43,537 nt of DNA from Peptococcaceae bacterium (GTDB lineage Bacteria > Bacillota > Desulfitobacteriia > Desulfitobacteriales > Syntrophobotulaceae). The translations under genes and the position numbers were made by a program. Below, piece by piece: positions 1-43,537 of the stretch; the stretch's first letter is position 1, and each line of letters opens with the position of its first letter. Location: assembly GCA_012839895.1 (NCBI GenBank), contig DUML01000104.1, forward strand, positions 1 through 43,537, read 5' to 3'. The notes below the pieces were generated by a model that had not been told where the DNA came from, ran no database searches, and worked only from the letters and a program-made list of their open reading frames with translations.

Positions 1-373
1 ACTGCCCCCGGTCGTTATACCGGATATCATAGCTGTATGGAACTCCTGTCTGTTTGGCCGCCAGCAAAAAATCTGTGAACTCCGCCGGTGTCAACTTGTC
101 TTTGGCAAAGGTATTAAGACCGGCCGAATATACAACTTCATAATTGCTGTTTATGACCTGCACCCCGCCGCCGTTATTAATCACCGGCGTAGGGTCTATT
201 TGCCTATAATCATCTTCCATGAGGATTTCTGCAGTATAATTATTTTTCACAAGGGTGTCGGATATGACATGGTCGGCAAAATCCATCAGCAGAAGAGCAA
301 AGAAAGCAAGTAAGAGGGATATGATAAACACCAGGACATAGTTGGCCAGAAATTGATTAGCTATTTTTTTCAT
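1..373 (-). CDS. Sensor histidine kinase, N-terminal part (cut by window edge)
   Basis: Only about 124 N-terminal codons are present; the frame runs off the left edge of the window. The ATG at 373 overlaps the stop codon of the response regulator in an ATGA arrangement, so the two are translationally coupled. The visible part has a short basic start (MKKIANQF), one strongly hydrophobic helix at about residues 10-31 and then a hydrophilic stretch that should be the extracytoplasmic sensor domain. HAMP, dimerisation and ATPase domains would lie outside the window. The kinase call rests on the position directly after an OmpR-family regulator and the membrane topology; no catalytic motif can be seen. 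The signal sensed is unknown. Confidence 0.75.
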   Translation of the reverse strand, partial: MKKIANQFLANYVLVFIISLLLAFFALLLMDFADHVISDTLVKNNYTAEILMEDDYRQIDPTPVINNGGGVQVINSNYEVVYSAGLNTFAKDKLTPAEFTDFLLAAKQTGVPYSYDIRYNDRGQ

Positions 374-1095
374 GGCTTGTCCTCGCCCTGTTTTCGTTTA
401 TCCCCGTCCTGTTTATGGAACTTATAGCCGATACCCCGAATGGTTTTTATGTACTCCGGATTTTTGGGGTCTTTTTCAATCTTATTCCTGAGATGACTGA
501 TATGCACCATAATTGTATTGTCATCATAATAAGTTTCCTCATCCCATACCGCCCGGTATAACTGTTTCTTGGTAAAAACTCTGGCCGGGTTTTCCATCAA
601 GTACTCCAAAAGCTTATATTCCTTGGCGTTCAGTTCCACCGGCACTCCGTTTTTATAGACAGAACAGCCGTTTTTGTCCAGAACCAAATCCCCATAAACA
701 ACTTGCTCAGGTTTTAGCTGCTTTGGCAAAGAATATTGGTGTTTTCTGCGCAGTTGGGCGCCGACCCTGGCTATTAACTCAGCCATACTAAAAGGCTTGA
801 CAAGGTAATCATCAGCACCAATGCCAAGCCCCAATACTTTATCCATGTCGTCGCCCCGAGCAGTCAGAAAGATAACCGGGATGTTACTTATTTGTCGAAT
901 TTTCCGTAAAAGATTGAAACCATCCAAATTAGGCATCATCACATCCAGGATGGCTAGGTCAATAGCTTCTTTCCGGATAACCTCGAGAGCTTCAAGCCCG
1001 TCCTTGACTGCAATGACAACATAGCCTTCCCTTTCAAGGTTAAGCTGCACAAGGTTTCGGATATCCATTTCATCTTCAGCTATTAAGATAGTCAA
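370..1095 (-). CDS. OmpR/PhoB-family response regulator
   Basis: A 241-residue two-domain regulator. The N-terminal receiver has the acidic pocket E7/D8, the phospho-acceptor Asp at about position 51 (LAILDVMMPN), the switch Thr in FLTARGDD and the conserved Lys in LVKPF. The C-terminal half is a winged helix DNA-binding domain with the family signature ending in TIRGIGYKF. The start is a TTG preceded by GGAGG at a suitable distance; no in-frame ATG fits as well. It overlaps the downstream histidine kinase by 4 bases. The family normally acts by phosphorylation-dependent binding to direct repeats near promoters. The specific regulon cannot be told, although VanR/PhoP-type envelope or phosphate responses are common for this subclass. 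Confidence 0.93.
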   Translation of the reverse strand: MTILIAEDEMDIRNLVQLNLEREGYVVIAVKDGLEALEVIRKEAIDLAILDVMMPNLDGFNLLRKIRQISNIPVIFLTARGDDMDKVLGLGIGADDYLVKPFSMAELIARVGAQLRRKHQYSLPKQLKPEQVVYGDLVLDKNGCSVYKNGVPVELNAKEYKLLEYLMENPARVFTKKQLYRAVWDEETYYDDNTIMVHISHLRNKIEKDPKNPEYIKTIRGIGYKFHKQDGDKRKQGEDKP

Positions 1096-1159
1096 GCAAT
1101 CGCCTCCATAATTTTATATTCCCATCGGATTTTAAAAAACTGCCGATAAAAGTACTCTA

Positions 1160-1168
1160 ATTATACCA
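1160..1168 (-). promoter_or_regulatory. Extended -10 promoter for the response regulator operon
   Basis: On the minus strand the sequence TGGTATAAT is a perfect extended -10 element (TGnTATAAT) about 65 bases upstream of the regulator start. The -35 region 17 bases further up is poor, which extended -10 promoters tolerate. It is a reading of consensus only. Confidence 0.5.
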
Positions 1169-1190
1169 CATTATCAGGTAAATGTTTGAC

Positions 1191-1250
1191 ATATGCTTTA
1201 TAATTAAATCAGCATATAATAATCAGTATTTTAATTAACCATCAGTATTT
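1191..1250 (+). repeat. Inverted and direct repeats upstream of the DUF1847 gene
   Basis: ATATGCT at 1191-1197 and AGCATAT at 1211-1217 form a 7-base inverted repeat with a 13-base gap, just downstream of a TTGACA at 1186-1191 and overlapping a TATAAT at 1215-1220. ATCAGTATTT occurs twice at 1222-1231 and 1241-1250. The TTGACA to TATAAT spacing (23) is too long for one promoter. The layout could be an operator, but no regulator can be assigned. Confidence 0.35.
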
Positions 1251-1269
1251 AGAAAGAAGAGGGAACAGT

Positions 1270-1893
1270 ATGTATACGTGTGCGATGTGTGGCAAAGGAA
1301 CCTGCAGAACCGGAGAACTGGACAAAACACCGCTCAATTGCCCCAGTCATGAGGAAGCTCAAGAAAAAATTAAGGAACTATACCAGAATGAAGATAACAA
1401 AAAAATGGCCTATTGCTCCGCGCTGACGGAAGCAGAGGGTTATTGCCGAAAAACGAGGCTTGAAGAAATTATGGATTTTGCCAATAAGTGCGCTTACAAA
1501 AAGCTAGGTCTGGCTTTTTGCGTGGGGCTTGCCAAAGAAGCAAATGTATTTTGCAAAATCTTGACGCACAACGGCTTTGAAGTCCACTCCATCGCCTGCA
1601 AAAACGGAAGTATTCCAAAAGAGTTTCTGGAAATCAACGAAAACCAAAAAGTCCACCCAGGCACATATGAACCGATGTGCAATCCCATCGGGCAAGCGGT
1701 TTTCCTGAACGAATCGCAAACAGAATTAAATATCATCCTGGGATTATGTGTAGGGCATGATTCCCTGTTTATCAAATATTCCAACGCGCCGGTCACCGTC
1801 TTTTCCGTGAAAGACCGGGTTTTAGCGCATAATCCCCTAGGCGCCTTGTATCTGGCGGACAGCTATTATAAAAGCAAATTATACAATGAATAA
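1270..1893 (+). CDS. DUF1847 cysteine-rich protein, probable metal-binding
   Basis: A 207-residue cytoplasmic protein with no signal peptide or membrane segment. Cysteines cluster at the N-terminus (CAMCGKGTC, NCPSH) and recur through the protein (YCSAL, YCRKT, KCAYKK, FCVGLA, FCKIL, ACKNG, MCNPIG, LCVGHDS). This is the pattern of the DUF1847 family, whose members have an N-terminal putative zinc- or iron-sulfur-binding knuckle and no established function. The ATG at 1270 follows an AGAGGG ribosome site. It stands alone on the plus strand between divergent neighbours, with repeat elements in its upstream region, so it is likely its own transcription unit. Function beyond metal binding is unknown. 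Confidence 0.82.
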   Translation: MYTCAMCGKGTCRTGELDKTPLNCPSHEEAQEKIKELYQNEDNKKMAYCSALTEAEGYCRKTRLEEIMDFANKCAYKKLGLAFCVGLAKEANVFCKILTHNGFEVHSIACKNGSIPKEFLEINENQKVHPGTYEPMCNPIGQAVFLNESQTELNIILGLCVGHDSLFIKYSNAPVTVFSVKDRVLAHNPLGALYLADSYYKSKLYNE

Positions 1894-1998
1894 AATAATT
1901 TTATGTCTTATTCCAATGTTAATTTTTTGGTATTTAAAATAAAGAATATAGAAAATCAGGATACAGTTCATATGTTTTTTTCTCTATAGCAATTTGGA

Positions 1999-2316
1999 TT
2001 AAATCAAGAAATAGCGGACTGCCAACCCAATAATTATCCCAATAAGCACAGAAGGCAGAAATCTCTTGGTAAGCAAATTTGCCACAGCAGTAAAAAAGCC
2101 GCCGATAAGAACCGGCAGGGAGATTGTTAGCTCTCCATCGACAGGAATTAAGACCTGTTTAACAATAAGTGCGGAGATAACTGCGATGGGAACATAGCTA
2201 AAATATAAGCGGAGCGTAGGACTCATTTTTCTTCCGGCCATGAACTCAATACCTATAACCCGGGAGCCATAAGTAATAAGAAAAAGTAAACCGATTAAAA
2301 CCCAAGGATTAAGCAT
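1999..2316 (-). CDS. azlD: AzlD family branched-chain amino acid exporter small subunit
   Basis: A hydrophobic protein of about 105 residues with three to four predicted helices, typical of AzlD, the small partner of AzlC in branched-chain amino acid (and analogue) export. The start is placed at the ATG at 2316, because GGGGGAGG lies 7 bases upstream; a longer reading from 2337 would overlap azlC by 29 bases and lacks a site. The chosen start overlaps the azlC stop by 8 bases, so the pair is translationally coupled. Substrate is inferred from the family; B. subtilis AzlCD exports leucine analogues. Confidence 0.88.
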   Translation of the reverse strand: MLNPWVLIGLLFLITYGSRVIGIEFMAGRKMSPTLRLYFSYVPIAVISALIVKQVLIPVDGELTISLPVLIGGFFTAVANLLTKRFLPSVLIGIIIGLAVRYFLI

Positions 2317-3022
2317 CTTTGGACCTCCCCCGGACATAAAGACCGGCTAAGGGTGCTAAAACACCCGCGATGATAATGGTCAATTCATTACCCGGCATTA
2401 AGTATTCCAGCCCGATCCCTATCGCTATTGCGGTAAAAGCCGTGGCAATGGCAGGACTGGTATTGAGACCGGGAAGCAGCAGAGCTATAAAAGTAAGCGG
2501 AAAAGCCAAGTCTAATCCCCATTTTTGCGGATCAACCTGGTTGCCGATCAAGGTGCCCATCAGGCCGGATAATACCCAGGCGATATAAAAGGTAGCGGTA
2601 ATAACTCCAAAGTATAAGGGATCCGGCCCATATACTTTATACCTGGCAATACCTAAAACAAAGGTTTCATCTGTTACGCCATAGGCCAACAGCCATCTCC
2701 ACTTCTTAGCCGGGAGGATGCCTTCGGCAAGGGCTGCTCCGTATAACAAATTACGCAAATTCAACAAAACAGCGGTAAAAAGAATACTGGCAAGACTTGC
2801 TCCCACTGTTAACATAGCAACTACTACCATTTGGACAGAGCCGGAAAAAACCAATATAGACATTAACACTATAACTGCAATGCCCAGCTCGGCTTGGGCA
2901 GCCAAAACGCCGTAGGATAAACCATAGGCGAAGATTGCAACTGCCAAGGGCAAGGCTTCGATAAAAGCAGTTTTTATTGTTTCTTTTGCTGCAGCCAACC
3001 AACGCCCACTCCTTGATTTCAT
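2309..3022 (-). CDS. azlC: AzlC family branched-chain amino acid exporter large subunit
   Basis: A 237-residue membrane protein with about six hydrophobic segments and the AzlC features near the N-terminus (FIEALPLAVAIFAYGLSYG) and in the middle (LRNLLYGAALAEG, TDETFVL). Members form the LIV-E class of exporters with an AzlD partner, here the next gene. The ATG at 3022 is the natural start by family length, though its ribosome site is weak. The gene follows the YccF gene closely, so the three may share a transcript. No leucine-responsive regulator is adjacent. Confidence 0.9.
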   Translation of the reverse strand: MKSRSGRWLAAAKETIKTAFIEALPLAVAIFAYGLSYGVLAAQAELGIAVIVLMSILVFSGSVQMVVVAMLTVGASLASILFTAVLLNLRNLLYGAALAEGILPAKKWRWLLAYGVTDETFVLGIARYKVYGPDPLYFGVITATFYIAWVLSGLMGTLIGNQVDPQKWGLDLAFPLTFIALLLPGLNTSPAIATAFTAIAIGIGLEYLMPGNELTIIIAGVLAPLAGLYVRGRSKDA

Positions 3023-3034
3023 GACATTAACCTG

Positions 3035-3397
3035 TTAGATAATTTTCGCCCCGAAAGGAACCAGCGCCAACTGGGCAAATTTAAAATGCTGGAGGCCAAA
3101 AGGAATACCGATAACCGTAATACAGAACAAAATACCGATAACTAAATGGACTACAGCAAGCTCCCAGCCAATAAAAATGAGCCACAGAATATTTAAAAGC
3201 AGTCCGCCTACTCCAAAACCGCCCAATTGGACTTCTTTGCCAAAAGGCCACAAAACAAGCCGGGAAATCTTAAAACATTGAAGTCCGAAGGGTATGCCAA
3301 TAATCGTCAGACACAATACCAGCCCGGCAAGAAACCAAAAAATGGCCCCAAGGATACCCCCAAAAACTAACCAGATAATATTGCCAATTAAGTTCAT
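3035..3397 (-). CDS. yccF: YccF domain-containing inner membrane protein
   Basis: About 120 residues containing two copies of a YccF-type unit: a hydrophobic helix pair followed by the repeated motif CLTIIGIPFGLQCFK and CITVIGIPFGLQHFK, each leading to a conserved LVLWPFG or LALVPFG. This internal duplication is characteristic of the family (DUF307), whose function is unknown. The ATG at 3397 is chosen because GGAGG lies 5 bases upstream; the frame also opens with a TTG at 3409, but that codon is inside the ribosome site. It lies 12 bases upstream of azlC on the same strand. Confidence 0.85.
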   Translation of the reverse strand: MNLIGNIIWLVFGGILGAIFWFLAGLVLCLTIIGIPFGLQCFKISRLVLWPFGKEVQLGGFGVGGLLLNILWLIFIGWELAVVHLVIGILFCITVIGIPFGLQHFKFAQLALVPFGAKII

Positions 3398-3631
3398 GTT
3401 TACCTCCAAAATAAGTTAGTACGTCTATTGCCTTCTATATATTTTATTTATTATATATTTTTCCTGGGTTATTGGCAAAGTTTAGTTCTCGACAGAACAA
3501 AAGTTAGCATTTTTGCAATCTGCAGGTTGTCCCAAAGATGGAGAGATTAGTTTTAGCCATTGCTTTATCGGTATTTTCCGGTCTCCGTCTTAATGGTTGA
3601 TGAGGAAGGAAGGCATTTTTAACGACCGATT

Positions 3632-4495
3632 TTACTTCCTGCGAACCGGAATCCAGATTTCGCTATAAGCATAATCCGGTTTCTCTTTATCCATTATCGT
3701 AAAGGAAAAATTAGGAAAATCTATTACTTCGTAATTGGCTGAGGGAAGCCATTCGGAATAAATCCTAGCCATTGTATTTTGTAAAGTGGCTGGAAATGGT
3801 CCTTCATTTGGGAATACCGCCCATGTACAGGCCGGGACCGGCACTTTGTCTAAAAGATCGCTTACTTGATCTTCAGTGGTTAAGACACCTATCAGGTGAG
3901 TTAAATATCCTTCTTCTTTTAAGAAATTGGCGTCGGCATCGTAAGAAGCATTAATAATTTCATAAGGCTCGATATTTTGCAGGGCATGCATTTCTTTCCT
4001 TTGTTCCTCTGTGATGCTTTCAGCAAGCTTGACAATCTCCATATTCACTCCTTCAAATTGCATGGGAACACGCTTGCTTACACCGACTAAATTAAAGGCC
4101 GGTTTTTCTTCGATTCTAAATTCCATACTAACTCCTCCTTTGACAGTGATGACAAATGAAAGTTTGGGAAAGGATTTGCTTATACCTTTTTTGATTACGT
4201 CTGAGGGTAAAAAGCCGCTCCATTTTTTAAAGGCCCGGGTAAAGCCGTCAATTGATTGATAGCCATATTTGAAAGCAACATCCGTTACTTTCTCTCCCAT
4301 TAATAAATCCTGATTTGCTTCCGCCAGTTTCCTGTTTTTGATATATTCACTAAGAGTCATCCCTGAAAGATAAAAAAATATCATTCGCAAGTGATAGCCG
4401 GAAACCCCGGCATACCGGGAAATTGCTTCCAGAGACAGGTCAGCGGTTAAATGCTCTTCAATATAGTCAATAACTTTATTTAATTCTTTTAACAT
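3632..4495 (-). CDS. AraC family regulator with GyrI-like effector domain
   Basis: A 287-residue protein. Residues 1-105 are a double helix-turn-helix AraC domain (LSLEAISRYAGVSGYHLRMIF, then VTDVAFKYGYQSIDGFTRAFKKWSG). Residues about 121-287 are a GyrI-like/Bacterial transcription activator effector-binding domain (EEKPAFNLVGVSKRVPM ... WAVFPNEGPFP ... YSEIWIPV). This Rob/SoxS-like layout binds amphipathic small molecules and often controls efflux or drug tolerance. The ATG at 4495 sits behind GGAGGGAGG. No obvious target gene adjoins, so it may act at a distance or on itself. Confidence 0.9.
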   Translation of the reverse strand: MLKELNKVIDYIEEHLTADLSLEAISRYAGVSGYHLRMIFFYLSGMTLSEYIKNRKLAEANQDLLMGEKVTDVAFKYGYQSIDGFTRAFKKWSGFLPSDVIKKGISKSFPKLSFVITVKGGVSMEFRIEEKPAFNLVGVSKRVPMQFEGVNMEIVKLAESITEEQRKEMHALQNIEPYEIINASYDADANFLKEEGYLTHLIGVLTTEDQVSDLLDKVPVPACTWAVFPNEGPFPATLQNTMARIYSEWLPSANYEVIDFPNFSFTIMDKEKPDYAYSEIWIPVRRK

Positions 4496-4639
4496 TGCCT
4501 CCCTCCTTTTCTGTCTTCATAATATCAAAGCTATTCTTAGCATGCTCGATTTTTTAGAGATAAAAATATCGAATGGCCTAGCCGCTCCGAAGCAAAAAGA
4601 CTCCACAAGTTTTTTAGTTCACAATTTAGGACATTTATT

Positions 4640-4683
4640 ATTGGTATTACAGTAATTATAAATTGGTATTATAGTAATTATAA
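4640..4683. repeat. 22-base tandem duplication
   Basis: Two adjacent 22-base AT-rich units, 4640-4661 and 4662-4683, differ at one position (ATTGGTATTACAG versus ATTGGTATTATAG). The copy ends exactly at the tenI stop codon. It is likely a slippage duplication; no function is evident. Confidence 0.75.
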
Positions 4684-5289
4684 TTATGACGGCCGGGCTG
4701 CTGCGGAAAGTCTGAACCTACCCGCCAGCTCAGATGGATTTGCGCAAGTCATCCCTTCACTCATTACACAGACTCCTTTGGCTCCTGTCTCTAAAACAGC
4801 TCTTACTTTGTCCTGGGTGATCCCGCCAATGGCATAAACCGGGATATCAACGGCGGCGCAAACATCCCGCAAAAAAGACAGTCCTCTCGGCGGGACTCCC
4901 TTTTTACATTCCGTGGGAAAAATATGTCCGGCAATTAAATAAGTAGCCCCCAACCATCGTGCTTCTTGGGCCTCGCTTACGGAATGGACGGAAGCGCCTA
5001 TACAGGAAAACTGTTTGAGTTCTTGGCAGTATTTCCTGAAATCCGGCATCGATAAATGGAGTGCGTCAATATTCAGTTCAAGGGCTGCTTCCTTATATTT
5101 ATTAATTATCAGCGGCACCTTGTGTTTTAGGCAGATACTTTTAACCTTTTCCGCTAATTTTATATATTCCTCTAAACTTAAATCTTTTTCTCTTAAGAGA
5201 ATAGCGTGGGGTTTCCCTCGGGCAATTTGGTCAATCCTATTTAAGAAATCATCTTGACATAACTTTCGCTGGGTGACACAAATAAGCAA
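4684..5289 (-). CDS. tenI: TenI/ThiE-family protein, probable thiazole tautomerase
   Basis: A 201-residue TIM-barrel protein of the thiamine phosphate synthase superfamily. Within the family it looks like TenI, which aromatises the thiazole carboxylate made by ThiG: the segment GHIFPTECKKGVPPRGLSFL corresponds to the TenI active-site loop with its conserved Lys and Gly, and SVHSVSEA carries the conserved His. It ends in VYAIGGIT and VMSEGM phosphate-binding loops. It is the last gene of the thi operon, 6 bases after the thiH remnant. The start is a TTG with a weak ribosome site, so translation may depend on coupling. A true ThiE activity (joining HMP-PP and thiazole-P) cannot be excluded. Confidence 0.85.
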   Translation of the reverse strand: MLICVTQRKLCQDDFLNRIDQIARGKPHAILLREKDLSLEEYIKLAEKVKSICLKHKVPLIINKYKEAALELNIDALHLSMPDFRKYCQELKQFSCIGASVHSVSEAQEARWLGATYLIAGHIFPTECKKGVPPRGLSFLRDVCAAVDIPVYAIGGITQDKVRAVLETGAKGVCVMSEGMTCANPSELAGRFRLSAAARPS

Positions 5290-5295
5290 CTGTCA

Positions 5296-5778
5296 TCACA
5301 CCCGGATATAATCGTTATAAACGGGCTGCAACCCGCGATTTTCAATCATTTGGTGTATTTCCCTCACGCTCCGGTTATCAGCAATCTCAAATTGCCCATC
5401 GCCTTTTTCTTTTTCCAGATGCCCGCCTACGCCAACGCAGACACCAGCGGAAATTTTCGTGGCAACCAGCCCGATAACATGATCCCGAAACAGCGGCCTT
5501 TCCCTTGTCGAGAATCTATCTGGATTGTAAGTTTCCTGGTAAACGCAAACATAATCGGCGCCGCATTCATGTAAATACCTGTATTCATCCGTATTTAAAG
5601 GATAAATCTCCAAATTGAGCTCGGAGAAATATTTTGCCGCCATTTTAACTGCTTCTCCGATATATTCAAGCCCTGAGTGCCGGCGGGATTCTCCGGTTAA
5701 AATTAAAATTTCCTTAAGCCCGGTTGCCGCAATGGCTTGAAGCTCTTTTTCCAATTCAGCCGGAGAAAGTTTGCCCAT
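5296..5778 (-). pseudogene. thiH: thiH remnant: N-terminal and internal deletions, frame still open
   Basis: This 160-codon frame aligns by eye to two separate parts of ThiH, the radical-SAM tyrosine lyase that makes dehydroglycine for thiazole (usually about 370 residues). Residues 1-88 match the middle of the barrel (AATGLKEILILTGESRRHS ... YPLNTDEYRYL ... VYQETYNPDRF). Residues 89-160 match the C-terminus (STRERPLFRDHVIGL ... ADNRSVREI ... GLQPVYNDYI). The first 105-115 residues, with the CxxxCxxC cluster cysteines, are absent, and roughly 100 residues between the blocks are missing, yet no frameshift or stop occurs. Only 3 bases separate it from thiG, whose end supplies a GGGGG ribosome site. 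It cannot be an active lyase. An assembly artefact is possible. Confidence 0.85.
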
Positions 5779-5781
5779 GAT

Positions 5782-6549
5782 TTAATCCCCCAAAAACCCG
5801 GTTAGAGGACTGGAAGCCTCCGCTCCTTTATTCAGCACCCGGCCAAGCCCGGCCAGATACGCGGCGCGGCCTGCCTCAATTGCCAGCTTGAAGGCTTCAG
5901 CCATAAGAACTATATCTTTCGCCGTAGCCACGGCGGTATTGCTCATAATGGCAGCTACACCCATTTCCATGGCCTCACAGGCTTGGGAAGGACATCCTAT
6001 CCCTGCATCGACAATGATGGGCAAATCAATTTCTTCCACCAATATTCTAATAAACTCCTTGGTCCATAACCCTTTATTGCTGCCGATAGGCGCCGCCAAG
6101 GGCATAATTGCTGCAGCGCCGGCATCTACCAAGGCTTTGGCCACATATAAATCCGGGTACATATAGGGCATGACGATAAAACCTTCTTTAGCCAAAACTT
6201 CTGTGGCTTTAATAGTTCCATAATTATCCGGCAGGAGGTATTTGGAATCACTGATCACTTCCACTTTGACAAAATCCCCGCAACCAATTTCTCTTCCTAG
6301 GCGAGCTATTCTTATTGCTTCCTCGGCGGTTCTCGCTCCGGAGGTGTTAGGCAGCAAAGTGACGCCTTCAGGGATATAATCGAGAATATTTTTTTCTCCC
6401 CCTAGATTGGCCCGGCGCAGCGCCACGGTTATCATCTGGGCTCCGCCGTTTTCCACCACAGCTTTTATTAGCTCCGGAGAATACTTTCCTGAACCTAAGA
6501 TAAACCTCGATTGAAACTCATGTCCGCCAATAATTAATGGATCTCTCAT
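5782..6549 (-). CDS. thiG: Thiazole synthase ThiG
   Basis: A 255-residue TIM barrel that condenses deoxyxylulose phosphate, ThiS thiocarboxylate and dehydroglycine into the thiazole phosphate. Visible features: [10 protein letters not shown] near the N-terminus, the Schiff-base Lys in [16 protein letters not shown], the phosphate loop in [18 protein letters not shown] and AIMSNTAVA. The ATG at 6549 is chosen because GAGGAG lies upstream and it matches the family start; the frame extends further up but that part overlaps thiF and is unlike ThiG. It is followed 3 bases later by the thiH remnant, which means its usual dehydroglycine source is not encoded intact here. Confidence 0.95.
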
Positions 6550-6563
6550 TTGTCTCTCTCCTC

Positions 6564-7367
6564 TCAAACTTCTTCTATCCCAAGTAATAGCCGCAAAACC
6601 ATGTTGGCTTGATGACCGGCACAAATTTGTACTCTCGGCGCCATCAGTCCTCTTCCCACTTTTGCTCCGTTTTCCAAATCCCCACAAATATATAAATTCT
6701 TCATAGCTCTCCGGGTTTGAATCAAATTTGAACTTTCATACCCAGCCATGCCGGAAGCAGCTACAATTTTTATTCCCGGGAGTTTTTCCAAAACAGTATT
6801 GACAAGCATCGCCTTCTCCTTGGCTTTGTCAAAGGCTTCGCAAATTATATCATAGCCGCTGAAAAGTTCTGGGACGTTGTCTTCCGTTACTTTCGTCGTT
6901 ACTGTCTCCACCCGGATAAAAGGGTTAATTTGGGCAATCTGTTGTTTTAAAGCGATTGTTTTTGGCATACCCAAATGGCTTAGATAGTAACTCTGCCGAT
7001 TCAAATTACTGGGCTCCACAATGTCAAAATCAACTAAGAGCAATTGCCCGACACCGATTCTGGCCAGCATGACGGCAATATTTGAGCCCAACCCTCCCAA
7101 TCCGGCAATAGCAACTTTGCCTTTTTTTAATTTTTCATGGACATATGGAGTATGCCTTGCCATCATCATGCTCTCAAGCTCTTCTTTTTGGGGCAGAACC
7201 CCTTTGGGTATGATGGTTACTACGTCATTTTCAGCCAGAGGGTAATCTTCTTCAATTTGATATCCGTTTAAGATCACAAGGTCATTTTTGTCGCCCACCA
7301 GATCTCTTATTTGAAAAGCAGTTTGACAGTCAAAATCTCCCTGCCGGCCGTTAACTGTTAATCTCAT
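6564..7367 (-). CDS. thiF: ThiF adenylyltransferase with N-terminal ThiS-like domain
   Basis: A 267-residue protein. Residues 1-60 form a ThiS-like beta-grasp domain that ends in VVTIIPKG without the terminal Gly-Gly, so it cannot be the sulfur carrier itself. Residues about 70-267 are an E1-like adenylyltransferase: the nucleotide loop GLGGLGSN, the acidic [13 protein letters not shown] and the KAKEKA segment. It activates the C-terminus of ThiS as the acyl-adenylate before sulfur transfer. The fused layout is typical of the clostridial ThiF family, which lacks the C-terminal zinc motif of MoeB. The gene begins 3 bases after thiS and ends 14 bases before thiG. Confidence 0.93.
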
Positions 7368-7370
7368 TTC

Positions 7371-7565
7371 TCAGCCTCCACCCACAAAACTGACAATTTC
7401 AAGCTTATCTTCATCTTTGAGCAGCACATCCTTATATTCCGATTTGGGAATAACTTTTCCGTTCAGTTCCACGGCAATTACCCGAATATCGTAATTATTA
7501 CTTTGGAGGAAATCCAATAAACTTTGCTTCTCCCCCAGGGGGATATCTTTCCCGTTGACTTTCAC
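7371..7565 (-). CDS. thiS: Sulfur carrier protein ThiS
   Basis: A 64-residue beta-grasp protein ending in EIVSFVGGG; the terminal Gly is the site of adenylation and thiocarboxylation. Sequence features VELNGKVIPKSEY and LLKDEDKLEIV are typical. It is the first gene of the operon thiS-thiF-thiG-thiH'-tenI, with GGGAG as ribosome site (AAAGGGAGTGAG) and a leader hairpin about 40 bases upstream. It donates sulfur to ThiG. Confidence 0.94.
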   Translation of the reverse strand: MKVNGKDIPLGEKQSLLDFLQSNNYDIRVIAVELNGKVIPKSEYKDVLLKDEDKLEIVSFVGGG

Positions 7566-7599
7566 TTTCTCACTCCCTTTCCGATGTTATTTTACTAAC

Positions 7600-7656
7600 A
7601 AAAAAAGCACAAAATGAATTTACACCCTTTCGGTGGTGTACCCCATTTTGTGCTTT
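7600..7656 (-). promoter_or_regulatory. thiS leader hairpin, candidate compact attenuator or riboswitch
   Basis: Read on the minus strand, AAAGCACAAAATG (7656-7644) pairs perfectly with CATTTTGTGCTTT (7616-7604), followed by a T run, giving a 13-pair terminator. The loop is not simple: TACACC (7640-7635) pairs with GGTGTA (7626-7621) around ACCGAAAG, with GGG and AATT in unpaired joining strands. It lies only about 12 bases after the predicted transcription start and about 35 before thiS. It lacks the conserved TPP riboswitch strings (CTGAGA, CTGATCTGGATAATGCC). A structured internal loop inside a terminator before thiS suggests transcriptional attenuation by a small ligand; a proposed thiS leader motif from comparative genomics may be the same thing, which I cannot verify. 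Confidence 0.7.
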
Positions 7657-7674
7657 ATTAACTATTTCATAAAA

Positions 7675-7703
7675 ATAGTATAATGACCTGTTTTTATTGT
7701 CAA
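7675..7703 (-). promoter_or_regulatory. Sigma-A promoter of the thi operon
   Basis: Minus-strand TTGACA (7703-7698) and TACTAT (7680-7675) with a 17-base spacer. The -35 is perfect and the -10 differs at one or two positions. Transcription would start near 7668, placing the hairpin at 7656-7600 at the very 5' end of the thiS message. Confidence 0.8.
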
Positions 7704-7770
7704 GACTGATTTGTCGTTAAGACTGTTGTTGATATGTACTAGTCTTTCTAATCTGCTTAAGTTAAAACCC

Positions 7771-8121
7771 TTATTTCCGTAGTATCTTTTCCATTGCTTT
7801 TCCCTTGGCCAACTCATCGATCAGCTTATCCAAATAGCGAATTTCCCGCATAAGCGGTTCTTGAATCTCTTCCACCCGGACTCCGCAAACCACCCCTTTG
7901 ATTAAAGCCCGGTTAGGATTCAGGTGGGGAGCTTCCGCAAAAAAGGTTTCAAAGTCTACCTGTTTCTCCAGCTGTGCTTCCAACTCGTCCTGGCTATATC
8001 CCGTCAGCCAACGAATGATTTCATCCACTTCCGCTTTCGTTCGCCCTTTTTTCTCCGCCTTGGCAACATAAAGGGGATAGACCCTGGCGAAGCTCATGGT
8101 ATAAATCTGCTGTTTGGTCAT
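7771..8121 (-). CDS. DUF2200 family protein
   Basis: A 116-residue soluble protein matching the DUF2200 family, seen in features such as [19 protein letters not shown] at the N-terminus, [17 protein letters not shown] in the middle, and [18 protein letters not shown] followed by the [11 protein letters not shown] helix. The function of the family is not established; the IRWLTGY segment hints at a DNA- or substrate-binding helix but this is not proven. The ATG at 8121 is chosen because GGGAGG lies just upstream; an upstream in-frame extension overlaps a tandem repeat. It is a single gene between the thi leader and modC. Confidence 0.82.
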
Positions 8122-8144
8122 ACTGCCTCCCTGCTTAGCCGCTT

Positions 8145-8182
8145 TTTCAAAGTATCTCGAAACTTTCAAAGTATCTTGAAAC
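8145..8182. repeat. 19-base tandem duplication upstream of the DUF2200 gene
   Basis: Two adjacent units at 8145-8163 and 8164-8182 differ at one base (TTTCAAAGTATCTCGAAAC and the same with CTTG). Each unit is itself partly palindromic (TTTC...GAAA). The pair covers the expected promoter region of the DUF2200 gene, so it could be a doubled operator or a slippage product. Confidence 0.6.
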
Positions 8183-8242
8183 TATTTTACTCCAAAACGA
8201 GCCGGGTTTAAACAAAAGTCCACTTTTTTGTGTCGAGAAATG

Positions 8243-9346
8243 CTACCCTAAAAGCAGGATAGCTTGCTCAGGAATTTTTAAATACAGATTCTCCTTATTT
8301 TTTCTGTTATCCCATAGTTCTTTTCTGACTTGATACACGAGCTCAGAATTCATATTCATTTCTTCCGATTCATTGCCATTCTCTACTTCCAATTCTTCAT
8401 TTCTAAAATAGACGTTGTATTCCAGTTCGCCCTCAACTATTTTACTTATTTTACACTTAATGACGTTGTTTTGCTCTTTTCCCGGAACTTTCCCGGGTAC
8501 AACGTCAAGCAAACAGAAATCATGGGCTTGGATTCCAAGATATTTTATATTTTCCGGAACCGGCCTCCCTGTTTCTAAAATAAATCCCCAATCAACTGCC
8601 CGCACGGAGTGTGAGGATATAATTTCACATCTGGAAATATTTTTACATCCGATTATTCTGGCTGCTGCATGCAGTTTCGGCTGTCTAAAGATTTCTTTGG
8701 TATCCCCGCATAGAATAGACTTTCCCTGGTCAATTATTACAAGTTTTTTGCAGAGCCTATAGATTTCATCCCTGCTGTGACTTACGAGCAAAACTCCTCC
8801 CTCATAGAGTTTCAGCAGTTCCAAAATTTCAATTTGCAGTTGGTCTCTTAAGTGTGCATCCAGGGCAGAAAAAGGTTCATCCAGCATCAATACATCCGGT
8901 TTGTAGACAATACATCTGGCCAAGGCAACTCTTTGCTGCTGTCCCCCCGAAATTTGATTGGGATATTTCTTTTCCAACCCCTGCAAATGGAAAGCCTTGA
9001 TCATTTCCTTAACTTTCTGCTTTTTTTCTTTTTGAGGAAGTTTCAAGCCTATGCCAATGTTTTCTTCTACCGTCATGTGAGGAAAAAGGGCATAGTTTTG
9101 AAACAAATAACCGATATTTCTATCTTGTGGTTTAAGGTTTATCTTTTTCTCAGAATCGAATAGAACTTTTCCATTTAGCACAATGCGGCCTTCATCAGGG
9201 GTTTCAATGCCGGCAATACATTTGAGCGTCATGCTTTTCCCACTGCCGGAAGGCCCCAAAATTCCCGTGTATTCTCCCTCTAGGGAGAAGGCAACTTCAA
9301 GAGAAAACCCTTTTAACTTTTTCTTGATATCAACCAAGAGCCTCAT
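8243..9346 (-). CDS. modC: Molybdate ABC transporter ATP-binding protein ModC
   Basis: A 367-residue ABC ATPase. Visible: Walker A GPSGSGKS at about 31-38, Q-loop LFQNYALFPHMTV, signature ISGGQQQR, Walker B VLMLDEPFSALD and the switch His in LLVSHSRDE. The C-terminal 130 residues are a regulatory extension in the position of the Mop/TOBE domain of ModC, though less conserved. It powers molybdate (or tungstate) import with ModB and ModA, the two preceding genes. The ATG at 9346 follows AAGGGG. It is the last gene of modABC and sits 11 bases after modB. Confidence 0.93.
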   Translation of the reverse strand: MRLLVDIKKKLKGFSLEVAFSLEGEYTGILGPSGSGKSMTLKCIAGIETPDEGRIVLNGKVLFDSEKKINLKPQDRNIGYLFQNYALFPHMTVEENIGIGLKLPQKEKKQKVKEMIKAFHLQGLEKKYPNQISGGQQQRVALARCIVYKPDVLMLDEPFSALDAHLRDQLQIEILELLKLYEGGVLLVSHSRDEIYRLCKKLVIIDQGKSILCGDTKEIFRQPKLHAAARIIGCKNISRCEIISSHSVRAVDWGFILETGRPVPENIKYLGIQAHDFCLLDVVPGKVPGKEQNNVIKCKISKIVEGELEYNVYFRNEELEVENGNESEEMNMNSELVYQVRKELWDNRKNKENLYLKIPEQAILLLG

Positions 9347-9357
9347 TATTTTCCCCT

Positions 9358-10050
9358 TTATTTTAGATATTTCCGCTCCTTAATAGCAAAATAGTTGGTA
9401 GAAGCAACAACTACAAAAGAGATTAACATCACAATGATAACATAATAGGCGGCGGTCCGCATATTTCCGGCAGCAACCTCGGCGTAAATCGCTAAGGGAA
9501 GGGTCCTCGTCTCCTTGGCTATATTACCGGCAATCATTGCTGTGGCTCCAAACTCCCCAAGACCCCTGGCAAAAGCCAAAATACCCCCTCCGGCAACACC
9601 CGGCAGGGCAAGAGGCATAACGATGCGCCAAAAAATCCGCCGCTCGGACATCCCCAAGGTCTTGGCAGCCATAACCAGGTTCTGATCCACCTGTTCAAAA
9701 GCGCTTCTAGCCGAACGATACATAAGAGGAAAGGAGATTGCTACAGCGGCTATTACAGTCGCGCTCCAGGAAAAAACTATTTTCACCCCTAAAAATTCCA
9801 ATAAGAACTTTCCTATAGGCCTGTTAACACCAAAAACAATTAATAATAGGAACCCCATTACCGTCGGTGGCAAGACCAGAGGCAAGGTCAAGATACCGTC
9901 TAAAACCATCTTTGCTTTTTCCGACTTCAATCTCACAACCCACCTGGCAACAAAAAGTCCTAACAAAAATGTTAAGGCAATAGCTGCAGAAGCAGTTTTC
10001 AGGGAAATTATTATTGGTGATAAATCTATATTTTGGGGCAATATATCCAT
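9358..10050 (-). CDS. modB: Molybdate ABC transporter permease ModB
   Basis: A 230-residue membrane protein with five to six helices and the ABC permease EAA loop (AKTLGMSERRIFWRIVMPLALPGVAGG). The segment LARGLGEFGA is the ModB/CysT family signature. It forms the dimeric channel that accepts molybdate from ModA and is driven by ModC. The ribosome site AAGGAG lies somewhat far from the ATG at 10050, so the start has some doubt. It begins 19 bases after the modA stop. Confidence 0.93.
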   Translation of the reverse strand: MDILPQNIDLSPIIISLKTASAAIALTFLLGLFVARWVVRLKSEKAKMVLDGILTLPLVLPPTVMGFLLLIVFGVNRPIGKFLLEFLGVKIVFSWSATVIAAVAISFPLMYRSARSAFEQVDQNLVMAAKTLGMSERRIFWRIVMPLALPGVAGGGILAFARGLGEFGATAMIAGNIAKETRTLPLAIYAEVAAGNMRTAAYYVIIVMLISFVVVASTNYFAIKERKYLK

Positions 10051-10069
10051 ATTGCGTTATGTTCTCCTT

Positions 10070-10870
10070 TTAATTTGTTGCAAAGCCAAAGGATTCAAAT
10101 ACTTTCTTAGCCTCTTCAGTTTGTAAAAATTCTATGAATTTTTTCGCTGCTTCTTGATTTTTGCCGGTTTTTACAATACCTACCGGGTAAATAACTTTGG
10201 AAACAGATCCTTCCGGCGCTTCCGCCACAACTTTGACTTTTTCGGTGGAAACGGCATCGGTCGAGTAGACTATTCCTGCCTCAGCACTCCCTTCCGCAAC
10301 CCAGTTTAACACTTCCGTAACATTTGTTCCCAGACTTGCTTTTTTCAATACTTCATCCCAAATATTTAGATTTTTTAAAACTTCTTGGGCATACTGACCG
10401 GCCGGTACGCTTGCCGGGTCTCCAATAGCAATCTTATCAGCCTTTAGAATATCCTCAAACTTGCTTATTTCCTTAGTACTGTTTTGGGGAACAATAAGCA
10501 CAATTTTGTTCTCCAGAAGCTGGACAATAGAATCTTTGGCTATTAAGCCTTTTTCGTCCAAGGCATCCATTTGTTTCATGGCTGCTGATATAAATACATC
10601 TACCTCAGCACCTTCTTCAATTTGCCTTTGCAGCTTTCCGGAGCTGTCATAAGTAGTTTTAATTTTGATATCCGGATATTTTTCATTAAACATTGGTATC
10701 AATTTGCCATCTAGACAATTTTTCAGGCTTGCCGCAGCTGCGAGAGTAATAGTCGATTCCTCAGCAGATGTATTGCCAGTAGATGTATTGTTGTTGCTGC
10801 AACCGACAAAGGTAAGTACTAAAGAAAATACCAAATAAACAACTGCTAGCAAACTAATACTTTTTTTCAT
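10070..10870 (-). CDS. modA: Molybdate-binding lipoprotein ModA
   Basis: A 266-residue substrate-binding protein. A signal peptide (MKKSISLLAVVYLVFSLVL) ends in a lipobox-like FVGC, so it should be anchored to the outer face of the membrane by a lipidated Cys. A Ser/Thr/Asn linker follows. Mature features typical of ModA: TLAAAASL, YDSSGKLQRQIEEGAEVDVFISA, IGDPASVPAGQYAQEVL and GIVYSTDAV, which contact the oxyanion. The ATG at 10870 is used because AAGGG lies 7 bases upstream; the frame also opens at a TTG 15 bases earlier within that site. Expression should be controlled by the Moco riboswitch about 200 bases upstream. Confidence 0.94.
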   Translation of the reverse strand: MKKSISLLAVVYLVFSLVLTFVGCSNNNTSTGNTSAEESTITLAAAASLKNCLDGKLIPMFNEKYPDIKIKTTYDSSGKLQRQIEEGAEVDVFISAAMKQMDALDEKGLIAKDSIVQLLENKIVLIVPQNSTKEISKFEDILKADKIAIGDPASVPAGQYAQEVLKNLNIWDEVLKKASLGTNVTEVLNWVAEGSAEAGIVYSTDAVSTEKVKVVAEAPEGSVSKVIYPVGIVKTGKNQEAAKKFIEFLQTEEAKKVFESFGFATN

Positions 10871-11020
10871 AATTAACCCTTCCAATACTTCGATTATATT
10901 ATTTTTATAAACCCCATGACTAAACCATCCTTAATTGACCGAATTGGACTAAATTCGACACTATTTCTTAGATTAAATTTATCAAATTAATAAACCTTAC
11001 ACTCAACTAGTTTTTTTGCT

Positions 11021-11054
11021 AAAAATTAAAATCTCACTAAAGAAAGTGAGATTT
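11021..11054 (-). terminator. Intrinsic terminator acting as riboswitch expression platform
   Basis: On the minus strand AAATCTCACT (11054-11045) pairs with AGTGAGATTT (11038-11029) over a six-base loop, followed by TAATTTTTAG. It lies directly between the Moco riboswitch aptamer and modA, so it most likely couples ligand binding to transcription termination. Confidence 0.75.
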
Positions 11055-11083
11055 CAGATTACAAGCATGGATGCTAATTGCTA

Positions 11084-11193
11084 ATCCACCTCCTTTTCAA
11101 TACGGAAGGCATATTCATTTCTGAACATACCCGAGAGCCTAGGCTCTGGCTGACTGCCATAGAACAATCTTTAGGCTGTGTCAGCTCGGAGAA
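11084..11193 (-). ncRNA. Molybdenum cofactor (Moco/Tuco) riboswitch aptamer
   Basis: The minus strand carries, in order, the conserved elements of the Moco RNA motif: CTCCGAGC (11191-11184), the paired AGCCTAGGCT block with GAGCCTAGGCTCTCGGG (11147-11131 region), GAATATGCC, TTCCG, and the closing GAAAAGGAGGTGG (11097-11085). CTCCGAGC pairs with the GCTCTCGGG side in the usual way. The motif senses molybdenum or tungsten cofactor and normally sits before molybdate transport or cofactor synthesis genes; here it precedes modABC. The terminator that follows suggests repression when cofactor is plentiful, but the direction of control is inferred. Confidence 0.88.
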
Positions 11194-11196
11194 AAA

Positions 11197-11226
11197 GTAT
11201 GAAGTTCTAGAAGGTATGAAGTTCTA
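11197..11226. repeat. 13-base direct repeat upstream of the Moco riboswitch
   Basis: GTATGAAGTTCTA occurs at 11197-11209 and again at 11214-11226. It sits at the 5' edge of the riboswitch, between aptamer and the expected promoter, so it could be a binding site for the divergent TOBE regulator. No experimentally known consensus is matched. Confidence 0.5.
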
Positions 11227-11497
11227 AAAAACACTTAAATAAGCTATTAATAGTAATTATTTTCTGTTGCAAATTTATTTTATAGCATCTTTTGTTAGGT
11301 TTCAATACTTTTTGTTGTTTTTAGTTGGGTTTAGTTATGTTATTTTATGATTAACGCTGTTCTTGAGAATTAGTCCGCTCTTGAGAATTAGTTCGTTTTT
11401 GAAATATCCCCAGTAACATGTAAACCCGGGTTAATCCTCAAAGTTTTTTATTTATGGTAAAATGTGATCAATAAAAATACCAAAGCAGGTGGGTAAA

Positions 11498-12019
11498 TTG
11501 AATGAAGATATTTTATATACGCCGGAGGAAATAGCCCAAAAATTAAAGAACACCAAAGGCACTGTCTATGAAATGATTAAACGGGGAGAACTTGAGGCTC
11601 ACCGAATCGGGAGGCATCTCCGCATATCCCGCGCTCAATTTGATAAATACCTTTTGAAATCCAAAGGCTATGACAATACTTATGAAGCAACCATAGTTAA
11701 AGAAAACGATGAAACTTTTGCCAGCATTGGAACAGTCAGATTTCATGTTAATACCGAACTTGAAGGGCAAGTTAAAGTTGCTATACGGCCGGAGCATATA
11801 ATTTTAAGCAAAGGCACCTTCGTAAGCAGTGCCAGAAATGTCCATAAAGGAAATGTAAGCGACATTATCAATTTTGGCTCTAATGTGCTCGTAGTTGTGG
11901 ATATAGGAATTCCCATTAGAGCGCTTATTACAAAAAAATCTTTCGCTGAAATGGGAGTTGAAAAAGGGTCTGAACTTTTTGTTGTTTTTAAAACCATGTC
12001 GGTTACGGTTTATAAATAA
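11498..12019 (+). CDS. Excisionase-type HTH regulator with TOBE (molybdate-binding) domain
   Basis: About 173 residues in two parts. Residues 1-55 are an excisionase/MerR-type helix-turn-helix (LYTPEEIAQKLKNTKGTVYEMIKRGELEAHRIGRH). Residues about 90-173 resemble the TOBE extension of ModC (VKVAIRPEHIILSKG ... GNVSDIINFGSNVLVVVDIG ... VFKTMSVTVY), a fold that binds molybdate or tungstate. The TTG at 11498 is preferred because AGGTGG lies 5 bases upstream; a GTG at 11489 would fall inside that site. Divergent from modABC, it is likely an oxyanion-responsive regulator of that operon, standing where ModE would in other bacteria. Sign of control is unknown. Confidence 0.87.
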   Translation: MNEDILYTPEEIAQKLKNTKGTVYEMIKRGELEAHRIGRHLRISRAQFDKYLLKSKGYDNTYEATIVKENDETFASIGTVRFHVNTELEGQVKVAIRPEHIILSKGTFVSSARNVHKGNVSDIINFGSNVLVVVDIGIPIRALITKKSFAEMGVEKGSELFVVFKTMSVTVYK

Positions 12020-12045
12020 ACTTTACAGCTGCCTTGCGCAACAAG

Positions 12046-12912
12046 CTATTTATTTTTCCAGCAGATGCACGCTACTTTGGAAACCGTCTTTTCCTTAAGC
12101 CAACCGTTTTCCGCTCTTTTCTCCAAGAACTTAACAATCTCTGCCTGCTGCTCCGTAGTCAAAGAAGTTGAAAGGGCAAATTTATTAATAAAAATTTCGC
12201 TGGCTTGTTCCACTGTGCGCACAACTTCCTTTTCAAGATCAAAATAAATAATCTCGGGATACAATTTGTATAACCAGAGGATATTCAGGCTGCAGTAAAG
12301 CTCCCTGTGCCCGAATTCGTCAGACCTCTCTTGGCCGAGGACTACTTTTCTCAGTTCTTCTTCAAGAGGATCCTGTCGTTCAACAAAGTGACAGATCATG
12401 CCGTACTCATAGCTGGCCGCTATCATTTTTTCCAAGTTTTTGCGGCTGCTGAATGCAGGAGACATAATTCCTGTCACCAGACTGAACTTTTTATTCCATT
12501 GTAATTTTGTTAAGTCCGCGGTTTCCCAGTCCAACTGCCAGAACTCAGTATTGGTCAAACCTTCGGCGGCGACGTTTTCTCTGGCGAAGTCCAGCATTTT
12601 GGGCGAAATGTCTATTCCGGTCACATGTTTGGCTGTTCGGGCAAATTCCAGGGCAAATTTTCCCGGACCGCAACCGATATCCAGTACCGTACTTTCTTCG
12701 TGCAGCATGTTTTTTCCCAAGAGCAAAGCGACTATTTTTTCCCTGCGCTCATCAGTTCCGTGGCTGTTAAACTCTTCAGCCCTGTTATCCCACAGGGTTT
12801 TTTTACTTTCCTGCGGGTCTTTGACCTTTTGCTTTTTCTTTGGCCATAAATCATCAAAATACCGGATGGTGCTGCTTAGTTTGTTATCAATACCGCTAAT
12901 AACGCTATCCAC
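12046..12912 (-). CDS. Class I SAM-dependent methyltransferase
   Basis: A 288-residue protein with the Rossmann methyltransferase motifs: motif I VLDIGCGPGKFALEFA at about 78-93, the acidic ribose contact in VTGIDISPKML, and WQLDWETADL as motif III. The first 50 residues are charged and helical and may bind a partner. The substrate is not evident. The GTG start at 12912 follows GGAGGG with a 6-base gap. It converges on the TOBE regulator gene, with no clear terminator in the 26 bases between. Methyltransferases of this type occur near molybdate genes in Clostridia, but a link to molybdenum is only a guess from position. Confidence 0.85.
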   Translation of the reverse strand: MDSVISGIDNKLSSTIRYFDDLWPKKKQKVKDPQESKKTLWDNRAEEFNSHGTDERREKIVALLLGKNMLHEESTVLDIGCGPGKFALEFARTAKHVTGIDISPKMLDFARENVAAEGLTNTEFWQLDWETADLTKLQWNKKFSLVTGIMSPAFSSRKNLEKMIAASYEYGMICHFVERQDPLEEELRKVVLGQERSDEFGHRELYCSLNILWLYKLYPEIIYFDLEKEVVRTVEQASEIFINKFALSTSLTTEQQAEIVKFLEKRAENGWLKEKTVSKVACICWKNK

Positions 12913-13037
12913 ACAAATCCCTCCAAATGTTATTACTGCTCTTTGTTTCTGTTTCCGCCCTCCGGTGACTTTATTGGCTTTTAATATGGAGTAATCAATA
13001 AGATATCCTACTCCAATAGTAATTGGGGAAGGCTTTT

Positions 13038-13220
13038 TTAGGTTCTATTTTTAATCGCGCTACCTAACATACCTATAAGAGCAAAAATAGTATAATACCC
13101 TGCCTTACTAATCACCTTCCCGGTTAATTCAAAAACGCCTTGAATAATAAGGGTATCCCCACCGAAAAGGGAAATAAACCAAGCGATCAGTAAACCAAAA
13201 ATTAATCCAATTAAAAGCAT
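13038..13220 (-). CDS. Small membrane protein, function unknown
   Basis: A 60-residue frame with two hydrophobic helices (LLIGLIFGLLIAWFISLF and YYTIFALIGMLGSA) and a short charged tail (IKNRT). An ATG at 13220 follows GGAGGGG about 10 bases upstream, so translation is plausible. It does not match a family I can name; its size and topology are those of small accessory membrane proteins. It lies about 100 bases downstream of the threonine/serine exporter pair on the same strand and may share their transcript. Confidence 0.6.
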   Translation of the reverse strand: MLLIGLIFGLLIAWFISLFGGDTLIIQGVFELTGKVISKAGYYTIFALIGMLGSAIKNRT

Positions 13221-13320
13221 TGCAATATTCCCCTCCGATAATTTTTATGGCTAATAATATTTTCCTATGGCTTAAATATTTTCACTTTATCGCTTATCTT
13301 AAAAAACGGATAACAACGTG

Positions 13321-13767
13321 TCATTTTCCCCCAGGGTATCTTTTTCTTCGACTAAAGTTTTCCGTGATAACACCGGAGAAAATGAGTCCAAAGGCAATGG
13401 AGCCGGCTATCAAAAGAGTGATGGCACCTAAACGCATTCCTTCCGTGTAATCGTTCTCGATTAAATGCCGGATAGTTTCATAAGCCATTCCTCCGGGAAC
13501 TAAAGGGATAACTCCGGAGATACTAAAAACCGTAACCGGCATTTTATAATACCTGGCCAAAATTTGACTGGCGGTGGCAACTATAAAGGCGGCTGCTAAA
13601 GTGGAAGTAATAAGGTTTATGTTCATATTTACAGTCAGGATTACATAAACAGTCCAGCCCAACATCCCTACGAAACCGCAGGCAATCAGGCTTTTGCGAG
13701 GGATATTAAACAACACCCCAAACCCCATAGTAGCAAAAAAACTGGCATAAAGCGCAGTCCAACTCAT
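13321..13767 (-). CDS. ThrE-type threonine/serine exporter, small (C-terminal) half
   Basis: A 148-residue protein with four to five helices, corresponding to the C-terminal ThrE_2/DUF3815 domain (FNIPRKSLIACGFVGMLGW ... ASQILARYYKMPVTVFSISGVIPLVPGGMAYETIRHL). Together with the next larger gene it makes up a complete ThrE-type exporter that in Corynebacterium is a single polypeptide; the split into two genes is normal in Firmicutes. The ATG at 13767 follows AGGAGGG. It begins 12 bases after the large-half stop. Confidence 0.9.
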   Translation of the reverse strand: MSWTALYASFFATMGFGVLFNIPRKSLIACGFVGMLGWTVYVILTVNMNINLITSTLAAAFIVATASQILARYYKMPVTVFSISGVIPLVPGGMAYETIRHLIENDYTEGMRLGAITLLIAGSIAFGLIFSGVITENFSRRKRYPGGK

Positions 13768-13779
13768 AATCTTTCCCTC

Positions 13780-14556
13780 CTACATTAGCACAGCCAAAGC
13801 CACCGCGACTCCGCTGCCAATGGCAAAGGCTGTTAAAAAGGCCTCAGTACCTCTGGCCAGCCCGGCAACAAGATCTCCGGCCATCAGGTCGCGTATGCTA
13901 TTCATAATGAGTACCCCGGGAACTAAAGGCATAACCGAACCAATTATGACCTTGTCGATATGAATATCTATGTTGAAATTATACATACCTAGATAGTAAA
14001 AAAGGTAAGCAATAAAGCCGATGGCAAAAGCGGCAAAAATTTCAGAGAAAAATTTTACAGCAATATGCCGGGTAGATATAGTGTAGAGTAAAAATCCCAA
14101 CCCCCCAGCCGCCACCGAAGGCAAGAAGTCATTAACGGTCCCGCCAAAGGCCAAGCTAAAGAAACCACTGGTCAAAGCTGCTGCTATAATTTGCAGCCAA
14201 AGGGGATAAAGGAAGCTGGATTTTTCTATGGTTAAAAGAGCCTCCCGGGCCTTATGAAGAGTAATTTCACCCTCGCTTAATTTGCGAGAGATCTCATTGA
14301 CTTCCACAATTTTGTTTAAATCGATTTGCCGGTTATTAATTCTTAAAAACTTAGTCTGTTGCTGGTTCTGTTCCAAGCCCTGAAGGGTTAAGAAAATCCC
14401 AGTAGGTGTTACATAGCTCTGAGCTTCAGGAATCGCACAGGCACGGGCAATCCGATTCATCGTATCTTCAATCCTATAGATCTCCGCTCCGCTTTGCAGC
14501 ATTATTTTACCTGCTAGGAGACAAACCTCCATGACTTCTCCAAGAGCTGAATTCAT
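13780..14556 (-). CDS. ThrE-type threonine/serine exporter, large (N-terminal) half
   Basis: About 258 residues. The N-terminal 110 residues form the cytoplasmic ThrE/DUF1212 domain (LLAGKIMLQSGAEIYRIEDTMNRIA ... SYVTPTGIFL ... INNRQIDLNKIVEVNEISRKL). Five helices follow, with VIIGSVMPLVPGVLIMNSIRDLMAGD as the family signature. ThrE exports threonine and serine by proton exchange in Corynebacterium; substrate here is inferred. The ATG at 14556 is chosen because AGGAGG lies 7 bases upstream, which discards a 23-residue extension. Confidence 0.9.
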   Translation of the reverse strand: MNSALGEVMEVCLLAGKIMLQSGAEIYRIEDTMNRIARACAIPEAQSYVTPTGIFLTLQGLEQNQQQTKFLRINNRQIDLNKIVEVNEISRKLSEGEITLHKAREALLTIEKSSFLYPLWLQIIAAALTSGFFSLAFGGTVNDFLPSVAAGGLGFLLYTISTRHIAVKFFSEIFAAFAIGFIAYLFYYLGMYNFNIDIHIDKVIIGSVMPLVPGVLIMNSIRDLMAGDLVAGLARGTEAFLTAFAIGSGVAVALAVLM

Positions 14557-14638
14557 TTGAGTTCCTCCTAAGTGGGCCAGAGTGGAACAGAGGAACGGTT
14601 CTTGTGTCTTATCCAGGTGATACAACCCCTCTGTCTAA

Positions 14639-15946
14639 TTACACACTGTGTTTCCAGATTATCATATCATAATTTTGAGAATATCTGATCTTTTTAATAT
14701 TAAGTTCTAATTCCTTTCCGGTTCCTTCAAACTTCATGGTTCTGGTGTAATAGATTATAGCCTTTGTTCTGTCATCGGCTAGAACTTTTTCCGATTCTCC
14801 CGGGATAGTTTCTTGGAGATTTTTCCTTTGTCCGTCAATATTTAAATACACCTTGCTCAATATTACATTTTCTTCGGTAGTAAATGTGATATAGGTGCTG
14901 CCGTTAGATTCATAAACATTTTCAATCTCTATCTCCTGGCCCAAAACCTCAAATTTTTTGGTTTTACCTTTTTCCAACTTTACTGACTCATCCGTATCAT
15001 GATCTCCTCCAAAAGAGACAAGCTTTAATTGCAGTTCCCTGGCATTTTCGGGAAGCGCATCATAAGTTATATCGAAATGGATCCCTCGCATATCCGTTGA
15101 CATGCCGCCTCCCTGCAGAGCTATTTCCTTTCCATCAGCGATTAAAGCAATCTCCAGTTTCTCCGGTCTGAATCTGTTCTTTTTAATATAATCAAATCCC
15201 AGTTCTACGATATCCTGTATTTGCCCTTTTAAAACTGTTGTTATGGGTGAGGCCGTTAGGGATTGTAATATGATACTTCGCTGATCCAAATCTATTTTTT
15301 TATTAATTGGAATCTTTAAGCTTTTTCCTACGGCCTGATTTCTATTTAATTTAAATGAAATTATCGCACTTTCCCCAGTATGCTTCATCACTGCCTTAAA
15401 TTTAAGAGTCCTTTCGTAAAACTTCGGCGTCTGATGAGTGGAAACTACCCATTTCATCTCTGTCGAATCTTTGTTGGCTTGACCCTGCCCCCCAAAGGTA
15501 AAACTTCTATTTCCAAAGCCGGTCAAACTAACGATTAAATCCGAGTCAACATCCATTACATTTCCTTCCGGAGAATGAATTGTATAAAATATAACCATAT
15601 TATTATCATCCAGCATTATGCCATCCAGGGTGATTTTAACTCCGTTTTGGAAGGTATGTGATTGGTTTATGATCTGGCCCTTCCCCATTTCATTTAATTC
15701 CTTTAAGGTCCCGGTCATTACATTTTCAAACCCTATTAATTGCTTGCCATAATAGGCTAAGGTGTCCATGTTATAACTTAATAAGAGAACTACTAAAAAA
15801 GCAACTGCTACCTTTAGTTTGAAATTACTTTTCTTTTGAAGAGTATTTTCAAGGGCGCTTCTTAACCTTTCCTCTAAATCATTAGGAACAGCTAAATTAT
15901 CCATTCTTTTCTTTTCCTGATCCAATAGTTTCTCAATATTCCCCAT
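14639..15946 (-). CDS. DUF4179 domain protein, probable ECF anti-sigma factor
   Basis: A 435-residue single-pass membrane protein. Residues 1-43 are cytoplasmic and charged, a transmembrane helix spans about 44-61 (KVAVAFLVVLLLSYNMDTLAYY), and the remainder is an extracytoplasmic DUF4179-type beta-rich region (ENVMTGTLKELNEMGKGQIINQSHTFQNGVKITLDGI). Such proteins pair with SigX/SigW-like factors and hold them at the membrane until a signal arrives. The ATG overlaps the sigma gene stop by 14 bases, the usual arrangement for such pairs. The cytoplasmic tail lacks a recognisable zinc anti-sigma motif (HxxxCxxC), so the mechanism is uncertain. Confidence 0.82.
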   Translation of the reverse strand: MGNIEKLLDQEKKRMDNLAVPNDLEERLRSALENTLQKKSNFKLKVAVAFLVVLLLSYNMDTLAYYGKQLIGFENVMTGTLKELNEMGKGQIINQSHTFQNGVKITLDGIMLDDNNMVIFYTIHSPEGNVMDVDSDLIVSLTGFGNRSFTFGGQGQANKDSTEMKWVVSTHQTPKFYERTLKFKAVMKHTGESAIISFKLNRNQAVGKSLKIPINKKIDLDQRSIILQSLTASPITTVLKGQIQDIVELGFDYIKKNRFRPEKLEIALIADGKEIALQGGGMSTDMRGIHFDITYDALPENARELQLKLVSFGGDHDTDESVKLEKGKTKKFEVLGQEIEIENVYESNGSTYITFTTEENVILSKVYLNIDGQRKNLQETIPGESEKVLADDRTKAIIYYTRTMKFEGTGKELELNIKKIRYSQNYDMIIWKHSV

Positions 15947-16460
15947 CTATATCACCCCCGAAGGATTCCTTCAATTTTTTCATTCCGAGATTTAAGCGGG
16001 ATTTTACGGTCCCAACCGGGATCTTAAGAATTTCCGATATTGTTTGATAATCCATATCCAAAAAATATCTGAGCCTTATAACTTCCCGGTGAATTTCACT
16101 TAATCCTGATAGATGTTTCTCCAAAACAATCCTATCTTCAGACTCCATATAAACTCCATCAACAGCCTCATCTTCCACTTGATAAAATGAAGTGTTTTTA
16201 TTTTGGTTACGCAGTTTGTTTTTACAACAATTAACCAAAATAGTCCTACTCCAGCTATAGAAGGATTCCTCTTTTTTTAGCCTGAAAATATTTCGGTATA
16301 AAATTATAATCATATCCTGAAGAGCATCTAAAGCATCCTCTTTATTCCGCATATATACATAAGCTAATCTATAATAATCTGCCTGTTGGGCCATTATTAG
16401 CTGTAATAAAGCATCTTTGTCCCCTTTTCTGGCTTTTTTAATTAGCAGTTTAAATTCCAA
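15933..16460 (-). CDS. ECF sigma factor (sigma-70 family, group 4)
   Basis: A 175-residue factor with region 2 (YYRLAYVYMRNKEDALDALQDMIIILYRNI, with the core-binding and -10 recognition helices) and region 4 (LSGLSEIHREVIRLRYFLDMDYQTISEILKIPVGTVKSRL, the -35 helix-turn-helix). Regions 1.1 and 3 are absent, as expected for ECF factors. The TTG start at 16460 follows GGGGTG about 7 bases upstream. It should direct transcription of its own operon and an unknown stress or envelope regulon, restrained by the downstream DUF4179 protein. Confidence 0.93.
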   Translation of the reverse strand: MEFKLLIKKARKGDKDALLQLIMAQQADYYRLAYVYMRNKEDALDALQDMIIILYRNIFRLKKEESFYSWSRTILVNCCKNKLRNQNKNTSFYQVEDEAVDGVYMESEDRIVLEKHLSGLSEIHREVIRLRYFLDMDYQTISEILKIPVGTVKSRLNLGMKKLKESFGGDIDGEY

Positions 16461-16559
16461 CCATTCTCACCCCTATCTATAAGTAAGACTATTATAAACC
16501 ACAAAAAGTTCACTCATATGCCAAAATAGAATGAAAAGTTGATTTAAAATTAATAAAGT

Positions 16560-16599
16560 AAGGGTACTGCCTCTATTTCTTAAGTGACAGTACCTTTTT
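16560..16599. terminator. Hairpin downstream of gltD
   Basis: GGGTACTG (16562-16569) pairs with CAGTACC (16588-16594), extended by AA/TT to 10 pairs with one G-U, loop about 18 bases. The T run is better on the plus strand (CCTTTTTCT); on the minus strand CTTACTTT follows. Its place, about 130 bases past the gltD stop and 100 before the sigma gene, suits a gltD terminator. The rest of 16461-16725 shows nothing else recognisable. Confidence 0.5.
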
Positions 16600-16725
16600 C
16601 TAATTAATTATGAGCAGCATAATGTCTTGAACCTTGGTGCCTTCGCGTGCTTTATTAATGTTTTTTATCTTACTTCTTAATTTTATTTCGATTGTTGTAA
16701 TGGCTGCCCGGGCTAAAGCCAGCCT

Positions 16726-18261
16726 CTACATAATATTACTCTTTCCCATAAGGTATTTATCTACTTCTCGAGCGGCCAGTTTGCCTTCCTGCAGGGCCCA
16801 GACCACAAGGCTCTGGCCTCGGCGGGCGTCTCCTGCAACGAAGACTTTTTCCACATTGGTTTGGTATTCTGCAGCTTTGATGTTGCTGCGGATATCCCGC
16901 TCCAGTTTCAATTGATTGGACAGGGTGTCTTCAGGGCCGAGGAAGCCCATGGCTAAAAGGACCAGATCGGCTTTCCAGACTTTTTCTGTGCCGGGTATTT
17001 CTTGGGGAACCATTCTTCCTTGGGAATCTTTGATCCAGTTGATCTCTACAGTGTAGACTTCTTTGACCTCGCCTTTTTCATTGCCCACAATCTTTTTCGT
17101 ATTAATGCAATAATGGCGTGGATCTTGGCCATAGAAAAAGATGGCTTCTTCCTGGCCGTAGTCAACCTTTAGCTTGATGGGCCATTCGGGCCAAGGATTG
17201 GTGGCTTTATTACGCTTTGCCGGTGGTTTGGGCATGATTTCAAATTGGTGGACGCTTTTGCAGCCATGGCGAAGGGCTGTAGCCACACAGTCCGTCCCTG
17301 TGTCTCCCCCGCCGATGATAATGACGTGTTTGTCTTTGGCGCTAATAATGCCTTCCAATCCAGAATTTGTTTTGCATTCCACCCTATGGCCCGCCGGATC
17401 TGTGTTCAGCATTCTATCCAGCTTTCCTTCCAGCAGGCATTTAGTATTAGCCTTCAGGAAATCTACTGCATAGTAAATCCCTTTAAGCTGATTGCCTTCA
17501 ACATTTATTCCCCTGGCTTTGGTAGAGCCGATGCACAGAACTACGGCATCGTGTTTTGCCAGAAGCTCTTCTGCGGGGATATCCACTCCTACTTCCGTAT
17601 TCAATACAAATTTGATTCCGGAATCCTGTAAAAGCTTTATCCGCCGCTCAACAACCTTTTTATCCAACTTCATGTTGGGTATTCCATACATCAAGAGTCC
17701 GCCTGGGCGATCGGCCCGTTCATAAACTGTGACTTCATGGCCTACCGCAGCCAGGTAATAGGCCGCGGACAGCCCTGCCGGGCCCGAGCCCACTACAGCC
17801 ACTTTTTTGCCGGTGCTTTTACCTTTTTTCGGTGTTACCCACCCTTCCGCAAAGGCTTTTTCAATTATTTCGTATTCAATGGAGTTAATGGTTACAGGCT
17901 TCAAAATATGCCCTTCCGTGCAGGCACCCTCACAGGGAGCCGGACAGACCCGGGAAGTGAACTCCGGGAAAGGATTGGTCCGGCTCAAACGTTTATAGGC
18001 TTCTTCCCACTGCCCCTTGTATACCAGGTAATTCCACTCCGGAATCAAATTGTGCAAAGGACAGCCGGAGACCATGCCTTTAAGCAAAACTCCGCCTTGA
18101 CAAAAGGGGACTCCACAGTTCATGCAGCGTTCTCCCTGGGTCCTGATCACTTCCGGCCTGCGGGGAAGCCTCATCTCCTGCCAATCCTGCAGACGCTCCT
18201 GAGGTGGGCGTTTCTGTGGTTCAATGCGCTTATATTCCAAAAAAGCTGTTGCTTTACCCAT
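16726..18261 (-). CDS. gltD: Glutamate synthase small subunit GltD
   Basis: A 511-residue FAD/NADPH-binding iron-sulfur protein. The N-terminal domain has cluster cysteines in [18 protein letters not shown] and [13 protein letters not shown]. Two nucleotide-binding folds follow: [17 protein letters not shown] (FAD) and [18 protein letters not shown] (NADPH), with the ending [18 protein letters not shown] typical of the family. It passes electrons from NADPH to the large subunit for conversion of 2-oxoglutarate and glutamine to two glutamates. The ATG at 18261 follows GGGGGGAT, 15 bases after gltB. Confidence 0.95.
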
Positions 18262-18276
18262 TTATATCCCCCCTGT

Positions 18277-21200
18277 CTATTTCGCAGCTTCTGAACTTTT
18301 GAAGTTTTCTTCAAAGGCCACCAGCAGAGCTTCCTCTCCGGTATAACCAATTTTATGAGCTTTTTCGATGTTGGCCAGCATCCGTTTGTAATCCTTAGGA
18401 ATTATCTTCGTAAATCTTGAGGCATAGCTTTCCCAATTCGCAAGAATTCGTTTGCCTAAAGGACTCTGGGTATATTCCACATGTTTTTGAATCATGGCTT
18501 TTACTTCATTAAGCTCTACGGCCGATTGGATTTCCTCCAACAGAACCATGGCTTTATTGCAGTATTTTTCATCAAAGTCCAGGATATAAGCGATACCGCC
18601 GGACATTCCTGCTGCAAAGTTACGGCCGGTTTTACCCAGGATGACCACTTTGCCGCCGGTCATATATTCACAGCCGTGATCTCCTACGCCTTCCACCACT
18701 GCCTTGACGCCGCTGTTGCGGACACAGAACCTCTCTCCGGCAATTCCGTTGATATAAGCCTCACCGGAGGTGGCACCGTAGAAAGCTACATTGCCTATCA
18801 GGATATTTTCTTCGGGAACAAAGTCTGCTTCTTTCGGCGGATAAACTATGATCTTGCCACCGGAAAGACCTTTGCCCAGATAATCGTTAGCGTCTCCTTC
18901 AAGTTCCAAGGTTAGCCCTTGGGGAATGAAAGCCCCAAAGCTTTGACCGGCTGAACCTACGAAAGAAAGTTTTATCGTATCCTCCGGCAGACCCTGTTCT
19001 CCATAACGTTTGGTTATTTCACTGCCCACAATGGTTCCTACTACTCTATCGGTATTGTCAATTTTTAATTTGGCGCGGATAGGCTTTTTATTTTCCAAGG
19101 CAGGCCGGCAAATGCGCAGCAGTTTCTTCATATCCAAAGACTCTTCCAGCATGTGTTTCTGCGGTTGCGTGTTATACCGTCCGACATCGGCGCCGGCATA
19201 GGGCTGGTAAAGAATTGGAGACAAATCAAGTTTACAGGCTTTCCAATTTTTAATGTTCTCTTTGGTTTTCAGGCGGTCAGTGCGGCCAACCATTTCGTTG
19301 ACCGTCCTAAAACCTAACTTAGCCATGATCTCCCGCATTTCCTGAGCGATGAAACGCATCAAGTTTTCCACATACTCAGGTTTGCCGGTAAAGTTCTTCC
19401 TGAGTTCTTTATTCTGGGTGGCTATACCGACAGGGCAAGTGTTCAAATCGCAAACCCGCATCATCACACAACCCAGAGCAATCAGCGGGGTAGTGGCAAA
19501 ACCGAATTCTTCGGCGCCGAGCATGGCAGCAATGACCACATCTCTTCCGGTTAGCAGTTTGCCGTCCGTTTCCAGAATAACCCTGTCTCTTAGTCTATTC
19601 AGCACCAAGGTTTGATGGGTTTCCGCCAGCCCAAGTTCCCAAGGCAGACCAGCATTGCGGATACTGGTACGAGGCGAAGCTCCCGTTCCTCCGTCATAGC
19701 CGCTAATCAAGATAACATCGGCTTTACCTTTAGCCACTCCGGCAGCAATGGTGCCGACTCCGACTTCTGAGACTAGCTTAACGTTGATTCGTGCCTCCCG
19801 GTTCGCATTTTTTAAATCGTGAATCAGTTCGGCCAAGTCTTCGATGGAGTAAATATCATGGTGAGGCGGAGGGGAAATCAATTCCACACCGGGAGTAGAG
19901 TGACGGGTTTTAGCAATCCAAGGATAAACCTTACTGCCCGGCAATTGCCCGCCTTCCCCGGGTTTTGCCCCCTGGGCCATTTTAATTTGTATCTCTTTGG
20001 CGTTGACCAGATAATTGCTGGTAACCCCAAAGCGTCCCGAAGCAACTTGTTTAATCGCGCTGCTTTTGCTGTCGCCTTTACACAAGGTATATGCAGGATG
20101 TTTTTCATCTTGGAGCAATGGTTTGTAGCGTTCAGGATCTTCTCCACCCTCGCCGCTGTTGCTTTTGCCGCCAAGCCGGTTCATCGCAACGGCCAGACAT
20201 TCATGGGCCTCTTTGCTGATTGAACCATAGGACATGGCTCCGGTTTTAAACCGTTTCACAATGGACTCCACCGGCTCCACTTCTTCAATTGGAATCGTGT
20301 CCCCGGGATTGTATTTAAAATCCAACAAATGTCTTAAGGTAAAAATCTTTTCTTCATTAATTTTACGGGAGTACTCTTTATAGACCGAATAGTCACCTTC
20401 CCGGCAAGCTTTTTGCAACAAATAGATTGTCTCGGGATTGTAAAGGTGCTTCTCCCCGCCTTCTTTGCATTGGAAAAAGCCGCCTACTTCCAAAGTATCC
20501 GTATGAAGGCCGTCCCCAAAGGCGCTTTCATGGCGCATTTGATTTTCCACGGCTATCTCCCTAAGCCCGATTCCTTCGATACGAGAAGGGGTCTTGGTGA
20601 AATACTTGTCGATCAATTCGCTGCTTAAACCCACTGCTTCGAAGATCTGGGCCCCATGATAACTGCGCATGGTGGAAATGCCCATTTTGGTCAGGACCTT
20701 AAGCATGCCTTTAACGGAAGCTTTGATAAAGTTCTTAATAGCTTCCTGGGCGTTAAGTCCTTCCAGCATATTCCGCTCTGCCAAATCTTCAATGGTTTCA
20801 TAGGCCAGATAAGGATTAATAGCCGTTACCCCATAGCCCACCAAAGTGCTGAAATGGTGAACTTCTCGGGGCTCTCCCGATTCCAGCACGATGCCGACAT
20901 TAGTGCGGATCTCCCGCCGAATCAGGTGGTGATGAAGGCCTGAAGAAGCAAGCAGTGCCGGAATGGCCGTCTTTTCCTTATCCACCCCGCGATCGGACAA
21001 AACTAAAATATTGGCTCCTTCGCTGATAGCTTTATCAGCTTCTCGGAAAAGATTTTCCAAAGCTCGTTCCATAGCATTTGCTCCGCCGGCTACAGGATAG
21101 AGCAGTGACAAAGTTACAGCTTTAAACTTTTCATTGTTTAGTCCTTTGATGACTTCCAGTTGTTCGTTGGTCAGTATCGGATGCTCCAGGAAAAGGGCCG

Positions 21201-22917
21201 CGGTATTTTCCTGGTTCGGGTTCAGCAAATTGCCGGAATTGCCTAGGAGCATATTGCAGGAAGTAATAATCTCTTCCCGGATCCCGTCAATAGGAGGATT
21301 GGTGACCTGAGCAAAGAGTTGCTTGAAGTAGAGATAGAGCATCTGGGGCTTTTCCGAAAGCACGGCCAGCGGAACATCCATGCCCATAGCCCCTACCGGA
21401 TCTGCTCCTTCCACCGCCATGGGTATGACAGTCTTGCTGAGATCTTCAAATGTATAGCCAAAAGCTTTTTGCTGGCGTATAAGGTCTTCTTTGCTTCTCC
21501 CTTGAGTTGTTTTCCTCTTTTCCTGCTCTTTTTCTTGTGTTTTCACTTTGGCCATAAGTTTATCCAGCTTGACAATATGCTTTTTGACCCACTCGTCATA
21601 GGGGTTCTCCCTGGCTACGCTTCTCTTTAACTCCTCATCGGAAATAATTCTCTGGGCTTGGGTGTCGATGAGCAGCATTTTTCCAGGCTCCAGGCGGCCT
21701 TTATACTTGATTTTGTCCGGTTTAATGTCCATGACCCCTACTTCGGAAGACAGAATAACTTTGTCGTCCTTGGTAATATAGTAACGGGAGGGACGCAGGC
21801 CGTTGCGGTCCAGCACCGCTCCGATCACGACACCGTCGGTAAAAGCTACGGCCGCCGGGCCGTCCCAGGGCTCCATCAAAAAGTTGCTAAACTCATAAAA
21901 GTCCCTTTTTTCTTTATCCATGAACTCATGTTTTTCCCAAGGTTCAGGAATCATCATCATCATGGCATGAGGCAGGGATCTGCCGGTCAGATGCAGAAAT
22001 TCCAGGCAGTTATCGAACATGGCGGAGTCACTGCCGGCTTCATCGATTATCGGAAAAACCTTAGAGATATCGTCAAAGAGTTCCGAAGCAAGGGTTTTCT
22101 GGCGGGCCCGCATCCAGTTCACATTACCGCGGATAGTGTTGATTTCCCCGTTATGAATGATATAGCGATTGGGATGAGCTCTCTCCCAACTCGGGAAAGT
22201 GTTGGTGCTGAAGCGCGAGTGGACCATGGCTAAAGCCGAAACAAAATCCAAATCGGACAAATCCAAATAGAAGTTGCGCAGTTGTTCGGCTGTCAGCATA
22301 CCTTTATAAACTATGGTTTTGGCGGAAAGGCTGGCCACATAAAATGTGCCGCCTTTGTCCTCACACATCGGAATAATGGTTTTCTCAGCCCGTTTACGAA
22401 TTACATACAGTTTCCTTTCGAAATCCATGATATCTTTGATTTTCGGATTCTTTGCAATGAAGACCTGAATAAAATGGGGCATTACGGCTTTGGCGCTTTC
22501 CCCAATGGTGCTTTTATCAATGGGCACTTCCCGCCAACCTAAAATCCTTTGTCCTTCTTCTTCTACGATTTTTTCCAAAGTCTCCATTTGGACTTTGCGA
22601 AAATCCTCGTAACGATGTGCAAAGATCATGCCCACACCGTAATTGCCTTTTTCCGGCAACTCAAAGCCCAGCACCGCACATTCCCGTTTGAAGAAGTCAT
22701 GGGGAATCTGCACCAAGATTCCGGCTCCGTCTCCGGTGTTCTCATCCGCTCCCTTGGCACCTCTATGGCTTAAGTTTTCTAAAACGGTTAAAGCTTCACC
22801 GATTATCTCATGGGATTTTTGTCCTTTGATATTGACTACAAATCCTATACCACAGGCATCATGTTCAAAAGCTGGATCATATAGTCCCTGTTTGTCTGGT
22901 AGTCCAAATTTTAACAT
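18277..22917 (-). CDS. gltB: Glutamate synthase large subunit GltB
   Basis: A 1546-residue enzyme. Cys22 in HDACGIGFV is the N-terminal nucleophile of the glutaminase domain and should be exposed after cleavage of a short propeptide. The central domain and FMN-binding synthase domain follow ([21 protein letters not shown] split over 19780-19990; [18 protein letters not shown]). The 3Fe-4S cysteines are in [15 protein letters not shown], and the C-terminal beta-helix ends in [18 protein letters not shown]. The frame opens with a GTG at 22926, but AAAGGG lies 8 bases before the ATG at 22917, which is taken as the start. The leader carries a terminator-type hairpin. Confidence 0.95.
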
Positions 22918-22962
22918 TTTCATCACCCTTTGATTTTTACTTAACGAATTTAACGGACAATG

Positions 22963-23025
22963 AAAAAGCGCTCTAATAAGACTTGTACTTTCTTAAGTAC
23001 AGGTCTTTTAGAGCGCCATTGCTCC
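22963..23025 (-). promoter_or_regulatory. gltB leader attenuator with alternative hairpin
   Basis: On the minus strand GCGCTCTAAAAGAC (from 23016) pairs with the complementary arm ending in TTAGAGCGC (22968), an almost perfect stem of more than 20 pairs with a short loop, followed by TTTTT: an intrinsic terminator. It lies between the gltB promoter and gene. An upstream GGAGC can instead pair with the same GCTCT, giving a small hairpin with the six-base loop AATGGC (23025-23010). The two structures share GCTC and exclude each other, as in transcription attenuation. The hexaloop has A at position 1 and G at position 4, as described for targets of ANTAR antiterminators. Confidence 0.7.
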
Positions 23026-23057
23026 ACAATATTATTTTACTCAAAAGTGTCTATTCT

Positions 23058-23087
23058 AGATTAGCATATTCTGAATTGTCATGTCAA
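23058..23087 (-). promoter_or_regulatory. Promoter of gltBD
   Basis: Minus-strand TTGACA (23087-23082), an 18-base spacer and an extended -10 TGCTAATCT (23066-23058). It places the transcription start near 23050, upstream of the attenuator, so gltBD has its own promoter apart from ppdK. Confidence 0.7.
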
Positions 23088-23116
23088 TAGTCAGCGAAAA
23101 GGTCTGTTATTGTTCT

Positions 23117-23129
23117 GTGATATTATCAC
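23117..23129. promoter_or_regulatory. 13-base palindrome between ppdK and the gltB promoter
   Basis: GTGATA-T-TATCAC is a perfect inverted repeat centred about 35 bases upstream of the gltB -35 box. It is flanked by two copies of GAAAAGGTC (near 23096 and 23154). The position suits a regulator site for gltBD; it is unlike the B. subtilis GltC site, and no protein can be named. Confidence 0.4.
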
Positions 23130-23189
23130 CATAAAAATGGTCTGAGAAAAGGTCACCCTTGAGAACTTTTGTTTATGCTATTTTAAGTC

Positions 23190-25856
23190 TTACTTCAATT
23201 GGTTTTTGTTATTAATAGCGGCCTGGGCGGCGGCCAGCCGGGCTACCGGCACTCGGAAAGGTGAGCAGGAAACATAGTCAAAACCTATTTCCTGGCAAAA
23301 TCCAATCGAAGATGGTTCTCCCCCATGCTCGCCGCAGATGCCGAACTTCAACTGCGGGTTAGTTTTACGGCCTAGCTCCACGCAAATCTTCATGATTTTG
23401 CCGACTCCCTTTCTATCCAAGACAGCAAAGGGATTTTCTTCGAGGATTTGATTATTGGTATAAACCGGCAGGAACTTACCTTCGGCATCATCCCTGGAGA
23501 AACCAAAAACAGTTTGCGTTAGATCGTTGGTACCAAAGGAGAAGAAATCGGAATGGGGCGCAATCTCATCTGCCGTAAGAGCGGCTCTGGGCATTTCAAT
23601 CATTGTACCCACCTGATAAGGAATAGTTACCCCCGTAGCCGCCATAACCTCCTCGGCTATTTGCACTGTTTGCCGCCGTAAAATCTCCAGTTCCTTGGCA
23701 TGAATCACCAGGGGGATTTTAACTTTAGGATTGACATCGTATCCTTCCTGAATTAATCTGGCTGCGGCCTGGAAAATAGCTCTAGCCTGCATAGCATAGA
23801 TCTCCGGATAGGTAATGCCCAAACGGCAGCCCCTGTGTCCAAGCATAGGGTTCATTTCTTTAAGGGCTCGGACTTTTTTCAGGAGGTTTTCTTTTGCATA
23901 GATTTCTTCCTGGACTTTTCTGTCTTCCTGATCAGCCGCTAGTTTTAGGGTCAAAATATCTTCAATTAATTCCTCCGCGTCAGGGAGAAATTCATGCAAA
24001 GGCGGATCCAAAAGCCTGATGGTCACCGGCAGCCCCTGCATAGCTTTAAAGATACCGTAGAAATCTTCTTCCTGCATAGGCAAAAGCTCAGCCAGGGCTG
24101 CTTCACGCTCTTCGAGGGTTTGAGCCAAAATCATCTTTTGAACAATCGGCAAACGGGCGGGATCCATAAACATGTGTTCAGTCCGGCATAACCCGATACC
24201 TTCAGCGCCAAATTCCCGGGCTTTGGCGGCATCCGCCGGAGTATCGGCATTAGCAAGGACTTTAAGCGTCCTCATTTCATCAGCCCACTTTAGAATAGTT
24301 TGGAACTCAGCGCTTAAATCGGGATCCTTCATGGGGACAAGCCCTTTTATTACCCGGCCGGTCCCTCCGTCAATGGTGATTTCCGAGCCTTTCGGGTATT
24401 CAATACCGTCAACTACCATTTTTTCATCCATATAATTGATTTTTAAGGCTTCACAGCCGCAAACCGCAGCCTTACCCATATGTCTGGCCACCACTGCAGC
24501 ATGGCTGGTCATGCCCCCTCTGCTGGTCAGGATTCCTTGGGCGGCAAGGACTCCGTGGATATCATCAGGAGTGGTCTCCGTGCGAACTAAGATCACTTTT
24601 TCCCCCGCTTGCCCTAATTTTTCCGCTTCATCAGCATCAAACACTATTTTGCCGGAAGCTGCTCCGGGGGAAGCCGGCAAACCTGTGGCAATTACATCCA
24701 AGGTGGCATTCTCATCAATGCGGCGGTGGAGAAGTTGGCTTAATTGATGAGGATTAATTCTCCGTACTGCTTCTTCTTTGCTAATCAGTCCTTCCCGGCA
24801 TAACTCCACAGCGATCCGCACAGCCGCTGAAACCGTACATTTGCCATTACGGGTTTGGAGAATATAAAGTTTTCCCTTTTCTATGGTAAATTCAATATCC
24901 TGCATATCACGGTAATGCTGTTCCAAGCTGGCTGCAATCTGAGCAAACTCCTTGTACAGCTCTGGGTTTTCCTCTTCCAAGCTTTTGATGGGAAGAGGAG
25001 TGCGAATTCCGGCTACCACATCTTCTCCCTGGGCATTCATTAGATATTCGCCATATAGAGCCTTTTCCCCGGTTGACGGGTTGCGGGTAAAAGCGACTCC
25101 CGTGCCTGAATCCTTACCCATATTGCCAAAAACCATGCATTGCACATTGACTGCGGTACCGATATCATCCGGGATATTATTGACCCGGCGGTAAACAATT
25201 GCTCTTTGATTATTCCAAGATTTAAAAACAGCGGTAATGGCTTCTTTAAGCTGTTCATAAGGATTAACCGGGAAAACATTACCGGTTTGTTCATAGACAA
25301 TATTTTTGAATCTTTTCACAAGTTCTTTTAAACTATCAGTGTTAAGTTCGGCATCATATTTTACACCTTGCCGCTCTTTGATTTCTTCTAAAACGCTTTC
25401 AAATTTATAGCTGTCGATATTTAAAACCACATCACCGAACATTTGGATAAAGCGGCGATAGCAGTCGTAGGCAAATCTTTCATCACCGGTGGCTTTGCTC
25501 AAACCTACCGTAGTATCATCATTCAAGCCAAGATTAAGGATAGTATCCATCATCCCCGGCATAGAAATTTTAGCTCCGGAACGAACCGAAACAAGCAAAG
25601 GGTTGTCTGGATCCCCAAATTTTTTGCCGCTCTTTTTTTCCACATCCTGAACAGCTGCTAAGACCTGCTCCCAAAGCCCTTCCGGAAAAATTTCCCCATT
25701 GGCGTAATATTCCCGGCAGGCTTCGGTGGTCACCGTAAAACCTTGGGGGACACTGAGCCCTATATTAGTCATCTCCGCCAGGTTAGCGCCTTTGCCCCCT
25801 AGGAGGTCACGCATGGCTGAGTTACCTTCTCTAAATAAGTAAACATATTTTTTCAT
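23190..25856 (-). CDS. ppdK: Pyruvate, phosphate dikinase
   Basis: An 888-residue enzyme interconverting pyruvate + ATP + phosphate and PEP + AMP + pyrophosphate. The N-terminal ATP-grasp domain begins LLGGKGANLAEMTNIG. The swivelling domain has the catalytic His in LTSRGGMTSHAAVVARHMGK with the regulatory Thr two residues before it. The PEP/pyruvate TIM barrel shows GIGLCRTEHMF, MLGHRGCRLGI, and the catalytic Cys in FGICGEHGGEP near the C-terminus. Length fits the family. The gene follows its regulatory protein by 6 bases, so the pair is an operon. In anaerobes the enzyme may run in either direction. Confidence 0.96.
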   Translation of the reverse strand: MKKYVYLFREGNSAMRDLLGGKGANLAEMTNIGLSVPQGFTVTTEACREYYANGEIFPEGLWEQVLAAVQDVEKKSGKKFGDPDNPLLVSVRSGAKISMPGMMDTILNLGLNDDTTVGLSKATGDERFAYDCYRRFIQMFGDVVLNIDSYKFESVLEEIKERQGVKYDAELNTDSLKELVKRFKNIVYEQTGNVFPVNPYEQLKEAITAVFKSWNNQRAIVYRRVNNIPDDIGTAVNVQCMVFGNMGKDSGTGVAFTRNPSTGEKALYGEYLMNAQGEDVVAGIRTPLPIKSLEEENPELYKEFAQIAASLEQHYRDMQDIEFTIEKGKLYILQTRNGKCTVSAAVRIAVELCREGLISKEEAVRRINPHQLSQLLHRRIDENATLDVIATGLPASPGAASGKIVFDADEAEKLGQAGEKVILVRTETTPDDIHGVLAAQGILTSRGGMTSHAAVVARHMGKAAVCGCEALKINYMDEKMVVDGIEYPKGSEITIDGGTGRVIKGLVPMKDPDLSAEFQTILKWADEMRTLKVLANADTPADAAKAREFGAEGIGLCRTEHMFMDPARLPIVQKMILAQTLEEREAALAELLPMQEEDFYGIFKAMQGLPVTIRLLDPPLHEFLPDAEELIEDILTLKLAADQEDRKVQEEIYAKENLLKKVRALKEMNPMLGHRGCRLGITYPEIYAMQARAIFQAAARLIQEGYDVNPKVKIPLVIHAKELEILRRQTVQIAEEVMAATGVTIPYQVGTMIEMPRAALTADEIAPHSDFFSFGTNDLTQTVFGFSRDDAEGKFLPVYTNNQILEENPFAVLDRKGVGKIMKICVELGRKTNPQLKFGICGEHGGEPSSIGFCQEIGFDYVSCSPFRVPVARLAAAQAAINNKNQLK

Positions 25857-25862
25857 TTTCCC

Positions 25863-26678
25863 TTATTCTCCTTTATATATTTTTTGCAGGATAATACTGG
25901 CAGTTTCTTCTACTGCTCTGGTGGTTGTATCAATTATCTGGCAGCCAATCTTTTTCATTACTTGCTCGGCATATTCCAATTCCTGCATGATTCTGTTAAG
26001 ACTGGCATAATCGGCTGAAGCTCCAAGTCCCAGTGTTTTGAGACGTTCACTGCGAATTTGGTTCAGCTTATGAGGATCTAAGACTAAGCCGAAAATTTTC
26101 TTCGGTGAAATCACAAACAGTTCCCGAGGAGGGGTTACTTCAGGGACAATAGGAATATTGGCTGTTTTAATCCCTTTATGGGCTAAATACATACTTAAAG
26201 GTGTTTTCGAAGTCCTGGAAACCCCGATTAAAACTACATCAGCATAAAGGGCTCCCCGCGGGTCTTTGCCGTCATCATATTTTACTGCAAATTCTACAGC
26301 TTCAATCTTGCGAAAATACTGCTCATCCAAGCGATGAATTATATTCGGGATATTTCTTGGCTGGGAGCCGGTTTTTTCAGCAATCGCCGTAATTAATGGA
26401 CTTAAAATATCTATGGTAACCAGGTTTTTTTCCTTAGCGCGGCGTTCTATGTAAAGTCTAAGATCCTGAACCACTATAGTATATGCCAGAATGGCCTGTT
26501 CCTCGACCGCTTCTTCTAAAATCTCATCAATATGAGTCTCCTCCTGTACATAAGGAACTCTCCGTATTTTAATTTTTATCCCGTTAAACTGGGCTGCCGC
26601 CGCCCTGCTGACAAATTCTGCCGTTTCTCCGAGGGCATCGGATATAACGTAAATTACCGGGATCTTTTGGTTTGTCAC
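25863..26678 (-). CDS. Pyruvate, phosphate dikinase regulatory protein (kinase/phosphorylase)
   Basis: About 271 residues of the DUF299 family: a bifunctional ADP-dependent kinase and phosphate-dependent phosphorylase that inactivates and reactivates PPDK on the Thr next to the catalytic His. Visible: YVISDALGETAEFVSRAA, the nucleotide loop GVSRTSKTPLSMYLAHKG, and LNQIRSERLKTLGL. The GTG at 26678 is used because GAGGGG lies 8 bases upstream; a 14-residue longer reading has no site. Placed immediately before ppdK, so its target is clear. Confidence 0.94.
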   Translation of the reverse strand: MTNQKIPVIYVISDALGETAEFVSRAAAAQFNGIKIKIRRVPYVQEETHIDEILEEAVEEQAILAYTIVVQDLRLYIERRAKEKNLVTIDILSPLITAIAEKTGSQPRNIPNIIHRLDEQYFRKIEAVEFAVKYDDGKDPRGALYADVVLIGVSRTSKTPLSMYLAHKGIKTANIPIVPEVTPPRELFVISPKKIFGLVLDPHKLNQIRSERLKTLGLGASADYASLNRIMQELEYAEQVMKKIGCQIIDTTTRAVEETASIILQKIYKGE

Positions 26679-26757
26679 CTGAACATCCCCTCGCTTTCTT
26701 TTTGCTGCGTTATTCCGCATTTATTATTGTTTGTTTGAAGTACAGCTTTCCGATTCG

Positions 26758-27390
26758 CTACCCGCCTAATTCCACAAAGAGGTTCGTGATGTTAGTCTTA
26801 GTGAAACGGCCGACAACTTCATAAACCTCATTGCCTTCTTCATTAATATAATTTTCTACCACAGGCAAAGTATCGATTTGATGCTGGACTAATTTACGAG
26901 CTGCATCCAGGACAGATTCATCAGAAGTGACCATGATGATATTCGGCATCCTGGTCATAATTACACCGATAGGAACCTGATGCAGGTCTATTTTACCCAA
27001 AGTAGCCTTCAAAATATCTTTACGGGATACCATCCCCCGCAGCTCGCGTTTTTCATTAATGACAATCAAACTGCCGACATTATTAGTAAACATGGAAACA
27101 ACCGCATCATAAATAGATATATTTTCTTTGACAGCCGCGGCCATGGATTTAAAATCACCGACTCGAAGCTGATGCATTTTCTCTGCTATTGGGGAACGAG
27201 CCTTCTCTTCCTTATAAAAATAACCTACCCGCGGTCTCGCCTCTAAAACGCCAGTCATAGTGAGAATGGCAAGATCCGGCCTTAGAGTGGCTCTGGTAAG
27301 TTTAAGCTTACTGGCTATCTGCTCTCCAGTCATAGGGCTGGATGATTTGACCAATTCCACAATCTTAAGCTGGCGCTCGGATAGTCTCAA
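26758..27390 (-). CDS. ccpN: CcpN-like HTH regulator with two CBS domains
   Basis: About 210 residues. A winged HTH fills residues 1-60 (RQLKIVELVKSSSPMTGEQIASKLKLTRATLRPDLAIL), followed by a CBS pair (VKENISIYDAVVSMFTNNVGSLIVI and VTSDESVLDAARKLVQHQIDTLPVV). In B. subtilis CcpN represses gluconeogenic genes and senses ATP/ADP; here the next genes encode PPDK control and PPDK, consistent with regulating pyruvate-to-PEP flux. The TTG at 27390 is preferred: GGAGG lies 9 bases upstream, while the GTG at 27399 directly abuts that site. It lies about 80 bases upstream of the PPDK regulator on the same strand. Confidence 0.88.
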   Translation of the reverse strand: MRLSERQLKIVELVKSSSPMTGEQIASKLKLTRATLRPDLAILTMTGVLEARPRVGYFYKEEKARSPIAEKMHQLRVGDFKSMAAAVKENISIYDAVVSMFTNNVGSLIVINEKRELRGMVSRKDILKATLGKIDLHQVPIGVIMTRMPNIIMVTSDESVLDAARKLVQHQIDTLPVVENYINEEGNEVYEVVGRFTKTNITNLFVELGG

Positions 27391-27444
27391 AAGTATCACC
27401 CTCCAGAATAATGTTAAATATTAATATATCAATTATTATATTAC

Positions 27445-27465
27445 TTTAATTTTAAGAAAATTAAA
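27445..27465. promoter_or_regulatory. 21-base perfect palindrome upstream of the CcpN-like gene
   Basis: TTTAATTTT-AAG-AAAATTAAA lies about 55-75 bases upstream of the ccpN-like start, beside a TATAAT on the minus strand. Low complexity weakens the case, but the location suits autoregulation. Apart from this and the elements listed separately, 27391-27848 is AT-rich and shows no gene. Confidence 0.35.
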
Positions 27466-27680
27466 ATATTATGTCACATTTATAATATTTTATAGCACAT
27501 TTAAGGCAATAAGTACAGGCTTTAGCTATTAGTCAGAATATTAAATTTATTTCATAAATGGACAAGCTTTTATTTTCATTGTTTTTTAAAGTACTATTAG
27601 GATATTCCCGCCTTTTCTCTCTTATGTATGTCTCATTTGGGAATTGTGTCATATTATTTTGCTATATTATTAAAGAATTT

Positions 27681-27737
27681 AGACCTCTTATTTCCACCGT
27701 TACCCAATAATTAGGAGCGCGGATTAATAAGAGGTCT
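27681..27737. terminator. Inverted repeat downstream of glyS
   Basis: AGACCTCTTAT (27681-27691) pairs perfectly with ATAAGAGGTCT (27727-27737) across 35 bases. The T run is better on the plus strand (ATATTTTTT); minus-strand termination after glyS is also possible. The long loop makes it atypical. Confidence 0.45.
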
Positions 27738-27804
27738 GAGAATATTTTTTCAGAACCGGTAACAAGGTCATCAATTTTTAGGGGAACTACTTTTGACTGT
27801 CTTT

Positions 27805-27844
27805 GCTACACAAGCACTGCTTTCGCTATATAAGCGCTGCTTTC
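27805..27844. repeat. 20-base imperfect tandem repeat at the 3' end of glyS
   Basis: GCTACACAAGCACTGCTTTC (27805-27824) is followed at once by GCTATATAAGCGCTGCTTTC (27825-27844), three differences, and by a partial third unit that runs into the glyS stop codon. It may represent duplication of the gene's 3' end. Confidence 0.65.
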
Positions 27845-27848
27845 GTAT

Positions 27849-29921
27849 CTAAGCGAGGAGAGTAAGATCCCCCAAGCAACCCAAGGCTTGGACACATTTC
27901 TGTAAAAGCCCCAGACGAGCCTGCCTTAATTTTTTATCTTCAACCATGATCATTACGGAATCAAAGAGTTTTTCAATAAGCGGGACAAGTTCCCCGGCCA
28001 AAGCATAAGCCCTAGAATAATCTGTAGCATCCACAGCTGCCCTGATAAGGGGAGTTTTAGCTTCCAACATTTCGGCCAGCTCTTTTTCCGTGCTGTCCTG
28101 TAAATCAGCGGGCTGCCAGTCTGCCCCGTCCGCTTTTTTGCTCAAATTGACACAACGGACATAAGCGTTGGTATAGGCGGTAAACTGCTCTTCCTCCCTG
28201 CTCTGAGCTAAGACCCGGGCTTGTTGCAAAGTACTGTAAGGTTTTTCTCCCCCTTGGGCCAGCACGGCATCAACTATATCATAGCGGAAGCCCTTTTCTT
28301 GCAGCAAAAAGCGTATCCTTTGTTGGAAGAATTCCTCTAACAAGGGCTTTATTTCAGAATACCCTGCGAGCTTAACACCTTGGTCCACAAAATTTTGATA
28401 AGCAGCTTGTAAAAGGAAGGAGAGTGAAAGGTTTTTCTCCTCCTGCATCAGCATCCCCACTACCCCCAAAGCCTGCCTTCTTAAAGCATAGGGGTCCTGA
28501 GAACCGGTAGGTTGAATACCAATGCCGAAAGCTCCCACAATAGCATCCAATTTATCAGCAATGCTAACCGCGATGCCAATCCTGGAAGAAGGGAAATCAT
28601 CGCCGGTATGAGTAGGCTTATAATGCTCTCTTATCCCTTGGCAAACTTCAGGCACTTCCCCGCTGCTTTCAGCATAATATCCGCCCATGGTTCCCTGCAG
28701 TTCCGGAAAATCATAAACCATCCTGGTAACCAGGTCAGCCTTACACAAATAAGCGGTCCGGTCCGTAAGGTCTATTTCCCTGGCGCTAAGGCCCATTGCC
28801 TGGGCAACCACAACTGAGAGTTGACGCAAGCGTGTAACCCTCTGGCCGATTGTCCCCAGCTTTTCATGGTACATGACCCTGTCCAGTTGGGGAACATAAG
28901 TTTCCAAGGGCTGTTTAATATCTTCCCTATAGTAGAAGGCAGCATCTTCCAAACGAGCTTTCAACACCTTTTTATTTCCTTCTTTGACAATGTTCAAAGA
29001 GGTGCTGTCCCCATTGCGTACCGTAATAAAATAAGGTAAAAGCCTGCCGTCTTCCCCTCGCACCGGGAAATACCTCTGGTGCTCTTTCATAGGGGTAGTA
29101 ATAACTTCTTCCGGGAGAAGCATGTATTTAATGTCAACTTCGCCTAAGAGGGCCGTGGGGTACTCCACTAAATGACAAATCTCGGTTAAAAGCTCCTCAT
29201 CTTGCTCCACTCTCCCACCAACCCCTGCTGCCAGACACTGAACTTGTTCCCAAATTAAAGCTTTTCTCTTATCCTGGTCCACAAGAACATAAGCTGTTTC
29301 CAAAGCTTCAAAATATTCTTCAGGTTTAACCAAGCGGATATATCCACCTAAAGTCCGGTGGCCGCGGGAAGTCCTACCGGACTGCAAGCCTACATAACTA
29401 AAGGGGATGACTTCTTCCCCGAAAAGGGCAACCAACCAGCGTATCGGCCGGGCAAAGCGAACTTCGTAATCACCCCAGCGCATTGGCTTGGGAAAATTTA
29501 GACCGGCAATCAAATCCAAACAAAGTTGAGGCAAAAGCTCGACTGTTTCTTTCCCTTTTAGAGATTTCAAGGCGTAGACATAGGGTACCCCGTTAAGTTC
29601 TTTAACAAAAAGGTCTTCGACAGCTACTCCCTGACCCCGGGCAAAGCCCAAGGCAGCTTTGGTAGGCTTGCCCTCCGCATCGTAAGCAGCCTTTTGGGCA
29701 GGCCCTTTAACTTCCTCGGTAATATCTTGCTGCTTTTCTGCAAGCCTTTCCACATAAAGGGCAATCCTTCTCGGAGTAACATAAGCTTTAATATTTTTGT
29801 ATTCCAGACGCTGCTCTTCCAGCATCTTCCGGCTATTGGCCTCTAATTGGGCTATTGCGCCAGGGGCAAATTTAGCCGGCATCTCTTCTAGACCAATTTC
29901 TAATAAAAAATCTCTGCTCAT
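27849..29921 (-). CDS. glyS: Glycine-tRNA ligase beta subunit
   Basis: A 690-residue beta subunit of the heterotetrameric glycyl-tRNA synthetase. Features: [21 protein letters not shown] at the N-terminus, [10 protein letters not shown], the editing-like/HD region with PTALLGEVD and [10 protein letters not shown], and a C-terminal anticodon-binding domain. It binds tRNA while the alpha subunit carries the aminoacylation site. The ATG overlaps the glyQ stop by 4 bases (ATGA), so both subunits are made together. The stop lies inside a tandem repeat. Confidence 0.96.
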
Positions 29922-30802
29922 TGTTCTTCCCCTTTCTTTTTTAAGAGTGGGAAACCTAACTCTTCCCTCTGGGCGATATAGGCTTGGGCACAGAGCCGGG
30001 CTAAATTTCTTACCCTGGCAATATAACCGGTCCTTTCCGTAACACTAATAGCCCCCCGGGCTTCCAAAAGATTAAAAGTATGGGAACATTTTAGGATATA
30101 ATCATAAGCCGGGATGACCAGGCCATGCTGCATTGTCCTTTCAGCTTCTTTCTCATACATATCAAACCACTGTCTTAAAAAATCCACGTCTGCGATTTCA
30201 AAATTATAGCGGGAATAGTCCTTCTCGTTCTGCAGATATATATCGCCATAGGTAATATCACCCACCCACTCGATGTCAAAGACACTGTCTTTACCTTGAA
30301 TGAAAGTGGCGATTCTTTCCAGGCCGTACGTGATCTCCGCACAGACCGGCTTGCAGTCAATACCTCCGCACTGCTGAAAATAGGTGAACTGGGTAACTTC
30401 CATGCCATCCAGCCAAACTTCCCAGCCTAGACCCCAGGCCCCCAAAGTGGGAGATTCCCAGTTATCCTCCACAAAACGGATATCATGGTCACGAGGATTA
30501 ATTCCTAGGCGTTCCAGGCTCTCCAGATAAAGCTCCTGCACATTGTCAGGGGAAGGCTTTAGAATTACCTGGTATTGAAAATAATGCTGCAGGCGATTGG
30601 GATTTTCTCCATAACGCCCGTCAGTTGGCCTTCTGGATGGTTCCACATAGGCAACATTCCAAGGTTCCGGGCCAAGAGCCCGTAAAAAGGTCGCCGGATT
30701 CATAGTGCCGGCACCTTTTTCTACGTCATAAGGCTGAGCAATAATACAGCCCTGTTCACCCCAAAATTGGTTAAGAGCCAGGATAATATCTTGAAACTTC
30801 AT
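29918..30802 (-). CDS. glyQ: Glycine-tRNA ligase alpha subunit
   Basis: A 294-residue class II synthetase subunit: [17 protein letters not shown] at the N-terminus, [38 protein letters not shown] (motif 2) and [16 protein letters not shown]. The ATG at 30802 is chosen as GGAGG lies 7 bases upstream; the frame extends 16 codons further into the leader. Expression should depend on the upstream glycine T-box, which reads uncharged tRNA-Gly. Confidence 0.97.
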
Positions 30803-30909
30803 ATCTTTTCCTCCGTTTCTCTTTAATTTTATGTCAAGGAAAGTTTCCAAAGGGTGACGAAGTAAATAAGGCTTTCGCTAAAGGCAGGGTTTAATGCTAA
30901 AAGACAAGT

Positions 30910-31115
30910 AAAAAACAAACTCCCGTTCCTACAGCACCCTAAATGCTGCAGGGACGAGAGCTTATCTCCCGCGGTTCCACCCTGCTTGATTCCTAATAAG
31001 GAATCCTCTCACTAAAAAATCCGCTCCGGGCTGCCCATACTGCTTTCACCTATCCGGCTTCCACCCTCCCGGACTCTCTTTAAGGCTAGCACAGTAATCC
31101 TTCCCATCTTAGCAG
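30910..31115 (-). promoter_or_regulatory. Glycine T-box leader
   Basis: On the minus strand the leader has the T-box elements in order: a Stem I with AGAGAG and GGTGGAAG distal motif near 31080-31055, a candidate specifier GGC followed by A (31035-31033), the T-box GGTGGAACCGCGG (30981-30969), then a terminator. The GGC codon fits glycine and the downstream glyQS. The T-box sequence pairs with the NCCA end of uncharged tRNA to form the antiterminator. Confidence 0.93.
30911..30961 (-). terminator. Terminator of the glyQS T-box
   Basis: On the minus strand CTCTCGTCCCTGCAGCA pairs with TGCTGTAGGAACGGGAG around a short loop, followed by TTTGTTTTTT. It overlaps the antiterminator side of the T-box, as expected for the alternative fold. 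Confidence 0.88.
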
Positions 31116-31172
31116 ATAATCCCTTATTAAGTTTAACTAGCGAGTTTCAAACCACTTTTTATTATCCAGATT

Positions 31173-31201
31173 ATTATATTCTGGCTTTAGTTCCCTGTCA
31201 A
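31173..31201 (-). promoter_or_regulatory. Consensus promoter of glyQS
   Basis: Minus-strand TTGACA (31201-31196), a 17-base spacer and TATAAT (31178-31173): all twelve positions match the sigma-A consensus. A CCAGA...TCTGG inverted repeat (31166-31184) spans the -10 box. Strong constitutive initiation suits control by the T-box. Confidence 0.9.
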
Positions 31202-31585
31202 TTTTTAAGGGTGTTCATTGCGGCTCCACTGGCCTTCGTTTTATTATGGTTTAATTTCCTGGTTTAATTTCATTTTTATTTTTTGGTTTTGTTTATTTTG
31301 GTCGTGTTTGTATTTTTACCTTTATCTTGTATTTTTGCTTTTATTTTAGTAAAAATTACTATAATTAAGGAGGAATATGCCAAATATTGACGAACACTAA
31401 AATGTTATTGCAGCAATATACAGCAAGGCAGTAATTTTTGTACTAAAATTTTATGCAGCATTATATTTCATTATAAAAATTAATTTTTTTAAAAATTATT
31501 TTTTTCAAAACTTTGGAGCCTGGTAGCTCTGCTAAAAAAACTCAGGTTTATGTAAATCCTGGCGTATAGAGGGGAGGAAATAACT
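31202..31585 (+). other. AT-rich intergenic region before the chemotaxis receptor
   Basis: No gene of normal size is seen. A TATAAT at 31360-31365 is followed by AAGGAGG (31367-31373) and a seven-codon frame (31377-31400, reading MPNIDEH). The distance from GGAGG to its ATG is short (3 bases). Small inverted repeats follow, including GAGC-CTGGTA-GCTC near 31519 and CAGG...CCTG near 31543. No c-di-GMP riboswitch or flagellar-type sigma promoter could be recognised. Confidence 0.4.
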
Positions 31586-33634
31586 ATGAAGCTGGGTCTT
31601 AGAGGAAGGTTAGTAGCATATATAGTAGGTTTATTTGTATTGTCTTTTGGCGCAGTAGTATTAACCGGTTATATCCAAGCTACAGATATCATTAATGATT
31701 TATCGGAAACCCAACTTGCTACGAAAACAGACTATATGCAGGAGAAAATGCAAAACTTTTTCTCTCAAAGAGAGACCCTGCTGGAAAACGAAGCGGAATA
31801 CTTGGCCGGAATCTTGGCCAACTCCTTAAGTGGCACAGACAGAGCAAATATCAGAGCCTCATTTCAAGAGTATTTGGTTACTCGCACCAGCCATTATAAA
31901 GAACAATACGGAATTAGCGATCTTTATGTCGGTTACCAGGACGGCAGTATTGATAGCGGTTCTGGCTGGGTCCCGGAAGACCCTAACTGGAAAGCTACAG
32001 AGCGTCCCTGGTATATAGCGGCTGTTCAAAACCCCGGGGAATTTGTCTACACAGATGTCTATATTGACGCAGAAACTAAAAAACCGGTTGTAACTCTTTC
32101 ACTCGCTATTAGAATTAATCAGCAAAGCGAATATGCCGTTGTGGGTTTGGATATTGGTTTAGCCCAACTGGCTGAATTCTTCCTCCAAGAGAGAATCGGT
32201 GAAACCGGCTATTCCTTCGTATTGGATCAAGACGGGAGATTTCTTATCCACCCCGAGTTCAGTTTTAACGAAGATCTGGCCAAAGCCGATACCATTTTTA
32301 ATGTCAGTGGCGGCAGCCTGCGGGAAATTGGCCAGTCCCTCTTAGGCAACACCAGCCAAAGTGTCAGGGGGGTTTTTAAAGGCCAAACCAAAGTTTATTT
32401 CGCGAAAAAGATGCCGGCACAGAACTTTTATCTTGTATCCACAGTAACGCTAAATGAATTTACAAAAGACTTAAACAATATAATGAAAAAAATTGGAGCG
32501 ATTGTGATTGGTTCACTGTTGTTTTTTATCCTCACTGTTTTAATATTCATTGGCAGGGTCACAAAAGTTATTAATGGAATTGCCGCCGGCATGCAGCAGT
32601 TGGCAACCGGCAACTTGACCGTAAAAATGCCGGAAGTTAGAACCAAGGATGAATTAAGTATTCTCACCGCTTCCATTGAAAAAATGCGCGGTTCAGTTCA
32701 AGGCATTCTTAAGGGTATTATCACTGAAACTAAAAATGTTAATGAAGCCCTGGTCATATCCGACGAAAATATGGCAAAACTCGCCGTCAATTTGGAAGAT
32801 GCCTCCGCAGCCATTGAACAATTGTCGGCTGGGATTCAAGAAACGGCTTCTTCGACCCTGGCGATTAACCAAATTTCCACTGAAATTGAAGCTGCTGTGG
32901 AAACAGTCGCCATTAAGGCCGAGGAAGGCGCCCAAACGGCGGGAGAAGTCAGCAATCGGGCTGTAGCCTTAAAAAATAAAGCAGTACTTTTACAGGAAGA
33001 CGCTAAAAAAACCTTAAGCGAGATTAAAAATGATCTGGGAGAAGCTTTGGATAAAGCCCGGGAGGTTGAAAAAATTAAAGCTTTATCGGACGCTATCCTG
33101 CAGATTTCAACTCAAACTAATCTCCTGGCCTTGAATGCCGCCATTGAATCCGCCCGAGCCGGTGAAGCAGGACGAGGATTCGCCGTAGTAGCGGACGAAA
33201 TACGGAAATTGGCGGAAAATTCCCAATCTGCGGTTAATGAGATCCAGGAAACCATAAGAACCGTCTTGCAAGCGGTTAAAAACCTGGAAGATGCTGCCCA
33301 GCTAATTCTCAACTATATTGAGACCAAAGTAATGGCCAGTTACGAAGAAACAATCCAAGTAGGGGAAAATTATGATAAAGATGCTCTCTTTATCCAGAAT
33401 TTAGTGACCGATCTTAGCGCTACTTCAGAAGAATTGCTTTCCTCCATGAAAACCGTAGCCGATTCCATAGCCAAAATAGCCCAAGCCAGTGATGACGGTG
33501 CCAAAGGCACGCAACAGATGGCCGAACGGGTTGTTAGCATCAAAGATTTGGCTCTGGAAGTAAAAGGCAGCACAGATAGTGTCAAATCAAGTGCCGATAA
33601 ATTAAAAGAACTTGTTGCCAAGTTCCAAGTTTAG
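31586..33634 (+). CDS. Methyl-accepting chemotaxis protein with dCache sensor
   Basis: A 682-residue receptor. TM1 is at about 8-29, an extracytoplasmic dCache sensor at about 35-300 ([28 protein letters not shown] and VVTLSLAIR are Cache features), TM2 at about 302-325, HAMP to about 378, then a long coiled-coil signalling domain. The hairpin tip is intact ([35 protein letters not shown]). There is no C-terminal CheR-binding pentapeptide. Cache folds of this type often bind amino acids or carboxylates; the ligand is unknown. GGGGAGG precedes the ATG. Its stop overlaps the recO stop by 4 bases on the opposite strand, with no space for separate terminators. Confidence 0.94.
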
Positions 33635-34374
33635 TCCTTCCAGAGTTCTCTGCCTTGCCGCCAGGCTTGCAGCTTTCTTTCAAACTTTTCCTCACAAAAA
33701 AACCCCAATCCTTCCAAGATTTCTTCTCTCATTTTTTTATTCCAGCGCAGGCGATCCAATTTTTTAAAGTCAACCTTCCCCAATTGACGAATGAAAGCCA
33801 TACTTCCGGGGCTAAAAGGTTTTACAATTTGATTATTCTTACACACCGAACAAAGAAATCCACCGGCTTCGGTGCTAAGAAAAGCATATTCTCCCTCCAA
33901 GTCCTTAGCACATTGAAAACAACTATCCATTACAGGCAAATAGCCCTCGAAATCCATAAGTTTCAAAGCATAAGCCGCTTGAGCAATATAAGGATCCAAG
34001 TGCTTTAACATAAAGAAAAAACTCAAAGTAAGTGTGAACAGTTCCGGTTCAGGCTGTTCCCGGGTCGTAGAAATATCCAAAAGCTCCGCCATGCCGGATG
34101 CAGCAATAGTCCGGTCAAAATCTTCCCAAAGATGGCTAAAGCTCTCTTTTGGTTGGGCTTGGGTGACAATATCCAAGCTTTTTCCTTTATATAATAAAAA
34201 ATCAGCATAAGTAAAAAGCTGTGTGCCTCCCCGCTGGGTGCTTTTAGGTTTGCGCACTCCTTTAGCGATAGCTTCCAACTTGCCGTGCTCCCTGGAAAAC
34301 AACGTCACCAGCCGGTCCGACTCTCCGTACTCCCTGCTGCGAATGACAATTGCATCTGCCTTATAAACCGCCAC
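33631..34374 (-). CDS. recO: DNA repair protein RecO
   Basis: A 247-residue recombination mediator that helps RecR load RecA on SSB-coated DNA. The N-terminal OB fold is seen in [26 protein letters not shown], and a zinc-binding CFQC ... CSVC motif lies in the C-terminal half. The GTG at 34374 is the only family-consistent start. It follows era in function and region, as in many Firmicutes, but deoC lies between. Confidence 0.93.
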
Positions 34375-34490
34375 TCTCCATCATCCCCACCGGCGAAACA
34401 GGAGAAGTGTCCCCTTGTTCCACCCCAGTCTCTTTGTCCCAACAATATTAACTTTAATATTAAGCACTCACCGGCTCCCTCTCCCGTCAA

Positions 34491-35129
34491 TTAGAGGAGA
34501 GCCGGCCCTGAACTGGTGCCCAGCCTCTCAGCCCCGGCCTGGAGGAGTTCTAAAGCGAATTCCTTAGTCCTGATCCCTCCGGCAGCTTTGACTTTGACTG
34601 TAGGGCTGACCCATTCCTTGAGGGCTTCGACATCTTCAACCTTAGCCCCGCCGAAAAAGCCGGTAGAAGTTTTAATAAAATCGGCACCGGCTTCCTTAAC
34701 TATCTGGGCGGCTTTTTTCTTTTCTTCCGGGTTTAAGAGAGCAGTTTCAATGATCACTTTAATTTTAAGCCCGCAGCTCTGGGCAGTCTGAACCGAGAGC
34801 TCCACATCTCGCCGGACTACATGCCAATCACCCGACTTAGCCCGGCCAATATTCATGACCAGATCCACTTCTCTCGCCCCATGGGCTTTAGCGGCTAGAA
34901 TCTCCTGTACCTTACTTTCCGTAAGAACCGCCCCTAAAGGAAAACCTACCACTGTCGTCGGCGCCACATTTGTGCCATGCAATAAACGGGCAGCCGTACA
35001 CAGGTAGGTTGGATTAACACAAACCGCAGCAAAACCATATTTAACTGCTTCATGACAAAGCCGCACTATGTCTTTTTCAGTAGCATCCGGCTTCAAAAGC
35101 GTATAATCAATTTTCCCGGCTATATCCAC
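34491..35129 (-). CDS. deoC: Deoxyribose-phosphate aldolase
   Basis: A 212-residue class I aldolase that splits 2-deoxyribose 5-phosphate to glyceraldehyde 3-phosphate and acetaldehyde. The Schiff-base Lys is in DFIKTSTGF and the second catalytic Lys in VKVKAAGGIRT; DLVMNIG and DYTLLKPDAT are also conserved. The C-terminus is slightly short. The GTG at 35129 follows AAGGAAGG. Insertion between era and recO is unusual but compatible with a nucleoside salvage link to the nearby cdd gene. Confidence 0.94.
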   Translation of the reverse strand: MDIAGKIDYTLLKPDATEKDIVRLCHEAVKYGFAAVCVNPTYLCTAARLLHGTNVAPTTVVGFPLGAVLTESKVQEILAAKAHGAREVDLVMNIGRAKSGDWHVVRRDVELSVQTAQSCGLKIKVIIETALLNPEEKKKAAQIVKEAGADFIKTSTGFFGGAKVEDVEALKEWVSPTVKVKAAGGIRTKEFALELLQAGAERLGTSSGPALL

Positions 35130-35178
35130 TTTTTATCCTTCCTTTCACTTCTGCAGAAATCCCCGGCATGACTATTTC

Positions 35179-35213
35179 AAAAAAGATCCTTCGGGCTTCG
35201 CCCTCAGGATGAC
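35179..35213 (-). terminator. Terminator after era made from a symmetric REP-like hairpin
   Basis: On the minus strand ATCCT-GA-GGGC-GAA-GCCC-GA-AGGAT folds into a symmetric stem-loop followed by CTTTTTT. It lies about 80 bases after the era stop. The core resembles short palindromic repeats found many times in other bacterial genomes, so it may be a dispersed element serving as a terminator. Confidence 0.7.
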
Positions 35214-35291
35214 TATTATGGTGCATGAAAACTTACTTATCTCTTATTTATTCACTGGCTTCATTGGACAATCTTAGGATGAATTCTTTAT

Positions 35292-36209
35292 TTATTCTTT
35301 CAGGTTACTAAGGTCATAACCCAGCTCCCTGAGGTTGGCCTGCCGATTACGCCAATCTTTACGAACTTTAACATAGAGCTCCAAAAAAACTTTGCTCCCC
35401 AGCAAGTTCTCGATATCTTGCCTTGCCAAGCTACCGACTTCCTTGAGAATGCTTCCTCCCTTGCCTATGACGATTCCCTTCTGGGATTCCCTTTCCACTA
35501 AGATTACAGCTTCAATCTTGATCAGGGTTTTTTTCTCTTGGATTTGTTCTACTAAAACAGCCAGAGAATGCGGCACTTCTTCTCTGGTCAAATGAAAGAG
35601 CTTTTCTCTGATAAGCTCGGCAATAATAAACTTTTCCGGTTGGTCCGTAATTTCATCGGCTGGAAAATACATAGGCCCCGGGGGCAAATAAGCGAATATT
35701 AAATCCAAAAGCCTCGAAGTATTCTCGGCTTTTTGAGCCGAGATAGGAACAATTTCCTTAAAATCTGCCAACTTGGAGAATTCAGCAATTTTAACCAGTA
35801 TTTCATCTTTTGTTAAAAGGTCAATTTTATTTAAAGCTAGAATACAAGGTACTTTACTGTCTTTAATCAACTCCAAGACATATTCCTCGCCTCTGCCCAA
35901 CGATACAGAAGCGTCAACTACATAAACAGCGAGATCCACCCCTTTAAGGGAACTTTTAGCCGCTTCTAACATATACTCTCCGAGACGATGCAAAGGCTTA
36001 TGAATTCCTGGAGTATCAAAAAAAATCACTTGCCCCCGTTCTTCAGTAAGGATACAGCGAATTCTGTTTCTCGTAGTCTGAGGTTTATCGGAGATAATCA
36101 GCAGTTTTTGCCCTATCAAAGTATTAAGCAAGGTAGATTTTCCGGCATTCGGTCTCCCAATGACGGACACAAAACCTGACCGAAAATCCTTAGTGATTTC
36201 TAGCTTCAA
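35292..36209 (-). CDS. era: GTPase Era
   Basis: A 305-residue GTPase for 16S rRNA processing and 30S assembly. G-domain motifs: GRPNAGKSTLLN (G1), the switch region around RNRIRC, DTPGIH (G3), NKID (G4) and SAQ (G5). The C-terminal KH domain shows VIGKGGSILKEVG and binds the 3' end of 16S rRNA. It lies downstream of cdd and upstream of deoC on the same strand, and ends near a strong terminator. Confidence 0.97.
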   Translation of the reverse strand: MKLEITKDFRSGFVSVIGRPNAGKSTLLNTLIGQKLLIISDKPQTTRNRIRCILTEERGQVIFFDTPGIHKPLHRLGEYMLEAAKSSLKGVDLAVYVVDASVSLGRGEEYVLELIKDSKVPCILALNKIDLLTKDEILVKIAEFSKLADFKEIVPISAQKAENTSRLLDLIFAYLPPGPMYFPADEITDQPEKFIIAELIREKLFHLTREEVPHSLAVLVEQIQEKKTLIKIEAVILVERESQKGIVIGKGGSILKEVGSLARQDIENLLGSKVFLELYVKVRKDWRNRQANLRELGYDLSNLKE

Positions 36210-36244
36210 GTCTAATTAACCTCCTAAATTGCTCTTTAAATCCC

Positions 36245-36652
36245 TTATCCTTGTCCTTTCAAAAACTCCGGTCCAAAAGAAAAAGGTAAAAGCTCCTGCA
36301 AACTGGCGAGCTTTGTTTCTCCTTGGCCGTTAACCAAAACTACATCGCAATCGTCGGCAAACTCCCGGATAACTTGGCGGCAAGCCCCACAAGGCGTAGG
36401 CAAATTCGCATCCGGCACAGCGACGGCTAAAGCTTTAATCTTTCTTTCCCCCAAGGCTACACCTTGAAAAATAGCATTCCGTTCTGCACAGACTGTTAAA
36501 CCGTAGGACGAATTCTCCACATTAGAGCCGGCGGTAATCCGCCCTGAGTCCCATAATACCGCCGCGCCGACCCGATAGCCGGAATAAGGCGCATAAGCAT
36601 TTTCCCATGCCTTGGTAGCCATCGCAATTAAATCCGCATACTTGTTATCCAT
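36245..36652 (-). CDS. cdd: Cytidine deaminase
   Basis: A 135-residue homotetrameric-type zinc deaminase converting cytidine to uridine. The catalytic Cys/Glu motif is CAERNAIF and the second zinc site is PCGACRQV; YSGYRVGAA near the N-terminus is also typical. It lies between ybeY and era as in B. subtilis, except that dgkA, common in between, is missing here. Confidence 0.96.
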   Translation of the reverse strand: MDNKYADLIAMATKAWENAYAPYSGYRVGAAVLWDSGRITAGSNVENSSYGLTVCAERNAIFQGVALGERKIKALAVAVPDANLPTPCGACRQVIREFADDCDVVLVNGQGETKLASLQELLPFSFGPEFLKGQG

Positions 36653-36759
36653 CCTTTCCCCATCCTTTTAAGTTTATCTGGATCCGGAAACAGTATTTCT
36701 TTAATTATCCACTGCAAACCGAAAGCTGCCGCAAACAAATAATGTGACCTAACCGCATC

Positions 36760-37377
36760 TTAGCGAGAAAGACCAATTTTCTCCATAACACGCTCCTCCA
36801 TCCTGCGCATAATACTGGCTTCTTCCTCTTCTTCATGATCATAACCCAGAAGATGAAAAGTACCATGGACTGCCAGGTAAACGATCTCCCTGGCAAAGGA
36901 ATGCCCAAATTCTTCAGCCTGTACTCGAGCTCTTTCGACGGAAATAACTATATCCCCTAAGACAGAATCTTCGTACTCCAAAAAATTCTCTGTTATATTA
37001 AGTGCCGGTAAATCATCGTCTTCCTCAGTCTCTTCCTTTTGACTTAATTCTTCTTCCCTAATCTCTTCTACAGAAGAAAAATCCGCCTGCTGTTCAGCAT
37101 CGCCTTTCTCCCAAAAGTCCTCATAATAGATTTCCGGTTCCCCTTCCCCCTTTTCCTGTAAAGCAAAAGAGAGCACATCTGTCGGCTGGTCTATCCCGCG
37201 GTAAGATTTGTTTAAAAGTCGAATGGTCTCGTCATCAACCAGGACCAGCCCTATTTCCGCATCCTCCGGACCGCCACCGCTGAGTAAAGCTTCATAAACG
37301 GCTTCTTTCAGAAACTTGGTAAGTTCTTCTTGTTCTTTTTCAGGCACATCTATTTCCCAACTAATTTCTAATTCCAT
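36760..37377 (-). CDS. ybeY: Endoribonuclease YbeY with acidic insertion
   Basis: A 205-residue rRNA maturation nuclease. The zinc motif is [11 protein letters not shown] and TDVLSFAL precedes it. Between TDVLSFAL (ends about 73) and LGDIVIS (starts about 139) there are about 65 residues where B. subtilis has about 20; the extra part is strongly acidic ([19 protein letters not shown]). The family is usually 150-170 residues. The catalytic core is complete, so the insertion may be a flexible lobe or interaction surface. It lies just downstream of the 7TM-HD gene. Confidence 0.93.
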
Positions 37378-37495
37378 CTTTACTGAAAGACCTGCGCAGG
37401 CAAGTCTTTCTGCCCTCCCTTAAAAATTTAGCAGCTTGCATTAGTGGTATTATTATATTAACTCTCTTAAAATATTATTTATTTTACAGCTTGTA

Positions 37496-39721
37496 TCATT
37501 TTTCATCTATGCTCTCATTATCTTGGACAATTTCTGCCGGGTCTTCGCCCTCGGCTTTCTCGGCAGTTTCAACAATTACTTTCAATTTGGAAGCCGGCAA
37601 CTCAGGATATTCTATCCGGGTATGGAAAATACCGCTTAAAACTTTGACAAAAGCCGTTGCAATTTTGTCTAAATCCCGGAAAGTGAGGTCACATTGGTCC
37701 AGTAAACCTTCTTCAAATTTTTCCCGGATAATCTTGCGTACCAGCCCTTCAATCTTGCCCGGCGAATTATCCCGTTGAGAACGAACTGCAGCTTCCACGT
37801 TATCCGCCAACAAGACCAAAGCCGCTTCTTTAGATTGAGGACGTTGCCCGTCATAGCGAAAAGCTTCCTCAGGCACATCCGGGTTTTCTTCCAAGGCTTT
37901 ATGATAGAAAAATGATACCAGACTGTCCCCGTGATGCTGGGCGATTATTTCTTGGATGCTCTCCGGGAGTTTATGTTCCTTGGCCATTTCCAGCCCGTCT
38001 TTGACATGGGAAATGACAATTAAAGAACTTAGGGTCGGGGCAATTTTATCATGAGGATTATCTTTAGAAAATTGGTTCTCAATAAAGAAGTAAGGACGCT
38101 TTAACTTACCAATATCATGGTAAAGCGCGCCTACCCTGACCAGAACAGGGTCAGCTTTTACTTCCTCGGCAGCCGTTTCAGCCAAATTGCCAACCAAGAC
38201 ACTATGATGATAAGTCCCCGGCGCCTCCATTAAGAGACTCTTGAGCAAAGGCGAGTTGGGATTGGACAGTTCCAAAAGCCTGACTGCCGAAGTAATATTA
38301 AACCAGGATTCAAACCAAGGCAATGCTCCCATGGTCAAAACAGCCGCTAAGAAACCATTGGACAAAGCCAGGGCACAACCGATCAACCAATAGCTAGGGC
38401 TAAACCCCTTAATTAAAGCTATCCCGCTAATTAAAATGACATTAGCCACCGCCACATATAAACCGGCCCAAGCCAGGGCAGAACGTTGTGCCAGACGGGC
38501 TACGCTTAAAATGCCAACCAGCCCGCCAATCAAAACAAACAAGCCGGCAATTGACCCCGTAGCTCCCAGGGAAGTAGGGTCAGCCATTGTCCCAGCAAAA
38601 ACCGCCAGGACAATACCTACAGCAACGGCAAGTTTTACTCCCAAAAGGATTGTAACGGTCATTGTCGCCCAAGCCGCCGGAATCAAAGCGGCAGTTAAAT
38701 CATTTAAATCGCTGTCCCCTAAATTAATTGCCAAAAACGCTTTCCCTAAGATCAAAACGAAAAGCATTAATATGCCGATGTAAACCAACCTGCGCCATTT
38801 CTGAAGAATTTCCGGACTGATCTGGTAAGCAAATATGACCAGAATTAACATGCAAAGCAAAACATGAATGGCAATCCCGGAAGCTGGCTTCCAAGGGGAC
38901 TTAACTTCAATTAAACCATAAGCATAAAGGACCTGGAAAATTCGCTCGTCAACGATCTCCCCGGGGCCCACAATTTTCTCATTGGCCTTGTATTCCCGGA
39001 CCGAAGGCTTCACCTTCGAACTGGCTATTTCCCTTAGTTTCTTAGTCTCAACCTCATCAACTATCAAGGTGGGCTTAAGCACTTTTAATTCGATATAAGC
39101 CTGGGCGTAAGTTTTCATAACAGCAGGCAGACTGGATTTATTGACTTGCTCTTTCATCCGGTCTTTTAAGAGCTTTACCTCGCTCTGGGACTTAGCCCCG
39201 CTGTTAGGGTCTCTGGCAATACCCAAAATAATCCTGCTTAAAGTTTCTTCCGCTTTCTCCAGTTCATCATCGGAAAGCTCCAGAAGGGAGGCTAGAGTCT
39301 CATCCGGCAAAATAGTAAAAGGGGTGGTCTTCCAGAGTTCTTTAATTTTTTCCCCGAGATCATTATCGGACTCTCTTACCTGGTTTAAAACCAAAAAGGT
39401 ATGGCTTAAATCCTCGGCTAAATAGGAAATCTGGGACTCATCCGCAGTATAAACTGGTTGGACTGCATTGGCGGCCTCTTGTTGTTCTTGATAGTATTTA
39501 TCTAAATCTTCGATTTCTTTGGTATAAGGAGCAGTGATTAATTCCGGGCTTGGTTCCCCCAATTCAATATTAAGCTTGGAGCCGAAAAGCCCAGAGGACA
39601 AAACGGCCGTAAATAACAAAAAGAACAGCACAAATACAACTACCTGGTATCTGAACTGTGAATTCTTATATGGCTTTTCGCTAAAAAGCACTTTTTTTAA
39701 TTTTTTATTCAAATCCATCAA
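37496..39721 (-). CDS. 7TM-HD phosphodiesterase (PgpH-like)
   Basis: A 741-residue membrane protein: a first helix at about 28-45, an extracytoplasmic 7TMR-HDED domain to about 280, seven membrane helices at about 285-470, then a cytoplasmic HD domain. Metal-binding residues are in YHHSVL, HDIGK and QHHGDS. Listeria PgpH of this family hydrolyses c-di-AMP; the same substrate is likely. It lies 11 bases downstream of phoH. Confidence 0.94.
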   Translation of the reverse strand: MMDLNKKLKKVLFSEKPYKNSQFRYQVVVFVLFFLLFTAVLSSGLFGSKLNIELGEPSPELITAPYTKEIEDLDKYYQEQQEAANAVQPVYTADESQISYLAEDLSHTFLVLNQVRESDNDLGEKIKELWKTTPFTILPDETLASLLELSDDELEKAEETLSRIILGIARDPNSGAKSQSEVKLLKDRMKEQVNKSSLPAVMKTYAQAYIELKVLKPTLIVDEVETKKLREIASSKVKPSVREYKANEKIVGPGEIVDERIFQVLYAYGLIEVKSPWKPASGIAIHVLLCMLILVIFAYQISPEILQKWRRLVYIGILMLFVLILGKAFLAINLGDSDLNDLTAALIPAAWATMTVTILLGVKLAVAVGIVLAVFAGTMADPTSLGATGSIAGLFVLIGGLVGILSVARLAQRSALAWAGLYVAVANVILISGIALIKGFSPSYWLIGCALALSNGFLAAVLTMGALPWFESWFNITSAVRLLELSNPNSPLLKSLLMEAPGTYHHSVLVGNLAETAAEEVKADPVLVRVGALYHDIGKLKRPYFFIENQFSKDNPHDKIAPTLSSLIVISHVKDGLEMAKEHKLPESIQEIIAQHHGDSLVSFFYHKALEENPDVPEEAFRYDGQRPQSKEAALVLLADNVEAAVRSQRDNSPGKIEGLVRKIIREKFEEGLLDQCDLTFRDLDKIATAFVKVLSGIFHTRIEYPELPASKLKVIVETAEKAEGEDPAEIVQDNESIDEK

Positions 39722-39732
39722 TCCTTACCGGG

Positions 39733-40710
39733 CTACACGTCCTCTTTTTCGGAAGGATGATCACCCTTCTCTTCATAAGCATGAATTATGCTTTGGACAA
39801 GCGGGTTACGTACAATATCCTCGACGGTAAAGTAATGGAAGGAAATCCCGGGGATTTCTTGCAAAATGCGCTGTACTTCGATTAAACCCGAATAATGCCC
39901 CCGCGGCAAATCAACCTGGGTAATATCTCCGGTGACCACCGCCTTGGAGCCAAAACCAAGGCGAGTTAAAAACATTTTCATTTGCTCCGGCGAGGTATTT
40001 TGGGCTTCATCCAAAATAATAAAAGAATCGTCAAGAGTACGGCCACGCATATAAGCTAAAGGAGCAATTTCAATTGTTCCTTTCTCAATATACCTGCCGG
40101 TGGTTTCCGGGCCCAAGAGATCAAAGAGGGCATCATACAAAGGCCTTAAATAAGGATTTACTTTCTCCTGCAAATCACCCGGTAAGAAGCCAAGTTTTTC
40201 ACCTGCTTCCACAGCCGGACGAGTCAATACTATCCTGTTAACCTCTTTAGCTCTTAAGGCCTTGACAGCCATTACTACAGCCAGATAGGTCTTGCCAGTT
40301 CCTGCCGGGCCGATCCCAAAAACTAAGGATTCTTTCTCAATGGCCTTGATATACTTGGCTTGACCTAATGTTTTGGCCCTAATAGGTCTTCCCCGCTGGG
40401 TAGTGGCAATGATTCGGGTAAGATACCCGGACATATCCTGATTGACGCCTTCTTCAACTTTGGAAACAACATAGGTAACATCGGCCAACGTAAGATTATT
40501 CCCCTTCCGGATTAAGGTAAGGAGCTGATTCAGGACTGCTTCAGCCAGCTTGACTTGGACATCTTCGCCGGATACTGTCATTTCTTCCCCACGGACAACG
40601 ATCTGACAAGCCAACCTCTCTTCTAAGAAGCGGAGGTGGACATCTTCCAACCCAAGTAGATTTAAAGCTTCTTCCCCATCTTTAAGTTTTAATTTGATTT
40701 CGCTACGCAA
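39733..40710 (-). CDS. phoH: PhoH-like ATPase
   Basis: A 325-residue P-loop ATPase with Walker A GPAGTGKTYLAV and Walker B FIILDEAQNTSPEQMK, plus VVTGDITQVDLP. The N-terminal 100 residues are the small RNA-binding-like domain of Firmicutes PhoH. The TTG at 40710 is selected because GGAGG lies 7 bases upstream and the protein then aligns with family N-termini; a longer reading from 40782 would overlap yqfD. The biological role, probably in RNA metabolism with YbeY, is not settled. Confidence 0.94.
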   Translation of the reverse strand: MRSEIKLKLKDGEEALNLLGLEDVHLRFLEERLACQIVVRGEEMTVSGEDVQVKLAEAVLNQLLTLIRKGNNLTLADVTYVVSKVEEGVNQDMSGYLTRIIATTQRGRPIRAKTLGQAKYIKAIEKESLVFGIGPAGTGKTYLAVVMAVKALRAKEVNRIVLTRPAVEAGEKLGFLPGDLQEKVNPYLRPLYDALFDLLGPETTGRYIEKGTIEIAPLAYMRGRTLDDSFIILDEAQNTSPEQMKMFLTRLGFGSKAVVTGDITQVDLPRGHYSGLIEVQRILQEIPGISFHYFTVEDIVRNPLVQSIIHAYEEKGDHPSEKEDV

Positions 40711-40738
40711 GCTACTTCCTCCATCAGGCGAGATAATA

Positions 40739-41941
40739 TCACTGCCTATAGACTGCCAGTTCTTGAAAGGTTTCGACTTCAATTCGGATATGTTCCACTC
40801 CTTTTTCCGCAGGAAAAACCAACACTTTATCCTGAAGAATCTCAGCCTCAGGGGGTATTTCCTTTTTTAGCTCTTCCCTAGCCAAAGTTTCCGCCAGCTC
40901 TCTTGCTTCAGACACTGTACGTTCGACTTGTTTCTTTTGAGTCTCTTCATAACGTATTTTTATTATTTCGACAGGGAAGCGCCAATTCCTCCAAACCGGC
41001 AGGGCATAAATCTCGCTTTCTTGTATTGATTCAGGATAAGGACTATCCTGATTCGTTATCATTATTACTCTATCTTTTATTTTTATACCCCAGCCATTAG
41101 CAGAATTTCCAGTTTTCTCAATTACTTCCTCCTTAAGTGGTACCTTTTTTTCCGCACTGTACCAAACCCTGCCGCGAACAAAGCCTTTGGCGGCAGGAGC
41201 GTCAACAGTATTTTTTTTAGCCTCAGCTTGACCCTTAACATCAAAACTGTACTCGGTCATGCCCCCGGCAGCCTTAATGAGTACTTGCCCTTCTTTAACC
41301 ATATCCCCTTCTTTAACAACCGGAATGCCTTGGATAACAATGATATCATCCACAAAACCTGTTTTGGCTGCGACCAAATCCCCTTGGTAAAGAACTTTCT
41401 GGGGCAAAGTTTTTTCTACCACCCGGATCCGGATATTCGTTCCCCTTTCTTCTATGGTCGCCCAGATTATATCCTCATTGCCTTCCTGCAATTTTTTGCT
41501 TATACTCTCGAGATCTAGGCTGCTTTTTAAAACCCATTTTTTAAGCCCCAATATTTCAGCTTCAGCTATAATTTGCTCCGTAGAAACACGATTGTTGCCT
41601 TCCACACTGATACTGATAACAAACTGGGACAAAACAGTGAGCGCCGCAAAAATAAGGAAAAGACCAATAATTAAACCTTTACGCCGCTGCCAGCGAAGGA
41701 GCACAAAAGGAAGCCCATATTTGGACCTTAACCGAATCTTAATTCCGGCTTTCTTGGCAGCGTTTCTTAAACGCCTAAAATCATCGGTACTCACTTCTGC
41801 CCAAAAAGCGTCAGGCAATCTCCGACCATTATAAAAAACAATCCCATCCTTAAGGGCCTGGTTAAGAAAGTCTGCCAAACCCTCCCCTTGGACTTGAATG
41901 TGGACTCGCCCTTGAAAATAACGGACTGCTTTTTTATACAT
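40739..41941 (-). CDS. yqfD: Sporulation protein YqfD
   Basis: A 400-residue membrane-anchored protein with a single helix at about 90-110 (GLIIGLFLIFAALTVLSQFV). The N-terminal part is the YqfD family domain, and the large C-terminal part (GNNRVSTEQIIAEAEILGLKKW ... QEGNEDIIWATIEERGTNIRI) lies outside the cytoplasm. The family is needed for sporulation in B. subtilis and is expressed under sigma-E. It lies 3 bases after yqfC, an operon with it. Confidence 0.94.
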   Translation of the reverse strand: MYKKAVRYFQGRVHIQVQGEGLADFLNQALKDGIVFYNGRRLPDAFWAEVSTDDFRRLRNAAKKAGIKIRLRSKYGLPFVLLRWQRRKGLIIGLFLIFAALTVLSQFVISISVEGNNRVSTEQIIAEAEILGLKKWVLKSSLDLESISKKLQEGNEDIIWATIEERGTNIRIRVVEKTLPQKVLYQGDLVAAKTGFVDDIIVIQGIPVVKEGDMVKEGQVLIKAAGGMTEYSFDVKGQAEAKKNTVDAPAAKGFVRGRVWYSAEKKVPLKEEVIEKTGNSANGWGIKIKDRVIMITNQDSPYPESIQESEIYALPVWRNWRFPVEIIKIRYEETQKKQVERTVSEARELAETLAREELKKEIPPEAEILQDKVLVFPAEKGVEHIRIEVETFQELAVYRQ

Positions 41942-41944
41942 ACC

Positions 41945-42217
41945 CTATTCCTCCTCAAAAGAAAGCCCGGAGATTTGGCCTTTTAGGTTAATTTCCGTAT
42001 CCAGGACGGTAGTTAAGACAAAATTCTTGCCCCTGATGGAAAGTCTCCCTACAGGAGTTTTCAGGACAATCTCTTCATTGGTAAAGAAGACGACCTCTTG
42101 AAAATACTCTACAGTCATCTCCTCGCGTCCCATAATTGTTATTCTTGGCCCTTTTTTCAAGATATCTGAAGGCAACTCCAAAACTTCGCCGGCCTGTTTT
42201 TGCAGTTTCCTAAACAT
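41945..42217 (-). CDS. yqfC: Sporulation protein YqfC
   Basis: A 90-residue protein of the YqfC/YabP fold (LPSDILKKGPRITIMGREEMTVE ... VVFFTNEEIVLKT ... GRLSIRGKNF), related to spore coat assembly factors. Sigma-E-dependent in B. subtilis together with yqfD. AAAGGAG lies 9 bases before the ATG, part of it inside an inverted repeat. No sigma-E promoter could be identified with confidence. Confidence 0.92.
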   Translation of the reverse strand: MFRKLQKQAGEVLELPSDILKKGPRITIMGREEMTVEYFQEVVFFTNEEIVLKTPVGRLSIRGKNFVLTTVLDTEINLKGQISGLSFEEE

Positions 42218-42229
42218 TTAAGCACCACT

Positions 42230-42258
42230 CCTTTCATAGCATGTCTATGCTTGAAAGG
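42230..42258 (-). promoter_or_regulatory. Hairpin overlapping the yqfC ribosome site
   Basis: CCTTTCA (42230-42236) and TGAAAGG (42252-42258) with inner AGCAT/ATGCT form a 12-pair stem with one bulge and a four-base loop. On the minus-strand message the GAAAGG arm includes part of the yqfC Shine-Dalgarno AAAGGAGT (42234-42227), so it could limit translation. Confidence 0.5.
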
Positions 42259-42378
42259 AAAAGATTAGTCCAAGCTTCTGATCGGTAAACATGCCTGCTT
42301 GGGGCATATTTTTTGCGTTACTTAGCGAACCGTCAAAGCTGAGAAGCGCCGTGAGCGCAGCTTTTGCAGCGTTACAAT

Positions 42379-42431
42379 AAAAAAATTTAAAGGAGACATT
42401 GCTAAACAATTTCGTTTGGCAACGTCCCCTT
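42379..42431 (-). terminator. Second terminator downstream of degV
   Basis: On the minus strand AAGGGGACGTTGCCAAAC pairs with GTTTAGCAATGTCTCCTT with three imperfect pairs, followed by TAAATTTTTTT. It comes directly after the first terminator. Confidence 0.8.
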
Positions 42432-42434
42432 AAT

Positions 42435-42484
42435 AAAAAAACTTGAACAAATACGGAAATGCATTAATGGAGTATTTGGTCAAG
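42435..42484 (-). terminator. First terminator downstream of degV
   Basis: On the minus strand CTTGACCAAATAC pairs with GTATTTGTTCAAG (one mismatch), followed by TTTTTTT. It lies about 30 bases past the degV stop. Confidence 0.85.
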
Positions 42485-42515
42485 TTCTATGTAATTTTCT
42501 ATTTCTGATATATTC

Positions 42516-43385
42516 TTATTTCTGATATAGGGATGGCTTTTCATTAAAAAAGAATACTCCGACACCGCCAATTCCCAGATGAGCGCCCAGTACACAGCCG
42601 ATTTTCTCAATAAAAAAGTCGGCAATGCCCGTTTTTTCTTTGAGCATCTCGGCTAATTCCTGGGCGGTTGACAAATCATCGGCATGGCTGATACCTACGG
42701 TTTGATCCGGAAAAGCTTTGATTCTTTCTCCTACCATCTCTACCAACCTGTTCAAGGCTCCCCGCTTTCCTCTTACCGCTCCGATAACTCTCATCTTGCC
42801 ATTTTGCACGTCAAGAATAGGCCGGACATTGAGCATACTTCCGGTTTTGCCGATAATTTTGTTCAGTCGACCTCCTTTGACAAGCCAAGAAAGATCGGAA
42901 ATTGAAAATATATGTTCAATATGTTTTACCATAAAATCGATTTGCTCTAATATTTTGGGATATTCGACCCCTTTAGCTGCCAATTTAGCGGCTTGCAAAG
43001 CAATTAAGCCTGTACCCAGTGATCCTGATTTGGAATCCACAACAGTCATCTTTACGATTTGGCCTTTGTCTTTTAGTTCCTCTTCAATCATTTTAGCCAG
43101 GTTATGAGTACCGGAAAGGGCTGAAGAGAAGGCCAAATAGATAAAATCATAAGCGCGTTTGGCATATTCTGTAAAGGTATTGTAGATCTCTGCAGGATAG
43201 ATTTGGGATGTTTTTGGGACTACTCCTTTTTTCATCTCCGAGTACACTTCATCAATTTGGATATCTACCTTATCCCGGTATTCTACCCCATTGAGCATAA
43301 TATTCAGCGGCATTACTTTAATTTCGTATTTCTCCAACAACTCCGTCGGCAAATCACAAGTGCTGTCTACGATTATTTTAATCAT
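42516..43385 (-). CDS. DegV family fatty-acid-binding protein
   Basis: A 289-residue DegV protein: IVDSTCDLPTELLEKY at the N-terminus, PKTSQIYPAEIYNTF, SSALSGTHNLA, VVDSKSGSLGTGLIALQA and GVFFF at the end. The family binds a fatty acid and, as FakB, presents it to the kinase FakA for phosphorylation; whether this member does so is unknown. Two GAGGATATATT copies precede the ATG at 43385, the nearer serving as ribosome site. It is followed by two tandem terminators. Confidence 0.94.
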   Translation of the reverse strand: MIKIIVDSTCDLPTELLEKYEIKVMPLNIMLNGVEYRDKVDIQIDEVYSEMKKGVVPKTSQIYPAEIYNTFTEYAKRAYDFIYLAFSSALSGTHNLAKMIEEELKDKGQIVKMTVVDSKSGSLGTGLIALQAAKLAAKGVEYPKILEQIDFMVKHIEHIFSISDLSWLVKGGRLNKIIGKTGSMLNVRPILDVQNGKMRVIGAVRGKRGALNRLVEMVGERIKAFPDQTVGISHADDLSTAQELAEMLKEKTGIADFFIEKIGCVLGAHLGIGGVGVFFFNEKPSLYQK

Positions 43386-43537
43386 AAATATATCCTCAAT
43401 ATATCCTCTAAAAATTTAAGTATTTTAGAGGAAATTCGCCAAATATCTTCTTTTCCCTTCCCGGTCTTACTAAAATTTCTCGATTTTTAATAAAAAATAA
43501 CATTAACCTTGCATAAATTATTTTTCAAATTGTCAAT

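Follow-up and report, generated by a model that had tools for sequence, protein, structure and literature searches.

Does the leader of a glutamate synthase gene carry an attenuator read by an ANTAR-domain antiterminator, even though only one of the two hairpins usual in such RNAs is apparent? The question is raised by a 43,537-nucleotide stretch of DNA from a Peptococcaceae bacterium, hereafter the window, in which a terminator ahead of gltB had been proposed to share an arm with an upstream hairpin with an AATGGC hexaloop. Sequence and folding bear out this arrangement, and a genome from another genus of the same family (G013) was used for comparison. The features of the locus are as follows.

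23058 to 23087, minus strand: candidate gltB promoter TTGACA-18-TAATCT, read from the sequence, with the -10 hexamer and flank kept in G013
23009 to 23026, minus strand: antiterminator hairpin TGGAGC-AATGGC-GCTCTA, from sequence, folding and family covariation
22963 to 23017, minus strand: intrinsic terminator with its T run at 22967-22963, its 5' arm including the 3' arm of the hairpin
22925 to 22930, minus strand: likely ribosome binding site AAGGGT, read from the sequence, before the ATG at 22917
18277 to 22917, minus strand: gltB, glutamate synthase large subunit, with all four Pfam domains
16726 to 18261, minus strand: gltA-like small subunit with Fer4_20 and pyridine nucleotide oxidoreductase domains

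A transcription attenuator in the gltB leader

The attenuator lies between the stop of ppdK at 23190, on the same strand, and the gltB ATG at 22917; the gltA-like gene is probably in one operon with gltB. The hairpin is composed of a 5' arm TGGAGC (23026-23021), a hexaloop AATGGC (23020-23015) with A at position 1 and G at position 4 (A1/G4), and a 3' arm GCTCTA (23014-23009), giving a stem of six pairs including one G-U. Folded alone, it reaches -7.4 kcal/mol with a z score of -1.35, which is ordinary for its composition when compared with shuffles. The terminator reads GGCGCTCTAAAAGAC...GTCTTATTAGAGCGC followed by TTTTT (23017-22963), and for the segment 22957-23025 the folding energy is -31.7 kcal/mol (z -7.0), a value reached by 0 of 200 shuffles, while a generic terminator scan did not pick up this terminator. 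As the terminator is far stabler and should win unaided, the hairpin would need help to act as an antiterminator. The candidate -10 box is separated from the hairpin by 31 nt, and an alternative promoter call is ATGACA-18-TAGAAT. With the hairpin and its overlap with the terminator confirmed, the gltB leader is a real transcription attenuator.

Loss of the hairpin from relatives that conserve the terminator had been named as evidence against the ANTAR reading. G013 keeps the gltB hairpin, the terminator and the candidate promoter region; its stem is identical, a single loop change converts AAT to AAA, and its promoter has TTGCAA at -35 with the -10 hexamer and flank as in the window. Among the ten family genomes with a gltB match, the hairpin was present in both genomes with a glnA-linked ANTAR gene versus none of the eight without it (Fisher p 0.022).

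An Rfam search at the gltB site returned no family at its gathering score. The best hit, rli56 (24.5 bits against 47, E 0.061), was below threshold and was taken as chance. Rfam also gave no ANTAR-like family on five loci including a clear dual-hairpin eutP leader (L266), so its negatives carry no weight here. Elsewhere in the window, a molybdenum cofactor riboswitch (11074-11203, minus strand, 74.5 bits) precedes genes for a solute-binding protein, a permease and an ABC ATPase resembling a modABC transporter.

An ANTAR protein encoded behind glnA

Two ANTAR proteins of the genome score above the Pfam cut-off, and the initial annotation's reading therefore escapes the refutation that a lack of such proteins would have brought. 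The first (L003) has a full receiver and adjoins genes for a PdtaS-like kinase and a transporter. The second (L004:7615-7043), 190 residues long, has a degenerate receiver and matches PF03861 at 59.4 bits against a cut-off of 27.3. Its gene lies directly 3' of glnA, encoding a type I glutamine synthetase, and 5' of carAB, with a divergent type III glutamine synthetase gene and an ammonium transporter nearby. We call this protein NitR-type, borrowing the name of a C. saccharobutylicum regulator (PMC6316151) of which it is a putative counterpart. The ANTAR gene adjoins glnA in 27 of 27 loci from the window genome and from relatives down to E 9e-22 (L016-L042), and does not in three weaker-matching loci (L043-L045).

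In the receiver, the position that aligns with the phosphoacceptor Asp of Rv1626 is occupied by Asn in seven of seven close relatives, and by Asn or Ser across a 13-row set. Because of this replacement, the NitR-type protein is probably not switched by phosphorylation. The nearest solved structures by sequence are Rv1626, EutV, AmiR and NasR, and an AlphaFold monomer (mean pLDDT 92.3) places a long helix, residues 106-154, before the ANTAR bundle. The EutV residues touching the hexaloop, as given in the available text of PMC8934654, were mapped onto our alignment. By this mapping Lys149, Glu160, Met172 and Arg175 are kept and Tyr164 is His in close relatives; Arg142 and Arg168, which touch the loop in EutV, are replaced, which counts against the assignment.

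Similar leaders precede other nitrogen genes

A leader of the same kind had been anticipated at glnA and was found there, as well as at glnN, amtB, asnB and purA. Besides gltB, six further sites in the genome carry the hairpin-terminator overlap: TGAAC-AAAGGC-GTTCA before glnA-nitR-carAB, ACAGC-AAAGGT-GCTGT before glnN, ATGAAC-AAAGGC-GTTCAT before asnB, TGAAC-AAAGGC-GTTCA before purA and two sites at amtB. The first amtB site, AGC-AAAGGC-GCT, has a three-pair stem and was spotted by eye, having been missed by the scanner; the second, GAAC-GAAGGT-GTTC, has G rather than A at loop position 1. Stems vary among these leaders with pairing retained.

When the genome was ranked with a promoter-plus-hairpin model (R1), glnN, glnA, purA and asnB were at the top and gltB, which fits the pattern less tightly than glnN, glnA and purA, was at rank 32; ranks 5 to 31 were treated as chance and left uninspected. 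With gltB only 32nd in this ranking, the listed regulon is a minimum.

Two neighboring arrangements were also observed. The promoter of the purA attenuator, TTGACA-17-TAAGAT, falls within the final codons of asnB (L217, minus strand, about 13960-13840), so that purA could be controlled separately from asnB. Between the glnA attenuator and glnA is a 50-residue open reading frame (L004, minus strand, 9191-9042) with a match to the C-terminal tail of the split-GOGAT GXGXG subunit, which is found before glnA in many loci; it looks like a remnant left when GOGAT genes were deleted from an ancestral leader-GOGAT-glnA-nitR operon.

The hairpin is conserved across a family of leaders

A contig search with close relatives of the NitR-type protein gave 554 relatives, and 79 of their loci (1.19 Mb) were examined. 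These loci come from Clostridia and from metagenome-assembled genomes labelled Treponema, Fibrobacteria, Synergistaceae, Endomicrobia and Chitinispirillales. Close relatives in those labelled Treponema, Fibrobacteria, Chitinispirillales and Endomicrobia (L057, L059, L061, L063, L064, L067, L068 and L076) may reflect horizontal transfer between gut bacteria or errors in binning. In one further locus (L087, 18438-19588), a CRISPR array with CRISPR-DR2 repeats lies about 8 kb from the ANTAR gene.

An unbiased scan for all hairpins with loops of 4-8 nt whose 3' arm is also used by a terminator returned 237 matches in the 79 loci. Ninety of these had hexaloops, with A1/G4 in 60 and every other letter pair in five at most. 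The surroundings of 20 other ANTAR genes of the order, which gave A1/G4 in none of six terminator-overlapping hexaloops, were used as a negative control. Merging overlaps and adding six matches from the window, L004 and L006 gave 64 elements, L061 being counted once rather than as two overlapping registers; one dubious element (L053, loop AAGGAA) was left out of later counts, leaving 63. Nitrogen-metabolism genes follow 59 of the 64 elements and five have no assigned gene, an enrichment that is partly built in since the loci were picked for closeness to NitR. The targets are split GOGAT (GATase or GXGXG subunit; the operon was identified in L104) in 22 cases, glnN in 13, asnA in eight, glnA in four, amtB and asnB in three each, and gltB, carA and purA in two each.

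Pairing was also examined without imposing it. At least four complementary pairs flank the loop in 49 of 68 terminators that begin with an AAAGGC-type arm, whereas 2,000 shuffles averaged 16.6 and never exceeded 26, and several of the remaining 19 terminators look like true elements taken on the wrong strand. Across 57 distinct hairpins, changes on both sides of the stem were seen at four of five pairs. Stem covariation was 0.63 compared to 0.222 (sd 0.025) for shuffled alignments and no more than 0.22 when the partner was slid. The alignment used 57 of 59 distinct rows, omitting one with an N and one other, and most rows had been pre-selected for pairing, a choice that inflates the paired percentage to a greater degree than the covariation. 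In 63 of 63 leaders the terminator is more stable than the hairpin, and its 3' arm is complete a median of 53 nt after A1 of the loop.

A single hairpin rather than a pair

Canonical ANTAR target RNAs combine two hairpins, P1 and P2, separated by a short linker. The second hairpin expected from that model did not materialize at gltB: within 22880-23300 on the minus strand, the sole other A1/G4 hexaloop on at least three pairs lies inside ppdK. Across the family, an A1/G4 hexaloop within 25 nt upstream was found in three of 63 leaders compared to a shuffled mean of 2.75, and an extra A1/G4 hexaloop hairpin downstream in one of 64. The same code found both hairpins of the eutP leader in L266, GATTGCAC-AATGGA-GTGTGATC and ATAAGC-AAAGAA-GCTTGT with 7 nt between them, as a positive control; a dual hairpin was seen in one of 28 eutP-family loci within the stretch examined.

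Promoter positions agree with a single hairpin. Transcription usually starts about 7 nt behind the -10 box. A promoter score of at least 9 was obtained in 52 of 64 leaders, and in 47 of these 52 the hairpin begins 4-12 nt after the -10 box, which leaves no room for P1. Judging from the promoter consensus, transcripts in most leaders would begin at the hairpin or a few nucleotides from it, and this suggests that a 5'-terminal position of the hairpin can replace P1.

A cryptic P1 with an odd loop or weak stem, which would return the gltB leader to canonical dual-hairpin control, is nevertheless worth weighing, as every ANTAR attenuator described in the available text of PMC3369931 has two hairpins. 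At gltB there would be room of about 25 nt if transcription started 7 nt behind TAATCT, and two leaders of the order next to second-tier ANTAR genes (L132 and L135) have TTTA-ARTGTA-TAAA 14 and 11 nt upstream of the hairpin. However, these letters could be a -10 box, an A1/G4 P1 is missing at gltB in both the window and G013, and the chance-level frequency of P1 and the spacing from the -10 box in the family argue in the same direction. We therefore regard a cryptic P1 as unlikely. The L132 and L135 leaders (2611 and 2916, plus strand), whose upstream letters are a weak P1 or else a -10 box, may stand midway between the dual and the single form.

With P1 absent at gltB and at chance level in the family, the leader is not a canonical paired-hairpin ANTAR RNA. 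It has an A1/G4 hexaloop on a stem of at least three pairs, overlap with a terminator and an ANTAR gene in the genome, and it lacks the pair of P1 and P2 joined by a short linker. The initial ANTAR interpretation stands as far as hexaloop-terminator competition, ANTAR proteins and sister leaders are concerned, and is unsupported as far as it implied the canonical pair. The gltB attenuator most likely works like an ANTAR attenuator, outside the dual-hairpin family as defined.

The element co-occurs with the NitR-type protein

A strong NitR match is present in 16 of 259 genomes of the phylum. Elements were found through one of two exact 14-mers and then verified by their terminator, and such verified elements occur in nine of the 16 NitR genomes versus three of the 243 others (Fisher 1.9e-10, ignoring kinship of the genomes). 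The cut between strong and weak matches (E 2e-47 versus 1e-35) was set after viewing the list; counting all 35 NitR matches gives nine of 35 versus three of 224. Both exact 14-mers are absent from seven of the 16 NitR genomes. The three genomes with an element and no clear NitR are G197 (a weak fit, with other ANTAR-type matches), G223 (a broken partial NitR match, E 8e-5) and G291 (no match). The 14-mer CAGCAAAGGYGCTG alone is weak evidence, as 33 of the 41 matching phylum genomes have no terminator overlap.

In a class sample of 82 genomes, one 14-mer was present in five of nine clear-NitR genomes versus six of 73 others (p 0.0016). Terminators were confirmed by the scanner in four of the five NitR genomes; in the fifth (G018) the scanner failed and the terminator, with one additional A ahead of the T run, was seen by eye only. 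Five of the six matching genomes without clear NitR have no terminator, and the sixth (G016), which does have one, belongs to a genus that includes NitR-bearing species.

These data also bear on whether a real hairpin might have another reader, such as the second ANTAR protein or a different RNA-binding protein, or might mainly protect the mRNA from decay at its 5' end. The genome does encode a second ANTAR protein with a kinase, binding of NitR to the hairpin is putative, G223 and G291 have elements without NitR at E 0.001, and a 5'-terminal hairpin could stabilize an mRNA. However, the A1/G4 loop is an ANTAR signature, linkage and co-occurrence favor NitR, the element is missing around other ANTAR genes of the order, and a 5' guard would not require an arm in common with a terminator, which together make another reader or a guard quite improbable. 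Finally, a palindromic terminator with a chance complementary flank, perhaps that of ppdK, a gene in the same orientation that ends 173 nt upstream, would account for an isolated hairpin that is not exceptionally stable, but is very improbable given that G013 keeps the hairpin, loop and promoter region and has (by eye) a separate hairpin and T run ahead of the promoter, that the loop and stem tests in the family beat chance, and that six more such elements precede nitrogen genes in this genome.

Proposed mechanism and significance

The RNA anatomy, the set of leaders, and their linkage and co-occurrence with the protein were computed here, and on this basis we consider it probable that a NitR-type protein controls gltB and a nitrogen regulon by ANTAR antitermination on a single A1/G4 hexaloop, with the binding, the antitermination and the nitrogen signal inferred. 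RNA polymerase would make the AATGGC hairpin first. Unaided, the terminator would capture the 3' arm of the hairpin and transcription would end before gltBA. The NitR-type protein, made from the gene behind glnA, would grip the single hexaloop as it emerges from the polymerase; the gripped hairpin would stay closed and the polymerase would continue into gltBA, presumably under nitrogen shortage. The same element before glnA-nitR-carAB, glnN, amtB, asnB and purA would place these genes in a common regulon that, by the first of these positions, includes the operon of the regulator itself.

With somewhat less assurance, we favor a broader proposal in which these leaders represent a large and widespread ANTAR branch, where one hexaloop at the extreme 5' end replaces P1, the terminator follows about 50 nt later, the pseudo-receiver is free of phosphorylation, and the regulon covers ammonium assimilation and the regulator's own operon. 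If so, the two-hairpin requirement seen with EutV would not be inherent to ANTAR antitermination. Dozens of natural single-hexaloop attenuators and their likely regulator are now available, which makes the two-hairpin question testable in purified transcription with wild-type parts. A nitrogen regulon is also outlined in anaerobes, comprising GOGAT, glutamine synthetases I and III, asparagine synthetases, an ammonium transporter, carbamoyl phosphate synthase and adenylosuccinate synthetase. A literature search, in which subscription journals were thinly covered, found no account of single-hairpin ANTAR attenuators or of this regulon.

Comparison with known ANTAR systems

Like the C. saccharobutylicum NitR, for which Stutz et al. 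2007 is reportedly the cited source, the protein described here is an ANTAR protein tied to GS/GOGAT genes. In the available account, that NitR is said to induce GS/GOGAT genes by antitermination under nitrogen limitation (PMC6316151). The accessible text of Ramesh et al. 2012 describes dual-hairpin target RNAs for EutV at eut, NasR at nasF and AmiR at amiE, and dual-hairpin candidates at D. reducens glutamate synthase genes (PMC3369931). The gltB family shares with the EutV, NasR and AmiR targets the A1/G4 hexaloop, the overlap of hairpin and terminator, the ANTAR protein and the nitrogen genes; unlike them, it lacks P1 and the linker, and in most members the hairpin is 5'-terminal. Further parts of the known work appear in the available portions of PMC8164766, PMC5821096 and PMC4676874.

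The regulators can be compared in the same way. Unlike the EutV type, with its phosphorylated receiver, the NitR-type protein has a pseudo-receiver. In this it resembles AmiR, in which a pseudo-receiver is joined to ANTAR free of phosphorylation (PDB 1qo0; as summarized in PMC8934654), and both have His at the G4-stacking position in the alignment. AmiR is controlled by its partner AmiC, whereas no such partner was seen here for the NitR-type protein.

The accessible text of Walshe et al. 2022 reports that the EutV dimer contacts one hexaloop and defines the minimal motif anew as one hexaloop, asks why both hairpins are needed and urges searches for single-hexaloop targets (PMC8934654). According to these authors, antitermination requires the dimer to engage the two hexaloops one after the other, and they expect single-hexaloop sites solely in settings where a moving polymerase imposes no time limit (PMC8934654). 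NasR is described as binding an isolated P2 at about 12 uM (PMC7496416, available text). In contrast to the expectation of Walshe et al., the single hexaloops identified here sit on terminators.
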